IMG/VR virus record: IMGVR_UViG_3300042521_003026
Location: 1-60,979 of that record
Source: a virus
Length of the DNA stretch: 60,979 nt
Direction: 5' to 3' (one strand)
The stretch's first letter is position 1; each line of letters begins with the position of its first letter. Under the pieces are notes generated by a model. That model made no database searches and was not told the origin of the DNA. It worked only from the letters and a program-made list of their open reading frames with translations. This document shows positions 1 to 60,979 of the stretch, piece after piece. The position numbers and the translations under genes are program-made.

Positions 1-1676
1 CTAGATATTTGAATCGCACCAGTTTCATAATTTACAGAACCTATATTGTCATTTACTATAATTTTATTCGAGCCAAACGGTCTGTATGCAAATAGTTTTC
101 CATTACCATCGTCAGTTATAAATGTTTCAAAGCCGTTGAATATAAATCCAGAACTTTTTATCGTTCTTATATCATGTAGCACATCGCCCAAATCAAGCGA
201 AGATTGAAATGAAAAATTATATTGAACCGGTACATTAAATGGTGGCGTTACGGCATATTTCAAGTAGACTGAAGTGATATTACCTGTTATTGAGTCGTCG
301 GCTTGATCGATATATCTCAAAAGCGCACTGTATCTAAAGGTAGTGTCAAATCCGCTTAACTTGTCTGTCGCAAATTTATTTATCGACTCCCTAACGGAGT
401 TTTCTATTTGACCCGAAGATTTGCTATTTTTCCTACCTTCAAATCTAACCGTAGTTTCTATACCAATATTCATATACTCTGGATCTACCATTTCAACTTC
501 AATAGCGACCATATTTCTAGGTCTAATAATTGTATTGATAATAGATTCCTTTTCTATTGTATTAAAGGTCAATCCATTTTTTGGTTTTGCGGAAACAAAA
601 ACAACACCATACTTTGGTGGTGAATTATCTTCACCTCCCCATACTCTAACGTGTTCTATTTGCGGATAGTCTTTAATCAGTAAAGTCTCGTAATCCGATT
701 TTGTGACTGCTCTGGCTTGTGTATCATAATATAATGGTGCTTTAAATTTTACACTCTCTATAGTTTCTTTATCTGAACCATTTCTCAAAGACTCTAGTGT
801 GGTTATCGATATGTATTGTGGTGCAATCGTAACGCTATTTGGCGCAGTCAAGCTGGTAGTGGTAAACTTACTCAATCCGTGATATAATGGACCGTCAGTT
901 ACAAAATATGTTGCAGAGATTTGGTTGCCATCTACTAATTTTTTTCCTATAAAACCGTCACCAAAGTACAGTTCCAAAAACTCATTATCCGCTTCTTGTA
1001 GAAAGTAAACATTATCATCAGGACCAACTTCGGTTACATCTTTTGCTAATGTCCAAGTATCTCCCTGTGTCACGCCTGAGTTTTGTAATATAGTAACAAA
1101 AAGTTTTGTACTGTCTATATTAGCATTTGGCAAAATGAATCTTTGCGTTGAATTTAATTGATTATCTACAGTAAATTTGTGAGTTATTTTCTTGCCTTGA
1201 TAGATGTCTATGTCAGCGGAATATTGCTGTACGCCACCAACTAGAGTTGTTTTTGGAAGAACAACTCTGTCCATAGTATAAAGTTGTATTGGCTGATTGG
1301 ACGATCTGGAAGTAAATTCGTGATGCAATGGAACTATTATATACTCAGGAAATTGTGAAAAGACCGAACTGGGCAATTTAACTGTTACATTAAGTGTTGC
1401 ATAAGGTGCCCTAATACTAGTAGGAACATAACCCAAAGATTTAGCTCTTGAAATCACATTATTTCTCAATATGGCACTATCCAAAAACGATTCGTTAGCA
1501 ATCATATTTGAATAAAACGCATTATACCCTGTATTATACGCAAGAACATCTAATAGCAAATTTATGCCAGAACCTTCAAAATTATAGTCTTGAAACTCTG
1601 GTTGATTTCTTAAAAAATCTTTAAGATTTTGTTTAATCTGCTGAAAATCCAATTCAGTGAACTTTTTAATTGTCAT
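1..1676 (-). CDS. 6: Baseplate wedge protein gp6, partial (3' end outside window)
   Basis: At least 558 residues can be read from the ATG at 1676 without a stop, so the C-terminus lies beyond the window edge; T4 gp6 is about 660 residues. The opening (MTIKKFTELDFQQIKQNL), the early segment LLLDVLAYNTGYNAFY and the later YETLLIKDYPQIEHVRVWGG are typical of the gp6/BaseplateJ family that forms the ring joining baseplate wedges. The start codon immediately follows the gp25 stop, so the two are translated from one message. Recognised from memory of the family, not by search. Confidence 0.9.
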   Translation of the reverse strand, partial: MTIKKFTELDFQQIKQNLKDFLRNQPEFQDYNFEGSGINLLLDVLAYNTGYNAFYSNMIANESFLDSAILRNNVISRAKSLGYVPTSIRAPYATLNVTVKLPSSVFSQFPEYIIVPLHHEFTSRSSNQPIQLYTMDRVVLPKTTLVGGVQQYSADIDIYQGKKITHKFTVDNQLNSTQRFILPNANIDSTKLFVTILQNSGVTQGDTWTLAKDVTEVGPDDNVYFLQEADNEFLELYFGDGFIGKKLVDGNQISATYFVTDGPLYHGLSKFTTTSLTAPNSVTIAPQYISITTLESLRNGSDKETIESVKFKAPLYYDTQARAVTKSDYETLLIKDYPQIEHVRVWGGEDNSPPKYGVVFVSAKPKNGLTFNTIEKESIINTIIRPRNMVAIEVEMVDPEYMNIGIETTVRFEGRKNSKSSGQIENSVRESINKFATDKLSGFDTTFRYSALLRYIDQADDSITGNITSVYLKYAVTPPFNVPVQYNFSFQSSLDLGDVLHDIRTIKSSGFIFNGFETFITDDGNGKLFAYRPFGSNKIIVNDNIGSVNYETGAIQIS

Positions 1677-2084
1677 TTATCGGACCCTTTTTAGTGAAAA
1701 TGTAATTTGCTTTGATTCAGTTTCTCCAACTATGTAGAATTGAATTTGTAACACCAAAGTATTTTGACTTAATAGATTTTGCGAAGGTGGGTACATAACT
1801 TGTATAGATTGTATTCTAACTCTAGGCTCATAATCACGAATGGCCTCTTGAATTTTAGTTTTTATGATGTGCTCTGTTTGTGAATCGTACTGTTCAAACA
1901 ATTGAGAAATTACATTTCCACCGAAAGATGGATTATAAAACTTTTCATAAAAATTAGTCGATACAATTTGTCGAACGGCTCTTGCTATGGCCCTATCACC
2001 CCTGAGTGGTATTAAATCGCCCGTATCTGGATGTGGAGTGAAGGATAGATCTAAATCGCTATATCTTCTTTTTTCTAGAGCCAT
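1677..2084 (-). CDS. 25: Baseplate wedge protein gp25 (gpW/gp25 family)
   Basis: 135 residues, the usual length for T4 gp25. The N-terminal block (YSDLDLSFTPHP..GDL) followed by a helix with AIARAVRQIV is the gp25 signature, and the C-terminal IQFYIVGETES strand region also fits. In T4 this protein joins the sheath-initiating part of the wedge beside gp6, which is the next gene here. A perfect late promoter octamer lies 38 bases upstream. The Shine-Dalgarno is weak. Confidence 0.92.
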   Translation of the reverse strand: MALEKRRYSDLDLSFTPHPDTGDLIPLRGDRAIARAVRQIVSTNFYEKFYNPSFGGNVISQLFEQYDSQTEHIIKTKIQEAIRDYEPRVRIQSIQVMYPPSQNLLSQNTLVLQIQFYIVGETESKQITFSLKRVR

Positions 2085-2121
2085 AAACTATTGATGCCTA
2101 AACTAACAGTCTTATGGCTTT

Positions 2122-2129
2122 TATTTATA
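2122..2129 (-). promoter_or_regulatory. T4-type late promoter octamer TATAAATA
   Basis: Exact TATAAATA on the minus strand, 37 bases before the gp25 start. In T4 this octamer is read by the gp55 sigma factor with gp33 and the sliding clamp. It sits inside the last codons of the upstream membrane-protein gene. Confidence 0.75.
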
Positions 2130-2448
2130 CTAAGATCAAAAAATAGTATGACCAATGAAACATTACATAAACATAGAAAGAATTGACCGTAAAAAGTGAT
2201 GTAAATAAAAATTTACTGTTCAATATCGATTCTGTGTGATATGCATAAGACAATACAAATAGTGCTAATGATTTTATCAAGGATAATCCAAACATTGGAC
2301 CAAGATGATAGCACAGCCATTTAATTAAAGGATTACCTTCAATTTCTACAGAACCGTGATTTAATATACCAAAATATGTAAAATTCATGTCCAAAAATTG
2401 AACAATTAGTAGCGATACGATAAGTACTTTGTTTAATTTTTTAATCAT
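2125..2448 (-). CDS. Small membrane protein, DUF5658-like
   Basis: 107 residues if translation starts at the ATG at 2448, which overlaps the gp5 stop by eight bases (ATGATTAA); an upstream in-frame ATG at 2466 is possible. Three or four hydrophobic segments are visible. The pattern DMNFTYFG near the start and EGNPL about 25 residues later resembles the DUF5658 membrane family (D-x-x-T and N-P motifs). Function unknown. It sits between gp5 and gp25, so a virion or lysis-related role is possible but not shown. Confidence 0.6.
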   Translation of the reverse strand: MIKKLNKVLIVSLLIVQFLDMNFTYFGILNHGSVEIEGNPLIKWLCYHLGPMFGLSLIKSLALFVLSYAYHTESILNSKFLFTSLFTVNSFYVYVMFHWSYYFLILV

Positions 2449-5074
2449 GTCTAAATTTCCCATCATATACTAAAAATTCACGAGTGTTATCGGATATAAT
2501 AAATTGTTTTGGATAATCTTTGGCATATTTTGAAAATCTATAGTGATCTCTACCACCATTTGCATTACCAGCAAATCTAGGCCTTTCGATGACATTACCT
2601 TTTCTATGCTTCGGCGCAGTGACTTGCCATTGAGAAAAATCTCCTGGTGCATGATCGTAATAGATGAAAAACGTTTCCAATTCTCCCGTTGGCAATGCTT
2701 CATACATTACTATCGGTCCACTACCCGGCGGAACCAGAACGACCGGCTTGCCATCACTATCCGCCTTTGGTTTGTAGAGATAGTTGCTCTGACTCGGATC
2801 GTATGAACCATTAGAAAATCTAATTCTAAATCCAGGCTTGAAGTTGGAAGAGGTTTGTTCGGTAGTACTTTCAACTTCTGGTACGAATGGTGGTTCTGGA
2901 TTTTGTGTATACAAAGGACTGAAAGTTGGAAATAAATTGGCAACGCCAGAAACGTTCAATGAAGCCGTATTATTTGCTATAATCGGCGATTCAAATATGA
3001 TCGATGAAGCAGCTCTCATTGAAATATAACTCAAAGATTCAAATGCTATTGTATCTGCGATTATTTTAACTTTACCGTCAACCTTTAAGACGTAATCGCC
3101 ACCTACTTCTACTTCTTTATTATCTGCGATCTTTTGTGCATGACCACCTTCCATCTCTTGAAAGGTTGTGCCAGATTTAATAGATAAACCACCTGTACTT
3201 ATTGTAGTTGAACCGGATTCGATTGTCAATTCGGTTTCTGCTTTTATTTTTGTGGATTCATCGGAAGTTAAGTTTATATTTTTATTGCTTGCTATGTACG
3301 TATCGGCCACCGATATTGTGTACAGTTTATTCAAGCACTTATCGACCAGTGTACCATCAGGATGAATTTCTCTAAATGTGCCAGAACGATGATACCAATG
3401 CAATCTTTCTGCCTTTGGTGTATCATCTATTTCTATGTAATGTCCAGATTCGGATTGATATACGTGATTGTATGGCCATTTTGCAGCATAAGGCGTTGCA
3501 GGTTCTTCAAAAGGTTCGCCTTCGACTGGTAGTTGATCTTTTGTTTCGCCCTTTGTCTCTGTTTTTTGTGGATTAACAATCCTCGGTAAAGACGGACTTA
3601 ATTTCATTCCTTTTACTGGTTCATATGCGGCCGCCGAAAAGGAGGAAACATTTGAATTCTTTTTACCTACGATGGTATCTTCTATTTTTTGATTTCTGGC
3701 AAGTCTTGGTGTTACTGGTTCATTTAAATATGGCTCAAGTGGATATCTACTAGAAGAATACACGGGCGTGTTGTAGTTCGCCGAGGATTGTTCTTCTGTG
3801 GTGCTTGTTGCCGATGGTCTTAGTAATTCCGCATCAGCCTCATCATAAACGCCGTCATTGTTTACGTCATACGGAAAATTTTGTATATCAAATTCACGAT
3901 TTAAAACGCCAACAGCAGTTCCTTGTATAGGTAGTTTGTTTTCGTTCCTAAGTGGATCATCAGTTTCTCTTTCACTTTCAAGTTCTATAGGAATCAATTC
4001 TTCGTCATTTGCACCAAAATCTAATCCTAAAAATTCTGAGATTTTTTGTGCCGTACCTCTACCGAACCTTGATATCATCTCAGGAGGATTGTTTATCGGA
4101 ATCAACGCAGTTATGACAGAAGAAACATTACTTACAACATCACCATTAAACAATTGAGTGACTTCAAACGTTCCACCATTTTGTATATTCGATAAAATCA
4201 AATTAATAGGACTAGAAGGACCAAGTGTGGAAAAAGATTGCGACACTTCTGGTGGTATTATGTTATTAACATATGATGTTATTCTATTGGTCACTTCAGA
4301 TTGTAAGACATCTTTAAAATTCAGCAACAAATCCGGATTAGCTGACATTTGATTTAATACGACATTTAATCCGTCCGTTACATTTTTTCTGTTTGTGTCT
4401 GATAGATTTTTAGCGGAAGAAATTCCCATTCCGTTAATCAAGTTATCAAAGCTATTTGTAGTCAAATCTTGAGATAATAGTGATAGACCATTTGAAGGAT
4501 TTAAAAATGTTTGAGCCAAATTTAATGTAGATTGTGAATTAAACTTTGGCAATTGTTGAACTAGATTGTCTATTTTAGGTCTATCGTCTACCGGAACTTG
4601 ATAACGCACATCTGTTAAAAACTTATTGACCGAAATTTTGGATGCATCTTGCATACCTATTACGAAATTGGAACCAAAATCATACGAGCCACCAAACTCT
4701 GGGGGTCTAGGTACCTCACTATTGTTCAACTGTTCGGGTGTGGTAGGATCATTAAATCCTACGTCAGGCACAGAGGTCTGTGTCGGTATGCCAGGTATCA
4801 TACCTATCACACAAGGCATTTGGCATATTGTGGAATCCATGAAAAAGCCAAAAACCCAGTCACCTTCCCTGAGTCCTACGACATTGTTTCCGTGATCGAT
4901 TGGTAAGCAAACCTGAGCCCAAGGTAGAGTATCTGTCGGTATTTGACTTTTATCTTCGGTGTGTAGTCCAAAAATGCGTACACGAACACGGCCTAGCATT
5001 AGAGGGTCCATTCGATCCTCTACTACGCCTTTCCACCACACGAAACCGTCTAAGCCTTCAAAGTTTTTTAACAT
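2441..5074 (-). CDS. 5: Baseplate hub/needle protein gp5-like, without the lysozyme domain
   Basis: 877 residues. Residues 10-95 form the N-terminal OB domain of T4 gp5 (GVVEDRMDPLMLGRVRVRIFG is almost identical to T4). Around residues 535-720 comes the C-terminal part: QSESGHYIEIDDTP, then HPDGT and repeated short strands of the trimeric beta-helix needle. The lysozyme domain that T4 carries between them is missing. In its place are about 430 residues of low-complexity and helical sequence. An EF-hand/dockerin-like loop (DVNNDGVYDEAD) is at residues 403-414. A further C-terminal region of about 130 residues follows the helix and has no T4 counterpart. The protein would form the membrane-puncturing spike. 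Confidence 0.93.
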   Translation of the reverse strand: MLKNFEGLDGFVWWKGVVEDRMDPLMLGRVRVRIFGLHTEDKSQIPTDTLPWAQVCLPIDHGNNVVGLREGDWVFGFFMDSTICQMPCVIGMIPGIPTQTSVPDVGFNDPTTPEQLNNSEVPRPPEFGGSYDFGSNFVIGMQDASKISVNKFLTDVRYQVPVDDRPKIDNLVQQLPKFNSQSTLNLAQTFLNPSNGLSLLSQDLTTNSFDNLINGMGISSAKNLSDTNRKNVTDGLNVVLNQMSANPDLLLNFKDVLQSEVTNRITSYVNNIIPPEVSQSFSTLGPSSPINLILSNIQNGGTFEVTQLFNGDVVSNVSSVITALIPINNPPEMISRFGRGTAQKISEFLGLDFGANDEELIPIELESERETDDPLRNENKLPIQGTAVGVLNREFDIQNFPYDVNNDGVYDEADAELLRPSATSTTEEQSSANYNTPVYSSSRYPLEPYLNEPVTPRLARNQKIEDTIVGKKNSNVSSFSAAAYEPVKGMKLSPSLPRIVNPQKTETKGETKDQLPVEGEPFEEPATPYAAKWPYNHVYQSESGHYIEIDDTPKAERLHWYHRSGTFREIHPDGTLVDKCLNKLYTISVADTYIASNKNINLTSDESTKIKAETELTIESGSTTISTGGLSIKSGTTFQEMEGGHAQKIADNKEVEVGGDYVLKVDGKVKIIADTIAFESLSYISMRAASSIIFESPIIANNTASLNVSGVANLFPTFSPLYTQNPEPPFVPEVESTTEQTSSNFKPGFRIRFSNGSYDPSQSNYLYKPKADSDGKPVVLVPPGSGPIVMYEALPTGELETFFIYYDHAPGDFSQWQVTAPKHRKGNVIERPRFAGNANGGRDHYRFSKYAKDYPKQFIISDNTREFLVYDGKFRHD

Positions 5075-5101
5075 AGTGCGTTTATGAAAAATGATCTCTA
5101 G

Positions 5102-5329
5102 TTATGTATCTTTCAAACATTTATCATCTAGCGACTTTTTGGCTAAAGAGACCATTTTTATGTAATCCATCACTATTAAAAAGTCTTCTACGATTTCATC
5201 TTCAATTCTGTACATCTCCTCAATACTTAGATCACTTTTCATATTAAAATTCATAGAATCTCTGAATAATCTAATCAGAGACTTTCTTGCAGTATGATGG
5301 AGATATCGATCATTTATTGGTCTAGTCAT
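5102..5329 (-). CDS. Hypothetical protein, 75 aa
   Basis: Unrecognised. Basic N-terminus (MTRPINDRYLHHTARKSLIR) followed by an acidic helical stretch. It starts one base after the stop of the 217-residue gene upstream and ends just before gp5, so it is probably co-transcribed with them. Confidence 0.6.
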   Translation of the reverse strand: MTRPINDRYLHHTARKSLIRLFRDSMNFNMKSDLSIEEMYRIEDEIVEDFLIVMDYIKMVSLAKKSLDDKCLKDT

Positions 5330-5330
5330 T

Positions 5331-5984
5331 TTAAGTCCAAAGAAAAAATCTGATATTAATCAGACGATGTAACATTTCTTGATCTTCTTTATCCCAATAT
5401 TGTTCCAATTCAAACGAGTTTTGCCGAAGTTCCTTTCTCAACTCTTTTTCACTTTCAGTAAGTTCATCTTCCATTGTGAGGAATTTAGAACCTTCGATTT
5501 CTACAAACTTGTACCATTTTCTGCCGTCATTCTTTACCTGTTCCATTAATTCTTCAATCTGAATTAGATTTATATCTACTCTGCCAGGCCTAGCATCTTT
5601 CCACCAAAGATAAAGCTCTCTAACTTCTTTGGCGAAATTTCTGTGACCTTCATTTAAATCTTCACCATCTCTCGACAGTTCCGGACTCATATTTAACCAA
5701 AGTTCTAGATATGATAATCCGAGTTCTCGATTAGATAATCCCTTATAACTAATCTTTTTAAATGTTCGGTGTCCTATTTCCATTTTAGCCAATTCGTTCT
5801 CGACAAAATGTGTCAATACTGCAAAATTGGCATACAATAACATCTCACGGGAGTCTGAAAACCCAGGTTTAGTTCCTAAGTGTATTATGTGGTACTTGTC
5901 GTATGTTCTGTGTGCAATCCACGATTTTATTCGGTAAAACTTATGAACAATATCATTCACGATTAGTTTTTGTATCGTTTTCAT
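5331..5984 (-). CDS. Hypothetical protein, about 217 aa
   Basis: Start placed at the ATG at 5984 (MKTIQKLIVND); the frame stays open to a GTG at 6008. Soluble, charged and helical, with many Trp/Tyr residues (LYLWWKDARPGR, ELEQYWDKEDQEML). The block HIIHLGTKPGFSDSRE looks like a conserved phage sequence, but I cannot assign a family. It heads the short run into gp5. Confidence 0.65.
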   Translation of the reverse strand: MKTIQKLIVNDIVHKFYRIKSWIAHRTYDKYHIIHLGTKPGFSDSREMLLYANFAVLTHFVENELAKMEIGHRTFKKISYKGLSNRELGLSYLELWLNMSPELSRDGEDLNEGHRNFAKEVRELYLWWKDARPGRVDINLIQIEELMEQVKNDGRKWYKFVEIEGSKFLTMEDELTESEKELRKELRQNSFELEQYWDKEDQEMLHRLINIRFFLWT

Positions 5985-6008
5985 AATATGATACCAAAAT
6001 ATATACAC

Positions 6009-6320
6009 TTATTCTTTGTTGTTTTGTTCGTGTAATTGTTTAAGTGTCTCGCCGAGAAATACACACTCCATATAAGATTCTGAACAAGGTCTCCATTTTT
6101 GTACTTTCTTGTACTCTATTTTATTTTGTTTTGCATCTACCCAAAACGGCTCATCTTCATCTATGTCCAGATATGCAAGCACACTATCATTTTCTTGTTC
6201 AACCCATACTAACATATTCAAAGAAGGTCTAACCTTGTGCATAAAATTCCAATCATTGAAATTTATGTAGGCCAGTTCAAACTCAAAATCAAAATCAACC
6301 ACATCATCAAAGTATATCAT
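6009..6320 (-). CDS. Hypothetical acidic protein, 103 aa
   Basis: Begins with an acidic/aromatic stretch (MIYFDDVVDFDFEFELAYINF). The ATG overlaps the stop of the upstream 59-residue gene as ATGA, so translation is probably coupled. No family recognised. Confidence 0.65.
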   Translation of the reverse strand: MIYFDDVVDFDFEFELAYINFNDWNFMHKVRPSLNMLVWVEQENDSVLAYLDIDEDEPFWVDAKQNKIEYKKVQKWRPCSESYMECVFLGETLKQLHEQNNKE

Positions 6321-6496
6321 TGTAATAATTCCTCTACAAGTTTTTTATAAACGTCATATGCCTCTAGCAATTCTGAGAGCATCGGTGTTATTTCTTCTTC
6401 CTTTAATTCATAAAAACCGCCTAATAGGATGTCTTCAACATCCTTTATAAGATCTTTAAGAATTTCTAACTTTTCTATGGCGATGTCAATTTCCAT
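6317..6496 (-). CDS. Small hypothetical protein, 59 aa
   Basis: A 59-residue reading frame from the ATG at 6496. It is helical and acidic (starts MEIDIAIEKLEILKDL, ends KKLVEELLQ). The stop overlaps the next ATG as ATGA at 6317-6320, the usual coupling arrangement in this genome, which supports it being a real gene. It may form a coiled coil. Confidence 0.65.
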   Translation of the reverse strand: MEIDIAIEKLEILKDLIKDVEDILLGGFYELKEEEITPMLSELLEAYDVYKKLVEELLQ

Positions 6497-6499
6497 TTT

Positions 6500-6757
6500 T
6501 TAGTCTTCATATAAAAATGGTTCGATTCTTTTTAGTTTTTCTTGTAGCGTTTTCAGTCTTGCTTGTAGCTTCCATCTTTTTGTGGGATTTTTTCTTACTT
6601 GAAGTCTACCAAAAACATTCATATATTTTTGTTGATATTTCTGATATGATTTAAGTGCTTCAGGATTCAACTTTCTAGTAACCGAAGTCTGGTTCGGTTC
6701 CGCTGTGCTCAATTCTTGATTGCTCTCCTCTTCCTTTAACGATAATGTTTCTGTCAT
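6500..6757 (-). CDS. Hypothetical basic protein, 85 aa
   Basis: The start at 6757 (MTETLSLKEEE) is chosen because AAGGAG lies about nine bases upstream. Acidic N-terminus, then a Lys/Gln/Arg-rich helical C-terminal half (YQKYQQKYMNVFGRLQVRK). It overlaps the 3' end of the uracil-DNA glycosylase gene by 83 bases, a long overlap. Function unknown. Confidence 0.6.
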   Translation of the reverse strand: MTETLSLKEEESNQELSTAEPNQTSVTRKLNPEALKSYQKYQQKYMNVFGRLQVRKNPTKRWKLQARLKTLQEKLKRIEPFLYED

Positions 6758-7421
6758 TTTTTTCTCCTTCAACTTTAACGGGATTCCAATCTATAATATC
6801 TATTTTATGCTTTTTTAGAAACTCATTGCAAGCAGAAAAATGCTTACAATTAAAAAAACCTCTGTGTGCTGAAAGTGGCGATGGATGTGCAGCTTTCAGT
6901 ATCAGATGCTTTCTCTTATCTATGAATGCAGAACATTTGGCAGATTTCTGGCCCCACAACATAAAAACCACATTTGGCAAAGAATCCGAAATGTGCTTTA
7001 TAACTCTTTCGGTAAAAATCTCCCACCCCAATCCATAATGAGAACCTGGCCTTCCGCTTTCTACTGTTAAAACTCTATTCAGCAAAAATACACCCTGATC
7101 AATCCAATTTGACAGTCTACCTTGAATTTGGATATCTCCGATGTCTGACTGTATTTCCTTAAATATATTGTTCAGAGAAGCGGGTACAGTCTCTTCCGTA
7201 GACTCGAATGCAACGCCAGTAGCAGCACCATTGTGATAAGGATCTTGTCCTATTATAACCACTTTGATTTTGGCTAGTGGTACACTCGCAAAAATTTTAA
7301 ACGTATTTTCTGGATCTGGATATACTAGTACCCTTTTTCTCTCATTGGTCACACGTAATGCCAAATCCTGAAAATATTGTTCGTGCGATTGTAGTGTTAA
7401 AAATTCTCTCCACTCTTGCAT
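6675..7421 (-). CDS. ung: Uracil-DNA glycosylase (family 1)
   Basis: Removes uracil from DNA. Motif A is GQDPYHNG with the catalytic Asp at residue 60. The motif B region is HPSPLSAHRGFF with the catalytic His at residue 179, followed by the final block CNEFLKKHKIDIIDWNP. The family normally ends near that WNP (about residue 213). This protein continues about 35 more polar residues, rich in Glu, Arg and Gly, in the part that overlaps the next gene. A phage Ung could repair deaminated cytosine or destroy uracil-containing DNA. The 3' overlap suggests that the tail arose by loss of the original stop. Confidence 0.97.
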   Translation of the reverse strand: MQEWREFLTLQSHEQYFQDLALRVTNERKRVLVYPDPENTFKIFASVPLAKIKVVIIGQDPYHNGAATGVAFESTEETVPASLNNIFKEIQSDIGDIQIQGRLSNWIDQGVFLLNRVLTVESGRPGSHYGLGWEIFTERVIKHISDSLPNVVFMLWGQKSAKCSAFIDKRKHLILKAAHPSPLSAHRGFFNCKHFSACNEFLKKHKIDIIDWNPVKVEGEKNDRNIIVKGRGEQSRIEHSGTEPDFGY

Positions 7422-7594
7422 AAATTATTCAATTGCTCCTGTAAACGTTTCTTCTTGAGATACAGCTCTTCAAGTTCTCTGAAAAGATTTATGCAACCTA
7501 TACCAACACACGAATGTATTGTTCTGTATACATACTGAATTTGGCATTCGGTCTTTTCAATTTCTTCTCTAATTTCTTTAATCAAGGTCGTCAT
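7397..7594 (-). CDS. Hypothetical coiled-coil protein, 65 aa
   Basis: Start at the ATG at 7594 (MTTLIKEIREEIEKTECQ), with a GGGA sequence about ten bases upstream; the frame is open to 7636. Largely one amphipathic helix (LFRELEELYLKKKRLQEQLNNL). It overlaps the ung start by 25 bases and the upstream gene by 17. No family recognised. Confidence 0.55.
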   Translation of the reverse strand: MTTLIKEIREEIEKTECQIQYVYRTIHSCVGIGCINLFRELEELYLKKKRLQEQLNNLCKSGENF

Positions 7595-7886
7595 TTTCTG
7601 TATTCCCATTTTGTAAATTTTCGCAACGCAAAACATAGTCTTCTGTAACTAATTCACAAAATTGCTTTTCGCTAATATTATTTAAGTCTGATCCTTTTAA
7701 CTTTAAAATTTTCAACGTCTTTGTAATTGATAATATCATAGTTGAATAGACAGTGCAATTACTTGCAAAAATTTTATTTGCCACTTCCAAATCAGATAAG
7801 GTTGATGATTTTACACTTCTTGCGGTGCCAAATCCTATAACCCAAAATATCAAAGCAAATACAATATCCACAAAAGTCAAATTCAT
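7578..7886 (-). CDS. Hypothetical membrane-anchored protein, 102 aa
   Basis: One N-terminal hydrophobic segment (VDIVFALIFWVIGFGTA) followed by a soluble polar domain. AGGA lies seven bases before the ATG. No family recognised. In this position it could sit in the inner membrane with its C-terminus on one side. Confidence 0.65.
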   Translation of the reverse strand: MNLTFVDIVFALIFWVIGFGTARSVKSSTLSDLEVANKIFASNCTVYSTMILSITKTLKILKLKGSDLNNISEKQFCELVTEDYVLRCENLQNGNTENDDLD

Positions 7887-7900
7887 TATTTTTCCTATGT

Positions 7901-8182
7901 TTAACGTTTTTGATTATAACCGGATGAAAAACTACTTGATGCGTATGCTTCTTTTCTCGCATATTGAATTAATTCATTAACTCTAATTTCCAAATTTGTA
8001 TATCTTTCTCGTCTATACTTTCGACTCTCTTCTTCAATCTTCTGTCTCGAAATGCAAGTGTACTTTTGGTGTAAAATTACGGACACTTCATAACTAGTGT
8101 ATACAGAATGTCTTGCCAGATCATAAAACTCGTGGATTAATTCTTCTTGTTTTATTAGAAGGTGACTTGTAATTTGAGTCAT
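7901..8182 (-). CDS. Hypothetical protein, 93 aa
   Basis: Start at 8182 (MTQITSHLLIKQEELIHEF) with AAGGTGG upstream; it overlaps the upstream stop as ATGA. Helical and rich in Tyr/Arg (SRKYRRERYTNLEIRVNELIQY). Unrecognised. Confidence 0.65.
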   Translation of the reverse strand: MTQITSHLLIKQEELIHEFYDLARHSVYTSYEVSVILHQKYTCISRQKIEEESRKYRRERYTNLEIRVNELIQYARKEAYASSSFSSGYNQKR

Positions 8183-8778
8183 ATTATCCACCTTAAAAAT
8201 AATTTTTTAGAATCTGGTCTATTCATTATATAATCGCAAGTTTCGGCTATAATGTCAAGACCGTTTGTTATGAAGTCGGCCTCAGCTTCAGAATATTTTT
8301 TAATGTGCTGTAAATACAATTCTTTATAGTGCATTGCATTGTAATAAGATAACAACCAATCGTGTTGTTGATATCTGTCGATCTTTAATGAATTCATTTT
8401 AAGACCGAAAACATTAAATAAATTTTTGCCTATTGATTTTGTCAATCTAGTATCAAATGAATTTTGATTGTATTCTGAAATGAAATGTCCTATTTTAAAT
8501 TTGTGATTCTTGTGTATAGAAGATGTAAACTTATATGTTATGGGTGCATACAAATTGCCGCCCAATGAAGATACCAAACCCTTTTCTGATAAGAATTTCC
8601 ACTTCTTATAAGAATATTCATTTATACCTTTTTTATTTTCATCTCTCCAAAAATCTACATCTTCACTCTGTGGACAAATTTCTTTGTTGAAAATATCGGT
8701 AAACTTGTCGATATTCTCTTCGTATTCTAGAAATTTGGCATAGTCCTCAAAGCGAACTAAAGTGACTTCAGTTGTCAT
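8179..8778 (-). CDS. Hypothetical protein, 199 aa
   Basis: Good ribosome site (GAGGGA) before the ATG at 8778. Soluble, aromatic-rich, with an acidic N-terminal helix and a C-terminal helical part (SEAEADFITNGLDIIAETCDY). No family recognised. It is coupled to the downstream gene by an ATGA overlap. Confidence 0.7.
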   Translation of the reverse strand: MTTEVTLVRFEDYAKFLEYEENIDKFTDIFNKEICPQSEDVDFWRDENKKGINEYSYKKWKFLSEKGLVSSLGGNLYAPITYKFTSSIHKNHKFKIGHFISEYNQNSFDTRLTKSIGKNLFNVFGLKMNSLKIDRYQQHDWLLSYYNAMHYKELYLQHIKKYSEAEADFITNGLDIIAETCDYIMNRPDSKKLFLRWII

Positions 8779-8911
8779 TTATTTCCCTCTGAGATATTTG
8801 TGTTCTATTTCCTTTTTTCTTTTTCCTTTTGTTTGCATGTACAAACACAGAAAGAAATTTGAAGTCAATAAAATGTCTAGTCTTTGTTCTTTTTTTATTT
8901 TTGTTTGCCAT
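8768..8911 (-). CDS. Small very basic protein, 47 aa
   Basis: From the ATG at 8911 (MANKNKKRTKTRHFIDFK) with an AGAGGAAA ribosome site. It contains a run of lysines (NKRKKKKGNR) and could bind nucleic acid. It overlaps the next gene start by 11 bases. Function unknown. Confidence 0.55.
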   Translation of the reverse strand: MANKNKKRTKTRHFIDFKFLSVFVHANKRKKKKGNRTQISQREINDN

Positions 8912-8968
8912 ATTGTTTCCTCTATTTTTTATATTATAACAAAAGGACCACAACATAGCGAATATTTA

Positions 8969-10093
8969 CTATCTAAAAGTTCCATGACGAAATGCTGGAT
9001 TTACTTTGCCATAAATCTTACCATCAGAACCTCTTAATCTACAAACTCCTGTATTTTGGTCTTTTATTGCCTCTTGAGATAATTTATATCCAAATTCATC
9101 GAAGTAATATCTCCATCTTCCGTCAACAAATGGCAAAGGTGAACTAGATCTGGCAATAACCTTTCCGCTTTTTGTTACTAACTCAAAATACTTTAATCTA
9201 GCTGGTGCAATTAGAACTGGTTTATATGCTCTTGGCTCTGGTGGTGTATAGTGTCTGTCTGAATGTGATTTCCACAACCAATTTGTAGGTAACGATATTC
9301 CTTTGCCGGAATCGTTACGTAAATATTTAATAGATTCTATTAAACTTTTCGTCGGCCACGATCTTCTTTGTGGCCTCGGCGTTTCATCTGTGACCTTCAA
9401 TCTGCCATTCATTGCCGGATGCCAAAGAAAAAAGATTTCAGCACTTTTTAATGACTCTTTTCTAGTTTGTATATCATCATCAACGGAACTACTACCATCA
9501 TGTGAAAATAAATATGCACCCTTCAGTGAACTTGCTTTTGACCCGTGTACCTCATTGACTATTCTATCGCCCGTTATGAACGAACCAAAAGGAACCCAAG
9601 GATTGTTTACATAGAAACAATTATTACGTTTTGGCAAAACTTTTAAAACCTCATCGGCCAGTTCTTTTGCAAGTTCTTTATTGAGAACGTGTTCAGTGGC
9701 GCCAGAAAAATACCATATGACATTTTTATATCTTTTAGGAAATTCTGCAAACCTCTTTGCTTCTGCTATAATTTTAGGAAAATCATTTCTAGTAAAATTG
9801 TGATCGTCTCTCCAAGCCAAGTTCAGTCTTATAGCCGGAGTTCGTCCTCTTCTAGCAAGATGTTTTATGACATTTGTTGGATCATCAAATAAATCTTTTT
9901 GTGTAAAGAAACCGGCGGCCCAACCACGAGGATGTGAATCTATTATAACTTGTGGATACTTACCACCACCAAGATAATCCATACCGAATAGTCTTGGTCT
10001 TTTGACTTCTGGTGTTAGCGCAACAGATTGAAATTGGAATGGTAGGCATAATAAAAGCAATACGACTAATACCTTGATTCTATGAAAATTCAT
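8969..10093 (-). CDS. Secreted protein of unknown function, possible TIM-barrel
   Basis: About 374 residues from the ATG at 10093 (a GTG at 10108 is also possible). The first 25 residues form a clear signal peptide (RIKVLVVLLLLCLPFQFQSVA). The mature part alternates strands and helices (TPAIRLNLAWRDD, KNVIWYFSGATEH, FYVNNPWVPFG), which looks like a glycoside-hydrolase-style barrel, but no catalytic motif can be assigned. The C-terminal third (FELVTKSGKVIARSS, then GDGR-like loops) looks like a beta domain. An octamer CATAAATA upstream suggests late expression. Export of such a protein from infected cells is unusual. Confidence 0.75.
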   Translation of the reverse strand: MNFHRIKVLVVLLLLCLPFQFQSVALTPEVKRPRLFGMDYLGGGKYPQVIIDSHPRGWAAGFFTQKDLFDDPTNVIKHLARRGRTPAIRLNLAWRDDHNFTRNDFPKIIAEAKRFAEFPKRYKNVIWYFSGATEHVLNKELAKELADEVLKVLPKRNNCFYVNNPWVPFGSFITGDRIVNEVHGSKASSLKGAYLFSHDGSSSVDDDIQTRKESLKSAEIFFLWHPAMNGRLKVTDETPRPQRRSWPTKSLIESIKYLRNDSGKGISLPTNWLWKSHSDRHYTPPEPRAYKPVLIAPARLKYFELVTKSGKVIARSSSPLPFVDGRWRYYFDEFGYKLSQEAIKDQNTGVCRLRGSDGKIYGKVNPAFRHGTFR

Positions 10094-10137
10094 TTTGAGT
10101 ATGAACACCTCTCGATTTAGTATACTCGGTGTATTTT

Positions 10138-10145
10138 TATTTATG
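10138..10145 (-). promoter_or_regulatory. Late promoter octamer CATAAATA
   Basis: One mismatch from the T4 late consensus, 45 bases before the ATG of the secreted protein gene. It forms a divergent pair with the plus-strand octamer at 10177. Confidence 0.5.
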
Positions 10146-10176
10146 TCGAATTTAGGTGCGACACAAAATCCAAAAT

Positions 10177-10184
10177 CATAAATA
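10177..10184 (+). promoter_or_regulatory. Late promoter octamer CATAAATA
   Basis: Lies 46 bases before the plus-strand virion gene. With the minus-strand copy at 10138 it makes a divergent late promoter region. Confidence 0.5.
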
Positions 10185-10229
10185 GTATGTAATTAAAAAT
10201 GAATATTGTGATCATTCCAAAAATAGAAA

Positions 10230-11522
10230 ATGGCACAATACAGTAAGAGAACAAAGAATTACCTAACACACGCAAAAACATTGTTTGAAGTTGTGATGAT
10301 TGCCGACCAAAATGGCAATCCGACTTCCGTCAATAACCCTACGGGCACTGCGGTAGATGCATTTGGCAGAATGCGTGTATCAAATCCCGTCACACTATTC
10401 GATAGCTTTAACAGATATCAAATCAATTCTCATTTCTCCACTTTAACATCCGTTTCTGGCGGTTCAATTTCTTATAATGAATTTGATAGCTCAATTTTAT
10501 TAAATGTAGACACATCTTCAGGTTCTTTTGTAAAAAGAGAGACGACAAGGGTATTTGCATATCAACCAGGCAAATCACTACAAATTTTAGCAACATTTTG
10601 TTTTGATACAGCACAAAGTGGACTCAGACAAAGAGTTGGATACTTTAATGATAATAACGGAGTTTTCTTAGAGCAAGATAATAGCGTAATTAGTTTTGTG
10701 ATAAGATCTAGCGTATCCGGTTCTGTGAGCGATCTGAATCGTGTTGCTAAATCCGATTGGAATATAGACAAATTAGACGGCACTGGACCATCCGGAAAAA
10801 CTTTAGATTTAGCCACAGCACAAATATTTTGGACAGATATTGAATGGTTGGGTGTCGGTTCGGTTCGTTGTGGTTTTGTAATAGATGGGCAATTCGTACA
10901 CTGTCATACATTTCATCACGCAAATCATATAGAAAGCACCTATATGACAACAGCTTGCTTGCCAATAAGATATGAAATACAAAACACGGCAAACACTTCG
11001 GTATCAAGCTCGTTAAGACAAATTTGTTGTAGTGTGATATCTGAGGGCGGTTATGAACTGAGAGGAAGAAATAAAAGCGCAGGAAGTTCCTCTTTAATAA
11101 ATTTACCAACAGCAGGAACGTTTTACAATTTAATGTCAATAAGATTGAAAGTAGATAGATTGGATGCTATCGTAGTGCCAAAAAACATAAGCGTTTTTGG
11201 CAAAGGTAATAATACCAGAATACATTGGAAAATATTATCAGGTGGTACGATTACTGGTGGATCTTGGAATTCTGCTGGTAGCGATTCTGCCGTTGAGTAT
11301 AACAACACGGGTACTCTAACTGGTGGTTCGTCTTTAGTCGAAGGCTATATTGGCATAGACGCACAAAGCTCACAAACTGCCAGTTTAGATTCAGGAATGT
11401 TCAAATTTCAATTAGAAAGAAATGGATTAACAGGCCAGTCTGTAATTTTTACTCTAGCCGCAACGGGTGGAGTAAATGATGACGATGCACTGGGTGCAAT
11501 GGTTTGGGAAGAAATAACATAA
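10230..11522 (+). CDS. Virion structural protein, putative
   Basis: 430 residues. The segment TAVDAFGRMRVSNPVTLFDS is a recurring signature in structural proteins of large marine myoviruses. The rest is Ser/Thr/Gly-rich beta sequence with no membrane segment. It is probably a decoration, fibre or other surface protein (inference). First gene of a two-gene plus-strand unit with a late promoter octamer upstream and a terminator after the second gene. No strong Shine-Dalgarno is visible. Confidence 0.7.
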   Translation: MAQYSKRTKNYLTHAKTLFEVVMIADQNGNPTSVNNPTGTAVDAFGRMRVSNPVTLFDSFNRYQINSHFSTLTSVSGGSISYNEFDSSILLNVDTSSGSFVKRETTRVFAYQPGKSLQILATFCFDTAQSGLRQRVGYFNDNNGVFLEQDNSVISFVIRSSVSGSVSDLNRVAKSDWNIDKLDGTGPSGKTLDLATAQIFWTDIEWLGVGSVRCGFVIDGQFVHCHTFHHANHIESTYMTTACLPIRYEIQNTANTSVSSSLRQICCSVISEGGYELRGRNKSAGSSSLINLPTAGTFYNLMSIRLKVDRLDAIVVPKNISVFGKGNNTRIHWKILSGGTITGGSWNSAGSDSAVEYNNTGTLTGGSSLVEGYIGIDAQSSQTASLDSGMFKFQLERNGLTGQSVIFTLAATGGVNDDDALGAMVWEEIT

Positions 11523-11554
11523 AGCTAAAAACACACATACAAAAAAGGAAAAAA

Positions 11555-12616
11555 ATGACAGACTTTTTACCCCCAATTGAAGTATTTGAGGATACCGCCT
11601 CAGTATATTCGGATGGACGACCTGGTAGTATCGATCCAGCAGTTCCAACGAGAAATGGTTGGTATTTTAGAAATGCATTAGCAGGACAAAAAATAAATTG
11701 GTATTTCTTTGATGGATCTGTTAATAACATTACTGTGCAAAATTTCTCTGCATACGCCGTAGTTACTCTAGATTCTACTGTATCTAAACCGTATCTAGCT
11801 GTTTATACCAAACCAACAGGATCTGGGGATTTTGCGCCTTGGTTTAAATCTAGCAAAGTGTTTTTGATGTCTTCTGGTGTTGTTGGTACAAAATATTTGA
11901 TATATTTTGGACAAGATCCGCAAGTTCATCTAGATTTACCTAGAATTGAACTAACACCTGGATTCACAAATGGTTCGTTTGGTAATAGTGAAGAGATATT
12001 AACCATTGCATTCAGTACAAGCTCGGGTGCGGCTGTAAATTCAGTTAAATTGTTGACAGAAAGTTTAGGAATTAATGCCACAACATTCAAGCAAGAATAC
12101 GAACTTGAAATAAGAAATCCAGCAGGACTTTGGAGTTTGAATAATCCTCCTTTATGGCCAAAGAAGTGTAAAGAATATAAAAACGATTCTATAGTACTGA
12201 CTCAATCCGGATGGACCGTTTTGAGGACGGGCGAAGTTCTAGTCGCAATGGGCGGAAGACTGATCGATGCAGGAGTGTCGGATGTTGTTGATATTAAATT
12301 TACAGAAGAATCGTATGAAAGGGGCGATCCTTTAACCGTTAAAGTTGTATTCAACGAAAAGGTTGATGTCACGGCCGGTGCTACGGTATCAGTTTCTTGG
12401 ACTGGTGGTAATTTTAACTGCTCAGTTCCTTCAAACTTGACCGGAGTATATGAAGTTTTATTTCAGGGTGTAGTTCCTTCTGCCGCTGGTACTTTAAGTT
12501 TATCACCTGAAACAAAAATTACGGGAACTATTAGAGATACTGGTACAGTAAATGCATCGAACTTGAATGTTCCTGTATTCTTGAATCCGTTCTTTAAATC
12601 TGTAACGGTTGCGTAA
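11555..12616 (+). CDS. Virion surface protein with C-terminal Ig-like domain, putative
   Basis: 353 residues from the ATG at 11555 (MTDFLPPIEVFED), preceded by AAAAGGA. The N-terminal part is beta-rich. Around residues 255-340 a beta-sandwich-like stretch (RGDPLTVKVVFNEKVDVTAG, LSLSPETKITGTI) resembles bacterial Ig-like domains found in phage surface proteins. It follows the previous virion gene with no promoter between them. Receptor or glycan binding is possible but not shown. Confidence 0.65.
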   Translation: MTDFLPPIEVFEDTASVYSDGRPGSIDPAVPTRNGWYFRNALAGQKINWYFFDGSVNNITVQNFSAYAVVTLDSTVSKPYLAVYTKPTGSGDFAPWFKSSKVFLMSSGVVGTKYLIYFGQDPQVHLDLPRIELTPGFTNGSFGNSEEILTIAFSTSSGAAVNSVKLLTESLGINATTFKQEYELEIRNPAGLWSLNNPPLWPKKCKEYKNDSIVLTQSGWTVLRTGEVLVAMGGRLIDAGVSDVVDIKFTEESYERGDPLTVKVVFNEKVDVTAGATVSVSWTGGNFNCSVPSNLTGVYEVLFQGVVPSAAGTLSLSPETKITGTIRDTGTVNASNLNVPVFLNPFFKSVTVA

Positions 12617-12632
12617 TTACTGCAATGAATTG

Positions 12633-12706
12633 TGGAGCCCTCACCTAGAATCGAACTAGGAATTGATGATTACAAATCAACTGTTATACCTTTTAACTAT
12701 AAGGGC
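12633..12706 (-). tRNA. tRNA-Thr (anticodon TGT)
   Basis: 74 bases including an encoded CCA. Acceptor stem GCCCTTA/TGAGGGC, D stem GTTA/TAAC, anticodon loop TTTGTAA (anticodon TGT), T arm CCTAG-TTCGATT-CTAGG. The anticodon stem has one T-T mismatch. Reads ACA codons, common in this AT-rich genome. Confidence 0.9.
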
Positions 12707-12707
12707 G

Positions 12708-12738
12708 AAGGTGCTAGATTGAATAAATCTAGCACCTT
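12708..12738 (+). terminator. Rho-independent terminator
   Basis: A perfect 13-bp stem (AAGGTGCTAGATT) with a 5-base loop, followed on the plus strand by TATTAATTT. It ends the plus-strand virion unit. On the minus strand the hairpin sits between the protease gene and the tRNA without a T-run, so it may instead help tRNA 5' processing. Confidence 0.8.
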
Positions 12739-12750
12739 TATTAATTTATG

Positions 12751-13521
12751 TCAAGAATTATTTTTAATAGTTTCAAGAATCCAATCTCTACCGGCGGGTA
12801 CACTAGCATAAACGCCAGGATAAACACTACTTGCACATTCAAATCCCCACGATGTAATACCATAGAGAACCCTTCGGTTCAATGAGGTAATTGGTCCGCC
12901 ACTGTCACCATTACAAGTATCACCACCATCCAGCACTTCACTAGACGAAGACAATTTGGCTCCACAAATCATTGTTTTGTCGTCAAATTGATCGCCCAAA
13001 ACAGTACTGCATTGACTCTGTTGCCAAATTGGAAACTTCAATTCCTTCAATTGGGATGATATTGTACCCGATTCGGTAATACCCCAACCAAATGCTCTAT
13101 GGTTTCCCACGACATTCTTTGTTGCCAGTTTTGGATACAATCTTGATTTTAATTTTCTCTTTAATTTAAAGAGTGCCCAGTCTCGCTTATATGTAAAGCC
13201 ACTCCAATTATCAAAAAATACAGACTCTACTCCAGATCTTGCCTTTGGATGAGAAAGACTCTTACCACCAACACCTACTTTGAAGAAAGATAGGTCGTAA
13301 AATTTTGACAATTCGGCACAGTGTGCAGCCGTCAGTACCCAACCAGGCTTGATGAGCGTCCCGCCACAAAAGAATTCACCATCGAGATATAGTGCAGTCA
13401 TATATGGTACAGCACGATTCACCGTTATACCATTAATAATTCTTTCAGTAGTTTGTGCGTGTGACTTTACACATACAAACAAAGATAATGCCAATAGTCC
13501 AATTTTTGTTTTAATTTTCAT
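12751..13521 (-). CDS. Secreted trypsin-like serine protease (S1 family)
   Basis: 256 residues. Signal peptide at 1-22 (KIGLLALSLFVCVKSHAQ), then a short propeptide and the activation site RIINGITV at 27-34. The catalytic triad is visible: His67 in LTAAHC, Asp114 in KRDWALFKL and Ser207 in GDSGGP. Asp201, six residues before the serine, is the specificity-pocket residue that selects Arg/Lys. Cysteines are placed for the usual S1 disulfides, so it should fold in the periplasm or outside the cell. Such secreted proteases are common in bacteria such as Vibrio but unusual in phages, which suggests acquisition from a host. Confidence 0.95.
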   Translation of the reverse strand: MKIKTKIGLLALSLFVCVKSHAQTTERIINGITVNRAVPYMTALYLDGEFFCGGTLIKPGWVLTAAHCAELSKFYDLSFFKVGVGGKSLSHPKARSGVESVFFDNWSGFTYKRDWALFKLKRKLKSRLYPKLATKNVVGNHRAFGWGITESGTISSQLKELKFPIWQQSQCSTVLGDQFDDKTMICGAKLSSSSEVLDGGDTCNGDSGGPITSLNRRVLYGITSWGFECASSVYPGVYASVPAGRDWILETIKNNS

Positions 13522-13535
13522 ATATGCTCAGAGTT

Positions 13536-13634
13536 TTATTTCATTTCATCATTAAATTCATCCAAGATCATTTGCACTAGAATGACCACAAAAATGATAA
13601 TCGCAAATACAAGTATAAAGTAAAGTTCCATCAT
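13536..13634 (-). CDS. Small single-pass membrane protein, 32 aa
   Basis: A 32-residue frame from the ATG at 13634: MMELYFILVFAIIIFVVI and a polar tail ending NDEMK. Nearly all membrane segment. It starts two bases after the AAA+ gene stop and precedes the protease gene. Small size makes it uncertain. Confidence 0.45.
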   Translation of the reverse strand: MMELYFILVFAIIIFVVILVQMILDEFNDEMK

Positions 13635-13636
13635 AG

Positions 13637-14524
13637 TTAAAACAGTTCAATTTCGGTGTCTTCTTTTTTCAGTTCTTCTATATCGGTTTGACCATCTAAG
13701 ATTTTTATCTCCTCTAGATTATACATTTTATCCCACAGTGTGTAAAAGGTTTCTTGAGTAGACTTATCAAATCGACTTAAACATAGTTTTACCGAATCAT
13801 TAATATTTCCTATAATGTTATTGGTTTGTAATATATGAACCAAACGACGAGTGGTTACGACTTCATTTGAACCACCATCATCAAAGGTATCTCTAATGGA
13901 TTCAGACCACGAGAGTAAGGTATTGACAATTTTTTCATCGCCTCTAGTCATTATCTTGGTAAGAATCTTTTTCTCATTCGCTTTACTTGGATATTTTTGT
14001 TCCAGTGTGATTGCAAATCTTTCCAGAAATGCTTCATTCAAAAAGTTAGTACCGATAAACTTACCAGTTTCATCACCTTGACCTTTCGTATTGGCGGTAG
14101 CGATTATGGTAAAGCCAGGTGCTGGCGTTACGACCTCATTCATTTTCTTTATGTACAAAGGATTACCTTCAAGTACAGGTTGTAGACACATAATTCTGTT
14201 AGATGCCAAATCAACCTCGTCTAACAAAAGAACCGCACCTTCCCGCATTGCTTCAACGACCGGACCATAATGCCATACGGTGTCACCATCCTTCAATCTA
14301 AAACCACCGATCAAATCATCTTCATCCGTTTCAATGGTTACGTTTATTCTGATCAATTTTCTTTTCAGATCGGCGCATACTTGTTCTACCATCATAGTTT
14401 TGCCGTTACCGGACAAACCAGTAATAAAGACAGGAAAGAAATTTTGACTACCGACAATCTGTGAAAGTAGATTATGATGGCCCCACTTTACATAGTTGTT
14501 ATTTTTGGTCGGTACAATTGACAT
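13637..14524 (-). CDS. AAA+ ATPase, MoxR/CobS-like
   Basis: 295 residues from the ATG at 14524, with TTGGAG ten bases upstream; the frame is open to 14575. Walker A is GLSGNGKT, Walker B is VLLLDEVD, and the sensor-1 region is IIATANTKG. The EDDLIGGFRL and NEAFLERF blocks are typical of CobS/MoxR proteins. The next genes upstream in the operon encode a vWA protein and an HExxH protein, the usual partners of MoxR/CobS ATPases. Phage CobS is often annotated as cobaltochelatase, but a chaperone or remodelling role is equally likely. Confidence 0.9.
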   Translation of the reverse strand: MSIVPTKNNNYVKWGHHNLLSQIVGSQNFFPVFITGLSGNGKTMMVEQVCADLKRKLIRINVTIETDEDDLIGGFRLKDGDTVWHYGPVVEAMREGAVLLLDEVDLASNRIMCLQPVLEGNPLYIKKMNEVVTPAPGFTIIATANTKGQGDETGKFIGTNFLNEAFLERFAITLEQKYPSKANEKKILTKIMTRGDEKIVNTLLSWSESIRDTFDDGGSNEVVTTRRLVHILQTNNIIGNINDSVKLCLSRFDKSTQETFYTLWDKMYNLEEIKILDGQTDIEELKKEDTEIELF

Positions 14525-14575
14525 AACAATGATCTCCAAGATAAACAATTTTTCTATAATTAAATTATCACACAA

Positions 14576-15841
14576 TCAAACTAACAGATCAACAATTTTT
14601 TCGGAAATAATTTTTAAAGATTTTGTCTTGACTAAACTTTTGGTCATATCTCTGCCAATTTTGCTTATTTCTTTTTTTACATTTTCGACTTGTTTTGGTC
14701 TTTTGGCATATATATCTTTATCGAAATCATCATCGAGTCCTTCATCATCCAAAGATTCTACGTCATTCCAAAAATCACTTCGTTGTATTACATCAAAACA
14801 TCCAAATACACTCTTATTAAGACAAATAAAAGTATTGAAAGATTGTGGCAAATTATTAACTTTAACTTTGATATCATCAGAAGAGAATCTATCACTGTGG
14901 ATATAGAATTCGTGGCACTTCAATGATTGACCAAAGTGTTTTCTTAATGCAGAAACTAAAGTATGATATTGAGCCGGTTTCCAATCGATGTGATGGTACA
15001 TCATATTGTCGGTTCTATTTCTAATTAATCCATTTTTCACAAGTGTTTCATAATTAGACAAAACATCATAAAAGTAACTTTTATTTTTGTACTTTATGTT
15101 TAAAGATGTTTGTCCGCCAAGTGAGTCTCTGGAGAATAATTCGTTTCTGCTTTCAATTGTATCCGTTGCATCGCCATCGGTTATGACGATTAAATGAGTT
15201 ATATCCTTTTTGTGTTTTTGTTGAAAATTATCTACTACCTTAAAACATTCAAACATTGAATTATTCAGTGGAGTACCAGAGAGTCCGTAGCCGAATGAGT
15301 GTGCATAGCTCGCCTCGGAGGCAGCTCTAGCGAGATAATAAAATGCTTTAGATTGCATTTGAAAATCTAGCTTCGATGATGAAGATGATAAAAAATTATA
15401 TAATCTGCATTTGTCCGGAGGTGCATTAAATGGATAATGTTCAGACTCATAATTATGTACTCTAAAATCACTAAACCCATAAACATCAAACGGCAAACCG
15501 GCCTTTTTACAAAACTTGGCAAACAATAAAATTTGTAGTATGCAAGGCAAATATTCAGAACCCATACTACCAGACATATCAAACAATACGACAAAACCGT
15601 AACTGTCGCCTTTGTAATCGATCTGTTTTCTAATAAAAATATCTTCCGATAGTTTATGTTTGGATAATGATTGAGTGTCTAGTATACCAGTTTTTTTGAA
15701 TTGCGTTTTGTGATATTCTCTGGTTTTTTGTTTTCTTAGAAACAATTGCGTCATATGACTCGAAATCATTTCTAATGCACGATCCATTTTTTCATAATCA
15801 GATTTATATCTTGATGCATTATCTCTGGTATAGTAATTCAT
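14576..15841 (-). CDS. vWA-domain protein, CobT-like
   Basis: 421 residues from the ATG at 15841 (MNYYTRDNASRYK). The metal-ion-dependent adhesion site is FVVLFDMSGSMGSEY (D-x-S-x-S). Later come LSGTPLNNSMFECF and LIVITDGDATD, completing the vWA fold. The C-terminus is acidic, then basic. It lies between the HExxH gene and the AAA+ gene and probably works with both. Confidence 0.88.
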   Translation of the reverse strand: MNYYTRDNASRYKSDYEKMDRALEMISSHMTQLFLRKQKTREYHKTQFKKTGILDTQSLSKHKLSEDIFIRKQIDYKGDSYGFVVLFDMSGSMGSEYLPCILQILLFAKFCKKAGLPFDVYGFSDFRVHNYESEHYPFNAPPDKCRLYNFLSSSSSKLDFQMQSKAFYYLARAASEASYAHSFGYGLSGTPLNNSMFECFKVVDNFQQKHKKDITHLIVITDGDATDTIESRNELFSRDSLGGQTSLNIKYKNKSYFYDVLSNYETLVKNGLIRNRTDNMMYHHIDWKPAQYHTLVSALRKHFGQSLKCHEFYIHSDRFSSDDIKVKVNNLPQSFNTFICLNKSVFGCFDVIQRSDFWNDVESLDDEGLDDDFDKDIYAKRPKQVENVKKEISKIGRDMTKSLVKTKSLKIISEKIVDLLV

Positions 15842-15846
15842 TTTTA

Positions 15847-16779
15847 TCAACCTTCATAATATGATAAAATTCGATGGAGTACATCAGCAGTGAATAATTT
15901 GCTATTACTAATGATATCGCAATTACTAATTTCAATGCAAGTGATATTTTTAGATAATGCTTCTTGTAAACTTTCATTCATTTTCTGTTCAAAGGTGTTT
16001 TGGATTTCAGAAAAGAATTCGCCAGAATCATTCTTCGTGGGTTTCTGTGGTTGAATCTGTTCGGATTGTTGTTGCGTTTCATTTTGTTCATTTTGACCAC
16101 CATCAGAAGTCTCAGTACCAGAAACTTCTACTTTTTGCATTTGAGATTCATTCTCTTGGTCTTCTTCGTTTTCTTGATCTTTTTCTTTTTCTCTCTTTAG
16201 ATACTCTAGAATTTCTCTCGATACTGTTACAACACTTTCAAAGTTATAACAAGTTATACATTTCTTGACTAATGAAAGTTCTTCGGTGTTAAAGACTATT
16301 CTACCATACGATTCATAATTGGCTTTTACCTTGAGGTATAATACCAATCTATCCAAAAATGTTTTGTAATTAATTTTGTGTAATGAGTGTGATATTTTTT
16401 CTTCGTTACCAAAGAAATCATTTTCCAACAACCATTTAATTCCGTTTTTATAATCAGAAACCAAGCCAGGATATTTTTGTTTTATCTTTATATCGATTCG
16501 ATAGTCTTCTACTATATTGATGATTGGTTTTAATTCTTTACCCTCTTCACTCACAAATATATCATCATACGGAGTAAACAATGCGTGGCCAACTTCGTGT
16601 CCTATAACGAAATGATATAATTGTTCTTGCTTGAAGTCCCAGAATGGTAAATATAAAGTTCTGTTCTTTATATCAAAGGCTGCGGTAGTCAAACTCTGAT
16701 TAAGAACAACGCCGATATTTTCACTAGCAAACAGTTTTGCCAGTAGCTCATAATTCTGTATTGCATTGTTTGATTTCAT
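15847..16779 (-). CDS. HExxH metalloprotease-like protein, CobT N-terminal-like
   Basis: 310 residues. The zinc-binding helix is FVIGHEVGHALFTP near residue 60, followed by an EDYRID motif about 35 residues later that could give the third ligand. The middle is a long acidic and Gln/Glu-rich linker (about residues 200-250), as in CobT. Bacterial CobT carries this region and the vWA domain in one chain, so here the protein appears split in two. The stop lies five bases before the vWA start. Confidence 0.82.
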   Translation of the reverse strand: MKSNNAIQNYELLAKLFASENIGVVLNQSLTTAAFDIKNRTLYLPFWDFKQEQLYHFVIGHEVGHALFTPYDDIFVSEEGKELKPIINIVEDYRIDIKIKQKYPGLVSDYKNGIKWLLENDFFGNEEKISHSLHKINYKTFLDRLVLYLKVKANYESYGRIVFNTEELSLVKKCITCYNFESVVTVSREILEYLKREKEKDQENEEDQENESQMQKVEVSGTETSDGGQNEQNETQQQSEQIQPQKPTKNDSGEFFSEIQNTFEQKMNESLQEALSKNITCIEISNCDIISNSKLFTADVLHRILSYYEG

Positions 16780-16789
16780 TTTAAAAATC

Positions 16790-17011
16790 TCAGTATACTA
16801 AAGATAAATCTTCACAAATAGCAATCACTTCTTCCTCAAAATCTTTGTAGGAAAAGTTATCCGGTAATACTTCATACGCATGTTCAAGTATCTCGGACAC
16901 TATATCATTTGTTTTAAACCCATACTTATTCGCAATTTGAGTAGCTATCCTTTTACATTGTATCATTTGTTGCGATGAATTTCTAGGGAATTGATATATT
17001 TTAGCAGACAT
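16790..17011 (-). CDS. Hypothetical protein, 73 aa
   Basis: Starts MSAKIYQFPRNSSQQM; soluble with an acidic C-terminal half. Shares one base with the upstream gene stop (TAATG). Just upstream of the HExxH gene and probably in the same transcript. Unrecognised. Confidence 0.6.
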   Translation of the reverse strand: MSAKIYQFPRNSSQQMIQCKRIATQIANKYGFKTNDIVSEILEHAYEVLPDNFSYKDFEEEVIAICEDLSLVY

Positions 17012-17226
17012 TATTGAACCTCATCCATTTGGTGTTCGGTCAAAAACTTATTAAGAGCTACATAATGTAAGTCTATTGCCTTTTTGGTTTCTAGTGCTTT
17101 CTCGTATTCCTCCTCATAATAAAATTTAGTGTATAGCTGTTGTAGTTGTTTAAGATTGTCTAAGACTTTTCTTAGTACTATAGACAATTCTTCTTTCGTC
17201 AATTGTTCTGGATATTTGTATTCCAT
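17011..17226 (-). CDS. Hypothetical helical protein, 71 aa
   Basis: Starts MEYKYPEQLTKEELSIVL; mostly alpha-helical with a probable coiled coil (KQLQQLYTKFYYEEEYEKAL). First gene of a small run into the AAA+/vWA/HExxH trio. Unrecognised. Confidence 0.6.
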   Translation of the reverse strand: MEYKYPEQLTKEELSIVLRKVLDNLKQLQQLYTKFYYEEEYEKALETKKAIDLHYVALNKFLTEHQMDEVQ

Positions 17227-17282
17227 GTTTGTCTCGATTTACCTTACTATTTTAGTATATCGTATTAGATACTGAGGTGCAA

Positions 17283-17630
17283 TCATTTTTTATGAAGTTT
17301 AAAACAGTCTTTCAGACAGACTATAAGTTTATTTAAGGCATCGGTTTTATTGAAGTTCTTTTTGCCAAATTGCTCTCGTAGGACAACTTGTGGCACATCC
17401 TTGTTATTTGCTATCTCGAACTGAATCCAAAACTTATCAGCGTCAGAATCGTCTTCTTCTACAGTGATAATTTTAAGAGCCTTTATCACGCCGTCTCGGT
17501 ACAATTGAGTAAGTGGTTCATATTCATAACTACTCAAAACATTTGAATCGCCAATTAATACAGGACAACCACCATGCGAATCTGGAAGTGTTGATTGTAG
17601 ATAATTAATGACATCAAGAATCGTTTTCAT
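17283..17630 (-). CDS. Hypothetical protein, 115 aa
   Basis: Starts MKTILDVINYLQSTLPD with AAGGAG just upstream. The phrase GGCPVLIGDSNVLSSYEYEPL resembles phage proteins that begin with a short domain around ...PVLI, but no function is known. It overlaps the phosphoesterase gene by 17 bases. Confidence 0.65.
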   Translation of the reverse strand: MKTILDVINYLQSTLPDSHGGCPVLIGDSNVLSSYEYEPLTQLYRDGVIKALKIITVEEDDSDADKFWIQFEIANNKDVPQVVLREQFGKKNFNKTDALNKLIVCLKDCFKLHKK

Positions 17631-18165
17631 TTTCTCCTTGTTTAATTGTTATACCATTTTCTATAGGATCTATATCTTTCATTTTCTCTATAATTTGATC
17701 GATAGAAACTGGCATGTATTTCCAAACATCGACACCTACATCAGTCGATCTGCCAAAATCTGGCAAATTTCCGTGTGAGTGTCCATATAGATGTATGCCA
17801 CCATGTCGAATCTTGCTCCAGGTTCTGTGGGCGTAGTGTGACAAGAAAAAGTGATAGCCATATTTCTTTATGGAGTGTACATCTTTGACAAAATTAAATC
17901 TCTTGTGTTTTGTGACAAATTCATTATCGTGATTTCCTTTTATTAGGTTTATGTTGCCGTGCAACCTTCCTATAATTCTATCGGAATTAATGAATCCAAA
18001 ATCACCAAGATGATAGATCGTGTCACCTCCCTTAACTGTGTTGTTCCAATTTTGCATTAGAATCTCATCGTGCTCTTCAATCGAAGAGAATGGACGATTA
18101 CAATATTTTATTATGTTTCTATGTCCGAAGTGTGTGTCGGCTATGAACCAAACGTTGTGTTTCAT
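17614..18165 (-). CDS. Calcineurin-like metallophosphoesterase
   Basis: 183 residues with all five family motifs: ADTHFGH, GDFG, KGNHDNE, SHYAHR and GHSHG. It resembles the small phage phosphoesterases of unknown substrate. Both neighbours overlap it, so it is part of an operon running from the aminotransferase gene. Confidence 0.92.
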   Translation of the reverse strand: MKHNVWFIADTHFGHRNIIKYCNRPFSSIEEHDEILMQNWNNTVKGGDTIYHLGDFGFINSDRIIGRLHGNINLIKGNHDNEFVTKHKRFNFVKDVHSIKKYGYHFFLSHYAHRTWSKIRHGGIHLYGHSHGNLPDFGRSTDVGVDVWKYMPVSIDQIIEKMKDIDPIENGITIKQGENENDS

Positions 18166-18344
18166 TGCTTTAGATTTTCTATCAGTCGATTATACATCTC
18201 TACGCCATCTCTCAATTCTTCTAATGCATCTTGTCTTTTTTCTAATGGTAAATTTTCACTAGAGGATAAAATATCTCTACAAACATCTATAACATTTTTT
18301 AAAACGCCAATTTCATCTAATTGTATTTTAGTCAGAAAATCCAT
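18162..18344 (-). CDS. Hypothetical helical protein, 60 aa
   Basis: Starts MDFLTKIQLDEIGVLKN; mostly helix. The stop overlaps the phosphoesterase start as ATGA, which suggests coupling. Unrecognised. Confidence 0.6.
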   Translation of the reverse strand: MDFLTKIQLDEIGVLKNVIDVCRDILSSSENLPLEKRQDALEELRDGVEMYNRLIENLKQ

Positions 18345-18352
18345 ATTAACAC

Positions 18353-18631
18353 CTATTCAAAATAATAGTCATTTTCCGGTCTAATATAGTATTCACTATT
18401 GAGATTAACAACTTCTTTCCTTTGTATCATGGATAAAAAATTGTATTTTGTTATTCTTCTATTATTAGTATAGATCTGTGCCACACAATTATCAAGAAAA
18501 AACTCCCAGTCTTTTACATTTTTATGCACAAAAGGTTTATTCGATTTTGGATAATCACCAAATACTCGTATAACAAACGATAAGCTATTGGAATTATTTG
18601 ATACTATTATTTCAGTTGTAACCATTTTCAT
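18353..18631 (-). CDS. Hypothetical protein, 92 aa
   Basis: Starts MKMVTTEIIVSNNSNSLS (a second ATG at 18625). Beta-strand-rich, ending in acidic/aromatic PENDYYFE. Begins six bases after the aminotransferase stop and is probably co-translated with it. Unrecognised. Confidence 0.6.
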   Translation of the reverse strand: MKMVTTEIIVSNNSNSLSFVIRVFGDYPKSNKPFVHKNVKDWEFFLDNCVAQIYTNNRRITKYNFLSMIQRKEVVNLNSEYYIRPENDYYFE

Positions 18632-18636
18632 TCGCT

Positions 18637-19908
18637 TTACAAACTTTTGGCTAATATCTCAATAAGTAAATCAACCTCTTCCTTTGAGAATGTCAAAGAT
18701 GGTCTAAGTCTTACTGAATTAAGACCACATCCTAGCAGAAATAATCCGTTTTGTCTACATCTTTTTATTAATGCATCACGTTCTCTTAAATGGTCAAAGG
18801 CACACATTAAACCTTTTCCTCTAGGATTTGAAACACCAAGATCGGTCAACTTCTTCAATAGATAGTCACCAACAATTTTGGCATTTTCAACTAGATTATC
18901 TTCTTTTATTATTTCTAGGTATCTCTGAGAGCGAACCATATCGACTAAATTTCCACCCCAAGTGGAATTGATTCTAGATTTTTCTACAAAAACATTATCT
19001 TTAACTTCCTGTACTCTAGGTCCGCTTAGTATACCACACACTTGCATCTTTTTGCCAAAACAGATAATATCTGGTACAGCCAAATAATGCTGATGGGCCC
19101 AAGTTTTACCAGTTAATCCTAAACCAGTTTGAACCTCATCGTATATTAATAGCATATCGAATTTATCTGCCAATGCACGAAGGTTCTCATGAAAATTTCC
19201 ACTGAAATGATTGTCACCACCTTCGCCTTGTATTGGTTCAATTATGATTGCTGCACAAGTATCCTTTAATTTTTCTATTGTTTCCAGTGCAACGTTATAA
19301 AAATTACAATCAAGACTCAATTGCTGTTCTGGTGAATTAGACTGATGTAATACTGGTGCTTCAAGTCTAGGCCAATCGGGAAATTTTGGAAATAGTTCAT
19401 ACTTTCTAGGATCGTTTGTATTAGTTAAGCTGAGACTGTAGCCAGAGCGACCATGAAATGAGTTTTTAAAATGCACGATCTTCAATTCGTTTGGATCGAC
19501 ATTCACTCCCCTTTCTTTAAGTCTCTTATATTTCCAGTCAAAGGCAACCTTCAATGCATTCTCTACCGCTAGTGTACCTCCGGCGATGAAAAAGGAATGA
19601 GTAAGATATGGTGGCACTGCTACATCAAAAAATGTTTCAACAAATTCCACAAACTCTTCAGTGAGAATATCAGAGTTTGACGGATTCGTCCTAGCACACC
19701 TCAATAGTTTTTCGCTAAATCGTTCATCGAACATTTTAGGATGATTGTGTCCTATGGGGTTGCTGGCAATAAAGCTAAATGCATCAAGATATTCTTTGCC
19801 TGTGCTCTTATCTACAAGAAAATTGCCGTGGCTCTTGTCAATATCAAAGACAGTATCAAAATGATCTAACAGTATAAACTTTGAAATTCTTTCGTGAAGG
19901 TCGGACAT
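18637..19908 (-). CDS. lat: L-lysine 6-aminotransferase-like PLP enzyme (class III)
   Basis: 423 residues, close to the usual length for lysine epsilon-aminotransferase. Such enzymes move the side-chain amino group of lysine to 2-oxoglutarate, giving aminoadipate semialdehyde and glutamate. Lat-specific stretches are FFIAGGTLAVENALK (near 107), IEPIQGEGGDNHF (near 223), YDEVQTGLGLTG (Asp257 holds the PLP ring), CFGKKMQVCG (Schiff-base Lys at 286 or 287), INSTWGGNLVDMVR and RGKGLMCAF. These match Lat better than ornithine or GABA aminotransferases. The ribosome site AGAGGTAATC is good. No other lysine or aminoadipate gene is nearby, so the role in the phage is unclear. Confidence 0.9.
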   Translation of the reverse strand: MSDLHERISKFILLDHFDTVFDIDKSHGNFLVDKSTGKEYLDAFSFIASNPIGHNHPKMFDERFSEKLLRCARTNPSNSDILTEEFVEFVETFFDVAVPPYLTHSFFIAGGTLAVENALKVAFDWKYKRLKERGVNVDPNELKIVHFKNSFHGRSGYSLSLTNTNDPRKYELFPKFPDWPRLEAPVLHQSNSPEQQLSLDCNFYNVALETIEKLKDTCAAIIIEPIQGEGGDNHFSGNFHENLRALADKFDMLLIYDEVQTGLGLTGKTWAHQHYLAVPDIICFGKKMQVCGILSGPRVQEVKDNVFVEKSRINSTWGGNLVDMVRSQRYLEIIKEDNLVENAKIVGDYLLKKLTDLGVSNPRGKGLMCAFDHLRERDALIKRCRQNGLFLLGCGLNSVRLRPSLTFSKEEVDLLIEILAKSL

Positions 19909-19910
19909 GA

Positions 19911-20108
19911 TTACCTCTTTCTAAGTAACAGAACAACTAACAACAAAGACACCGCAAAACTAACACTAATTCCCGAATACAACTTGACTCTATTATAGCT
20001 AGGTACAAGTTCATAGACAACGTGACCGACAATAACAGATCCGACACAAAGAAGAAAACAAAAAAACAGATTTAAAAAAAACTTCACAAAAGACAATAAC
20101 TTTGACAT
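19911..20108 (-). CDS. Small two-pass membrane protein, 65 aa
   Basis: Starts MSKLLSFVKFFLNLFFCFLL and contains a second hydrophobic segment (SFAVSLLLVVLLL) ending in RKR. It is two bases upstream of the aminotransferase start and probably in the same message. A holin-like topology is possible but not shown. Confidence 0.6.
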   Translation of the reverse strand: MSKLLSFVKFFLNLFFCFLLCVGSVIVGHVVYELVPSYNRVKLYSGISVSFAVSLLLVVLLLRKR

Positions 20109-20132
20109 ATTTCCTCACAATTCATACAAGGT

Positions 20133-20564
20133 TCATTTCTTTGAAGAACGAAATCCCGAAACAAAGGCCCACTTCACCCAATCACTAAGCATTCTGGTTC
20201 TATCTACCGAATCTTCTAGTTTGCAAGTGGAGCGAAACCATTCGGATCTGGTAGAGTACTCACCATATAAATCATTAAACCACTCGTCAAATTTCTGCAA
20301 GGCGAGTTTTTCTTCATCAATCGATTGTTCCTCCTTACTATCACGTTCCTCATTCATAGACTCCCACCTCTCTTCACACTGTTGCTCTATGTTCACGCCC
20401 AGCATCAAACTGGCATAAGAAATTAAATCATCAGGTGTATGAATTTGAAGTCCATAGTTAGGATACACATCAATCAGAATCTCTCTAACTCGACTCTTAG
20501 TGCATCCAAAGTCAACTCTTAGCAATTGAATCCATTTACAATCAACATAAGAAAGTATCATCAC
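20133..20564 (-). CDS. Hypothetical protein, 143 aa
   Basis: Starts MMILSYVDCKWIQLLR. N-terminal half with a possible DNA-binding-like helical pattern (GCTKSRVREILIDVYP), acidic centre, then a Trp-rich C-terminus (SDWVKWAFVSGF). Its start overlaps the upstream stop as ATGA. Unrecognised. Confidence 0.6.
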   Translation of the reverse strand: MMILSYVDCKWIQLLRVDFGCTKSRVREILIDVYPNYGLQIHTPDDLISYASLMLGVNIEQQCEERWESMNEERDSKEEQSIDEEKLALQKFDEWFNDLYGEYSTRSEWFRSTCKLEDSVDRTRMLSDWVKWAFVSGFRSSKK

Positions 20565-20929
20565 GCACTCCTAGACAAAGATTTTTCAGCAAGCCTCACA
20601 AAAAAATCATTCAAACTAATATTAACAGATTGAAACAAAGAATTCAAACTTTCTATTTGATCCAATTTAAGTTCCGCCAACACCACATTGTCCACTTTGA
20701 GTATTGCCACCGACTGAGACTCAAAATCAGTACCATTAGAAAGCGAAAACGTAAAGACAAAATTATTATTAAAACTAAAGTCTCTTACAAACCAAAACTC
20801 AATATAAGGATTACCATTTCCATCGTCATCGGGATTTCCATAAGAGAACCTACGCTCCCATCCATGAGAAAAAGAAATTTTTGAACAAAAAGTAACATCA
20901 CCTAATTCATTGATTAAGTTTAAATCCAT
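20561..20929 (-). CDS. Hypothetical beta-rich protein, 122 aa
   Basis: Starts MDLNLINELGDVTF. Asn/Phe-rich beta sequence (FSFNNNFVFTFSLSNGTDF), with a helical C-terminal end. Coupled by ATGA to the next gene. Unrecognised. Confidence 0.6.
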   Translation of the reverse strand: MDLNLINELGDVTFCSKISFSHGWERRFSYGNPDDDGNGNPYIEFWFVRDFSFNNNFVFTFSLSNGTDFESQSVAILKVDNVVLAELKLDQIESLNSLFQSVNISLNDFFVRLAEKSLSRSA

Positions 20930-21005
20930 TTATAGAGTCCCTTACAGTAGTAGATAGTTTATAATAGTGATTGCCAGATCTAGGATTTTTTTTCCTAGCC
21001 AAATT

Positions 21006-21446
21006 CTATTCAACCACATCAAACTTCAAACACGCATCACATGTACCGGCACCACACAAAAATGTGGCCACGCCAGCTCTGTGCAATGCGGCCAGCTCTT
21101 TCTTCAACTGTCTCGACTGATCGCTTGTGATCTGAAACAATCCTCTATGGGCCACAAGATTGCCCTCAACACTACTAAGACAGTATACGAAATGCCTGTG
21201 TGCGAGATTTTGCAAGAATTTTTCCTTTGGTGGTAGATTCTTAATAGACTCCCGATGAGCATTTTGTCTTAGCTTAATACCATGCTTATCCACTATGGCA
21301 TTCAATTTTCTACGCACCTTCTTTAGTCTACGAATATGAAGAACGGTTTGTTGCTGTGTTTTCTTTCTCTTCAATAGTTCTTCCTGTAGTATTCGTCGCC
21401 GTCGATGGAATTCTTCTTCGGCCTTCTGCATTTGTTTACAATTCAT
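21006..21446 (-). CDS. Hypothetical basic coiled-coil protein with CxxC-type C-terminus
   Basis: 146 residues. Residues 5-60 form a strongly basic helix (RRRRILQEELLKRKKTQQQ). The C-terminal end has FLCGAGTCDACLKF, a possible metal or redox site. RBS AGGGAG is good and a sigma70 promoter lies just upstream. No family recognised. Confidence 0.65.
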   Translation of the reverse strand: MNCKQMQKAEEEFHRRRRILQEELLKRKKTQQQTVLHIRRLKKVRRKLNAIVDKHGIKLRQNAHRESIKNLPPKEKFLQNLAHRHFVYCLSSVEGNLVAHRGLFQITSDQSRQLKKELAALHRAGVATFLCGAGTCDACLKFDVVE

Positions 21447-21476
21447 ATAGACTCCCTTGTTTGTGATTGTTGTTGA

Positions 21477-21505
21477 ATAATAACATAGTAGAGAATAGTA
21501 GTCAA
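21477..21505 (-). promoter_or_regulatory. Sigma70-type promoter
   Basis: Minus-strand TTGACT (21500-21505), a 17-base spacer, then TATTAT (21477-21482), 31 bases before the ATG at 21446. It drives the 21.4-20.1 kb run of genes. Confidence 0.7.
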
Positions 21506-21524
21506 CTATGTAAGTGAACTGTTT

Positions 21525-21911
21525 CTATTTTTGAAACAGTTCGTTTAAGCTATTCAGCATCCAATAGTGCCAAGTATCGACCTCGTAATTATGCTGTACT
21601 CCTTGGTCGTTTACAATAAAAAACTTTGCTTCGATGTCTTTATATGGCAAGAATTGTGCGTTTAGTGTGTTATTTAAGTGTGTACGAATACGCTCGGCCA
21701 CACGCTTGGCCGCTTCAGCATACGTGTCATTGCAGAATGCATCACGATTGTATTGTATGCCAGATGGTTTTAGCGTTATCAGTACGGCGTTGTTACTCTC
21801 GTCCATAATGTCCAGTCTTGGTTCATCGGGCGTTACTATTTTAATGTCGTCTTCTGTGAACCATTTTGCTATAGAGCCATACTGTGCGGCAGCGTCGAAT
21901 AAGTTTGTCAT
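21525..21911 (-). CDS. Hypothetical protein, 128 aa
   Basis: Starts MTNLFDAAAQYGSIAKWF with AAAGGAG upstream. Mixed alpha/beta (PDEPRLDIMDESNNAVLITL), with Trp-rich C-terminus. A 10-bp hairpin (GAACTGTTTC, 21516-21542) covers its stop codon. Unrecognised. Confidence 0.65.
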   Translation of the reverse strand: MTNLFDAAAQYGSIAKWFTEDDIKIVTPDEPRLDIMDESNNAVLITLKPSGIQYNRDAFCNDTYAEAAKRVAERIRTHLNNTLNAQFLPYKDIEAKFFIVNDQGVQHNYEVDTWHYWMLNSLNELFQK

Positions 21912-21936
21912 TTTTAGTCTATCTCCTTTGAATAAG

Positions 21937-22182
21937 TTATTTTGGTTGTGGCGGTTCAGGTGGCCGTGGTGGTTCCATTTTGTTTGGTTGTGGTGTACTG
22001 TGGGGCACTATGTAAATGATTTGTATGTCCACGCTTGGCTTTGATGTTGGTGTTGGTGTGACTGTCGGAGCCACTGTTGATTTTACTGTATCAAGTGCTT
22101 TGGCCTTGTGGGCCTCTATTAATAGTAGTAATGATAAAAGTTCTAACATGGTGAAAAAATTTTGCTGAAAAAAAATTAACAT
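21937..22182 (-). CDS. Hypothetical membrane-anchored Pro/Thr-rich protein
   Basis: 81 residues from the ATG at 22182, or 70 from 22149 (MLELLSLLLLIEAHKAKA). One hydrophobic N-terminal segment is followed by a Thr/Pro-rich stretch and a proline-rich end (MEPPRPPEPPQPK). No clear Shine-Dalgarno. The proline-rich tail is reminiscent of some spanins, but nothing else supports that. Confidence 0.5.
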   Translation of the reverse strand: MLIFFQQNFFTMLELLSLLLLIEAHKAKALDTVKSTVAPTVTPTPTSKPSVDIQIIYIVPHSTPQPNKMEPPRPPEPPQPK

Positions 22183-22215
22183 ACGTGGTTTTTCTGTTTA
22201 ATGGTCTCGCACACA

Positions 22216-22229
22216 TTCGAGGCCTCGAA
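22216..22229. repeat. 14-base perfect palindrome
   Basis: TTCGAGGCCTCGAA lies in the 85-base gap between the genes at 22182 and 22268. It could be an operator or the stem of a small terminator. Confidence 0.4.
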
Positions 22230-22267
22230 AACCAAAAAGCCACCTGAAACACGATCACTTTTTTATA

Positions 22268-22759
22268 TTATTGGCCTTCTCTTTGTTCCACTTCTTCCAT
22301 TCTTTTCCATAATCTCTTTATCATATCCTCATCATTCTTAAACACAACCAGCCACATGGCCCAATTCTTGCGGCCCATAGCGGTATCCACTATTTGATCA
22401 CGCATTTCAACGGAATCACTACGGCTCAACCTAGTTTTCGCTAATTTTACTTTGGCCCATTCTGTTTTTATTGTTTTCTTATTCTCTTCATTCAAATACT
22501 CATCAGGCACACTATTAGCACCGGCCCACACTAATTGATTTTCATAATCAAATATCTGTACCAAAGTGTATATAGATGAAGCAAAAGAAAAATGCGGCTC
22601 CTTCCACACTCCTTTACTGAGTAATCGTTTGCCAAAGTTTATTACCTTTTCCTTCTCCTCATATAGTGGATAGGAATGCGAATCCTCTACTCCTTTGAAT
22701 TTTCCCTCTACGTACACCATGGTGGACTTTATGGTGTGCCATTCCTTATTGTTTGTCAT
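22268..22759 (-). CDS. Hypothetical protein, 163 aa
   Basis: Starts MTNNKEWHTIKSTMVYVEGK; mixed alpha/beta, ending in a charged helix (MIKRLWKRMEEVEQREGQ). Overlaps the upstream gene by 14 bases. Unrecognised. Confidence 0.65.
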   Translation of the reverse strand: MTNNKEWHTIKSTMVYVEGKFKGVEDSHSYPLYEEKEKVINFGKRLLSKGVWKEPHFSFASSIYTLVQIFDYENQLVWAGANSVPDEYLNEENKKTIKTEWAKVKLAKTRLSRSDSVEMRDQIVDTAMGRKNWAMWLVVFKNDEDMIKRLWKRMEEVEQREGQ

Positions 22760-23009
22760 AGGCCTCCACTCTTACGGATAAAAAGTCTTTAACGAATTTG
22801 GTTGTTACGGCGGTTACTAGTGAGCATTCTTTTCTGGCCTCTTGGAATTTTTCAAAGGCCTCTCCTATTATTCTTTTTTGTGCTGGCCCTAGTTCTGATA
22901 GTTCTTGATCGGTGTATATTACTTTCACGGATGGAAGTGACTGTGGCTCATCGGATAATTGTTCGGTGAATCGATCAATTATCTGTATGGTAAATTTAAA
23001 TGATCCCAT
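22746..23009 (-). CDS. Hypothetical protein, 87 aa
   Basis: Starts MGSFKFTIQIIDRFTEQL after a perfect AGGAGG ribosome site. Strand-helix pattern with a helical middle (AQKRIIGEAFEKFQEARK). Unrecognised. Confidence 0.65.
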   Translation of the reverse strand: MGSFKFTIQIIDRFTEQLSDEPQSLPSVKVIYTDQELSELGPAQKRIIGEAFEKFQEARKECSLVTAVTTKFVKDFLSVRVEAYDKQ

Positions 23010-23018
23010 GGCGGCCTC

Positions 23019-23252
23019 CTATTTTTTAATAATAATGTATTTCACTTTATGGTTAGTCAAAAGGTTTTTGTTGTCTTCTTCTGATACTCTTGCTCTATAG
23101 TCTGATCGCTTCTCCTGCATGGCGTTATTGTATCGTGTAATTAGTCTAGGAATCATTTCTTGATCTAGTAATATTTTACCGGTTACGTGTAAACTAAATT
23201 CGTTTGCCGTGAATCGTTTTATCGTTTGTTTTCCTTCGTATATTTCGATCAT
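23019..23252 (-). CDS. Hypothetical protein, 77 aa
   Basis: Starts MIEIYEGKQTIKRFTANEF with TTGAGGAAAC upstream; basic, alpha/beta. Part of the tightly packed early run 23.7-22.3 kb. Unrecognised. Confidence 0.6.
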   Translation of the reverse strand: MIEIYEGKQTIKRFTANEFSLHVTGKILLDQEMIPRLITRYNNAMQEKRSDYRARVSEEDNKNLLTNHKVKYIIIKK

Positions 23253-23265
23253 GGCGTTTCCTCAA

Positions 23266-23562
23266 CTATCTCAAATAGGATGGGCCGTATGGTGTAAGGT
23301 ATCTCATACCATTATGATCATCAAAGATGTTTCCTCTAGCGTGTTTTGCTGGTGCTGCCCAAGATGCTGGTTTTAGTATGTCGCCGTTTTCTTTGTCTAT
23401 GAATGCCCAGGCGGAAGTGCCCACAACGATCTTTATGTATCGCTTTCCTTCGTTTTTCTTGATAGGTCTTATTTGATTGTATTTTTGATCATGTTCTTTT
23501 AGAAAATTTGTTACTAGTGCGAACCATGATTCAAATTTGTTTTGGAATTGTTCTTGTGTCAT
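23266..23562 (-). CDS. Hypothetical protein, 98 aa
   Basis: The ATG at 23562 (MTQEQFQNKFESWFALV) is chosen because AAAGGAG precedes it; the frame stays open to 23631 with a Lys/Arg-rich run that is antisense to the acidic tail of the upstream gene. Contains RYIKIVVGTSAWAFIDKENG. Unrecognised. Confidence 0.65.
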   Translation of the reverse strand: MTQEQFQNKFESWFALVTNFLKEHDQKYNQIRPIKKNEGKRYIKIVVGTSAWAFIDKENGDILKPASWAAPAKHARGNIFDDHNGMRYLTPYGPSYLR

Positions 23563-23575
23563 GGGATTATCTCCT

Positions 23576-23755
23576 TTAGTCTTCTGTCTCTTCTTCCTCT
23601 TCCTCTTCCTCTTCTTCGATAAATCCGGCACAATGCGCCAGGTCGGCTACATCACGTTCACTCATATACGAAAGACACTCTCTTGCTAGTGTTTCCCAGT
23701 CTAGTGCACCTTGTTCACACAATTCGATCAATTCGGTTGTTGCTTCTCTTGCCAT
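23576..23755 (-). CDS. Small acidic protein, 59 aa
   Basis: From the ATG at 23755: MAREATTELIELCEQGAL, then a helical CxxxxxxxxC part, and a terminal run of ten glutamates with TED. RBS AAAGGAAA is good and an early promoter cassette lies 37 bases upstream. It starts the 23.7-22.3 kb run. The acidic tail could mimic DNA (speculation). Confidence 0.65.
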   Translation of the reverse strand: MAREATTELIELCEQGALDWETLARECLSYMSERDVADLAHCAGFIEEEEEEEEEETED

Positions 23756-23791
23756 ATCGATTTCCTTTATTTGATCACTATCTCTATTATT

Positions 23792-23820
23792 AGTATCTCA
23801 AATTTGGCATACGGTGTCAA
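23792..23820 (-). promoter_or_regulatory. Early promoter cassette, copy 1
   Basis: TTGACA, 17-base spacer, GATACT on the minus strand. Part of a cassette repeated with few changes through 23-37 kb. Drives the gene starting at 23755. Confidence 0.85.
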
Positions 23821-23882
23821 TGGTTTGTTGGTTATTTTATTTGTCAATTGTGAATTTACAAATCGTGAATAATTTAAACCAC

Positions 23883-24077
23883 TTACAATCTATAAATTTT
23901 GTCGTTTAATCTTACGGTACTTAAAACAAGGTCAACGGCTAGGATATCCTTGGCCGATGTCGAGAATACGTGATCGCCACCATGGCGGCCAAGGTATGTA
24001 ACTTCCTTCGGTTTGTCAATGATACCTAATTTTTTCAATAGAAGAATGGCGGTCAGTGTTGGTGAATACGCTTTCAT
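23883..24077 (-). CDS. Hypothetical protein, 64 aa
   Basis: Starts MKAYSPTLTAILLLKKLG with AGGAGA upstream. Basic, alpha/beta, with a GRHGGDHVFSTSAKDI stretch. Lies just downstream of the DUF7007-like gene and probably shares its transcript. Unrecognised. Confidence 0.6.
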   Translation of the reverse strand: MKAYSPTLTAILLLKKLGIIDKPKEVTYLGRHGGDHVFSTSAKDILAVDLVLSTVRLNDKIYRL

Positions 24078-24098
24078 GATATCTCCTATAGTCTTTCA

Positions 24099-24692
24099 TT
24101 AAAATTTTTCATTAAAATGAGATTCCCATATACTGTTAAGGTGTGATTCTGATACTATCACACACTCGCTCAAAAGAGGCAACCATATATTAGTGGCCTT
24201 ATAGGAATCGGCTGTCACTCTGTAACGTTTATCATCGGCCGTTCCCACAATTGTTATAGAGGAATCAAAAGGATCACGTGTAGCAAAAACAATCAGATCA
24301 GGCGATTTATTTCTTCGCATAGATTCTTCCAGTTTTTGCATTTGGTTTTTCTGATATTCTTCAGGATCTGGTTCATACTGCAATTCTATCAAATAATCAG
24401 GATACCATCTAGATAACTTCTTGATTAGATCGGTTTCTGATAGTGGCGATACTAACAAGTTTTTGGACTTTGGCACTTCAAAGAATATGATGTATGCTGC
24501 ACAATCTTCCTCATAAGCTAGATGATTGAGCCCCCAGTTTCCGCCACGCTTAATTGCCGATTTAGTGAGATGTTTTTCTGCATATTTTCTTGTGACTAAA
24601 AATCCACCATGGCCGGCCGTGCTATGAAAGGTCACTCCTCTTTCAATGATTGTTGATTGTTGTGATTTTCCCCAAGGCGTTTGTGTTGACAT
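24099..24692 (-). CDS. DUF7007-like protein
   Basis: 197 residues from the ATG at 24692 (MSTQTPWGKSQQSTIIERG). TPWGxSQ near the start and FHSTAGHGGFLVTRKYAE about 20 residues later fit the DUF7007 family found in phages and plasmids, function unknown. RBS AAAGGAAATGATT supports this start. Driven by promoter cassette copy 2. Confidence 0.7.
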   Translation of the reverse strand: MSTQTPWGKSQQSTIIERGVTFHSTAGHGGFLVTRKYAEKHLTKSAIKRGGNWGLNHLAYEEDCAAYIIFFEVPKSKNLLVSPLSETDLIKKLSRWYPDYLIELQYEPDPEEYQKNQMQKLEESMRRNKSPDLIVFATRDPFDSSITIVGTADDKRYRVTADSYKATNIWLPLLSECVIVSESHLNSIWESHFNEKF

Positions 24693-24728
24693 AATCATTT
24701 CCTTTATTTGATCACTATCTCTACTATT

Positions 24729-24757
24729 AGTATCTCAAATTTGGCATACGGTGTCAA
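24729..24757 (-). promoter_or_regulatory. Early promoter cassette, copy 2
   Basis: TTGACA-17-GATACT on the minus strand, 36 bases before the ATG at 24692. The whole block from about 24709 to 24775 is nearly identical to copies at 29.5 and 30.7 kb. Confidence 0.85.
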
Positions 24758-24774
24758 TAGTTTTGTGGATTATT

Positions 24775-24969
24775 TTAATTCTCTAATGTAAAAATATAGG
24801 TTTCTCCTTCATCATTAATCACTACCTCATCACCACTAAGAATTTTACTTAGTTCCTTTTCTGATATCTCCCACATGTCATATCGTTCTGAAAACAGGTC
24901 TACCGAAACATGGTCAAAATTTAATCCGTCAATTTTCGATTCCATTCTTATCACTACTTGGCTGGCCAT
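24775..24969 (-). CDS. Hypothetical acidic protein, 64 aa
   Basis: Starts MASQVVIRMESKIDGLNF with AGGAGAAACA upstream. Short strands and acidic loops (KILSGDEVVINDEGETYIF). A single-gene unit between two promoter cassettes. Unrecognised. Confidence 0.6.
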   Translation of the reverse strand: MASQVVIRMESKIDGLNFDHVSVDLFSERYDMWEISEKELSKILSGDEVVINDEGETYIFTLEN

Positions 24970-25006
24970 ATTGTTTCTCCTGTTCTTCTCTCTTTCTCTA
25001 TTATTA

Positions 25007-25035
25007 GTATCTCAAATTTGGCACTCCAGGTCAAT
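25007..25035 (-). promoter_or_regulatory. Early promoter cassette, copy 3
   Basis: TTGACC-17-GATACT on the minus strand, 37 bases before the ATG at 24969. The -35 box differs from the other copies in its last base. Confidence 0.75.
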
Positions 25036-25075
25036 GGTTTTTGATAGAAAATTGGCATTTTATTGAAAAAAAAAG

Positions 25076-25106
25076 GTGAACAATATCACTAGGATACTGT
25101 TCACCA
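25076..25106 (-). terminator. Rho-independent terminator
   Basis: Minus-strand GGTGAACA/TGTTCACC with an inner TATC/GATA and CTAGT loop, followed by nine T residues. It ends the unit that finishes with the gene at 25148, just ahead of promoter copy 3. Confidence 0.9.
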
Positions 25107-25147
25107 AAACCGGCGACCTGCGCCTATTGGTTTACAACCTTATTGGT

Positions 25148-25546
25148 TTAACCCTTTCTCTTAAATGGGGTTTTAGCTATTCTTTCAAGATTATACACAC
25201 CTCTTTTCTGTCCTGTAGTATTTTCGTCACCTGTTACGAAACACTCGGTGGCGTTATAGATAAAGGCGAATGAGTTCCAAGGTCTACCATTATCAGGATC
25301 AACAAAGGTTTTTAGTTCCTTTCTGGTTATTACTGTTTTGCCTAGTGTGTTTACAATATCCTGCAAAACCTCAACTCTCTCGGAGGTTAGCCTTCTGTTA
25401 TAGCTTCTTGCCTTTTTCTTGGTTACTGCGGAACCGCCGGCTTTTGTCACTTTTGCCGAAACATCAGCCACAAGTGTGGCGGAGCCGGTTTCGTCAAAAT
25501 TCGTGGTTTCGGTCGTATTTACTGTATTTTCAGTGGTTGTGCTCAT
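25148..25546 (-). CDS. Hypothetical protein with Thr-rich N-terminus, 132 aa
   Basis: Residues 1-30 are Thr/Glu/Asn-rich (MSTTTENTVNTTETTNF). A basic stretch (KKKARSYNRRLTSERVEVLQ) and a folded C-terminal part (WNSFAFIYNATECFVTGDEN, ending KTPFKRKG) follow. It could be a nucleic-acid-binding protein (inference from charge only). A strong terminator follows it. Confidence 0.6.
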   Translation of the reverse strand: MSTTTENTVNTTETTNFDETGSATLVADVSAKVTKAGGSAVTKKKARSYNRRLTSERVEVLQDIVNTLGKTVITRKELKTFVDPDNGRPWNSFAFIYNATECFVTGDENTTGQKRGVYNLERIAKTPFKRKG

Positions 25547-25626
25547 AATATTATCTCCAACGTTTTTTCACACTTTTTTCACATTTTTTCTGGTTTTTTG
25601 AGGCTTTTTCTCGGTTTTCCTCATTT

Positions 25627-25860
25627 TTATTCATAAAGTTTTAGATCACGGCTATTCAAAAATTCATTCAATAATTGTCTAGCCTCGAACCAAATTTCAT
25701 CTTCCGCTATTACTCTAGGTTCTGCAATGTATTTGTGATTCGCACGAAGTTTCTGATCAAGGTCCCATATCGCATCCTTCCATTTCTGTACGTTCGCCAG
25801 GTCTCTGGCAAACTGGTTAAACTCATTCTCATCCTCGAATGTTCGTGTAAATGTTATCAT
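25627..25860 (-). CDS. Hypothetical protein, 77 aa
   Basis: Starts MITFTRTFEDENEFNQFARD; helical, with several Trp residues. Weak ribosome site (GGTGATGCT). Part of the 26.4-25.1 kb unit. Unrecognised. Confidence 0.6.
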   Translation of the reverse strand: MITFTRTFEDENEFNQFARDLANVQKWKDAIWDLDQKLRANHKYIAEPRVIAEDEIWFEARQLLNEFLNSRDLKLYE

Positions 25861-25870
25861 AGCATCACCA

Positions 25871-26146
25871 TTAAAAAGGATTGTTTTCTAGTCTAAACGA
25901 TCCATTACCTTCTGTCAATACTTTTGACACAATTGCCAAAAATTTATCGTGGTCAATCTTTCTAAGAGTTAGTCCATGCTTTTTTGCGTATTTGTTGATA
26001 TGTTTTGAAGTAGTTGTACTGTAAAACTGTTCACTAGCAACGGCGCCCTGGCCAGCTTCATATACAACCACTGGTGTCTTGTAGGAAAATAGTATTGAAG
26101 CTGCACCAAAATTGAAAACTAGTTCAGTTGCGTTTGCCTTGCTCAT
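25871..26146 (-). CDS. Hypothetical protein, 91 aa
   Basis: The start at 26146 (MSKANATELVFNFGAASI) fits the AAGGAGAATGATT site. Alpha/beta, with IDHDKFLAIVSKVL near the end. Unrecognised. Confidence 0.6.
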   Translation of the reverse strand: MSKANATELVFNFGAASILFSYKTPVVVYEAGQGAVASEQFYSTTTSKHINKYAKKHGLTLRKIDHDKFLAIVSKVLTEGNGSFRLENNPF

Positions 26147-26178
26147 AATCATTCTCCTTATATCAATCACTATCTCTA

Positions 26179-26352
26179 TTATCTGTCTTTCAGTCTTTTA
26201 AACACATCGGCAGTAGCATCGAGAGTCTGAGAAAGAAACTCAAAGCACAATTCTTTGAATTCTTCCATTTCTATGTCGGTGTTTCGGCCTTCGGAAACGT
26301 TAGCGAAAAGAGTCCAGTAACGAGAAACCTTTTCTTTATCGAATCTTTCCAT
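26179..26352 (-). CDS. Small hypothetical protein, 57 aa
   Basis: From the ATG at 26352 (MERFDKEKVSRYWTLFANVS) with GGAGATGAT upstream and an early promoter cassette before it. Helical, acidic centre, basic end. The first residues resemble those of the gene starting at 29425 (MEKFDREWWQNF), so the two may be distant relatives. Confidence 0.6.
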   Translation of the reverse strand: MERFDKEKVSRYWTLFANVSEGRNTDIEMEEFKELCFEFLSQTLDATADVFKRLKDR

Positions 26353-26387
26353 ATCATCTCCATCACTTGATCACTATCTCTATTATT

Positions 26388-26416
26388 AGTATCTCAAATT
26401 TGGTGGCTTGTGTCAA
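26388..26416 (-). promoter_or_regulatory. Early promoter cassette, copy 4
   Basis: TTGACA-17-GATACT on the minus strand, 35 bases before the ATG at 26352. Confidence 0.85.
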
Positions 26417-26470
26417 TACTTTTGGCGAAAATAATCAAAATATTTTCGCCAATTAAATCAATCACTTAGA

Positions 26471-26815
26471 TTAATCTGCTAGTGAATCGAGAAATTCATC
26501 CTCATACCCTAAAAGTACGTAATCTCCATGCTCCCATAGTGCTATGAAATCAAAGGGCATTAGTGCATCATTAATAAGGCCGTCCAGTTCTTCAATCATT
26601 TCATCAAATAGTATTAGATCATCTTCATCATATTCATCAAGTTCCTGTAATAGTGAAACCGTAGGAATGAATAACTCTTCAGCAAGTTCAACCATTTTCA
26701 ATATAGTTTGCTTTGGTGTTCGTGGTATAGCACCATCGATCCAACAACCTTGAAGATTAATCAATTTTTGTGATATTTCACGGGCCGCCGGTGTTTCAAA
26801 CGATTCTAGTGCCAT
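26471..26815 (-). CDS. Hypothetical protein, paralog of the 33 kb gene, 114 aa
   Basis: The start at 26815 (MALESFETPAAREIS) is fixed by AAAGGAG upstream. GCWIDG near residue 25 and MIEELDGLINDAL..FDFIALWEHGDYV near the C-terminus match GRWIDN and the equivalent LINEKIRPNGLVALWEDGYY of the 33003-33341 gene. Two early paralogs of unknown function. Rich in acidic residues. Confidence 0.65.
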   Translation of the reverse strand: MALESFETPAAREISQKLINLQGCWIDGAIPRTPKQTILKMVELAEELFIPTVSLLQELDEYDEDDLILFDEMIEELDGLINDALMPFDFIALWEHGDYVLLGYEDEFLDSLAD

Positions 26816-26825
26816 ATAGTCTCCT

Positions 26826-27371
26826 TTATATGTTAAACCACTCTGGTTTATGTTCAGGTATTCTCCATGTAGCAAATCTTGCTTTATCGTGTATGTAATA
26901 GGTACGATATGCATCAACGGCACTGATAGGGCTTTTGTATGCATCAGGCATTGCTTGAGCAAATGTCGTTAAACCTTTACTCTGTAAGGCCGCCGGCGGT
27001 TCTCTTAATATGTTCATCAGTTCATCATTTCGTTCACATGCATGAATTTTACCATATCTCCGTGTATACTCTTTGCACATTTCTACAAAATGACGAAACA
27101 ACCATTCATAATTTTCGGTTGTTTCTCTTGCCCATATTGTACAAGGATGGTTTATATGCGTGATCTTGTATAGTATGGATTCTTTGTATGGTGAATGGTG
27201 TTTGTATCGCTTCTTCTTGCTACCTTTTGCCGGTGGCAGTTCTTCACCATCAATTATATGGTGTGTGGTGGACAACAATTGGGCCGATTCCAGAATCATC
27301 TTGACCACATGTTTATCACACAATGATCGTGCGGCCAGTTCCGGATTCTCATCAACCACGAATATATTCAT
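26826..27371 (-). CDS. Conserved phage protein of unknown function, 181 aa
   Basis: Starts MNIFVVDENPELAARSLC, then DKHVVKMILESAQLL. This opening is widespread in phage genomes, but I know of no proven function. A basic loop (KGSKKKRYKHH) and a block HPCTIWARETTENYEWL follow. The start is only 16 bases after the 3' end of the tRNA-Asn gene, with no good Shine-Dalgarno, so it is probably cut out of a transcript shared with the tRNA. Confidence 0.75.
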   Translation of the reverse strand: MNIFVVDENPELAARSLCDKHVVKMILESAQLLSTTHHIIDGEELPPAKGSKKKRYKHHSPYKESILYKITHINHPCTIWARETTENYEWLFRHFVEMCKEYTRRYGKIHACERNDELMNILREPPAALQSKGLTTFAQAMPDAYKSPISAVDAYRTYYIHDKARFATWRIPEHKPEWFNI

Positions 27372-27387
27372 AGAATCACATAATAAA

Positions 27388-27462
27388 TGGCTGGCGAGGT
27401 TGGGATCGAACCAACGACGAGCTGATTAACAGTCAGCCATTCTACCACTGAATTACTCGCCA
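27388..27462 (-). tRNA. tRNA-Asn (anticodon GTT)
   Basis: 75 bases including encoded CCA. Acceptor stem TGGCGAG/CTCGCCA, anticodon loop CTGTTAA (GTT), T arm GTTGG-TTCGATC-CCAAC. It begins with T rather than the usual G. Confidence 0.93.
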
Positions 27463-27504
27463 ATACTCCTTTATATTAACATACAGAAAGATCTTGGTCA
27501 ATAC

Positions 27505-27738
27505 TTAAAACACATTACTAAACAGTCCATGCGCCTTTTCTTGGTGTTCTATTCTAGAGAATTGTAACAGTTCAAAGTTAGTAAGATTACCATATCCATG
27601 ATGGAATATGCTATCAAGTGCATCAGGATTCTTAGCTAGGGCCTTAATCAAGGCCTTGTATGCTGTCATCGAATTACGAAAACTTTTAGGAAAACTATTT
27701 TTGAATCGTAGGGTCACTCTTGTTGATTTAGTTGCCAT
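27505..27738 (-). CDS. Hypothetical basic protein, 77 aa
   Basis: Starts MATKSTRVTLRFKNSFPKSF with AAAGGAAAC upstream; basic N-terminal half, helical middle (MTAYKALIKALAKNPDAL). Unrecognised. Confidence 0.6.
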   Translation of the reverse strand: MATKSTRVTLRFKNSFPKSFRNSMTAYKALIKALAKNPDALDSIFHHGYGNLTNFELLQFSRIEHQEKAHGLFSNVF

Positions 27739-27749
27739 GTTTGTTTCCT

Positions 27750-28019
27750 TTATTGTAAGAATGATTGAACAATCTTTACAAGGCCAACGGAATAGTTAGC
27801 ATCATCAGAAAACTCATCGGCATATTCTTCGGCGGCATCAAGGTCACTGAATTGTATTATATTATCTTCACGCACACACCATATTTTATCATTCACTATG
27901 GCCACTTTGTATAAATGCTTGCTCACTTCAGAGGCCACAAGTGAAAAATCTTTTGCTTCCGTTAAATTAAAGAATTCGATGATGTTTGATTCTCTTACGC
28001 ACCACACTTCTGTTTTCAT
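27750..28019 (-). CDS. Hypothetical protein with an internal duplication, 89 aa
   Basis: VWCVRESNIIEFFNLTEAKDF (residues 5-25) and IWCVREDNIIQFSDLDAAEEY (residues 46-66) are clear copies of one unit, so the protein is a tandem repeat. GGAGG lies seven bases upstream of the ATG. Function unknown. Confidence 0.65.
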   Translation of the reverse strand: MKTEVWCVRESNIIEFFNLTEAKDFSLVASEVSKHLYKVAIVNDKIWCVREDNIIQFSDLDAAEEYADEFSDDANYSVGLVKIVQSFLQ

Positions 28020-28086
28020 ATCGCCTCCGTATTAATCACTCTCTATAATATTATAATGACACAATTGGATAACTGGCGCAACCATT

Positions 28087-28133
28087 TTTATTGTGGTGGG
28101 GCCACAAAATATTATGGTGAGGGCCACAATAAA
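28087..28133. repeat. Inverted repeat in non-coding gap
   Basis: TTTATTGTGG and CCACAATAAA form a 10-bp outer stem, and the left arm can pair alternatively with an inner CCACAA at 28102-28107. It lies between the genes at 28019 and 28311 and could be a terminator or an RNA structure. No long T-run follows on either strand. Confidence 0.5.
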
Positions 28134-28215
28134 AGTACTTGACAATCAAAATTTTTTATGTACGAAGGCCTTGCGGAAAAATTTCTTGACAGCTTAGTGG
28201 ATGACCACGGCACAC

Positions 28216-28299
28216 CACAACAATACAATGGCACACCACAATCACCACAACAATACAATGGCACACCACAATCACCACAACAATACAATGGCACACCAC
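28216..28299. repeat. Tandem 30-base direct repeat, about 2.8 copies
   Basis: Units start at 28216, 28246 and 28276; the shared core is CACAACAATACAATGG followed by CACACCACAATCAC. No stops are present on either strand in one frame each. The 28020-28310 gap otherwise holds only the inverted repeat at 28087 and a TTGACA (plus strand, 28139) with no matching -10. Confidence 0.85.
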
Positions 28300-28310
28300 T
28301 ATACTATTCT

Positions 28311-28673
28311 CTATTCACCTCTACTATAAATCTCCCATACATCGGACAGTGATACATGGAGATTATTTCTAATGCCATTTGGTATAGGTTCCCAGTATTG
28401 TTCATCATCAGGGAATACACATACAAAACTCTTTACTATCTCACTCATCAATTCGGCATCTTGTTTGCGATCATTTGTCTTTAGCTGGTTGAAGAAGAAT
28501 TGTACTAATCTGTCTATTAGATTGGCCGATGGAATTACATCAGGATGGTTTACTAGTCTTGATAATGCGTTCTTGTCACATCCACTCTTTTCTGATATTT
28601 CCTTTAGTGTAATTTTTCGTTTTTCTTTTTGTTCTAGTCTCTGTGTCATTTTTGCAAGGTCAAAACGTATCAT
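28311..28673 (-). CDS. Putative HTH regulator A
   Basis: 120 residues. Residues 20-45 (ITLKEISEKSGCDKNALSRL) look like the helix-turn-helix of Cro/C1-type repressors, then VNHPDVIPSANLIDRLVQFF. The C-terminal half is a conserved domain. It is clearly a paralog of the gene at 32613-32981 over its full length. AGGAGA ribosome site. It probably binds DNA, perhaps the repeated promoters (inference). Confidence 0.7.
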   Translation of the reverse strand: MIRFDLAKMTQRLEQKEKRKITLKEISEKSGCDKNALSRLVNHPDVIPSANLIDRLVQFFFNQLKTNDRKQDAELMSEIVKSFVCVFPDDEQYWEPIPNGIRNNLHVSLSDVWEIYSRGE

Positions 28674-28709
28674 GGCAATCTCTCCTATGAATGGTTTTTT
28701 GGCTTTCTA

Positions 28710-28943
28710 TTATTCTTTATAATCTGAACAATCTTCACCACAACCGGCGCAAAATAGACTCTCTGGATCAATCTCTGCACCACTTATCAGAAACAGTCTA
28801 TTTCCAAAATCGGCGTTTCTTGTCGCACACTTCTCGCAATACGCATCTCCTATCATTTCATCACACAATATGATGGAGTATGAAAACTGTTTGTCTTGCA
28901 GGATGGTTTTATATTCTGCTTTGCCTGTAATGAAGTGGTGCAT
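28710..28943 (-). CDS. Zinc-ribbon-like protein, 77 aa
   Basis: Start chosen at 28943 (MHHFITGKAEYKT), seven bases after AAGGAG; an ATG at 28949 is also in frame. Two CxxC pairs, CEKC and CAGC, about 25 residues apart, suggest one zinc site. Unrecognised otherwise. Confidence 0.6.
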   Translation of the reverse strand: MHHFITGKAEYKTILQDKQFSYSIILCDEMIGDAYCEKCATRNADFGNRLFLISGAEIDPESLFCAGCGEDCSDYKE

Positions 28944-28979
28944 CGTCATTCTCCTTGGTTGATCACTATCTCTATTATT

Positions 28980-29008
28980 AGTATCTCAAATTGGCAACAC
29001 TCGATCAA
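28980..29008 (-). promoter_or_regulatory. Early promoter cassette, copy 5
   Basis: TTGATC-17-GATACT on the minus strand, 36 bases before the ATG at 28943. Its -35 is the weaker TTGATC. Confidence 0.75.
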
Positions 29009-29016
29009 GTATTTTA

Positions 29017-29229
29017 TTAAGATGATCCATATTTTTTGTTGATCGGCGTTCCACTATGCTCATAATGTTTCAATTCATTCAATAACTCTGTTACAGCATT
29101 GGTTACTTTAAAACAGGCAATTCTTAATCTATCTTTTTGGTAGCATTCACCAAAACGATCTATTTCTTTTCTTATTGTAGATTGAGTTTGTTGAAGAGAT
29201 TCTAATAATTCTTTTTGGAATTCGCTCAT
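29017..29229 (-). CDS. Hypothetical helical protein, 70 aa
   Basis: Start at 29229 (MSEFQKELLESLQQTQST) with AAGGAAAAT upstream. Helical, with a possible coiled coil. It begins one base after the previous stop and is co-transcribed with it. Unrecognised. Confidence 0.6.
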   Translation of the reverse strand: MSEFQKELLESLQQTQSTIRKEIDRFGECYQKDRLRIACFKVTNAVTELLNELKHYEHSGTPINKKYGSS

Positions 29230-29230
29230 T

Positions 29231-29425
29231 TTATTTTCCTTCATTCAATTTTTGTGCTGTTATTGTCCAAGATATGGTTGAGATAACATCACCTATTTTC
29301 AGCTTAGTTTCTAGATCATCCACTTTACTCATAATGTCCACTAGATCGATGAATGAATATTCTAGTTGCTTTGAGATGCTTTTTTCTGAGAAGTTCTGCC
29401 ACCATTCTCTATCAAATTTTTCCAT
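29231..29425 (-). CDS. Hypothetical helical protein, 64 aa
   Basis: Starts MEKFDREWWQNFSEKSIS with AAGGAG upstream; helical and acidic. Its first residues resemble the gene starting at 26352. Driven by promoter cassette copy 6. Confidence 0.6.
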   Translation of the reverse strand: MEKFDREWWQNFSEKSISKQLEYSFIDLVDIMSKVDDLETKLKIGDVISTISWTITAQKLNEGK

Positions 29426-29474
29426 TTCATTCTCCTTGATTGATCACTCTCTCTATTCGAGTTTCTCTACTATT

Positions 29475-29503
29475 AGTATCTCAAATTTGGCATACGGTGT
29501 CAA
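29475..29503 (-). promoter_or_regulatory. Early promoter cassette, copy 6
   Basis: TTGACA-17-GATACT on the minus strand, 49 bases before the ATG at 29425; an extra stretch of 14 bases separates the -10 from the gene compared with other copies. Confidence 0.85.
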
Positions 29504-29565
29504 TAGCTTTGTGGATTATTTTTATTTTTTGTTGGTGTAGTGATATGAGGAATTTTGATTCAAAA

Positions 29566-29624
29566 CGTCATTTTTGACGCTATTTTGGACTAAGTGGTTG
29601 ATTTTACTAGAATCGACCACTTAG
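29566..29624 (-). terminator. Two consecutive hairpins ending the 30.7-29.6 kb unit
   Basis: The first stem met by minus-strand transcription is CTAAGTGGT.GATT / AATC.ACCACTTAG (29590-29624, one T-G wobble). The second is CGTCA-AAAAA-TGACG followed by TTTTG (29566-29579). Both follow the gene at 29648. Confidence 0.7.
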
Positions 29625-29647
29625 CTAAGTTATTGATTTTACTAGTG

Positions 29648-30055
29648 TTAGGGATTTAGTAGGGGCTTTGTGACAGTCTCATAAACATCGGTTACGAACC
29701 ACTTTCCAGTAAGATCCATCAGGTAAACATACTCTTGACCCGATCCTACCGCATCATGCAAGAACGATTCAAGGGTAGAGACCTTGGCCTCGGTCTCGGT
29801 GTCGCTTCTATCTCTTCCGTATGCTATGCACACACCATCTTGTGGTACTGAAAAGTTATGCTGACCTGTGGGATGCATTTCATCGGCAAGTACGGAAAGA
29901 TCGCCCAGCTCCATCAATTCAAGTACTCGTTCTCTTGTATTGTATGATCTTAATAGCGTATCGCCCACACCTTCCGGATAACCGTCCCAGTGACAGTAAA
30001 TATGCTTTACGCTTTGATCGTTCAATTGAATTGCTATAGTTGATCTAGTTGACAT
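29648..30055 (-). CDS. Conserved phage protein of unknown function, 135 aa
   Basis: Starts MSTRSTIAIQLNDQSVK and continues HIYCHWDGYPEGVGDTLL, an opening I recognise from many phage and some bacterial genomes without assigned function. AAGGAG ribosome site. Soluble, alpha/beta. Confidence 0.75.
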   Translation of the reverse strand: MSTRSTIAIQLNDQSVKHIYCHWDGYPEGVGDTLLRSYNTRERVLELMELGDLSVLADEMHPTGQHNFSVPQDGVCIAYGRDRSDTETEAKVSTLESFLHDAVGSGQEYVYLMDLTGKWFVTDVYETVTKPLLNP

Positions 30056-30057
30056 GA

Positions 30058-30303
30058 TTACTCCTTAATTGTTTCAAGTATGGTCACAATATTTTGTGCG
30101 GTACTTTGTGCATCGGATACTTGATCCTTAACGTTATTCACTGCCCTATTAAGGCGGCTGTATATGCTACAATTAGCAAGACACGGCACAAATTTCCAAT
30201 CTCTGATATCATTATCTTTGAAAAATTGGAGAATGTCTTCAAGCTCCTTTACAATCGTTTGGACTGCCTCTATTGCTTCTTGTTTATTGTTCACTTTTGT
30301 CAT
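30058..30303 (-). CDS. Hypothetical helical protein, 81 aa
   Basis: Starts MTKVNNKQEAIEAVQTIV with AGGAGAATGA upstream; helical, with a charged end (QSTAQNIVTILETIKE). Two bases from the next gene. Unrecognised. Confidence 0.6.
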   Translation of the reverse strand: MTKVNNKQEAIEAVQTIVKELEDILQFFKDNDIRDWKFVPCLANCSIYSRLNRAVNNVKDQVSDAQSTAQNIVTILETIKE

Positions 30304-30327
30304 TTCATTCTCCTATTTGATAAGTTA

Positions 30328-30672
30328 TCAATCATCGGCACCATCATAGTATGCTGGTAATCCTAATGCTTGAATTTTTTCCGCAATTGCTTTGGCCTGT
30401 GCTAGTGCTCTACCATCAGAGTTATCATAACCAACGTAAATGGCTCTATCACCAGCACCGTATGCTTTTCCTATGTATCTTAATCCTGCCCTTTCGGCGC
30501 CTTGCTTATATGCATTCAATACCTTTGTTGGTACTTTTGTTAAACACACATAAGCTCTACCGCAACCAAAACCACGACCACCTGATCTTACCTGTAATCC
30601 TTCTAGAATTGCTTTAGTGATACTTTCCGATAACTGTTTTACTTGTGATTTATCGAGATTGTCTAGGTTCAT
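30328..30672 (-). CDS. Hypothetical protein with Gly-rich centre, 114 aa
   Basis: Starts MNLDNLDKSQVKQLSES; a Gly-rich stretch (RSGGRGFGCGRAYVCL) then GKAYGAGDRAIYVGYDNSDG and an Ala-rich helix. Similar proteins occur in phage early regions, function unknown. First gene after promoter copy 7. Confidence 0.65.
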   Translation of the reverse strand: MNLDNLDKSQVKQLSESITKAILEGLQVRSGGRGFGCGRAYVCLTKVPTKVLNAYKQGAERAGLRYIGKAYGAGDRAIYVGYDNSDGRALAQAKAIAEKIQALGLPAYYDGADD

Positions 30673-30707
30673 ATCGTCTCCATTATTTGATTACTATCTC
30701 TATTATT

Positions 30708-30736
30708 AGTATCTCAAATTTGGCATACGGTGTCAA
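30708..30736 (-). promoter_or_regulatory. Early promoter cassette, copy 7
   Basis: TTGACA-17-GATACT on the minus strand, 35 bases before the ATG at 30672. Flanks nearly identical to copies 2 and 6. Confidence 0.88.
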
Positions 30737-30757
30737 TAGTTTTGTGGATTATTTTTA

Positions 30758-31027
30758 TTAAAATAAGGTCATTTCAATTTTTTCATCATCGAATGTTTTC
30801 AACCACTTATCTACGGAATCAATATAATGAGTCCTAAAATTCAATAACTCACCCGCCACTATTTCATTCTCAAATAATTGTATGATCTTGAATTGATCTT
30901 GCCTCTTATCATCGCCCCAATATACACACTCGGCGATCAAAACGTGTTTTCCGTCATTGCTTTTCCACTTGTACGTATCGAGAACGGATTTACACTTGCT
31001 ATGAATTAGGTTGGAAAATAGTTTCAT
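30758..31027 (-). CDS. Hypothetical protein, 89 aa
   Basis: Start at 31027 (MKLFSNLIHSKCKSVLDT) because AGGGAG lies seven bases before it; an ATG at 31033 overlaps the upstream stop. Contains LIAECVYWGDDKRQDQFKII. Unrecognised. Confidence 0.6.
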   Translation of the reverse strand: MKLFSNLIHSKCKSVLDTYKWKSNDGKHVLIAECVYWGDDKRQDQFKIIQLFENEIVAGELLNFRTHYIDSVDKWLKTFDDEKIEMTLF

Positions 31028-31029
31028 AA

Positions 31030-31260
31030 TCATTCTCCCTTAATATCTTTAGGAATGGTAATACCACCAGCTTGCTTCAATTGTAACACTGATTTACACA
31101 AATTTTCATAAGCTACCCACATTGTATCCAATACTCTGTGGTTACTTGGATCAGTCTCATATAGTCTATGAATATTAAACAAAACCGTTTCTTGTAATTC
31201 CTCTAGTGTGTTTATCATATCTCTCTCACTAGAATATGGTATTAAAAGGTCTTCATACAT
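31030..31260 (-). CDS. Hypothetical helical protein, 76 aa
   Basis: Starts MYEDLLIPYSSERDMINT; helical, with a charged C-terminal end (KQAGGITIPKDIKGE). Follows the 31271 gene closely. Unrecognised. Confidence 0.6.
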   Translation of the reverse strand: MYEDLLIPYSSERDMINTLEELQETVLFNIHRLYETDPSNHRVLDTMWVAYENLCKSVLQLKQAGGITIPKDIKGE

Positions 31261-31270
31261 AGTGAATCCA

Positions 31271-31483
31271 TTATTTCACGTTTGAATAACCAAAACTCTT
31301 GTTCACATTTTTTACTGTATAAAACAATCTTGCCAGCTTGATTCTTTCATCGAGGCCTTTTCGGTCTTCACTGTAATCATATTCATCTATAGCATTAAGA
31401 AAGTTTCTTTTGCTTATCTTTTTATCGAATTCTATTTGAAATCTTTCGCCTTTATGGTTTTCACACTGTAAGAATCTTTTCAT
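31271..31483 (-). CDS. Hypothetical basic protein, 70 aa
   Basis: Starts MKRFLQCENHKGERFQIEF with GGAGACGAT upstream; basic, ending KSFGYSNVK. First gene after promoter copy 8. Unrecognised. Confidence 0.6.
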   Translation of the reverse strand: MKRFLQCENHKGERFQIEFDKKISKRNFLNAIDEYDYSEDRKGLDERIKLARLFYTVKNVNKSFGYSNVK

Positions 31484-31518
31484 ATCGTCTCCATTATTTG
31501 ATTACTATCTCTATTATT

Positions 31519-31547
31519 AGTATCTCAAATTTGGCATACGGTGTCAA
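31519..31547 (-). promoter_or_regulatory. Early promoter cassette, copy 8
   Basis: TTGACA-17-GATACT on the minus strand, 35 bases before the ATG at 31483. The flank upstream of the -35 (TTGGCGAATAAAAAAGCC on the minus strand) is shared with copy 9. Confidence 0.88.
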
Positions 31548-31594
31548 TACCTTTTTGGCTTTTTTATTCGCCAATCATATCAACTACTTGTAGT

Positions 31595-31828
31595 TCATGA
31601 TGATTCGCCCAAAAACACCACTTTCTTACCAAAGTACGGATGGGTTTTCTTCAACAAAGGATTGGTAGTATAATCAACAAATTCAACGCCATCCTTACCT
31701 TCAAACGATTGGTGTTTGATACACTCTACAGTATCGTCCATGAGATAGATCGGATCGTTCACACCAACATAAACTTCGGCATCTTGTGGAAATTGCTTTA
31801 AGAAGTCAATAAATTCTGCTACGTTCAT
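31595..31828 (-). CDS. Hypothetical protein, 77 aa
   Basis: Starts MNVAEFIDFLKQFPQDAEVY with AAAGGAAA upstream. The pattern FLKQFPQDAEVYVGVNDPIY is common in small phage proteins that predict an alpha/beta fold. Single-gene unit between copies 8 and 9. Function unknown. Confidence 0.65.
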   Translation of the reverse strand: MNVAEFIDFLKQFPQDAEVYVGVNDPIYLMDDTVECIKHQSFEGKDGVEFVDYTTNPLLKKTHPYFGKKVVFLGESS

Positions 31829-31861
31829 ATTTTCCTTTATTTGATTACTATCTCTATTATT

Positions 31862-31890
31862 AGTATCTCAAATTTGGCCTCCTATGTCAA
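31862..31890 (-). promoter_or_regulatory. Early promoter cassette, copy 9
   Basis: TTGACA-17-GATACT on the minus strand, 33 bases before the ATG at 31828. Spacer differs (CCTCCT in place of CATACG on the plus strand). Confidence 0.85.
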
Positions 31891-31923
31891 TACCTTTTTT
31901 GGCTTTTTTATTCGCCAATCATA

Positions 31924-32226
31924 TCAATCACTTAACCATTCGGACTGATAGCGATCAAAATCTTTTCTAAAGGTTGTTAATGCATCATCTACGGTTGCAT
32001 AGTAGTATCGGGTTATATGCTCATTATCCAGTTTCAAGCACAATCCAAGCCAGAGCCTTACAGAAATTCCATCTTCCGTGTCTATATTCAGTGTGTTCAA
32101 ATCAACTTCCGTTATGTTATAGTTTTCTTTTTCATTCAATTTAATCAATTCAATCAAATCATTCTCATCAACATAAAATTGACGATTCGATCCTGGTGTT
32201 GTTTTCTTTACATAAAAATATTTCAT
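31924..32226 (-). CDS. Hypothetical protein, 100 aa
   Basis: Starts MKYFYVKKTTPGSNRQFY with AAGGGAGAAG upstream. Alpha/beta with VRLWLGLCLKLDNEHITRYY. Follows the gene at 32259 in one unit. Unrecognised. Confidence 0.62.
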   Translation of the reverse strand: MKYFYVKKTTPGSNRQFYVDENDLIELIKLNEKENYNITEVDLNTLNIDTEDGISVRLWLGLCLKLDNEHITRYYYATVDDALTTFRKDFDRYQSEWLSD

Positions 32227-32258
32227 GGTGCTTCTCCCTTAATCACTACAACCACAAA

Positions 32259-32516
32259 TCAATCTTTAAATGTTTTCGGTATATGAGTTATCACTTTTTG
32301 CCCATTCTTCAGTATAGCATCGAATTGTTTAGCATATCGAAACAATGGCTTCCAGCTTTCAAGATCTTCATTGTTGCGAAATATTGTATGAAGTTTCTTA
32401 TTACTTTCAATCTGAAAAATGTCACCGAATTCACCGAATGACTGTCTAGTGGTTTTTATATTGAATCCAAGTGCCTTTATCTCTTTTCTGAATTGTGCAA
32501 GCTCAATCGTGTTCAT
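32259..32516 (-). CDS. Hypothetical protein, 85 aa
   Basis: Starts MNTIELAQFRKEIKALGF with AAAGGAAAT upstream. Strand-helix pattern (TTRQSFGEFGDIFQIESNKK) seen in several phage early genes, function unknown. Confidence 0.62.
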   Translation of the reverse strand: MNTIELAQFRKEIKALGFNIKTTRQSFGEFGDIFQIESNKKLHTIFRNNEDLESWKPLFRYAKQFDAILKNGQKVITHIPKTFKD

Positions 32517-32552
32517 GATGATTTCCTTTATTTGATCACTATCTCTATTATT

Positions 32553-32581
32553 AGTATCTCAAATTTGGCACTCCGTGTCAA
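32553..32581 (-). promoter_or_regulatory. Early promoter cassette, copy 10
   Basis: TTGACA-17-GATACT on the minus strand, 36 bases before the ATG at 32516. Confidence 0.87.
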
Positions 32582-32612
32582 TAGTTTTTTGGCTTTTTAT
32601 TCATCAATCATA

Positions 32613-32981
32613 TCAACTACTTGCTTGATTATTGTAAATGTCCCACACATCATCTAACGAAACACTAGGGTTATCTTGAATACCTTTAGGAATTTGTTTC
32701 CAATACTTTTGATCATCGGGAAATATTGATACAAAATTGTGGATGATTTCTTTGATCAATGCTTCATGCTTTGTTTGATCATCATCTTTTAGTTCGTTGA
32801 ACAAGAATTGAACCATCTTATCGATCACTGTTGCTGAGGGTATGACATCTGGTGCGCTTCTCATTCTGGAAAGCACATTTCTATCACAACCACTTCTTTC
32901 AGATAATTCTTTTAGTGTGGGACGGCGACCCTCTCTTTCTTCTAGCAATTTTAACACGTATCCAAGATTGAATCGTATCAT
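32613..32981 (-). CDS. Putative HTH regulator B (paralog of 28311-28673)
   Basis: 122 residues from the ATG at 32981; a GTG at 32987 is also open. PTLKELSERSGCDRNVLSRM is the helix-turn-helix, and DVIPSATVIDKMVQFLFNEL and IFPDDQKYWKQIPKGI align with paralog A. Over the whole length roughly half the residues match by eye. Probably a second DNA-binding regulator of the early region. Confidence 0.7.
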   Translation of the reverse strand: MIRFNLGYVLKLLEEREGRRPTLKELSERSGCDRNVLSRMRSAPDVIPSATVIDKMVQFLFNELKDDDQTKHEALIKEIIHNFVSIFPDDQKYWKQIPKGIQDNPSVSLDDVWDIYNNQASS

Positions 32982-33002
32982 AGTCACACCATAACATAAA
33001 AA

Positions 33003-33341
33003 TTATTGAATTACGTCACTTTGCTCAAACAAGCAATCCACAACATAATAACCATCTTCCCATAGTGCAACTAAACCGTTTGGTCTAATCTTTTCGTTTA
33101 TAAGAAAATCAATATCGTCAATCATATCGTTGTAAAATTGTTTTCTGGAAGATCTTTTCAATTTTTTCTTATTTCTTTCGAGAAAATTGTGTAGTGTCAT
33201 TACAAAACCGTACACTTCAATCTCAAAGGACTGTGCCATATCAAGAAATTGAAGCAAAAGATCATAGGCGTTTAGCTTTTCGGTATTGTCAATCCAACGA
33301 CCCTTAACAATCTTCACCTTTGTTGATGATGTTTCTTCCAT
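33003..33341 (-). CDS. Hypothetical protein, paralog of the 26.5 kb gene, 112 aa
   Basis: GGGGGTAG precedes the ATG. Charged N-terminus, GRWIDN, then a basic helix (LERNKKKLKRSSRKQF) and MIDDIDFLINEKIRPNGLVA. It pairs with the 26471-26815 gene, and each paralog lies one or two genes from its own cassette promoter. Function unknown. Confidence 0.65.
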   Translation of the reverse strand: MEETSSTKVKIVKGRWIDNTEKLNAYDLLLQFLDMAQSFEIEVYGFVMTLHNFLERNKKKLKRSSRKQFYNDMIDDIDFLINEKIRPNGLVALWEDGYYVVDCLFEQSDVIQ

Positions 33342-33388
33342 GTTCTACCCCCACATTTTCATGAATAATAGTGTTTATCTCTATTATT

Positions 33389-33417
33389 AGTATCTCAAAA
33401 TTGGTCAACCATTGCAA
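33389..33417 (-). promoter_or_regulatory. Early promoter cassette, copy 11 (weak -35)
   Basis: The GATACT -10 and downstream block are conserved, but the -35 position reads TTGCAA. 47 bases before the ATG at 33341. Confidence 0.6.
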
Positions 33418-33481
33418 CAAAAAATAAAAAATTATTCTTCAGTGTTATCGAGGATTTAGTTCACAACATAGTGCTTGACAA

Positions 33482-33742
33482 TTAGCTTTGATTGTGATCG
33501 TGCAATGGTATCTCTTCAATTGGTTGATCGATTCGTTCCTCCACCACGAATACATCAAAATGCTTTTCATCTTCTGGATGGCAAATCTGTTCTAGAAACT
33601 TGTGATCGAATTTTGTTCGCCAATAAACAAATCTTTGAATAGTTGCATTCCATCGTGCTTGTGTCGCATTTCTGCATCTGCCACTATAGTATGCACCATG
33701 TTCTAGATTCGTTTTGGCTATTTTTGGTGTGTATCTTGACAC
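33482..33742 (-). CDS. Hypothetical protein, 86 aa (GTG start)
   Basis: Starts with GTG after AGGAAATGAT: MSRYTPKIAKTNLEHGAY, then YSGRCRNATQARWNA and an acidic end. The pattern is seen in small phage proteins, function unknown. Confidence 0.65.
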   Translation of the reverse strand: MSRYTPKIAKTNLEHGAYYSGRCRNATQARWNATIQRFVYWRTKFDHKFLEQICHPEDEKHFDVFVVEERIDQPIEEIPLHDHNQS

Positions 33743-33743
33743 A

Positions 33744-33965
33744 TCATTTCCTACTTTCTGTCATCCATTTCCAATCATCTTTTGCTTCTTGTAGTTTTTT
33801 CTCTAGTTCTCTGATTCTTTCTTTGAGCGTTTCAACTTCTCTCGCACCTGTTTCGTAACCATCGTACCAAGCTATTTCGACATCAGTGGCCGACCATTCT
33901 GCCTCACGATTGAATTGATTTACATAATCTTCTGCCAATAGTTCTGGTTCTTTTGTCATTTCCAT
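33744..33965 (-). CDS. Hypothetical coiled-coil protein, 73 aa
   Basis: Starts MEMTKEPELLAEDYVNQF with CGAGGATAC upstream. C-terminal half is a coiled coil (EVETLKERIRELEKKLQEAK). It stops one base before the 33742 gene starts. It is the first gene of the early block from its right edge. Confidence 0.62.
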   Translation of the reverse strand: MEMTKEPELLAEDYVNQFNREAEWSATDVEIAWYDGYETGAREVETLKERIRELEKKLQEAKDDWKWMTESRK

Positions 33966-34037
33966 ATTGTATCCTCGTTGCTGTCTGTTATATTTTATGT
34001 TACTATACTATAGAACACGTTGCAATAGAAAAGTAAG

Positions 34038-34045
34038 AATAAATA
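34038..34045 (+). promoter_or_regulatory. Late promoter octamer AATAAATA
   Basis: Plus strand, only 6 bases before the ATG at 34052, so a message from here would be nearly leaderless. Confidence 0.5.
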
Positions 34046-34051
34046 TTGTAT

Positions 34052-34561
34052 ATGGTACTACGCTTTAATCAATTCATATCAGAAACATTGGTGGTATATC
34101 GAGGATCTTTCGGTGTATCCAATTCTCCTATTCTTTGGGTCAGCACTTCAAGAGAACATGCTGGCATTTATTCGTTTGATAGAAAAACTGGCGCAAGGGG
34201 TGAGGTCACTGAATACCGCATAACCAAAAGAATTGATGATATTGATCTTGGATTTCGTGCAGCAGAGATTTCTGTACCATTTGAAGAAGTTCGGGGCAGA
34301 TTAAAAACTGCACTAATGGATCGATATGAAGAAAACAGAGTTACTGAAAAAACAGCAATCGATATTGCAGAAAAGCTAGATTCACTCAAATATTCAGGTA
34401 GCAAGCCAGTTTGGTTTTGGATGTACAAACCTGACGTTATTCAATCAATTCGTTCAATGGGGTTTAATTGTATCAAACAACGTGAAGGTATACAGTCACA
34501 CACTGGTAATGTCATCACTTATGGCATTCTTGATAGATCGATGATTTCTAAGGTTTCTTAA
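34052..34561 (+). CDS. ADP-ribosyltransferase-like protein with T4-type capsid-targeting leader
   Basis: 169 residues. The N-terminus MVLRFNQFISE resembles the T4 internal-protein leader MKTYQEFIAE, cut by the prohead protease after Glu. The mature part begins TLVVYRGSFG and has WVSTSREHAGIYS, then a string of strands with VTEYRI. This order (Tyr-Arg-Gly, then Ser-Thr-Ser, then a later Glu) resembles the R-S-E layout of ADP-ribosyltransferases, but the catalytic Glu cannot be placed surely. T4 injects ADP-ribosyltransferase Alt from the capsid. No Shine-Dalgarno. Confidence 0.6.
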   Translation: MVLRFNQFISETLVVYRGSFGVSNSPILWVSTSREHAGIYSFDRKTGARGEVTEYRITKRIDDIDLGFRAAEISVPFEEVRGRLKTALMDRYEENRVTEKTAIDIAEKLDSLKYSGSKPVWFWMYKPDVIQSIRSMGFNCIKQREGIQSHTGNVITYGILDRSMISKVS

Positions 34562-34641
34562 TTTTTACTTTTGCTCTCTTAGCTTTCTGAATATGAAAAT
34601 TTTATTCAATTTGACAATCAAAGATCCTTTCCGGAAACGAT

Positions 34642-34666
34642 AAAAAAGGCCTTTTAAAAGGTTTTT
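34642..34666. terminator. Bidirectional terminator between convergent genes
   Basis: CCTTTTAAAAGG flanked by AAAAAAGG on one side and TTTTT on the other, between the plus-strand gene ending at 34561 and the minus-strand gene ending at 34677. The block CCGGAAACGATAAAAAAGG just before it is nearly repeated at 39.52 kb. Confidence 0.6.
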
Positions 34667-34676
34667 GCTCTTGGAT

Positions 34677-35675
34677 TTAGCTCCAGAGCCGCCTAAAGTG
34701 GTCTTTGACAGACTCTATCTCTTTTTGTATTTTATTCACATCTTTTAGCTTTTTCAGCTTTCTGATCAATTCTATGGTTTCTGGTACTTCTGGTGCCCTG
34801 AATATTTGCACAGTCTTTTGAAGTGGCACTAGTCTCAAAGATCCTGGCTTCACCCTTTGATATAGCTCTATCGAATACGCTGGTGTTCTCATCATCACGC
34901 TTCTTGTCACCAATATGCCGTTCAGTTCGTCTAGTGGTATGAATACCATTGTACCTAGATTGTCCATATCTTGTGCTTGCATTTCTTTGGCGAGGAATGA
35001 ACGCATATCAGCTTTTGTGATTTTCTTTTTTGCTGTTTCTTGTTCTAGTTTGTTCTTCGGAAACAGAGACTCTGGCGAGTTCATCGCTTTTGATACGGTC
35101 ACAGAATTGTACATCTTTTGTGTCATCTTGATTTTCTTGCCATTTTTGTAAGCAAAAGATCTCATAGAGATTTCTTGTTCTGCATCACCACCACCAAGTG
35201 AGGCAACGGGACGTTCTGAGTTCATAATGCTGAGTTCAAAGTATTTTGTTCTGTCTTTGTTGTGAACAGTTAGTGTGATGTACCAAAACCAAACGCCTTT
35301 GTTTTTTACGTGCTCTCGATTGGTTTCGATCTTGCTTTCAAAGTTCTCTTTGAATATCGACTCAAAGTGTTTTTCGTATGCGGCTACGTTTAGATTTTTG
35401 ACCATCGCATCGAGCACTTGTAGTACTCTTTCGTTTGTATTGACTGTCGGTGTAGTTTTTGCGGTTCTTGATGAGGATTTCAATAGCTCATAAGCCAAAT
35501 TGATCTTCTGCATCATTTCTTTTGAACCACCCTTGTCTGGATGATTCGCAATGGCGGCAACTTTGTATGCTTTCTTGACATCATCTGACGTATAGCTAGA
35601 GGGCAGTTTGAGAATAGTTTCTGCCTCTCCTCTTGATAGTGTGATTTCAGTGAGAAAGTTCTTAAAGTTTTTCAT
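34677..35675 (-). CDS. J-domain protein with T4-type capsid-targeting leader
   Basis: 332 residues. Leader MKNFKNFLTE at 1-10. The J-domain covers about 13-68, with HPDKGG (His-Pro-Asp 45-47) and KINLAYELLKSS. The rest is an unknown domain of about 260 residues. J-domain proteins stimulate Hsp70 ATPase, so an injected copy could redirect the host DnaK (inference). AATAAATA at 35708-35715 suggests late expression. Confidence 0.85.
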   Translation of the reverse strand: MKNFKNFLTEITLSRGEAETILKLPSSYTSDDVKKAYKVAAIANHPDKGGSKEMMQKINLAYELLKSSSRTAKTTPTVNTNERVLQVLDAMVKNLNVAAYEKHFESIFKENFESKIETNREHVKNKGVWFWYITLTVHNKDRTKYFELSIMNSERPVASLGGGDAEQEISMRSFAYKNGKKIKMTQKMYNSVTVSKAMNSPESLFPKNKLEQETAKKKITKADMRSFLAKEMQAQDMDNLGTMVFIPLDELNGILVTRSVMMRTPAYSIELYQRVKPGSLRLVPLQKTVQIFRAPEVPETIELIRKLKKLKDVNKIQKEIESVKDHFRRLWS

Positions 35676-35707
35676 AACTGATAGAGACCTTTGATCTTGC
35701 TTTCATC

Positions 35708-35715
35708 TATTTATT
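35708..35715 (-). promoter_or_regulatory. Late promoter octamer AATAAATA
   Basis: Minus strand, 33 bases before the J-domain gene start. Confidence 0.5.
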
Positions 35716-35728
35716 GTTTATTTTACGG

Positions 35729-35899
35729 TCACTTTCCCCATCCTACTCGTAGCCAAATCCTTTCGTGTGCATAGTGTGCAAATATCATCAGAACGTTGAT
35801 TGCTATGGCGCCATGAATGCCCGTCCAAAGTGCTGTGAGTAATGTTGCCGTTACTCTCCAGGTTAAAGCTCTTGTTATTGTTCTTTTGTGTGTTTCCAT
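35729..35899 (-). CDS. DUF2061 membrane protein, 56 aa
   Basis: METHKRTITRALTWRVTATL, then two hydrophobic segments and a final HERIWLRVGWGK. The opening METxKR..KAITWR and the ending HERxW....WG are the DUF2061 signature; function unknown. It overlaps no other real gene; nearby frames are shadows. Confidence 0.8.
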   Translation of the reverse strand: METHKRTITRALTWRVTATLLTALWTGIHGAIAINVLMIFAHYAHERIWLRVGWGK

Positions 35900-35912
35900 T
35901 GCTTTTACTTTG

Positions 35913-35920
35913 AATAAATA
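35913..35920 (+). promoter_or_regulatory. Late promoter octamer AATAAATA
   Basis: Plus strand, 50 bases before the P-loop kinase start at 35971. Confidence 0.55.
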
Positions 35921-35970
35921 ATATAATGCGTGGCATTGTGTCATATAATAATCATAGGGTCAAGAACAAA

Positions 35971-36651
35971 ATGAAAAGTTTTCAAGAGTTCTTCATATCA
36001 GAAGGCGTTAGTGATCAAGGCATATTTAAAGCGGTATTTCTTGCCGGCGGACCTGGCTCTGGTAAATCTTTTGTTTCTAAAAACACACTACCAAATGCTA
36101 TTCTTGGATTAAAGGTTGTCAATTCGGACGAGGTTTTGGAGTTTCTACTCAAAAAGCATAATGTAGGTTCAAATATGAATCTAATGTCACCCGATGAATT
36201 GAAGAAGTTTGCTGACATAAGAGACAAAGCCAAAAAAATAACAACAAAAAGAGAAGAAATATATCTCGAAGGTAGATTAGGTCTTGTCATAGATGGTACT
36301 GGAAGAGACTATGACAAAATTGCCAAAAAGAAAGCAGAATTAGAAAAGCTCGGTTATGATACTTATTTGTTGTTTGTGAATACTTCACTTGAAGTCGCCA
36401 AAGAACGTAATCGCAAAAGGGCTCGTAGTGTTTCGGATGATCTTGTAGTTCAGTATTGGAACGATGTTCAAAGCAATATAGGAAGATTTCAAAGTTTGTT
36501 CGGTTCACAAAATTTTACCGTTGTTGACAATAATAATGCAGATGAGGCCATATTGAACGATGTGTTCAAAGGCATTAAAAGGTTTGTAGATAAACCACCC
36601 CGCTCACAACAAGCTAGACAGTGGATTGCAGCTAGATCAGGAAATAAGTGA
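35971..36651 (+). CDS. P-loop kinase (AAA_33/zeta-toxin-like) with T4-type leader
   Basis: 226 residues from the ATG at 35971; the leader is MKSFQEFFISE. Walker A is LAGGPGSGKSFVS, then VVNSDEVLEF (possible catalytic Asp), LVIDGTGRDYDKI, and an Arg-rich lid (AKERNRKRARSVS). The set is typical of small nucleotide/sugar kinases and zeta-type toxins. Its C-terminus overlaps the next gene on the other strand by 15 bases. Related proteins occur in other T4-like phages; substrate unknown. Confidence 0.85.
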   Translation: MKSFQEFFISEGVSDQGIFKAVFLAGGPGSGKSFVSKNTLPNAILGLKVVNSDEVLEFLLKKHNVGSNMNLMSPDELKKFADIRDKAKKITTKREEIYLEGRLGLVIDGTGRDYDKIAKKKAELEKLGYDTYLLFVNTSLEVAKERNRKRARSVSDDLVVQYWNDVQSNIGRFQSLFGSQNFTVVDNNNADEAILNDVFKGIKRFVDKPPRSQQARQWIAARSGNK

Positions 36652-37077
36652 ATCTAGTGCTGGTTTTGTCTTCTTAAACCAATCGACTAATTTTTTGTTT
36701 GCATCTTCTATTGAAGTTTTTGATGTGATTTTTCTAAACTTCACAACATCTCTCTGTTTGTAGTGTGAAGAAACTAACTCCCAAGAAACGGAAGAAAGAT
36801 TTACGAGTTTACCGTAATTAGAAGAAAGATGCATCATTAATTTTATGCTCGCCGGTGAATTCTCTGCTATGTTATTATATGGTTTCGTGTCGTGTATGTG
36901 TAGGTATATGTTATTACCAAGATTTTTTGAAGCCTTTTTGAATACAACATATCTATCACCCAAAACAGACTTCAGATCAGATGATAACTTTTCAGCTAAA
37001 TCTACAAAATTGTCGTCGATATATTTTGCGGTCAATTTTTCAGACTGTTCAGCTAGGAATGTTTTCAAATCTTTCAT
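36637..37077 (-). CDS. Hypothetical protein with T4-type capsid-targeting leader, 146 aa
   Basis: Leader MKDLKTFLAEQSEKL; the rest is helix-strand (DLKSVLGDRYVVFKKASKNL) with no motif I recognise. AGGAGAATGTA ribosome site. Unlike its neighbours it has an early-type promoter upstream (37116-37144). Convergent with the kinase gene. Confidence 0.65.
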   Translation of the reverse strand: MKDLKTFLAEQSEKLTAKYIDDNFVDLAEKLSSDLKSVLGDRYVVFKKASKNLGNNIYLHIHDTKPYNNIAENSPASIKLMMHLSSNYGKLVNLSSVSWELVSSHYKQRDVVKFRKITSKTSIEDANKKLVDWFKKTKPALDSLIS

Positions 37078-37115
37078 TACATTCTCCTATGGTTTATTAT
37101 TCTGTTCTAATTATT

Positions 37116-37144
37116 AGTATCTCACAAATGGTATTATATTACAA
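37116..37144 (-). promoter_or_regulatory. Early promoter cassette, copy 12 (weak -35)
   Basis: GATACT -10 (37116-37121) with the downstream TAATAATTAG-like block, but a -35 position of TTGTAA. 38 bases before the ATG at 37077. Confidence 0.55.
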
Positions 37145-37181
37145 CCATTTTTTATTGACTAGACTAATAATTTGACTATAG

Positions 37182-37189
37182 TATAAATA
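37182..37189 (+). promoter_or_regulatory. Late promoter octamer TATAAATA
   Basis: Exact consensus on the plus strand, 37 bases before the ATG at 37227. Confidence 0.75.
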
Positions 37190-37226
37190 TATATGCTTGC
37201 ATTTCAATTATTCAAAAAATCAAAAA

Positions 37227-37949
37227 ATGAGCGCCAAATCAGACAAATATGAAAAAGATGTTGCCAAATACATCGACAAAATAATTGGCGTTAAGGCAGA
37301 AAGACCTTCGGTTGGCGTAGATTATCCTGATGTAAAAGTAAAATATCAATCAAAAGAGGTGTGGCTTGAGGTTAAGATGAGTCACACAGACAATCTTTCA
37401 AATCCAAGAGTGTTCTATCATAGTGGAAAATGGCAAACAACTTATAAAACACCCGCCGCAAAATATACCGTAGACATTTTAAACGAATCGATACAAACTA
37501 AAAAGTTTTTACAAAATATATCAAAGTTCTCTGGTATACCATTGAAACAGTTGAAGCTGCCAACGACATTATCAGGACTAAAAGAACCTGGTGCTGTTCC
37601 ATTAATGGTCATGAAGGCATACTTTGAACAACCTGGAGTGAACAGATATATCGCCAGCAAAGAAAACTACAACCTAGGAAAAGTAGTGACAGAACATTAC
37701 ACAGTTGGCAAAACACAACCGGCATTGTATATGCAAGCAGGAGACGATTTCTATCTCATATCGTCAAAAAATCCACTTAAATTGCCAAAGAATATACCAG
37801 TGTTGACGGGAAGTGGTGACTTCAAGGTTCGTGTGTCGACAAGATCAGAATTCTACGAAATACAAGCAGAAATTAAAATCAAAGATATGCCAGATAGTGA
37901 ATACTCTTTGATGCCAGGCACAAAAAAGAAAAATCCATTCATTTCATAA
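37227..37949 (+). CDS. PD-(D/E)XK nuclease-like protein
   Basis: 240 residues from the ATG at 37227 (MSAKSDKYEKDVAKYIDK). Near residue 30 comes VGVDYPDVKVKYQSKEVWLEVKM, an Asp then Glu-x-Lys array as in the PD-(D/E)XK nuclease fold. A helical linker and a second beta-rich domain follow. An exact late octamer precedes it and a strong terminator follows. It has no capsid-targeting leader. It lies at the end of the leader-protein island. Confidence 0.7.
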   Translation: MSAKSDKYEKDVAKYIDKIIGVKAERPSVGVDYPDVKVKYQSKEVWLEVKMSHTDNLSNPRVFYHSGKWQTTYKTPAAKYTVDILNESIQTKKFLQNISKFSGIPLKQLKLPTTLSGLKEPGAVPLMVMKAYFEQPGVNRYIASKENYNLGKVVTEHYTVGKTQPALYMQAGDDFYLISSKNPLKLPKNIPVLTGSGDFKVRVSTRSEFYEIQAEIKIKDMPDSEYSLMPGTKKKNPFIS

Positions 37950-37971
37950 TCAAAATATTCTATCAGATTAG

Positions 37972-38006
37972 CAGTTATTAAATAATTTTTAATAACTGAA
38001 TTTTTT
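37972..38006 (+). terminator. Rho-independent terminator
   Basis: CAGTTATTAAA, 5-base loop, TTTAATAACTG, followed by TTTTTT. It ends the nuclease-like gene. Confidence 0.9.
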
Positions 38007-38012
38007 ATATCG

Positions 38013-38549
38013 TTATGAAAAATATCTATTCAATGTAAGTAAAAGTTCTTCGTGATTATTTGAATTGTTCGTTATTACTTTTCTCACTTTCAGTTCTTGA
38101 TGAAAATCTCCACTTTGATCGATCAATACAGTCAATTGTGCTTTCTTTTCTGGATTCGACCAAGACAACTTCAATCGTTCATTTTCAATTACCGTGCTCT
38201 GTGGCATATAACAAGGGTAGCTAGAGATCAATTCTATAAACGATAGAATGCGTTCGCTATCTATCTCTACATCATCGAGCAATGTGGATAATCTATTTTG
38301 GATTCTGTCCTCTTCGTTCACTATCGACTTCAATGCATCTTTATAATTATCAAATCTTAGTATAGTTTTGGCTTTTGTGTGATATAAAGTGACTTCAACT
38401 TCATTATTCTTTGTTGACATTGCAACTACGTGATCACCCTTTTCAAAAAACTCTCTGGGAAAATATCTATTCATTTGTGTGTTTACCGACTTCTCACTGA
38501 AGCCGAGTTTATTCAATCCCTTTAAAAATCCACTTCTACTTGTGCTCAT
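38013..38549 (-). CDS. Hypothetical protein, 178 aa
   Basis: Starts MSTSRSGFLKGLNKLGFSEK with GGGAGCAAG upstream. Basic N-terminal half; beta-strand C-terminal half. Ends convergent with the nuclease-like gene. Unrecognised. Confidence 0.65.
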   Translation of the reverse strand: MSTSRSGFLKGLNKLGFSEKSVNTQMNRYFPREFFEKGDHVVAMSTKNNEVEVTLYHTKAKTILRFDNYKDALKSIVNEEDRIQNRLSTLLDDVEIDSERILSFIELISSYPCYMPQSTVIENERLKLSWSNPEKKAQLTVLIDQSGDFHQELKVRKVITNNSNNHEELLLTLNRYFS

Positions 38550-38551
38550 TT

Positions 38552-38992
38552 TTATAACTTGCTCCCAATAGAATTTGATACATTGCGTTGAGACAGAAAA
38601 AGAACAAACAATAGCTTTTGTAATTTTGATTTATGTTCTTCTAGGTTTTCAAACTTTATAGTGTGACCTGCACTAGTAAATTCGTATTGATCGTATACGT
38701 GGTCTTTGTTTAGTGATAACAAAATGTTATTAGTTTGCTTCTCATACAAAAATACTTGTGTGTACAAAGGCCTTGACCAGATTCTAATTGAATGATCTAT
38801 TCTATTTTTAAAGTCATATCCGTGTGCCGAGTATAATTGTAATTTTTTTGCGTTGTGTGTTGTGGTAAAAGGATTACAATCAATGAACTCTACATCGAAA
38901 TTATTTCTAATCGTGGGACAAATAGTTTTATGACCATCGGAATAGTGCCAGTTTCTAATCTCATCTATGATATTCAGCTTTTTTTGTTCCAT
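38552..38992 (-). CDS. Hypothetical protein, 146 aa
   Basis: Starts MEQKKLNIIDEIRNWHYS. Mixed fold with paired Tyr/Phe strands (RSRPLYTQ-like RIWSRPLYTQVFLYEK). Ends with IGSKL. Overlaps the upstream gene by 32 bases. Unrecognised. Confidence 0.62.
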   Translation of the reverse strand: MEQKKLNIIDEIRNWHYSDGHKTICPTIRNNFDVEFIDCNPFTTTHNAKKLQLYSAHGYDFKNRIDHSIRIWSRPLYTQVFLYEKQTNNILLSLNKDHVYDQYEFTSAGHTIKFENLEEHKSKLQKLLFVLFLSQRNVSNSIGSKL

Positions 38993-39506
38993 ATATTATT
39001 CTCACAATAGTATTAATTCTATCTTTTTGTGTAAAAGAAGATATCTCTAGCTTTTCTCCATACTTTCTATGAATGGTAGTTCTGTCATCGGCGAATACTA
39101 TGTAAGGACCACTTTTACTACCGGCAACGGCACAAGGTGGACATTCAACATATATAATTGAATTGTACTTCATTCCTGTATTCTTAGTCAACACGTAAAA
39201 TACAATTAATTCAAAATCGACAGGAGAAATTCCAACTATTGCCAAAACTTGATATTTGCCTTCTTCAAATACGTAACACATTGACAACTTGTGATTTACG
39301 TTTAGACAATATGGAACGACACTTTGATTTTTTAGAATGATTTTTTCCATCAATTCCAAATAAGGCAAATGATATTCTCGCTCACAATCAACAATAAAGT
39401 TTTCTAATATTGGATTATCGTGTTTAAGTAGGTGCGTACCGATGCCATAAGTATTATGATACTGAAGTATCTCTTTGGTGATGTTTATAGTTTTTTTATC
39501 TTCCAT
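38961..39506 (-). CDS. Hypothetical protein, 181 aa
   Basis: Start at 39506 (MEDKKTINITKEILQYHNT); the ATG at 39518 is very close to AAAGG. Contains IIYVECPPCAVAGSKSG and DDRTTIHRKYGEKL. It resembles no family I know. Confidence 0.62.
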   Translation of the reverse strand: MEDKKTINITKEILQYHNTYGIGTHLLKHDNPILENFIVDCEREYHLPYLELMEKIILKNQSVVPYCLNVNHKLSMCYVFEEGKYQVLAIVGISPVDFELIVFYVLTKNTGMKYNSIIYVECPPCAVAGSKSGPYIVFADDRTTIHRKYGEKLEISSFTQKDRINTIVRIIYGTKKAEYHR

Positions 39507-39514
39507 ATTGATTA

Positions 39515-39553
39515 ACATCCTTTCGGGAAACGATAAAAAAAGGTCTTAAAAAC
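39515..39553 (-). repeat. Second copy of a 39-base element (first near 34.62 kb)
   Basis: CATCCTTTCGGGAAACGATAAAAAAAGG resembles GATCCTTTCCGGAAACGATAAAAAAGG at 34623. Here it surrounds the ribosome site of a gene, there it ends two genes. It may be a mobile hairpin or a shared regulatory sequence. Confidence 0.5.
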
Positions 39554-40185
39554 TATTTGAAATCAGATTTAACGTTTTTAAGCAGCACATATTTAATGAT
39601 TCCCTCAAACCATTCATTACATTTTACCGAATTAAAATTAGCACCAAGGTTTCGATATACACGATCACTATGTCTGCGCTCAAATGTAAACTCGCCATGC
39701 TTCGTCGTATATCTGTTTGGCCCTCTTATTCTATTATTCGATGAACTAGGAACACACACATAAGAAATATTAAAATTTGGATCTATTACAGATGGAGTCT
39801 TATCGTCACTGTTATTAAATTCTAATACAAAAAATCCTATAGCAATTTCACTCGAATTAGAAACATATGAAGTCAATTCGCCTATAATAAACTCAATCGA
39901 TATATCAGGAAACTCTTCCAAAAAAAATGTATAGCACTGTGAGTTAGAAAGTTTGATATCCCAAAGAAAATTTACTATATGAAATATCTGTGTATGATCT
40001 ATGCCATAAGACATCGCCTTTGCGAATATTGATTTTGCGGTTTGTAGTACAATGGCCTGTCGAGTAAAACTTCTGCTTGAATTGAAATTGGTTAATATGG
40101 GATCTGTGGCCACACTGTGTGGCGAAACTTCTGCTCGATTTACAGAATTATAATAATCAAAAAGAATTTTAGTAATATTCATCAA
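39553..40185 (-). CDS. Hypothetical protein, about 210 aa
   Basis: Start at 40185 (MLMNITKILFDYYNSVNRAE) or at 40179; a longer frame to 40290 overlaps the lipoprotein-like gene. Alpha/beta with NSDDKTPSVIDPNFNI and TFERRHSDRVYRNLG. Unrecognised. Confidence 0.6.
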   Translation of the reverse strand: MMNITKILFDYYNSVNRAEVSPHSVATDPILTNFNSSRSFTRQAIVLQTAKSIFAKAMSYGIDHTQIFHIVNFLWDIKLSNSQCYTFFLEEFPDISIEFIIGELTSYVSNSSEIAIGFFVLEFNNSDDKTPSVIDPNFNISYVCVPSSSNNRIRGPNRYTTKHGEFTFERRHSDRVYRNLGANFNSVKCNEWFEGIIKYVLLKNVKSDFK

Positions 40186-40390
40186 CATCGAAGTCCGGAT
40201 CTGTTTTACATTCCGATAGATATCTCCAATTAGGTCCAACGCAAGGATCTTCTTCTGGAAAGAATGCCTCTTTAAAATCGGCACAACCACTAAAGAGAAA
40301 ACAAACTACTATTATGCCGATCAAAAAGAATAAGAACTTTCTATTCAAATCTATGATTTTAATTATTCTATCTACATCGTCGTCGTTCAT
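40169..40390 (-). CDS. Lipoprotein-like small membrane protein, 73 aa
   Basis: A charged N-terminus of about 18 residues, then FLFFLIGIIVVCFLFSGC, a hydrophobic segment ending in a lipobox (LFSGC), and an acidic C-terminal part. If lipidated it would be a small lipoprotein, as outer spanins are, but no spanin partner is seen. GAGGGTAG ribosome site. Confidence 0.6.
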   Translation of the reverse strand: MNDDDVDRIIKIIDLNRKFLFFLIGIIVVCFLFSGCADFKEAFFPEEDPCVGPNWRYLSECKTDPDFDVDEYY

Positions 40391-40602
40391 ATTCTACCCT
40401 CCGGACACCATCCCTTTAAAAAATCAAAAATAGGTCTACCAACAAATTCACAATCGCTCATTTTTATCCATTTGCCATGCTGATCGCCGTGCGGTTTAAT
40501 CACCCTTAGCATTTTCAAGGATGATTTAACACGCAAAACTGAGTACAATTCACCCCTACATCTAATTATATCACGAATTTTTATTTCCTCTGAGCCATTC
40601 AT
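40387..40602 (-). CDS. Hypothetical protein, 71 aa
   Basis: Starts MNGSEEIKIRDIIRCRGEL. Short strands (YSVLRVKSSLKMLRVIKP), GDQHGKWIKMSDCEF; a small beta domain is likely. Overlaps the RNA ligase gene end by 32 bases and the next gene by four. Unrecognised. Confidence 0.6.
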   Translation of the reverse strand: MNGSEEIKIRDIIRCRGELYSVLRVKSSLKMLRVIKPHGDQHGKWIKMSDCEFVGRPIFDFLKGWCPEGRI

Positions 40603-41596
40603 TTGATATCACCTTAAAAGAGGTATAGTTACGTGCATCACCAAAAGACTTAAACACAAGACCTTCTCTTGGTACATCTGCCAATTCAGATCTGCCATCT
40701 GCCCAGTTTATTAAAATATCCAGAGATTCAAAATCCTCCAAACTTACATTACTAAACGTTGGTACATGATGTAATCTTGCATCGAGTCCTATCAAACTTA
40801 AAAAGTCCATTCTCTCTTGAGAAGAAAAATATCTCTGGTTTCTTATATCAAATACATCAAATATCTTGAGAGTAGGTTTTTTCAATTTATATGAATTCGA
40901 TTGTATTCCTGGTCCTATTAATTCTCCCTGTAAGGCGACAGAAGTACCTTTCAATCTGTGATTAAGTTCCAATTCTTCAGCAACACAATACCATGCACTT
41001 TCTTTACCTAGTTTCTGCTCAAAGTTTCTACTACAAGCGCCAAATCTACCTTCATGATGAAAGAACGTTGCACTTTTACCATCTAATTTTTCACTCACCT
41101 CAAATTTCAAATCGTGTGGTAGTGACTGTAGATGAGAAAACATGTTTTGTATTCTTTCTTGATCTGTTTTTCTTATGAAATGCGGAAACTTGCCAAGTAT
41201 ATCCGCATATATGAATTTCAATTCTGGTTCGTACTTTGTTATTCCTAATTGTTCTGTGACATCAGCACCTTCTGCCGTTGATACATCCACAAATCCTTGA
41301 AGCGGAAATACCAAACCTTGTGATATTTGATTTCTAATAGTAATCGTTTTTACTCTATCACCACCAGGCCCTCTCAATTTACCCTTTGATGTCTTTTCAT
41401 CCCACAAATTTGCACGTTTCAGTAGATCAACTGGAACGACAGAATCAATCTCCAAATAAACAACTTTATCACCAACATTAAATTGATCTTTTCTAACTAC
41501 ACACGACCATCCATCGACCCTAGCTACGACTATATTATCGGCATCAGGAATCGAATTGATGTCTGCTATTTTTCTAACAGAAGCTAATTTTCTCAT
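40571..41596 (-). CDS. RNA ligase, Rnl2/Rnl5-like, with N-terminal OB domain
   Basis: 341 residues. Residues 1-125 look like an OB fold (ARVDGWSCVVRKDQFNVGDK, ISQGLVFPL), as in Deinococcus DraRnl (Rnl5). The nucleotidyltransferase motif I is EKLDGKS with the reactive Lys at 170. Other motifs: RNFE (motif III region), LQGELIGPGI (IIIa), EGLVFK (IV) and FKVIS (V). It would seal nicks in RNA or repair cut tRNA. RBS GTAAGGC. Confidence 0.9.
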   Translation of the reverse strand: MRKLASVRKIADINSIPDADNIVVARVDGWSCVVRKDQFNVGDKVVYLEIDSVVPVDLLKRANLWDEKTSKGKLRGPGGDRVKTITIRNQISQGLVFPLQGFVDVSTAEGADVTEQLGITKYEPELKFIYADILGKFPHFIRKTDQERIQNMFSHLQSLPHDLKFEVSEKLDGKSATFFHHEGRFGACSRNFEQKLGKESAWYCVAEELELNHRLKGTSVALQGELIGPGIQSNSYKLKKPTLKIFDVFDIRNQRYFSSQERMDFLSLIGLDARLHHVPTFSNVSLEDFESLDILINWADGRSELADVPREGLVFKSFGDARNYTSFKVISNEWLRGNKNS

Positions 41597-41604
41597 TATA
41601 TGCC

Positions 41605-41916
41605 TTACAGAAATATTTCCACAAATGTTGAGCCTAGTTGGTATTTTAGCACACCATCATTTTCTAGTAAAGCGGGTTTCAGTGCCAAATCATAATCTTT
41701 TGTCAATAAATTTAAAATAGTTTCTACAGTCGATGAGTCTTTAAGGAAAAATCCCACGGTCACACTAGGAGAATCATCAAAATAAAGAGTCAATCTAAAA
41801 TCTCCAGGTTTGGTCGAGCAAGTTATTCCATTTACCTTAGCTTGTCTCCAAGAAATGGATAATGGATCATTTTTATCTCTTGTCACAACGTTCAACAATA
41901 CATTTTCAGCACTCAT
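41605..41916 (-). CDS. Hypothetical protein, 103 aa
   Basis: Starts MSAENVLLNVVTRDKNDPL with AAAGGATG upstream. Strand-rich (DFRLTLYFDDSPSVTVGFFL). It lies eight bases from the RNA ligase start and is probably co-transcribed. Unrecognised. Confidence 0.62.
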   Translation of the reverse strand: MSAENVLLNVVTRDKNDPLSISWRQAKVNGITCSTKPGDFRLTLYFDDSPSVTVGFFLKDSSTVETILNLLTKDYDLALKPALLENDGVLKYQLGSTFVEIFL

Positions 41917-41934
41917 TTACATCCTTTGTTAAGT

Positions 41935-42129
41935 TTAATCAGTTTTCTTTTTATAGTCCGTTTCATAAAAGCCTTTACCCTTAAATTGAGGCTTACTAGG
42001 TAATGGAAAAACTCGTACTAGAGTATCCGTAGCCATACAATCGGCACAATAAGTTGGTTTATCTTCCTCACTAAATTCTACATTCTCAAATGTATGATCG
42101 CATCTTTGACATTTATATTCAACTATGGG
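41935..42129 (-). CDS. FmdB-like zinc ribbon, 64 aa
   Basis: Start at 42129 (MPIVEYKCQRCDHTFE) with AGGAGAAGAA; a longer frame reaches 42162. CQRC and CADC form the zinc site, as in the FmdB/CxxC family. The protein near 60.1-60.3 kb has the same opening (MPTYDYQCQQC). Possibly a transcription or assembly cofactor (inference). Confidence 0.82.
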   Translation of the reverse strand, partial: PIVEYKCQRCDHTFENVEFSEEDKPTYCADCMATDTLVRVFPLPSKPQFKGKGFYETDYKKKTD

Positions 42130-42143
42130 CATATGTTCTTCTC

Positions 42144-42863
42144 CTATCTTGATACAACCCATTTACTGTTTACATCATTAAAATCTCTTCTCATCTTCAC
42201 AACAACGGGCTGATTTAACAATTCATAGTGTTCATCTAATACCGATGCATTTACAAACTTTACACCAAATTTTTTCTTAGTCTGTAAGTCATATTGTTTA
42301 GTGTGTATGTGACCAAAAACATGCAATTTCAGATTGTCTAACTTTTTAACTGCATTCAAAAGTTCTACATCACCACACGCTTCGCCATTTAAATTCTTAT
42401 CTAAGATGTTAAAACAAGGACCGTGAGTAATTAATACATCGGTGTTTGTTGGTATCTGATCCCAATATGCAAAAAGTTTACCTCTTGGTATGTTAAATGC
42501 CCAATCAAAAAAATATGGTGTGTATGGCGAACCAAACACGTTCAGGTCATACGATGAAATATAATGAGATTGATGATGCAGATATGTAATATTGGGAAAC
42601 TTTTTTAAAATTTGATAACAACTAGTGGCATTATAATGAAACTTCTCAAAACACCAATCGTGATTCCCTGCTATGAATATTTTATGCTGGTGTTCAAATT
42701 TATCGAACCAAGACAAAAAAGAATAAAGACTATTAATCTCGCCAACGTTGGTGATGTCGCCAGAATGTATAAGAATATCACCAGTTGGCACTGTCTTTAA
42801 TTGTGTGTGCTTAGTGTGAGTATCACTTATGCATACTATTTTTATTTCAGTATACTTTTTCAT
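42144..42863 (-). CDS. Calcineurin-like phosphoesterase (MPPED/UPF0046-like)
   Basis: 239 residues. Motifs in order: SDTHTKH, HSGDITNVG, AGNHDW, LITHGPCFNI and FGHIHTKQ. The LITHGP and GHIHTK order fits the MPPED group. The substrate is unknown. A sigma70-like promoter lies just upstream. Confidence 0.92.
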   Translation of the reverse strand: MKKYTEIKIVCISDTHTKHTQLKTVPTGDILIHSGDITNVGEINSLYSFLSWFDKFEHQHKIFIAGNHDWCFEKFHYNATSCYQILKKFPNITYLHHQSHYISSYDLNVFGSPYTPYFFDWAFNIPRGKLFAYWDQIPTNTDVLITHGPCFNILDKNLNGEACGDVELLNAVKKLDNLKLHVFGHIHTKQYDLQTKKKFGVKFVNASVLDEHYELLNQPVVVKMRRDFNDVNSKWVVSR

Positions 42864-42881
42864 TTCAATACCTCGACTATA

Positions 42882-42910
42882 ACTATAATTATAGTATCAC
42901 GAGTGATCAA
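42882..42910 (-). promoter_or_regulatory. Sigma70-type promoter
   Basis: TTGATC, 17-base spacer, TATAGT on the minus strand, 19 bases before the ATG of the phosphoesterase gene. Confidence 0.6.
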
Positions 42911-42919
42911 CAAAAACAA

Positions 42920-43174
42920 CTAAAATTCTAATTTTTCAAAATATTTGGTCCTGAGCCATTCGGCAGTTTCTTTTACTAGAGATTTCAAGTCATTACAAAT
43001 TATTTGATGAACAGAACCATCTTTTTGTTCTACTAATGCATCCCACTTTATCGTATTAGATTCGGTAAAGTTGCCAATTCTAACTTTGCATTTTAAACTA
43101 CTCGTAAATGCATGTAAACTATTGAGATCGTATAAGTATTCTGATTTGTTTATTATTGTGGTATTTGATGCCAT
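42920..43174 (-). CDS. Hypothetical protein, 84 aa
   Basis: Starts MASNTTIINKSEYLYDLN; a small alpha/beta protein with a basic C-terminal helix. One base separates it from the upstream gene stop. Unrecognised. Confidence 0.58.
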   Translation of the reverse strand: MASNTTIINKSEYLYDLNSLHAFTSSLKCKVRIGNFTESNTIKWDALVEQKDGSVHQIICNDLKSLVKETAEWLRTKYFEKLEF

Positions 43175-43175
43175 A

Positions 43176-43466
43176 TCAATCCATTGTTATTACAATTTCT
43201 ACAATTTCAAATATGTTTCTGATAATTTTTATTTCACCATTTTCATTTTGCCATTTTCTATCGAGTGGCGGAATTATATTATATCCCGCCAGATCTTCTA
43301 TGCTGTGAAAATGAGAACTTCTATCACATATTTTTTCTGCTAAGGAATGATTTTCAGTAACAAAGTATACCGGATTGTCCTCATCAATTTCTAATTCTAT
43401 ACAATCGTTTTTGCCAGGTCTAATTTTTAGATATTGATTGTTCTCCTTCTTCCTAATCAAATACAT
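43176..43466 (-). CDS. Hypothetical protein, 96 aa
   Basis: Starts MYLIRKKENNQYLKIRPG with TTAGGAAC upstream; beta-rich, then a C-terminal hydrophobic strand (IKIIRNIFEIVEIVITMD). Unrecognised. Confidence 0.6.
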   Translation of the reverse strand: MYLIRKKENNQYLKIRPGKNDCIELEIDEDNPVYFVTENHSLAEKICDRSSHFHSIEDLAGYNIIPPLDRKWQNENGEIKIIRNIFEIVEIVITMD

Positions 43467-43474
43467 ATTTGTTC

Positions 43475-43792
43475 CTAATCATGAAACAGTTTCCAAGCAA
43501 ATTTATACCAGAGATTTTTGATCTTACCAAAATTCATTAATTGATCTTCTATGAGTATTTTCTTCATTTCATACGTGGACATTTCATTGTCATTATAATC
43601 ATCACTTATACGCTTTCTGTATATTAAGTTCCAATTACTAGTACTATGATTCTCGCACTCTTCTTGTGCATATTTTTCTACGGTTAGAAGTCCATGTCTA
43701 TACTGTATTATAAACATGTCGTTCAACTGATTTTTTGCACACCACTGCGTTAAATCAAAATGACTATGCACCTTTACTATGTTGGTCAACAT
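43475..43792 (-). CDS. Hypothetical protein, 105 aa
   Basis: Starts MLTNIVKVHSHFDLTQWC; Trp-rich, ends with WYKFAWKLFHD. It overlaps the upstream gene by 29 bases. Unrecognised. Confidence 0.58.
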   Translation of the reverse strand: MLTNIVKVHSHFDLTQWCAKNQLNDMFIIQYRHGLLTVEKYAQEECENHSTSNWNLIYRKRISDDYNDNEMSTYEMKKILIEDQLMNFGKIKNLWYKFAWKLFHD

Positions 43793-44033
43793 TTATGAAA
43801 TACTCCAATTTATATAAAACGTCTCTGATGTTATCGCTTTCCGAAAAGAAACAAACTCCATCAACACCATTCTTATTTCGATAATAGACCTTTATTTTCC
43901 ATTCATCGGGTGTGCTTGTTTTTGCTTTTGGATTGGTTACGGAAGATACTGCGATATTCGATTCTGGAAATCTTTGCACTAAAAATTGTGCGATGTTTTC
44001 ACACAACGAATGCAATTCATAATTAGCTGTCAT
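43764..44033 (-). CDS. Hypothetical protein, 89 aa, behind a structured leader
   Basis: The start at 44033 (MTANYELHSLCENIAQFL) follows GAGGAG; an earlier GTG at 44057 is less likely. Alpha/beta. A pseudoknot-capable leader of about 120 bases precedes it, so it may be regulated in its message. Function unknown. Confidence 0.6.
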   Translation of the reverse strand: MTANYELHSLCENIAQFLVQRFPESNIAVSSVTNPKAKTSTPDEWKIKVYYRNKNGVDGVCFFSESDNIRDVLYKLEYFINVDQHSKGA

Positions 44034-44062
44034 ATTATTCTCCTCTTTCATTACCACTAAAA

Positions 44063-44122
44063 GTCAGTGACAAACTTACAAAACGGTATCACAAACTGAC
44101 TCAGAAAAATTAGTGATACCGT
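44063..44122 (-). promoter_or_regulatory. Candidate pseudoknot leader / hairpin
   Basis: Stem 1 pairs ACGGTATCAC (44113-44122) with GTGATACCGT (44083-44092). Stem 2 pairs GTCAGT (44095-44100) with ACTGAC (44063-44068). The stems interleave as in an H-type pseudoknot. It lies just before the ribosome site of the gene at 44033 and downstream of hsp20, so it may act as a terminator or a 5' leader switch. Confidence 0.6.
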
Positions 44123-44160
44123 AAACCAAAACAGACATTGTATCATACAATCTAATATAC

Positions 44161-44189
44161 ATTCTATAATACTTCTCACGACTAGTCAA
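44161..44189 (-). promoter_or_regulatory. Sigma70-type promoter
   Basis: TTGACT, 17-base spacer, TAGAAT on the minus strand. A transcript from here would carry the pseudoknot as a leader of roughly 120 bases before the ATG at 44033. Confidence 0.6.
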
Positions 44190-44206
44190 CTCAAAAATTA
44201 CAACAA

Positions 44207-44530
44207 TCAATCAAACGAACTTTTTATATCTATTTTCTTCACATGTTCCAAATTCTCCTTTTCTCTAAATTTTACTACAAGCAATCCATCTTTTAGTACA
44301 GCCGATTCTACCTCAGCTTCAACCACAGATGATATTTTATAAGTATACTTAAAAGGACTAACAAATTCATTAGATTTGTCCGAAGAAATGCTTAAAATTC
44401 TACTTAATTCATTATATTCTATATTTACATCTTCGGTTGAATGTCCTGCTAAATTCAAATTGACTGTATAATTTTTTGGTGAATGTCCGATGAAAGGCGA
44501 CCCTCCCAAAAGTTCCGAAAGAATTGACAT
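44207..44530 (-). CDS. Hsp20-type small heat-shock protein
   Basis: 107 residues from the ATG at 44530 (MSILSELLGGSPFIGHSP) with GGAGAAAAAC upstream. The alpha-crystallin domain is visible (VNLNLAGHSTEDVNIEY, SVVEAEVESAVLKDGLLVVK), with the conserved AVLKDGLL. T4-like phages of marine bacteria often carry such a chaperone, and it may help capsid assembly (inference). Confidence 0.9.
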   Translation of the reverse strand: MSILSELLGGSPFIGHSPKNYTVNLNLAGHSTEDVNIEYNELSRILSISSDKSNEFVSPFKYTYKISSVVEAEVESAVLKDGLLVVKFREKENLEHVKKIDIKSSFD

Positions 44531-44586
44531 AGTTTTTCTCCTATTAAAAAACAAATGTTATACACAATCTCTTTCTAAACATCAGA

Positions 44587-44844
44587 TCAAGATTCTTCAA
44601 GATGCTTTCTCAAAATTTTTTCCCATTGGTCTGCGTCCATTCGCATACCTAATCTATTTTCTAATCTGGCCTCACGAATTTCATCCGTAATTAATTCTCT
44701 AGTATTGGCGTTGAGATTATTCCAATTTCTTAATATATCTTCAACGACGATACTAACAATATAAGTTTTTCTGCCCAGTGCATATCTAAATGCAGAAAGT
44801 AGAGAATTGCAAGTCACAACACACTCAGCTTCGTCTTTATGCAC
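44587..44844 (-). CDS. Hypothetical protein, 85 aa (GTG start)
   Basis: GTG at 44844 after CGGAGAGAAAA. Helical; includes YIVSIVVEDILRNWNNLNAN. Overlaps the upstream gene by eight bases. Unrecognised. Confidence 0.6.
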   Translation of the reverse strand: MHKDEAECVVTCNSLLSAFRYALGRKTYIVSIVVEDILRNWNNLNANTRELITDEIREARLENRLGMRMDADQWEKILRKHLEES

Positions 44845-45133
44845 TTTTCTCTCCGATTAGTTTATCAACCTGTCTTTGTATTAACTGAACATCACCATCC
44901 TGTCTTATTACACGCTCCGTCATCTCTGGTGATACATAAATGCTTATTTCGTTCTTCTTATATCTATAGTGTATCACAGGCGGACCAACAAGTCTAACAC
45001 TAACTATTAGTCCATCCTTTTCCATATACAAGGAATGATCTTTGATATCAAAGTTCCAACCTCTAAGTTTTCTAAAAATCAAATATACATCGCCCCTATT
45101 TGTGGCTAGATATTTGGATAAACTTAAACTCAT
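44837..45133 (-). CDS. Hypothetical protein, 98 aa
   Basis: Starts MSLSLSKYLATNRGDVYL with GGAGAATGCGGA upstream; its ATG overlaps the upstream stop as ATGA. Alpha/beta. Unrecognised. Confidence 0.62.
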   Translation of the reverse strand: MSLSLSKYLATNRGDVYLIFRKLRGWNFDIKDHSLYMEKDGLIVSVRLVGPPVIHYRYKKNEISIYVSPEMTERVIRQDGDVQLIQRQVDKLIGEKSA

Positions 45134-45654
45134 TCCGCATTCTCCGCTTTTGTGTTTTTATTTCTTATCTTTGATATTTCTTTCCATATTCTTTTTTGTC
45201 TGGTGATCTCGGCGGACCAGTATTCAACTCCGTTTGCAATTTGAGTTTCTATTGGATCGGTTATTGGTCCATAAATGTGAACACCCCATCCGCCAAATTG
45301 ATCGAACGAAGGTCTTTTAAATTTCGCACTAGCATCATCTTGCTCTTGCTTCCTTGTCGTCTGCAATCGATCTGCAACGCAAGCCGTAACCCATTCTTCT
45401 AATGATTCTCTATCGTCAAAGTATAACATATCACTGTCTACATCGATATACACCTTTGACATTTCTAGAAAAACGGGGACTGGTATTTTTAAACGAACCT
45501 TCTGAGTCTCGATATCAAGAGACAAAAGATTTTCTATGTTAGTTTCTAAGTAAAGATTATTGTCGTCGAAAAATTCTCGGTAAAAGTGAAAATCTAAATG
45601 TTTCTCCGACTCATCCTCCTTTGGATAATGTTTAAGTGTTATTTTAGTACTCAT
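45130..45654 (-). CDS. Hypothetical protein, 174 aa
   Basis: Starts MSTKITLKHYPKEDESEK; alpha/beta, with a C-terminal part that contains FGGWGVHIYGPITDPIET and a basic helix. Divergent from the plus-strand gene at 45717. No family recognised. Confidence 0.65.
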   Translation of the reverse strand: MSTKITLKHYPKEDESEKHLDFHFYREFFDDNNLYLETNIENLLSLDIETQKVRLKIPVPVFLEMSKVYIDVDSDMLYFDDRESLEEWVTACVADRLQTTRKQEQDDASAKFKRPSFDQFGGWGVHIYGPITDPIETQIANGVEYWSAEITRQKRIWKEISKIRNKNTKAENAE

Positions 45655-45672
45655 ATATGCTAAAAAACTCTC

Positions 45673-45680
45673 AATAAATA
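45673..45680 (+). promoter_or_regulatory. Late promoter octamer AATAAATA
   Basis: Plus strand, 36 bases before the ATG at 45717. Confidence 0.5.
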
Positions 45681-45716
45681 CTCATATAGAAAACATTATA
45701 TATCATTCTAATTAAA

Positions 45717-46058
45717 ATGACAATAAAAAATAGACTATTAAAATTAATATCAGAAGATAAAAATAAATTGTCCAAACTTCTCTTTGAGAAGGGATTTAAT
45801 AGAAGCACATCTAATGATATTGAAAATATGAAATTGTTTGCTAGAAAGCAAGATGGATATCATTCTATCATAATTTTTCAAAAAAGTGAACCGAATTTAA
45901 AGGAATTTGATCAAGTATTTTTTTGTTTATATAATCACAAAATTGGAGAAAAAATAGGCTCCTGGAACTCGGATACGGGTAAAAGTTCCGATCCAGAAGC
46001 TGCTATAATTTGTGAATGGCTGATGCCATTGCCAAATACATTTAAGGTTAGAGATTAA
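45717..46058 (+). CDS. Hypothetical protein, possible capsid-targeting leader, 113 aa
   Basis: Starts MTIKNRLLKLISE then DKNKLSKLLFEKGFNR. The LLKLISE ending resembles, more weakly, the FxxFLxE leaders at 34-37 kb. A lone plus-strand gene in a minus-strand region, with a late octamer. No Shine-Dalgarno. Function unknown. Confidence 0.55.
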   Translation: MTIKNRLLKLISEDKNKLSKLLFEKGFNRSTSNDIENMKLFARKQDGYHSIIIFQKSEPNLKEFDQVFFCLYNHKIGEKIGSWNSDTGKSSDPEAAIICEWLMPLPNTFKVRD

Positions 46059-46366
46059 CCATTTAAAACTGCGGGAATCATAGATTCCGAAACATACTGT
46101 GCATCATTGCATAGTACTGTTATTGATTTTTTAATTTGATCGAGACAGCGGAAAAAGTTTTCATGATCGTTCTTTTGCGACCAACTTTCTAGCTCGGATA
46201 ATAATCGCTTTTGATTATGAACAATATTTTCATAGAGATGAAGTCTTTCCGAAAGTCCACTCTGACCTTCAAGTTCAGAAATAATTTTACAGTCAAAGAT
46301 TGCAGATTCTAAATCTTGCAAATTACTTTTTAGGTTGTTCAAAACCCCTGACAACTGTTGTTTCAT
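46055..46366 (-). CDS. Hypothetical coiled-coil protein, 103 aa
   Basis: Starts MKQQLSGVLNNLKSNLQDL with AGAGGTGC upstream. Two long helices with a possible coiled coil. It converges with the gene at 45717 with a four-base overlap. Unrecognised. Confidence 0.6.
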   Translation of the reverse strand: MKQQLSGVLNNLKSNLQDLESAIFDCKIISELEGQSGLSERLHLYENIVHNQKRLLSELESWSQKNDHENFFRCLDQIKKSITVLCNDAQYVSESMIPAVLNG

Positions 46367-46487
46367 TCAAAGCACCTCTTTTTATTAAATCTTCGGAAAA
46401 TATAGAAAATAAGACTATAACTGTTAATACAAATAAAACCGCAACTACATCGACCAAAAAAACTTTGGTATCACTCGATAATTTCAT
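46323..46487 (-). CDS. Small membrane protein, 54 aa
   Basis: 54 residues from the ATG at 46487: a charged start (MKLSSDTKVF), one hydrophobic segment (VDVVAVLFVLTVIVLFSIF), then a polar tail. It overlaps the next gene by 44 bases. Weak ribosome site, so uncertain. Confidence 0.42.
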   Translation of the reverse strand: MKLSSDTKVFLVDVVAVLFVLTVIVLFSIFSEDLIKRGALNETTVVRGFEQPKK

Positions 46488-46611
46488 TTCACAACCTAAT
46501 TTTAGAAGACTCGACTATTCCTTAGCTTTATAGTGACACTATGACACTGTAGTATATATTTATCAATATCAATTTTTATCATTTTAAGAATATAAGAAAG
46601 TATACTTTAGA

Positions 46612-47151
46612 CTATTCATCACTTTCTTCCGCTTCTTTTACGGCCTTTTCAAACTCTTTCTTACCCTTCTTTGTGCCCAAAAACTTATGCAATTCTTCAG
46701 GTGAAGCAAATTTGTGCTTGGTCTGTAGTTTGCCAAGTGCAACATCTTCATTGTGTCTTGAAATTGCATCTTCAAACGATTTCTTGGACTCTTTGACCGA
46801 CTTCTTTAATTGTTTTAGTGTCTTTTTCTCTATCTTTGGAATAACAGGGCCGTTTTCTTTGATTTTGATATCTTCATATGGAGCAATTTGCATACGATAT
46901 AACTCTAGTTTGGCACACTCAAGTGCACCCATTATTTCATTCCAATCGGAATAACCAACACCATAAAAATCTACATGTTCTTTAGCAAATTCAATATAAC
47001 CAAGTATGAGTTTGGTAATAGTATAATTTAATCTACCGGCCAGTAATCCATCACCCGTCTCACCAAAATGAACTATATCTACCAATTTTTCTATTAATTC
47101 GTCTATATACGTATCTAAAAGTCTTCTTTCTTCGATTTTAATGTACGGCAT
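46612..47151 (-). CDS. Conserved phage protein of unknown function, 179 aa
   Basis: Starts [20 protein letters not shown] with AAGGAG upstream; the opening MPYIK.EER is seen in several phage proteins. Helical N-terminal domain, Lys/Glu-rich C-terminal half with repeated KK and EE. It is one base from the upstream stop. Function unknown. Confidence 0.68.
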
Positions 47152-47152
47152 T

Positions 47153-47542
47153 CTATTGTTCTCCTTTCAGCATATTGGCAAGTTCGCCGTTTTCCACCTG
47201 TTCCCAATCTACATAATAAATTGGCAACCCAAGACCTTGTGCATATTTAATTTCTTCTCTTACGCCTACTGATTTTTCCCAACCTTCTAATTTGAGTACT
47301 ATCACACTATCAGATCTTTCGACAAATGCTTTATCAAAGTGTTCCCAAAATGAAAAAATATGCGGTAGTTCATAATCTTCCCAAGGTGCATTGTATGATA
47401 TGGGAGAAAAAACAAAAACGTTTTGCTTTAAAAGTTCAACCGCAACATCGGTAACTTTTTTGAATCTTTCTTTCATTACAGCTTTATCGGCGTGTGTGTA
47501 TGGACACGCTAAGTAATGCAGTTTATACGTGACTTTATTCAT
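47153..47542 (-). CDS. DUF1937-like (nucleoside 2-deoxyribosyltransferase fold)
   Basis: 129 residues. The opening ([19 protein letters not shown]), [17 protein letters not shown] and [20 protein letters not shown] are typical of the DUF1937 group of deoxyribosyltransferase-like proteins. It could act in nucleotide salvage, but no activity is certain. A sigma70-like promoter lies upstream. Confidence 0.8.
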
Positions 47543-47578
47543 ATATTCAACCCTCTCTTCTTTGTAGAGCGTATGTTG

Positions 47579-47607
47579 AATATAACACGATCACAATGTC
47601 GTGTCAA
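47579..47607 (-). promoter_or_regulatory. Sigma70-type promoter
   Basis: TTGACA, 17-base spacer, TATATT on the minus strand, 37 bases before the ATG at 47542. It lies right after the 3' end of the gp27-like gene, so it starts a new unit. Confidence 0.8.
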
Positions 47608-47613
47608 TTATAA

Positions 47614-48969
47614 TTAAACAGTGTCCTTGTATCGCTCAAATGGATCTTCGTGTTCAATTTTTTGCCAGAATCCATCTCTTGCCACTTCAAGATCTATCGT
47701 GTATGCTGTGAATGATATGTGGTGCTTTAATGATGTTATTAAATAATTGCCATAATAATATCTATTATACTTTTCGGGTCTGTTCGAGTCAACGTCTCCG
47801 GCCTCTTCAGGAAGCTCTATTTTGATGACCTCACCAACATTTCGTCTAGGATCGCCTGGTATACTCATAGCGAATCTCGTGTAAAACATTTGAGCCAATT
47901 TGGCAGTTCTACTCAGCGCATATGATTCCAAATTTAATGAATGTTCTTCTGGATTATAGGATTCTATTCCCAAATTTGTGCTTATTAATTTTCTATGTGC
48001 CATCACAGAATCGGCAAGATGGCTATTTTCCGATATAACCCTTTCTGGTTCCAGCTTGTTGAAACTATCCCAATCACGATTTATTTTGAAATCGTATTTG
48101 TTAAATTTTCTTAAAACCGAATCGACCGTTATCAATTCTTGGCCATAAAATCCCATATCAAGGAATCTCATCGTGTCGTACCAGCCTACCCAGTCTATAA
48201 ACTCAATTCGTTTAATATCCTTTTCAACTTCTTTACTATAGTTTTCAGGATTTCTCATATTAGCAATTCTTCTGACATACGTTTCAGTATGTTCCTGCAA
48301 TAATAGAGAATCCAAACTAACATATCTAAAATCTGTTTTAGTTTCAAAGAATAGATAAGGTGGCATATGACCTTTGCCATTCGTTGAGCCGCTTGGTATT
48401 GATCTGGCCGCAAAAAGGTTTATCAATTCATATGGACTTTTATTTCCAATACAAAAGTTATGCTCACCTGATGTTTCTTCTACTATTAGTTTCTTTCTAG
48501 ATTGCTCTGGTTTTGTGGTATCGGTGATGTAGTTATTAAATACATCTTTGACCATATCAGAATATTTTACGTGCTTCCATCCCTTGAACACTTTATTTTT
48601 ATATGCATTACAACTCTCTCTGGAAAGCAAGTGAAATGTATATTGTTGTGCTTTAGTTTGAAGTATTGTTCTTCCCGTGACTTTGTAAACGTCAAATTCT
48701 AGTATGATAGGATCAAGTTCTTCTGATGGTTTCTCAGGATTTCTTTTTGTAAATATCACACGCAAAACTTCTTCGCCGATAAATGGAAAAAGAGTACACA
48801 GATCCATAGCATCCGTCACACTCAATTCTCCTGTCATTGGTGTACCGAAAATGTCCTCATAGATCATTAAATTGCCACGCAAGGCAGAGATATCATAATC
48901 TCGTCCGTTGTATGCAATTAGACGCATTTCTTTTAGTACGTAATCTTTTACGTTTACATTATTTTCCAT
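47614..48969 (-). CDS. Baseplate hub protein, gp27-like
   Basis: 451 residues. The opening (MENNVNVKDYVLKEMRLIAY) and FGTPMTGELSVTDAMDLC, then LLSRESCNAYKNKVFKGW, fit hub proteins of the gp27/gpD type that carry gp5. Position next to gp53 and gp48 supports this. Sequence similarity to T4 gp27 itself is weak, so the assignment rests on context. Confidence 0.65.
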   Translation of the reverse strand: MENNVNVKDYVLKEMRLIAYNGRDYDISALRGNLMIYEDIFGTPMTGELSVTDAMDLCTLFPFIGEEVLRVIFTKRNPEKPSEELDPIILEFDVYKVTGRTILQTKAQQYTFHLLSRESCNAYKNKVFKGWKHVKYSDMVKDVFNNYITDTTKPEQSRKKLIVEETSGEHNFCIGNKSPYELINLFAARSIPSGSTNGKGHMPPYLFFETKTDFRYVSLDSLLLQEHTETYVRRIANMRNPENYSKEVEKDIKRIEFIDWVGWYDTMRFLDMGFYGQELITVDSVLRKFNKYDFKINRDWDSFNKLEPERVISENSHLADSVMAHRKLISTNLGIESYNPEEHSLNLESYALSRTAKLAQMFYTRFAMSIPGDPRRNVGEVIKIELPEEAGDVDSNRPEKYNRYYYGNYLITSLKHHISFTAYTIDLEVARDGFWQKIEHEDPFERYKDTV

Positions 48970-48972
48970 AAT

Positions 48973-49779
48973 TTATTTGAAGATTTTAATCAAATCGTTT
49001 ATCAATGTGTTTGCTTCCGTTTTATCGATCACCCTTCTTCTACGTTTTATATCATTTTGTAATATTTCCCATTCATAAAAGCTGTATTTTGTTCTGTTTG
49101 ATTCGGAAAGATTTAACCAGGTAGCATAATCAACTTGAAATACGGCAGGAACTTTTTCAACACTAATTGAATTAGTCTTTTCATTATACACATCTACTTC
49201 CTCAAATACTTGCCAATAAGAATGTATATCGGTCAAAATATCAGCACTTTCTAATTGAGATGCCGATGACGGAAAAGGTTGAGAAAACGCCGATTCTATT
49301 GTAAACCTTTTATTTGCCAAATCAACAGAAATAATCTTGCGATATTCATCTCTAAATGGATGTTTTATCGTTTGGTTTATTTCTATCGGAGTAGTTTTTT
49401 GTATCTGGTAATTAACTATTGTTGAACTGACAGAAGTGTCTATCCACACGTTATTAAGTAGTCCTAATTTTTGAAATATTCTACTAGGATCTGAACTGTT
49501 ATATTTTTGCTCAAGATATGAATTGAATTCATTAGTATTCATTGGCCAATCATGTATTGGATCTATCATATCATTGGCATAAAAGAATAACCATTCATTC
49601 TCAGAATCGCCATAATATTGATCGGACAAAATATCAGGTCTGGAATTTTCAGGAATTCTAACATCATTATATCCAGTAATATTTTGTTTCAGCTTTTCTT
49701 GCAAAACGGCCCTACGAAATATATCCGTAACTACTAAACCATCATATTCTATTGTCGGAAAATATTTAAAATGTTTCAT
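48973..49779 (-). CDS. 53: Baseplate wedge protein gp53-like
   Basis: 268 residues; the N-terminal pattern KYFPTIEYDGLVVTDIFRR, then DQYYGDSENEWLFFYANDMI and DPIHDWPMN matches gp53, which joins wedges to the hub in T4. It is longer than T4 gp53 (about 196). A C-terminal extension contains YATWLNLSESNRTKYSFYEW. Four bases from the gp27-like start. Confidence 0.78.
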   Translation of the reverse strand: MKHFKYFPTIEYDGLVVTDIFRRAVLQEKLKQNITGYNDVRIPENSRPDILSDQYYGDSENEWLFFYANDMIDPIHDWPMNTNEFNSYLEQKYNSSDPSRIFQKLGLLNNVWIDTSVSSTIVNYQIQKTTPIEINQTIKHPFRDEYRKIISVDLANKRFTIESAFSQPFPSSASQLESADILTDIHSYWQVFEEVDVYNEKTNSISVEKVPAVFQVDYATWLNLSESNRTKYSFYEWEILQNDIKRRRRVIDKTEANTLINDLIKIFK

Positions 49780-50825
49780 TAGTAATTCTGCCTTATATGG
49801 TCTTTTGTTAGCATGAAAATTTCTTGGAATTCTATGCTCAAGTCAACTTGAACAGGTGCACCGGTTCCTATAAAAAATGAGGCCTGACCCGGACCATATC
49901 TTGCGGTCAAGTTTGTTATAACACAAGGACCAAAGTTAAACATAAATGCATTACTTTTGCCTGTGCTATAAAATCTTAAAATCATTTCGTCAGGATATTC
50001 AAATGTTGTTCCTAGTGCAACCCCTTCGCCTCCTACTCCTGAATGTGATGCTTCTTTTAATCGTTTTATTAAATTATGTATTGCTCCACTTTCTTCGGGA
50101 GATCTTGCAAAAAGTTGCCATTCTATTGAAATTGTTCTAAAATCGTGCGATTGATATAATAGTGCTTTGTGTGGATTTACTATTGATCTACTACCCCTTT
50201 GTCTAACATTACCAAATACGGTAGCATCGATTGCTCTTATGCCAGAGGCGACATTGGAAGCACCTTGTGAGGCGTTTGATGAAATTTGTCCCAGTCCTCC
50301 CATTATTTCCGTAGCCGCACCTGCCATCCCACCTAGCGCATCGTCTTGCCACCTTGCACTATATCTAGCTTGAATATCCGGTGGCATATAAAGTGCTATC
50401 GTATCCGTAAGCTCAGGTCTATTAGAATTACCTATTATATCAATTTCAATTCTCGATGAATTTTTTGTTCCATTAGAACCTTCATTATCTAATAAATCAA
50501 AAGGAAAAACAAATTTTTGTACATCGCCCTTTCTCGGCAAGTTTGATGATTTGAAAATATCAAAACCTAAGCCTATTGTTAGTAGGTTTTCGCCGGCGGT
50601 GACCATCTCTCTAAATGCAGTTAGTCCTGATTCTGTGTTGGATGCTATCCAAGTAAAGGCAGACTCTAGATTGGTGAGGTTCAGTTTATCAAATTCAGCC
50701 TGTGGTATAACAGATCTTATTTGTGAGAATACTGCATCCTGCATTGCAGATTCTGAACCATTTGCTCTAGCTCTGGCAACAAGATCCGCAATTTGTTGTT
50801 GTGTGCTTTGTGTGTTATCTGGCAT
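49779..50825 (-). CDS. 48: Baseplate tube cap protein gp48-like
   Basis: 348 residues. FIDIIGNSN-like strands then NPHKALLYQSHDFRTISIEW and LFARSPEESGAIHNLI, then YPDEMILRFYSTGK are the conserved blocks of gp48/gp54 tube caps. Starts a minus-strand gp48-gp53-gp27 run, divergent from gp4 by only 11 bases. An exact late octamer on this strand lies inside the gp4 gene. Confidence 0.88.
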   Translation of the reverse strand: MPDNTQSTQQQIADLVARARANGSESAMQDAVFSQIRSVIPQAEFDKLNLTNLESAFTWIASNTESGLTAFREMVTAGENLLTIGLGFDIFKSSNLPRKGDVQKFVFPFDLLDNEGSNGTKNSSRIEIDIIGNSNRPELTDTIALYMPPDIQARYSARWQDDALGGMAGAATEIMGGLGQISSNASQGASNVASGIRAIDATVFGNVRQRGSRSIVNPHKALLYQSHDFRTISIEWQLFARSPEESGAIHNLIKRLKEASHSGVGGEGVALGTTFEYPDEMILRFYSTGKSNAFMFNFGPCVITNLTARYGPGQASFFIGTGAPVQVDLSIEFQEIFMLTKDHIRQNY

Positions 50826-50836
50826 ATAATCTAAAT

Positions 50837-51274
50837 ATGTTTATGAAATACTATCAAGGACAATTTAATCCCAGAAATAAGCAAAAGTACGTTGGCAACG
50901 TAAATGCCATATATTATAGATCCTCTCTAGAACTTAGAGTATTTATATGGTGTGATAGAAATTCTTCCATCACAAAATGGACATCAGAAGAAGTTGTCAT
51001 ACCCTATAAATGTCCAATAGATAATAACATGCATAGATATTTTGTAGATTTATTGATCGAATTTAAAAATAATGAAAAAATGTTGGTTGAAATAAAACCA
51101 GAAAGATTTACAAAACCTCCAAAAAAAGGAAAAAGTGATAAAAGATATTTAAAGGAAACTATTGAATATGCGAGAAATATGGCAAAATGGGAACAAGCAT
51201 CAGAGTTTGCAAAGAAGAATAATATAGAGTTTGCAGTATGGACGGAAAAGACGATCAAACAACTGGGATTATAG
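50837..51274 (+). CDS. 4: Head completion nuclease gp4
   Basis: 145 residues from the ATG at 50837 (a second ATG at 50843). NKQKYVGNVNAIYYRSSLEL, KWTSEEVVIPYKCP and MHRYFVDLLIEF then VEIKPE match T4 gp4, which is needed for joining heads to tails and has a nuclease-like fold (Asp...Glu-x-Lys visible as FVDLL..MLVEIK). Confidence 0.93.
   Translation: MFMKYYQGQFNPRNKQKYVGNVNAIYYRSSLELRVFIWCDRNSSITKWTSEEVVIPYKCPIDNNMHRYFVDLLIEFKNNEKMLVEIKPERFTKPPKKGKSDKRYLKETIEYARNMAKWEQASEFAKKNNIEFAVWTEKTIKQLGL
50940..50947 (-). promoter_or_regulatory. T4-type late promoter octamer TATAAATA
   Basis: Exact on the minus strand, 115 bases before the gp48 start, inside the gp4 gene on the opposite strand. Confidence 0.65.
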
Positions 51275-51840
51275 AAGACTATAGTGACATATTACAAAAA
51301 CTAGAACAAGTTTGGGATATGTATTCAAATAAAACCAAACGACATGAAACAAATAAACTGAAAGAATTGAATTGGTTTGAGGAGATGTATAATGAACCAA
51401 TAAAATATGACAACCTAAAAGTTGTATTTTATGGCGAATTATATATGTTCAACTATATGGCAGAAACTACACAAGAATATGACAGACAACCATTGGTCAT
51501 AAGTATCTTTCCAAAAGATAGAGAAGGATTTCACGGTATAAATTTGCATTATGTTGCACCAAGACTAAGAGCGTCCTATTTGTATAATTTCATAAAAAAT
51601 GAAATGGAAAATAGAACAAGCATTAGAACTAGTCCACCGACCGTGAAAAGAATTAAAAGATGGGATATGTTAAGGACATATAAACACTGCATAAAGCACT
51701 ATAAATATGAAAGGGTTCGTGGTAGTCTTAAACAATTACCAAAACAATACTGGCCATTTGTACCGTTTTTACCTTTTGAAAAATTTATAAATGTGGCGAA
51801 AACAAAGGTATGGCTAGAAGGTTCAAAAAAACAAGAGTAA
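51238..51840 (+). CDS. Conserved phage protein of unknown function, 200 aa
   Basis: Helical N-terminal part, then RQPLVISIFPKDREGFHGIN and LHYVAPRLRASYL, a block I have seen in T4-type phage proteins near gp4. Overlaps gp4 by 37 bases. Possibly a head-completion or DNA-end protein by position, but not assigned. Confidence 0.65.
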   Translation: MDGKDDQTTGIIEDYSDILQKLEQVWDMYSNKTKRHETNKLKELNWFEEMYNEPIKYDNLKVVFYGELYMFNYMAETTQEYDRQPLVISIFPKDREGFHGINLHYVAPRLRASYLYNFIKNEMENRTSIRTSPPTVKRIKRWDMLRTYKHCIKHYKYERVRGSLKQLPKQYWPFVPFLPFEKFINVAKTKVWLEGSKKQE

Positions 51841-51843
51841 CAA

Positions 51844-52650
51844 ATGTCACTAAGAACGCCAAGTCTAACAAATTTTTTAAGTTCAGTCGGAAAAGGCTTT
51901 CAGAGGCCTTGGAGATATTATGTACTATTTGATCTTCCATATGGACTCACCAAAGATCAAGGCTCACTCAGAGAGGTTTCAAATTTAGTACCAGCATTAG
52001 CATCAAAGGTTGAATTACCTGGCAGAGAAATAGAAACGGTAGAATGGAAACATCAAGGCAAATTGAGAAATATGCCAGTTTATGCCAAATGGCCTTCTAT
52101 ACAAATTACATTCTTATGTGATGAGGAGATGAAGATTAAAAAAATGCTAGATGCATGGCAAAATTTTGTCATAGACCCAAATAGCTATTATGTAAATTAT
52201 TACGATGAATATGGAAGACAAGGATGTACAGTCGCAAGTTTAGATTCGGCTGGCTTGCCAACTTACTGCGTAAGAATAAATGAATTTTGGCCTAGAAGAG
52301 TTGATCCAGTAATATTGACCAGTGATGGTGGACAATCTGTAGCAACGGTAGAAGCAGAATTTGTTATGAAAGATTGGCACAATTCCGATAGTATAGGATT
52401 ACAACCAAATTCTAGTGGCGCTGATGATATATTTTCAAAATTAAGAATAGATCCAAAATCTTATATAGATTATCTATTACAAAACGTTACAGACCCTAAC
52501 GATAGAAGTAGTATATTGAGTTTAAATGACACCCTAAATAAAAGACTAACTTCGGACTTTAATCACTTAAAAGGTTTCGTCTTTGATCCGCTTGCATCTC
52601 TGTATTCAGTAACACAATTACTAGCAGGAAAAAAATTGTCACAAATTTAA
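51844..52650 (+). CDS. 54: Tail tube initiator, gp54-like
   Basis: 268 residues. VELPGREIETVEWK near residue 60, then WPSIQITFLCDEEMKIKK and MLDAWQNFVIDP resemble tail tube/tube-initiator proteins (gp19/gp54 fold). Length and context next to gp48 favour gp54. No strong Shine-Dalgarno. Confidence 0.72.
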   Translation: MSLRTPSLTNFLSSVGKGFQRPWRYYVLFDLPYGLTKDQGSLREVSNLVPALASKVELPGREIETVEWKHQGKLRNMPVYAKWPSIQITFLCDEEMKIKKMLDAWQNFVIDPNSYYVNYYDEYGRQGCTVASLDSAGLPTYCVRINEFWPRRVDPVILTSDGGQSVATVEAEFVMKDWHNSDSIGLQPNSSGADDIFSKLRIDPKSYIDYLLQNVTDPNDRSSILSLNDTLNKRLTSDFNHLKGFVFDPLASLYSVTQLLAGKKLSQI

Positions 52651-52676
52651 TTAAAATCATTTGAATGGAGAATACA

Positions 52677-53408
52677 ATGTTTAAACAATTACAATTGCCA
52701 GTACATGAAATAGAATTGCCAGTTACAAAACAAAAAGTAAGAATCAGACCCTTTACGGTAAAGGAAAACAAAATATTATTGATGGCGCTAGAGACAGAAA
52801 GTGTCGATCAAATGATTATAGCAACAAAACAAATAGTATCAAATTGTATAGTGCATCCAGAATTAGATGTAGACAAAATGGCATTCTACGATCTGGAGTT
52901 TATTCTATTAAACATAAGAGCCGCATCAATATCGGAAATTTTGACCCTAAATCTATCACCAACAGACAGACCAGATTGCGATGAGTGCAAAAAATCAAAA
53001 TCGATAGAAGTTAATTTAAACTCAGTAAAAGTTTTTATACCGGAAAATTATAATAAAAAAATAAAACTAGATTGTGGGCTGACGGTTTGCATGAAAGACC
53101 CCACCTATGAAACCATTTCAAAGTTTAAAGAATTAAACTCACCGGATGTTGAATCGGTTTTTAATTTTGTCTCGGAGTGCATAAAAACTATATCAGACGA
53201 ACAAACAGTCTATGATATAGAAGCAATGGAGGTATCAAAAGAAGAAGTATTAAAATTCATAGAGTCTTTACCAATAAAAGATTTTAATAAAATAGAAAAA
53301 TTCTTTGAAGATTTACCAAGACTTGAGCACGTTGTATCTTGGGAGTGTTCTTCCTGTCAAACCAAAAGAAACTATGAAATGAGAGGTATAGAATCTTTTT
53401 TAGAATAA
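52677..53408 (+). CDS. 26: Baseplate hub assembly protein, PF12322 (gp26-like)
   Basis: 243 residues from the ATG at 52677, with GGAGAATACA upstream. IRPFTVKENKILLMALE near the start is the PF12322 (T4 baseplate) signature; two CxxC-type pairs (CDEC, CSSC) follow. The end reads TCT TTT TTA GAA TAA, which includes a T-TTT-TTA slippery site that could shift into the next small frame. Confidence 0.88.
   Translation: MFKQLQLPVHEIELPVTKQKVRIRPFTVKENKILLMALETESVDQMIIATKQIVSNCIVHPELDVDKMAFYDLEFILLNIRAASISEILTLNLSPTDRPDCDECKKSKSIEVNLNSVKVFIPENYNKKIKLDCGLTVCMKDPTYETISKFKELNSPDVESVFNFVSECIKTISDEQTVYDIEAMEVSKEEVLKFIESLPIKDFNKIEKFFEDLPRLEHVVSWECSSCQTKRNYEMRGIESFLE
53396..53402 (+). other. Putative -1 ribosomal frameshift site T-TTT-TTA
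   Basis: Zero frame TTT TTA, with the stop two codons later. A -1 slip reads on into the 59-residue frame, giving a fusion of about 303 residues. A five-bp ATGAG/CTCAT hairpin follows at about 53418-53437. As in the lambda G/GT tail chaperones, this may fuse two tail-assembly proteins. Confidence 0.6.
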
Positions 53409-53587
53409 TGCTGGGTCATGAGTCACTATTTTCTCATTACCAAAATAATTTTTCCATGATTCAGCATCATAAATACTCATTAAGAGAAATCGAAGAAATG
53501 ATTCCCTTAGAAAGAGAAATCTACATTGCATTATTAAATGATTGGATAGAACAAGAAAATGAAAGAATAAAGAAAGCTATGAAATAA
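53408..53587 (+). CDS. Small baseplate/tail assembly protein, 59 aa, frameshift partner
   Basis: From the ATG at 53408: the part MIQHHKYSLREIEEMIPLER is followed by EIYIALLNDWIEQENER. This short helical pattern recurs after PF12322 genes in marine T4-like phages. It is in the -1 frame relative to the gp26-like gene, and its ATG overlaps the gp26-like stop. Confidence 0.75.
   Translation: MLGHESLFSHYQNNFSMIQHHKYSLREIEEMIPLEREIYIALLNDWIEQENERIKKAMK
53468..53475 (+). promoter_or_regulatory. Late promoter octamer CATAAATA (weak)
   Basis: Inside the small frameshift-partner gene, upstream of the membrane protein at 53594. One mismatch from consensus. May be chance. Confidence 0.3.
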
Positions 53588-53593
53588 AATTCT

Positions 53594-53995
53594 ATGAAAG
53601 ATAAAGCCACTAAAACAAAAAATAAAGGTTTGGTTGCATCTGCAATAGAAAGACAAGGACTTAAACCCAATAAACCACACAATAAAGAAATAGTGGCATT
53701 AGGGGGTGCACCTAGATTCGAGGAAGATATCGAAGACAAAACGGATACAAAAATTGATGAAAGCTCTGTAGAAATTAGTGATACGTGGAGAAATAGAAGA
53801 AGAATGGCATATTTTTCTTTATTTTCTATTATGCTTGTAACTTATTGGGCACTTTTTGTCGTGCCCGAATCGAGATTGAAAATTTTAGGAGAAGTTATAA
53901 CTTGGTTTTATTTCGTTATGGCATCTGTGGTCGGTGGATACGTAGGATTCTCTGCATTTGAGAAAAAATGGAATTCAAATTCAAAGAATAAGTAA
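53594..53995 (+). CDS. Two-pass membrane protein, holin-like
   Basis: 133 residues. Charged N-terminal half, then two hydrophobic segments (RMAYFSLFSIMLVTYWALFVV and WFYFVMASVVGGYVGFSAF). A holin or membrane component of tail assembly is possible. Similar proteins lie beside tape-measure-like genes in marine phages. No Shine-Dalgarno. Confidence 0.6.
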   Translation: MKDKATKTKNKGLVASAIERQGLKPNKPHNKEIVALGGAPRFEEDIEDKTDTKIDESSVEISDTWRNRRRMAYFSLFSIMLVTYWALFVVPESRLKILGEVITWFYFVMASVVGGYVGFSAFEKKWNSNSKNK

Positions 53996-54004
53996 GGCAC
54001 TAAG

Positions 54005-56170
54005 ATGGAAGGCTCTTTATCACCGATAATTTACAAAGCACAAACTCACGATGGACCCAAAACCATCGAATTAAAGAGATCTGACAAAAACAAGTGGACT
54101 GTAGAAGGAGAGGAGAATGCCGAAACCTCCACATCAACAGTATTGCCCCATTTGATGTCAGAAAGAAATCAAGCTAAAAATAATAATTTAAAATCTCAAA
54201 AAAATCCGTATGGTCAATTAACCTTAGCAGGTATGGGAGGTGCACTAAAGTCCATTTCGCCTGCATTTGCACTAGGACTTGCATCTTTTGGACCAAATAC
54301 TCAAAAATTAATGGCATTGGCGGCCGCCGGCTACGGAGTGTATAAGGAGGCAAAACAAGGCTCAAACGAAAGAAGAGAAAAATATAGAGAATGGGCAGAA
54401 AATCAAAATGACGTAAATCTACAAAGAATGAAGCCTCCTGTATTTGCCGATGTTAATGCAGCGGGTGCATATGGAGCACAAGCAGACACCGAGACTGGTA
54501 AACAAATTGTAAAACAACTACAAATTTCAAATAACTTACAAAGAGAATACTTAGATTTTCTATATGATCAAAGAGAAGCTGGCACAAAACCAGAAGGTTC
54601 CGCATTTAAAGAAAAAATTAAAAATAAAGAAGATCAAACCGATAAAATTCAAGAACAAAGTCAATCGTTTTTTGGTAAAATAAAAGATTTTATATTTGGA
54701 ATAGGTTCAGCAACTGCGGCGTTATCTTTATTTCCAAAATCTATTAAAAAAATCATTTCAGCTATAACATCAATAGTTGGGGGTTTGGCTGGTGGGAAGG
54801 TCGTAAAATCAATCGCAAAGGTGGCCACAAAGGCCGCTAAATCGGTAAGTAGTGTCGCAAAGGTTGCAACAAGTGCTATCACAAAAGGTATAGCAAAAAC
54901 TGGTGCTGGAAAAATTATATCAAAGTCTGCAAAATCTGCGTTTGAAAAAATAGCACCAAAAGTTATTGGTAAAAATGTTGGTAAATCTGCATTGAAAAAA
55001 ATACCAATAGCGGGTGCCATAGCCGGCGGACTGTTTGCAATACAAAGAGCCTTTGAGGGCGACTGGACTGGAGCCGGAATGGAAATAGCATCCGGTGCGG
55101 CCAGCACCATACCTGGTCTTGGAACCGCAGCATCTGTAGGAATAGATCTTGCATTGGCGGCAAGGGATGTATCACAAGAAGGCGATGGTATTAGTGTATC
55201 ATCCGAATCTGCTACAAACGTAATGCCTGCACCACAACCGGCCCCCATGCCAAGATCTAATGTAATGAATCGTCGCAGTAGTATCAGAACATCAGGCGGT
55301 GTTGCCGGTATGATACCTCCTGCGCCGATACCGGCACCAAAGACAAAAGGCAAACTTGAGCCTGAGATGCAAGCAATGCTAACCGGCGTTGCCGAAAAAC
55401 ACGGAATAGATCCTGCGGCCTTTATTGCAATGGCGGGACACGAATCTGGATTTAACCCTAGTGCGGTCAGTCCAACCGGTGCTATGGGACTGTTTCAGTT
55501 TACAAAAGGAACTGGAAGACAGTATGCAGAAAAATTAGGATTCGGTGGAGATTTAAATGAAATAAGAATGGACCCTGTGAAAAATGCGGAAATGGCAGCC
55601 GCATTATATAAAGATAATTTGAAATCTATGCAAGGTGTGATGAAGGAAAGCGGATTTACGGACGAAGCAACGGCCGCATATCTTGCACACAACCTAGGTG
55701 CAGGAGGAGCTAAGTCATTATTGAGACAATATGGAGCAAATCCGAATGCACCTCTGCAATTGACCAGAGATATGGCTTTAAATCCTGCCAATTTTAGAGG
55801 AGTGGCAACACCTGCCCAGGCACTTCAAAGATTATCTAACGTTGCAGGCAGTTCTTCCGCCGAGGCTTATAGGCAAAAATATCAAATTGGTCAAATGAGT
55901 GTGTCACCATCTGTTCAAAATATGTCCGTTGAACCATCGGTACCCTCTATGTCACGAGCACTTGCAAGCAATTCTGCTCAGAATGCAGGATTGCAAACCT
56001 CTATGAATGCAAGAACCACACAATCATCACCAGTTATTATGAATAATATGTCGAGTGGAGGAGGAAATGGTGGCGCCTCGACACCACCAAGGGGTAATAT
56101 TAAACCAAGACCAGAAGAGCCATATTTTTATGAATTGCAGAAAAAGGCATTATTAAGTTCCGTTTCCTAA
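54005..56170 (+). CDS. Tail/hub protein with lytic transglycosylase domain (tape-measure candidate)
   Basis: 721 residues. Residues 65-130 and 220-390 are Ala/Gly/Lys-rich with hydrophobic helices, as in tape measure proteins. An SLT-type domain covers about 455-590: HGIDPAAFIAMAGHESGFN (catalytic Glu at 480) and SPTGAMGLFQF. The C-terminal end is Ser/Pro/Met-rich, low complexity. It probably cuts peptidoglycan as the tube enters, replacing the lysozyme missing from gp5 (inference). Confidence 0.85.
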   Translation: MEGSLSPIIYKAQTHDGPKTIELKRSDKNKWTVEGEENAETSTSTVLPHLMSERNQAKNNNLKSQKNPYGQLTLAGMGGALKSISPAFALGLASFGPNTQKLMALAAAGYGVYKEAKQGSNERREKYREWAENQNDVNLQRMKPPVFADVNAAGAYGAQADTETGKQIVKQLQISNNLQREYLDFLYDQREAGTKPEGSAFKEKIKNKEDQTDKIQEQSQSFFGKIKDFIFGIGSATAALSLFPKSIKKIISAITSIVGGLAGGKVVKSIAKVATKAAKSVSSVAKVATSAITKGIAKTGAGKIISKSAKSAFEKIAPKVIGKNVGKSALKKIPIAGAIAGGLFAIQRAFEGDWTGAGMEIASGAASTIPGLGTAASVGIDLALAARDVSQEGDGISVSSESATNVMPAPQPAPMPRSNVMNRRSSIRTSGGVAGMIPPAPIPAPKTKGKLEPEMQAMLTGVAEKHGIDPAAFIAMAGHESGFNPSAVSPTGAMGLFQFTKGTGRQYAEKLGFGGDLNEIRMDPVKNAEMAAALYKDNLKSMQGVMKESGFTDEATAAYLAHNLGAGGAKSLLRQYGANPNAPLQLTRDMALNPANFRGVATPAQALQRLSNVAGSSSAEAYRQKYQIGQMSVSPSVQNMSVEPSVPSMSRALASNSAQNAGLQTSMNARTTQSSPVIMNNMSSGGGNGGASTPPRGNIKPRPEEPYFYELQKKALLSSVS

Positions 56171-56550
56171 AACGTAGAATCGATATCTCTGAGACAGTTC
56201 ATCGTTTTTGATATGTTATTGAAGTTTCCTGATATGTGTAGTTTATACATGTTCAGTCCATCAATCTTTTTTAGAAATTCACTACTACAGTATACTTGTG
56301 AATTACAGCATACGGACAAAGAACTATTCGTCCTTCTGGTGCCTTTCTCACTAGATTCATATTTGCCCCATACCCTGTGCGATGTATAGTTTTGTTTGAA
56401 TTCTGGATTACCAAACTCAAACAACTTTTGATCGTTTGGTTCAGTCTTTTTAGGTGACGAGAAGATTACAAGGACCAGAACAGTTAAGGCAATTGAAACA
56501 AAGACAGGAAACGAAAATACAAAATACCAAAACAAACGATCTTTTTTCAT
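56167..56550 (-). CDS. Hypothetical membrane-anchored protein, 127 aa
   Basis: Start at 56550 (MKKDRLFWYFVFSFPVFV) seven bases after GGAG; longer frame to 56592. N-terminal membrane segment (FPVFVSIALTVLVLVIFSS), then a soluble domain with four Cys, two adjacent (VCCNSQVYC). It overlaps the large tail protein's end by four bases. Unrecognised. Confidence 0.62.
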   Translation of the reverse strand: MKKDRLFWYFVFSFPVFVSIALTVLVLVIFSSPKKTEPNDQKLFEFGNPEFKQNYTSHRVWGKYESSEKGTRRTNSSLSVCCNSQVYCSSEFLKKIDGLNMYKLHISGNFNNISKTMNCLRDIDSTF

Positions 56551-56570
56551 TTTTTTCTCCATCATATTAA

Positions 56571-56593
56571 TGTGGGTGGTAACACCACCCACA
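56571..56593 (-). terminator. GC-rich hairpin after gp32
   Basis: TGTGGGTGGT/ACCACCCACA with a three-base loop, between gp32 and the next gene. A strong stem, but it lacks a long T-run on the minus strand, so it may stabilise the gp32 message instead. Confidence 0.6.
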
Positions 56594-56604
56594 CATCAGT
56601 ATAG

Positions 56605-57537
56605 TTAAACGCCGTCAACTTTACTCATCAATTGATTTAGAAATTCAAATTCATCACTTTCATCAGTCGTGGAAGCAAATGGACTTGGCGAATCATCCTC
56701 ATCTTCTTCAGTAAAGACAGGCGCTACAGGTTTATTTGGTATGACAGCATTTTCTGGCGCTCTCTTACCATCAGAACCGGTCACTCTCAAGAATCTTGCT
56801 TCAAGTTCCTCATAGGTCTTGAATTGATCTGGAGCAACGATAGCTTGTAAACTATGACATCTAGACCATAATTCATCATAGTCTGAATCTGAACCATTGT
56901 CAATAACTTCCGAAGGTTCATCCCATTCACAAGTATCAAAATTAGCATAACCAGAAACCTTTCTTATGTCAAGAACAAAGTTTCTGCCACTCCAAAAGTC
57001 AAATGGATCTGTTGGCTTTTTTGGCTTTAATCCAGTTTGTGGTGGTAAGATTAGTGAGCTAACCTTCTCGAATATCTTAATGCCGTACTTGAATAAGAAC
57101 ACTTGACCATTGTTCTCAGGCTTCGCAGGATCGTTTATCACTAGAACATTTGACACATAATGCAGTCTTCGCTTGCGTTCTCTCACCGTGCGTCTTTCTG
57201 GAGAATTATCATCAGAAGTGGCATTCCACAACTTTCCATTTGATTCAGCCACCGGGTCTTTTGCGCCCAAGGTAGTTAAAGATCTTTCGATATACCAGCC
57301 GCCTGGACCTTTAAATGCGTGATCCCAATACTTAACGAATGGAGCATTTTCACCCTTTGGTGCTGGCAGAAATCGAATAATCGCTGAACCATTTCCAGCC
57401 TTATCTAGCGTTGCCTTCCAATACTTATTATCTTCAGTTGAATTATCTTTGCCTTTAGAAAGATCTTCTAATTGCTTCTGCAAAGATTCTAAATTAGATT
57501 TATGACTTGATCTGAGATCAGATATTGATTTTGCCAT
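56605..57537 (-). CDS. 32: Single-stranded DNA-binding protein gp32
   Basis: 310 residues from the ATG at 57537 (MAKSISDLRSSHKS), RBS AAAGGGAATA. ATLDKAGNGSAIIRFLPAPK and PFVKYWDHAFKGPGGWYIE match T4 gp32; the C-terminus is acidic and Asp/Glu/Ser-rich, as needed to bind partner proteins. The zinc site of T4 (Cys77, Cys87, Cys90) is absent: the matching stretch reads SLTTLGAKDPVAESNGK with no cysteine. Followed by a GC-rich hairpin. Confidence 0.95.
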   Translation of the reverse strand: MAKSISDLRSSHKSNLESLQKQLEDLSKGKDNSTEDNKYWKATLDKAGNGSAIIRFLPAPKGENAPFVKYWDHAFKGPGGWYIERSLTTLGAKDPVAESNGKLWNATSDDNSPERRTVRERKRRLHYVSNVLVINDPAKPENNGQVFLFKYGIKIFEKVSSLILPPQTGLKPKKPTDPFDFWSGRNFVLDIRKVSGYANFDTCEWDEPSEVIDNGSDSDYDELWSRCHSLQAIVAPDQFKTYEELEARFLRVTGSDGKRAPENAVIPNKPVAPVFTEEDEDDSPSPFASTTDESDEFEFLNQLMSKVDGV

Positions 57538-57541
57538 TTTA

Positions 57542-58153
57542 TTATTCCCTTTTATTATTATTAAACTTATCCACAGAACACATATTAATGATGACATCTT
57601 TATACATTGATTGCTTTTTGATGTCAACAAATTTTTCGTACTTTGTCCAGATTTTTAAAGATTCACACAAAACTATATCATCATAGTATTTTGACCAAAT
57701 TTGAAAAATATTCAAAAGTTTGTGTAGAATTATTAAGGTTTCTAATTTAATCTCGCCTTTTCTGGTCATTCTATACACCACGGGCAATTCTTCCGAGTTT
57801 GGTGATAGCATACTATTGAAATCGCCAGTCTGTATTATGTTATGCATGTCATTCTTAAAGTTGTATGACAATGCAGACAGATCTTTTATCTTATTATGAT
57901 AATTTTCTTCACTACCGCTTTCAAGTAAATTGTTTAGCCATATGTTTGGATTTTTTATTAGATTTGATATGCATAACCATTTGTACGATTCTATATCATA
58001 TCTTTTCATTAATGCAAAACAGGTCAACTCATTATTTTTCATGTAAGTCTTAGAGATCTTACAATTGCCAGAATATTTAAAATAATCGTACTTCGTGGTG
58101 AAATGTTTCTGTAAAGCTCTAAACATTACATAATAATTTTCAACTTTGCTCAT
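57542..58153 (-). CDS. 59: Helicase loader gp59-like
   Basis: 203 residues. Helical and charged, with MKRYDIESYKWLCISNLIKN, FKNDMHNIIQTGDFNSML and a C-terminal helical domain, as in T4 gp59, which loads gp41 helicase on gp32-coated DNA. It lies between gp33 and gp32, as in T4. Confidence 0.83.
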   Translation of the reverse strand: MSKVENYYVMFRALQKHFTTKYDYFKYSGNCKISKTYMKNNELTCFALMKRYDIESYKWLCISNLIKNPNIWLNNLLESGSEENYHNKIKDLSALSYNFKNDMHNIIQTGDFNSMLSPNSEELPVVYRMTRKGEIKLETLIILHKLLNIFQIWSKYYDDIVLCESLKIWTKYEKFVDIKKQSMYKDVIINMCSVDKFNNNKRE

Positions 58154-58428
58154 CAGAATAATTTTTTTGAATTCTTTTTTGTTTTGGTTCTAATTAGATT
58201 TAATTGAATGGCTTCTTGTTTTAATGAGAAGCTAATGTTTGGTGTGATTAGTTTTTTGATCACGGTATGATCGACATCATATTCATTGGTAAATTCCATA
58301 ATAGCCTCAAGATATGTCAAGCCGGTTTGAACCTTAGCTTCGACCATCATCGAAAACTTCTCTGGCGTTAATATTTTAACTTGATTTGTGGCCGTATCTA
58401 AACACTCCATTTGCTTTTTTCTCGCCAT
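58153..58428 (-). CDS. 33: Late transcription coactivator gp33-like
   Basis: 91 residues from the ATG at 58428 (MARKKQMECLDTATNQVK); the frame is open to 58482. TGLTYLEAIMEFTNEYDVDH and SLKQEAIQLNLIRTK resemble gp33, which links gp55-RNA polymerase to the sliding clamp for late promoters. The gene order 33-59-32 is that of T4. The short length makes it less certain than gp32. Confidence 0.78.
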   Translation of the reverse strand: MARKKQMECLDTATNQVKILTPEKFSMMVEAKVQTGLTYLEAIMEFTNEYDVDHTVIKKLITPNISFSLKQEAIQLNLIRTKTKKNSKKLF

Positions 58429-58453
58429 CAGAATTTGTCCATAGTCAAATATT

Positions 58454-58482
58454 ATACTAAACCGTATCGAGAAAAAAGTCAA
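58454..58482 (-). promoter_or_regulatory. Sigma70-like promoter
   Basis: TTGACT, 17-base spacer, TAGTAT on the minus strand, 26 bases before the ATG of the gp33-like gene. It would drive gp33-gp59-gp32. Confidence 0.6.
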
Positions 58483-58510
58483 ATAAAATGTTCATTATTT
58501 TTTAAATATG

Positions 58511-58669
58511 TTACTTTTTGAACATATTTTTTGCTACCGTCTTATAATGCTCTTTGATCTTTGCTACGATCTTTTCGGCCATAACCTTCTTGAAAGATTC
58601 TTCGGCTTTTACGGCATCATTATTTTTGACGGACTTTAATAATTCTTTTAGTGCATCTTTACTCGACAT
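58511..58669 (-). CDS. Small helical protein, 52 aa, prohead-core-like
   Basis: From the ATG at 58669: MSSKDALKELLKSVKNNDAV, then KAEESFKKVMAEKIVAKIKE and a basic end. The pattern xxFxxVMAEKIxxKI recurs in small head/core proteins of marine T4-like phages, which suggests a gp67/68-type role. Evidence is pattern only. Confidence 0.6.
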   Translation of the reverse strand: MSSKDALKELLKSVKNNDAVKAEESFKKVMAEKIVAKIKEHYKTVAKNMFKK

Positions 58670-58671
58670 GT

Positions 58672-59244
58672 TTAGCTTCCTATAAATTGAGCATTTATGT
58701 TGTGGTATATATATTCAATCTTTTTATGTAAATCATCCACACTCGAATCATTATTTATAATGTGATTCCATTCGCCGAAATCGGATAAAGCCAATTCGGA
58801 TTCATTTTGTGCTCCAGGTAGCGGCGCATCATCTAGTTCTGGTCTATCTATTCTTATAGTAACTATTCTTGCATTACAATCTTCAAGTGACTTTTTGGTG
58901 TAATAATATTCGTTTGGATATCTAAAATCTGTTATTACAACTTTATTGAGCCCTGAATTTTTGACTTCTTCACAAACCTGTCTAACCCAAATATGTGGAT
59001 CTCTATTTCTTTGCTCTCTGCCAAAATCTTGCAATATTTGTCTAGGCGTAAGATTGTATCTTGTATCAACCACGGATTTAAGTTCTGTGCTCAACTGTTC
59101 CCAAGACATATTGTACAATTTGCCAACGTGGTGTCTAAGCGCATCGGCAAATGCAAATCTCTTAAATCCGTGCTTCTCTATCAAATGTAATGCAGCAGTA
59201 TCTTTGCCACGATACATTCTGTGACCAAACATAATCACCAACAT
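58672..59244 (-). CDS. Deoxynucleoside monophosphate kinase (T4 gp1-like)
   Basis: 190 residues from the ATG at 59244 (MLVIMFGHRMYRGKDTAAL), which has the family P-loop GxxxxGKDT. Later: FAFADALRHHVGKLY, TPRQILQDFGREQRN, VITDFRYPNEYYY and IRIDRP. It phosphorylates dNMPs (dGMP, dTMP or modified dCMP in T4). It overlaps no other gene. Confidence 0.92.
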   Translation of the reverse strand: MLVIMFGHRMYRGKDTAALHLIEKHGFKRFAFADALRHHVGKLYNMSWEQLSTELKSVVDTRYNLTPRQILQDFGREQRNRDPHIWVRQVCEEVKNSGLNKVVITDFRYPNEYYYTKKSLEDCNARIVTIRIDRPELDDAPLPGAQNESELALSDFGEWNHIINNDSSVDDLHKKIEYIYHNINAQFIGS

Positions 59245-59275
59245 AATAAACTCCAATATGATAAATGACAGGTGA

Positions 59276-60073
59276 TTATAATACACCTAGTCGCATTTTT
59301 GCAAGTAAATATTTCTTTACAAAGCCTGATCTTACGATATCATCTATTGTAAATTTTACACAACCAAACTCTTCCATATCATGTACAATAGATATCAGTT
59401 CATTAATACCAGTTTCCATCTTTTTATGCATTTGCAAATCATTTTGTGCAGTGTCACCACATAATATCAATCTTGTGTTTTTACCAACTCGTGTCAACAG
59501 AGAATCTATTTCATGAAATGTACAGTTTTGTGCTTCATCTAATATTATGATTGCATCGTCTATGTTTAAACCTCTTATGTAAGAAGTTGACATAAACTCA
59601 TAATATCCCTTTGTTTTCAGTATATCGTAGGTGTCGGCTCTTAGTGTCATGTGTTTAAAAATATCTCTATATGGCATTTCATACAGAGCCATTTTTTCTG
59701 CTAATGAACCAGGAAGAAATCCCTGATCTCTAGTAGTAACGGCACTTCTGACGATATAAATTTTGTTCACGGTTCCAGCTTTTAATTCTTTTAGTGCAAA
59801 ATAAATTGCCAAAAAAGTTTTACCGGACCCTGCGGCACCAAATAATAACAAATTTTTATCATTTGACCAATGTTCAAATGCTAATTTTTGATTTTCTGTT
59901 ATTGGCTCTATGAACTTTAAATCGTACATGCGCCTCAATAATTTTTTTTGTCGTCTTCTCTTATCTTCTATTTTAATTGATCTATCTTCAATTTCAGCAT
60001 TTTCAATATTTTCAAATTCAGATAAATCAATATCTTCTAGGTTGTACTTTAGGTAGTTATTATCGTTTTTCAT
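59276..60073 (-). CDS. phoH: PhoH-like P-loop NTPase
   Basis: 265 residues. Acidic N-terminus, then a basic stretch; Walker A LLFGAAGSGKTFLA, RSAVTTRDQGFLPGS, AIIILDEAQN (Walker B) and RLILCGDTAQND are the PhoH family motifs. Common in marine phages, with unclear function (possible RNA helicase/nuclease partner). Confidence 0.95.
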   Translation of the reverse strand: MKNDNNYLKYNLEDIDLSEFENIENAEIEDRSIKIEDKRRRQKKLLRRMYDLKFIEPITENQKLAFEHWSNDKNLLLFGAAGSGKTFLAIYFALKELKAGTVNKIYIVRSAVTTRDQGFLPGSLAEKMALYEMPYRDIFKHMTLRADTYDILKTKGYYEFMSTSYIRGLNIDDAIIILDEAQNCTFHEIDSLLTRVGKNTRLILCGDTAQNDLQMHKKMETGINELISIVHDMEEFGCVKFTIDDIVRSGFVKKYLLAKMRLGVL

Positions 60074-60328
60074 TTATACTTGAATGTTTGCCTTTGGACC
60101 TAGCCTCTTCTTCATTTCCTGCATTCTTTCAGTAAATGCTCCATGAGGCTTTTTTACACCGATACGAATTGGATCTGCTATTAGTGGCGAACCCACGATA
60201 AGCAGTATTGATTGTTCTGTGTTACATTGAGGGCAAGGAGACAAAGTAGGTAGATTGCGGTCATCGATTTTTAAAACCTCCTCGAAAGTGTGTAGGCATT
60301 GTTGACATTGATAATCGTATGTTGGCAT
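60074..60328 (-). CDS. FmdB-like zinc ribbon, 84 aa
   Basis: Start at 60328 (MPTYDYQCQQCLHTFEEV); longer frame to 60343. CQQC and CPQC form a zinc site. Basic C-terminal half (RIGVKKPHGAFTERMQEMKK). Shares its opening with the gene at 41935. Stop adjoins the PhoH start, so they are co-translated. Confidence 0.88.
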   Translation of the reverse strand: MPTYDYQCQQCLHTFEEVLKIDDRNLPTLSPCPQCNTEQSILLIVGSPLIADPIRIGVKKPHGAFTERMQEMKKRLGPKANIQV

Positions 60329-60344
60329 ACAATGTATCTCCATT

Positions 60345-60352
60345 TATTTATT
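60345..60352 (-). promoter_or_regulatory. Late promoter octamer AATAAATA (weak)
   Basis: Minus strand, 16 bases before the ATG at 60328; a very short leader would result. One base off the T4 consensus. Confidence 0.35.
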
Positions 60353-60433
60353 AAAATTCGAGACTTTCATTTCAACTTTTTTTCTTAATAGTATTAAATA
60401 CTATTCTTGTAAACTTAATTTAACTATAACACA

Positions 60434-60979
60434 CTATTGATTTCTAATCAAGTGTAGTTGTTGTTTATATAAATTTATTTGTTCTTGTGAAGTCGTATAA
60501 TACTTAGGTTCGCAAAGATTCCATACTAAACCTTTATGATTATGCTTTAATAATTGAGGGTCAAGTTTATGTTGAAAATAATGTTGCAATTCATGTCTAT
60601 ACACCTTTGCTATATCATAATTTTCCACAAGAAATATTGTTTCGGTTTCAGGATGATATAATCCTACTATGGATAAGAAGCCCATATTACCGATTCTTAT
60701 CGGACTAAAATTCATGTAATTTTCTTCACTGAAGAATACATCAGGTGAGCCATGTGGAAGCACAAAACATCTAGGTGGTGTTGAAACACTATCCGGTAAT
60801 GTTTTGTTGTATTCCGATACAAATGCTAAATTTGAACAAGATTTGGCCTTATCAAATTGCTGCATTTCATTTATGTACTCAGCACATGGTCTAACTTCCG
60901 ACCATCTAGTTTTACTGAAAATTTCGTGTATGACAGGATTTCTTTTTATAGCGTCTGTTGCAACTCCAGAATTGGGCAA
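60434..60979 (-). CDS. Metallopeptidase-like protein, partial (5' end outside window)
   Basis: The frame is open to the window edge, so the N-terminus is missing. At least 181 residues. VYRHELQHYFQHK contains an HExxH (HELQH) zinc-binding helix, preceded by FLVENYDIAK. The rest includes CFVLPHGSPDVFFSE. It could be a virion or host-directed protease; no family assigned. Confidence 0.65.
   Translation of the reverse strand: MPNSGVATDAIKRNPVIHEIFSKTRWSEVRPCAEYINEMQQFDKAKSCSNLAFVSEYNKTLPDSVSTPPRCFVLPHGSPDVFFSEENYMNFSPIRIGNMGFLSIVGLYHPETETIFLVENYDIAKVYRHELQHYFQHKLDPQLLKHNHKGLVWNLCEPKYYTTSQEQINLYKQQLHLIRNQ

Follow-up and report, generated by a model that had tools for sequence, protein, structure and literature searches.

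The window, by which we mean the whole stretch of DNA analysed here, is a 60,979-base IMG/VR virus record from an uncultured HTVC008M/cyanophage-like lineage. The neighbourhood considered here is a T4-like tail module with the gene order of Pelagibacter phage HTVC008M. A tail tube gene (51844-52650; phrog_45, 1e-23) lies upstream of a plus-strand gene at 52665-53408, whose 247-residue product matches PF12322, phrog_150 and the profile of T6 gp26 and is the predicted short form of a tail-assembly chaperone (TAC-N, T4 gp26-like). Further downstream on the plus strand, a 721-residue tape-measure-like protein (54005-56170; PF01464, 1e-18) is encoded where HTVC008M has a gene annotated as "putative tail tape measure". 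Its SLT lytic transglycosylase domain occupies residues 463-578, so cell-wall cutting seems to be built into this tail protein. The initial annotation had placed a chaperone pair upstream of the tape-measure-like gene, and upstream it is, although two genes away, with a small gene intervening (53594-53995, plus strand) at a place where HTVC008M also has a gene. The 133-residue product of this small open reading frame has weak family matches only (phrog_14936, 5e-5) and is a putative membrane protein; with its hydrophobic stretch and charged tail, it is possibly a holin or a tail-associated membrane protein.

The end of the chaperone gene reads ...ATG AGA GGT ATA GAA TCT TTT TTA GAA TAA TG..., and within it the heptamer T TTT TTA (53396-53402, plus strand) sits in the reading frame of the gene and in the right register for a -1 shift, as had been claimed. 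A single sense codon, GAA, separates the heptamer from the frame-0 stop TAA (53406-53408), which ends the short form. The -1 frame is open from approximately 53378 to 53587, and its ATG (53408-53410) overlaps the frame-0 stop as TAATG, again in agreement with the initial annotation. Reading after a slip would start at AGA 53402 and continue for 61 codons before the stop that ends at 53587 (extension 53402-53587, plus strand), so that the predicted fusion comprises 307 residues, 246 from frame 0 and 61 from the -1 frame. A gene caller would instead annotate an open reading frame of 59 residues with its own ATG (53408-53587, plus strand), for which we looked for a Shine-Dalgarno (SD) sequence at initiation distance and found none. 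The 59-residue protein proposed earlier is thus present as an open reading frame, but it more plausibly represents the C-terminal domain (TAC-C, gp51-like) of the 307-residue fusion than a separate gene.

Profile searches matched the frame-0 protein to PF12322 over its whole length (positions 4-218 of 219, E 9e-46) and to phrog_150, "baseplate hub" (5e-51). The -1 extension matched phrog_634, "baseplate hub assembly catalyst" (2e-23), and also the C terminus of phrog_150 (2e-6), which suggests that fused phrog_150 members exist. No match was obtained for either protein in NCBIfam, and a sequence search of the PDB with the profile gave none. When the short form was modelled with AlphaFold (pLDDT 89), a single PDB match had high probability, the HK97 tail-assembly chaperone 2ob9 (probability 0.75-0.82; TM 0.43-0.52 by target length; E 0.7-0.8, not significant by E-value), and this predicted resemblance in fold is a hint only.

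By itself, the heptamer is weak evidence for a frameshift, because 4 of the 97 open reading frames in the window carry an in-frame TTTTTTN in their last eight codons; the frequency of this motif in the window is approximately 0.0011 per codon, with 0.009 expected in the last eight codons of a gene. Another site, a TTTTTTG near the end of the minus-strand gene at 2125-2466, opens into a short and unremarkable -1 extension and was taken as chance. At the sequence level, it is conservation in relatives that makes the slip-site evidence decisive. Two independent searches gave 133 loci (100 non-redundant), and T TTT TTN was found at the same place, with the same -1 extension, in all 133. The search based on gp26 returned the heptamer in 97/97 records, which reduce to 85 non-redundant genes. 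The other search used the -1 open reading frame only, to avoid selecting by the upstream gene, and found the heptamer exactly where expected, behind a long frame-0 open reading frame, in 48/48 loci, with the frame-0 frame just 90 and 162 codons long in two of them. In each of ten named phages and a near relative, 9-12 nt separate T TTT TTN from the end of the stop, and the same domain follows in an open -1 frame. Relatives that keep both genes without the slip site, which the initial annotation had named as evidence against frameshifting, were sought throughout the 133 loci of the lineage and none was found. The variants among the 100 non-redundant loci are TTTTTTC (68), TTTTTTT (27), TTTTTTA (4) and TTTTTTG (1), so the T TTT TTA of the window is a minority form. 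T TTT TTN also occurs in Straboviridae that do not belong to the T-even branch (Aeromonas Ah1, Cronobacter S13 and Vibrio phi-Grn1). Several T4-like groups reportedly keep frameshifting.

Two variations on this layout were observed. In one clade (L123, L124, L128-L130, L135-L139, L142-L145, L147, L150 and L154), the short form runs approximately 27 nt past the heptamer (..FFGSASPITA*), and this longer overlap of the frames makes a separately started gp51 still less likely there. In Ackermannviridae (L102, L104 and L157-L171, such as Cba120 and Serratia IME250) and in Vibrio phage D504 (L103), a gp26-like gene likewise leads into a -1 frame that resembles TAC-C (..SYFVMCDELKAHGYSIFEISESMPWHLDLL..). 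These phages lack the X XXY YYZ heptamer; a conserved NTTTTC is present, with a stop two codons later, which suggests a single-tRNA slip from TTC to TTT.

Selection at silent positions offers a second view of the slip site. The P-site Phe codon is TTT in 85/85 genes, compared with 73% TTT among the other Phe codons of the same genes (p=3e-12), and the preceding codon ends in T in all 85, where 52 would be expected from codon use. These choices are silent for the protein but needed for slippage, and although the residues FF are conserved as protein too, this does not account for the codon choice. The p values given here treat loci as independent, ignoring relatedness, and are guides rather than exact probabilities. 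Codon choice at the slip site is, on this comparative evidence, constrained at the nucleotide level.

Two candidate stimulators flank the heptamer. The upstream one, which the initial annotation missed in its list of elements, is a Shine-Dalgarno-like AGAGG (53382-53386, plus strand) positioned 9 nt before the slip site, with a predicted pairing energy of -7.1 kcal/mol with the anti-SD. Among relatives, 48/85 have GGAGG or GAGG ending exactly 10 nt before the heptamer (codon-shuffle z -11.7), and Glu at this site is encoded by GAG in 48/68 cases as against 7/53 for other Glu codons before Gly (p=1e-10). The 9-nt spacer of the window and the 10-nt spacer of most relatives both lie inside the 9-14 nt published for -1 shifts (PMC5009743). 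The motif stands 21 nt before the overlapping ATG, a position too remote for initiation but suited to stimulating a frameshift.

Downstream, the 75 nt after the heptamer were folded, and a 60-nt hairpin of 21 bp (53408-53467, plus strand) is predicted, beginning 5 nt after the heptamer (MFE -17 kcal/mol; z -3.66 relative to dinucleotide shuffles), as a putative 3' stimulator. The nearest distinct relative (L005) keeps this large hairpin at -18.5 kcal/mol, and four of its six changed pairs are still paired, one of them changed on both sides. The small ATGAG/CTCAT hairpin pointed out in the initial annotation gives way to this structure: it is not the favoured fold, and a change of ATGAG to ATGAA in L005 removes its last pair. 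Across relatives, folding starting 5 nt after the heptamer was stronger than in synonymous-codon nulls, with mean z between -1.3 and -1.7 (-1.3 for 40 nt and -1.5 for 65 nt) and values near 0 elsewhere. One cyanophage clade has its own stem, paired in 91% of cells versus 26-49% when slid, with UA, GC and AU exchanges at one pair. RNAalifold found no single consensus structure among 84 collinear sequences, the pairs of the window's hairpin reach only 50% in other relatives, and an Rfam search returned nothing above threshold. As pairings differ between clades, it seems from these predicted folds that a stem-loop has been selected rather than one sequence.

The relationship of this locus to the T-even phages is visible in phage T6, in which both gp26 (208 residues) and gp51 (249 residues) are PF12322 proteins. 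T6 gp51 consists of PF12322 plus an in-frame copy of the C-terminal domain, joined where the slip site lies in the window, and the -1 extension aligns from the slip site onward with the last 50 residues of T6 gp51 (residues 200-244, E 3e-8). Profile-profile comparison of the window's gp26 gave a probability of 98.9% for T6 gp26 and 79% for T6 gp51; direct BLAST of the same protein against T6 gp51 gave nothing meaningful. Judged from their sequences, T-even phages encode the short form (gp26) and the long form (gp51) as two genes on opposite strands. For T4, both proteins are described as hub assembly chaperones, and assembly requires gp51 although the virion lacks it (PMC3004832); a 2016 review lists T4 as the exception to the G-T rule (PMC5009743). 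According to papers that cite it (PMC10885494, PMC12846349), the work of Vladimirov, Gautam and Davidson (2022, Virology 566:9-15, doi 10.1016/j.virol.2021.11.003) proposed gp26 and gp51 as the tail-assembly chaperones of T4-like phages, with two genes in T4. The likeness to chaperone pairs of other phages drawn in the initial annotation therefore holds, as a homology within T4-like phages recognized in 2022 (Vladimirov et al.) and not as a new analogy. The window shares with these phages the PF12322 short form and a long form of PF12322 plus the C-terminal domain, and it differs in belonging to an uncultured HTVC008M/cyanophage-like lineage and in its T TTT TTA, found in 4/100 loci. Sullivan et al. 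(2010) described cyanophage gp51 without approximately 200 N-terminal residues (PMC3037559), and our data point to the missing residues being supplied by gp26 through frameshifting.

The TAATG overlap in the window, along with the several records that annotate a small separate "gp51" gene, would fit translational coupling, in which ribosomes terminate at the TAA ending at 53408 and restart at the overlapping ATG to make a free 59-residue gp51-like protein. We consider this improbable. In 47/84 testable loci, the seven-codon stretch that follows the heptamer contains no ATG, GTG or TTG, and among the 37/84 that do have a start codon there, an SD at initiation distance accompanies just 1/37; in the window, the SD lies too far from the ATG to initiate. 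Database records omit the C-terminal part or start gp51 at an internal ATG that cuts off conserved residues, so the annotated genes count against coupling as well. Some relatives also read frame 0 for 27-36 nt beyond the heptamer, and re-initiation would leave the invariant T TTT TTN unexplained. The TAATG of the window would nonetheless allow a little free C-terminal product. As a separate observation, the gp51 part is unannotated or truncated in five public phage records (L010, L015, L016, L099 and L100), and no joined (slippage) coding sequence was present among the frameshift-type records we looked at.

Slippage of RNA polymerase on the T run, followed by standard translation of mRNAs of altered length, could also yield the long form, since all relatives have runs of at least six T and bacterial polymerase is known to slip on runs of nine A or T (PMC5009743). 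The commonest run, however, has just six T before a C, a short run for polymerase slippage, while an SD 10 nt upstream and a hairpin 5 nt downstream are stimulators of the ribosomal kind and the frame register of the heptamer is invariant; we rate this explanation marginally below coupling. In T-even-type phages, a single in-frame gene, gp51, encodes the long form, and the window might accordingly hold a decaying or split remnant of an ancestral long gene, or a sequencing error, with an accidental frame break. The chance of this appears negligible: 100 non-redundant loci share the codon at which the frame breaks, silent sites are under selection, and the -1 part changed between the window and L005 by eight synonymous codons to one non-synonymous codon. 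An accidental break may be regarded as already refuted by this conservation.

A programmed -1 ribosomal frameshift that makes two forms of a tail-assembly chaperone is, by contrast, very probable as a prediction for this locus, and the candidate frameshift of the initial annotation gains support from a heptamer conserved in 133/133 loci and from selection at silent sites. Most ribosomes would terminate at 53408, yielding the short form of 247 residues (TAC-N). On T TTT TTA, with the P site occupied by tRNA-Phe and the A site by tRNA-Leu, a fraction of ribosomes would be aided by the upstream AGAGG, through its pairing with 16S rRNA, and by the hairpin 5 nt downstream, and both tRNAs would slip back one base, so that 61 further codons are read to give the long form of 307 residues (TAC-NC). 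If lambda gpG/gpGT is a guide (PMC5009743), the short form would serve as a coat for the tape-measure protein, and the rarer long form would use its C-terminal domain to recruit tail-tube subunits. Our analysis shows the conserved sequence elements and the selection on them, the homology of both parts to T4-type gp26 and gp51 and the lack of other means of initiation in many relatives; we infer the occurrence of slippage, its efficiency, the action of both stimulators and the division of labour in assembly. A point against the frameshift is that, in E. coli, U UUU UUA is a weaker slip site than A AAA AAG (PMC5009743).

Several known systems resemble this one. In lambda gpG/gpGT and the G-T frameshift conserved among long-tailed phages (Xu et al. 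2004; reviewed in PMC5009743), too, a chaperone gene somewhat upstream of the tape-measure gene has a -1 shift close to its end, which gives a short form and a C-terminally extended form. Certain tailed-phage shifts seem to use no stimulatory signals (PMC5009743), and the locus studied here differs from the lambda type in the two conserved candidate stimulators that flank its slip site; compared with the lambda and HK97 chaperones, only a weak similarity of the predicted fold, to HK97 2ob9, was seen. The predicted arrangement of an SD approximately 10 nt upstream, a heptamer and a stem-loop closely downstream is shared with the E. coli dnaX cassette, which differs in its heptamer (A AAA AAG rather than T TTT TTN) and its gene, and the shift here yields the longer product. 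The window locus may work like dnaX, but with its T TTT TTA it is not filed as dnaX-type. In Vandenendeviridae and Andersonviridae, represented by phage Adele (PMC12846349), a -1 frameshift likewise gives TAC-N and TAC-NC from a T-rich site, and the -1 open reading frame was likewise mis-annotated as a hypothetical gene; those are other phage families, and the site is GTTTTT rather than T TTT TTN. Chaperone frameshifting is therefore already known from related viruses; the part with the least documentation is the conserved dnaX-like pair of stimulators.

We see roughly even chances that this T4-like lineage departs from the lambda type, which is described as free of stimulators, by using a full two-stimulator cassette with conserved silent sites (an SD 10 nt upstream and a hairpin 5 nt downstream), which would imply a much higher frameshift rate and a differently tuned ratio of short to long form. 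If true, it may explain why T-even phages could replace the shift by separate genes for gp26 and gp51. Annotations of marine T4-like phages routinely either give "gp51" as a small free protein or miss it, and hundreds of phage genomes should be re-annotated. With such conserved stimulators, the chaperone ratio can be tested directly, and this lineage and T4 form a natural comparison between one gene with a frameshift and two genes as ways of setting that ratio.
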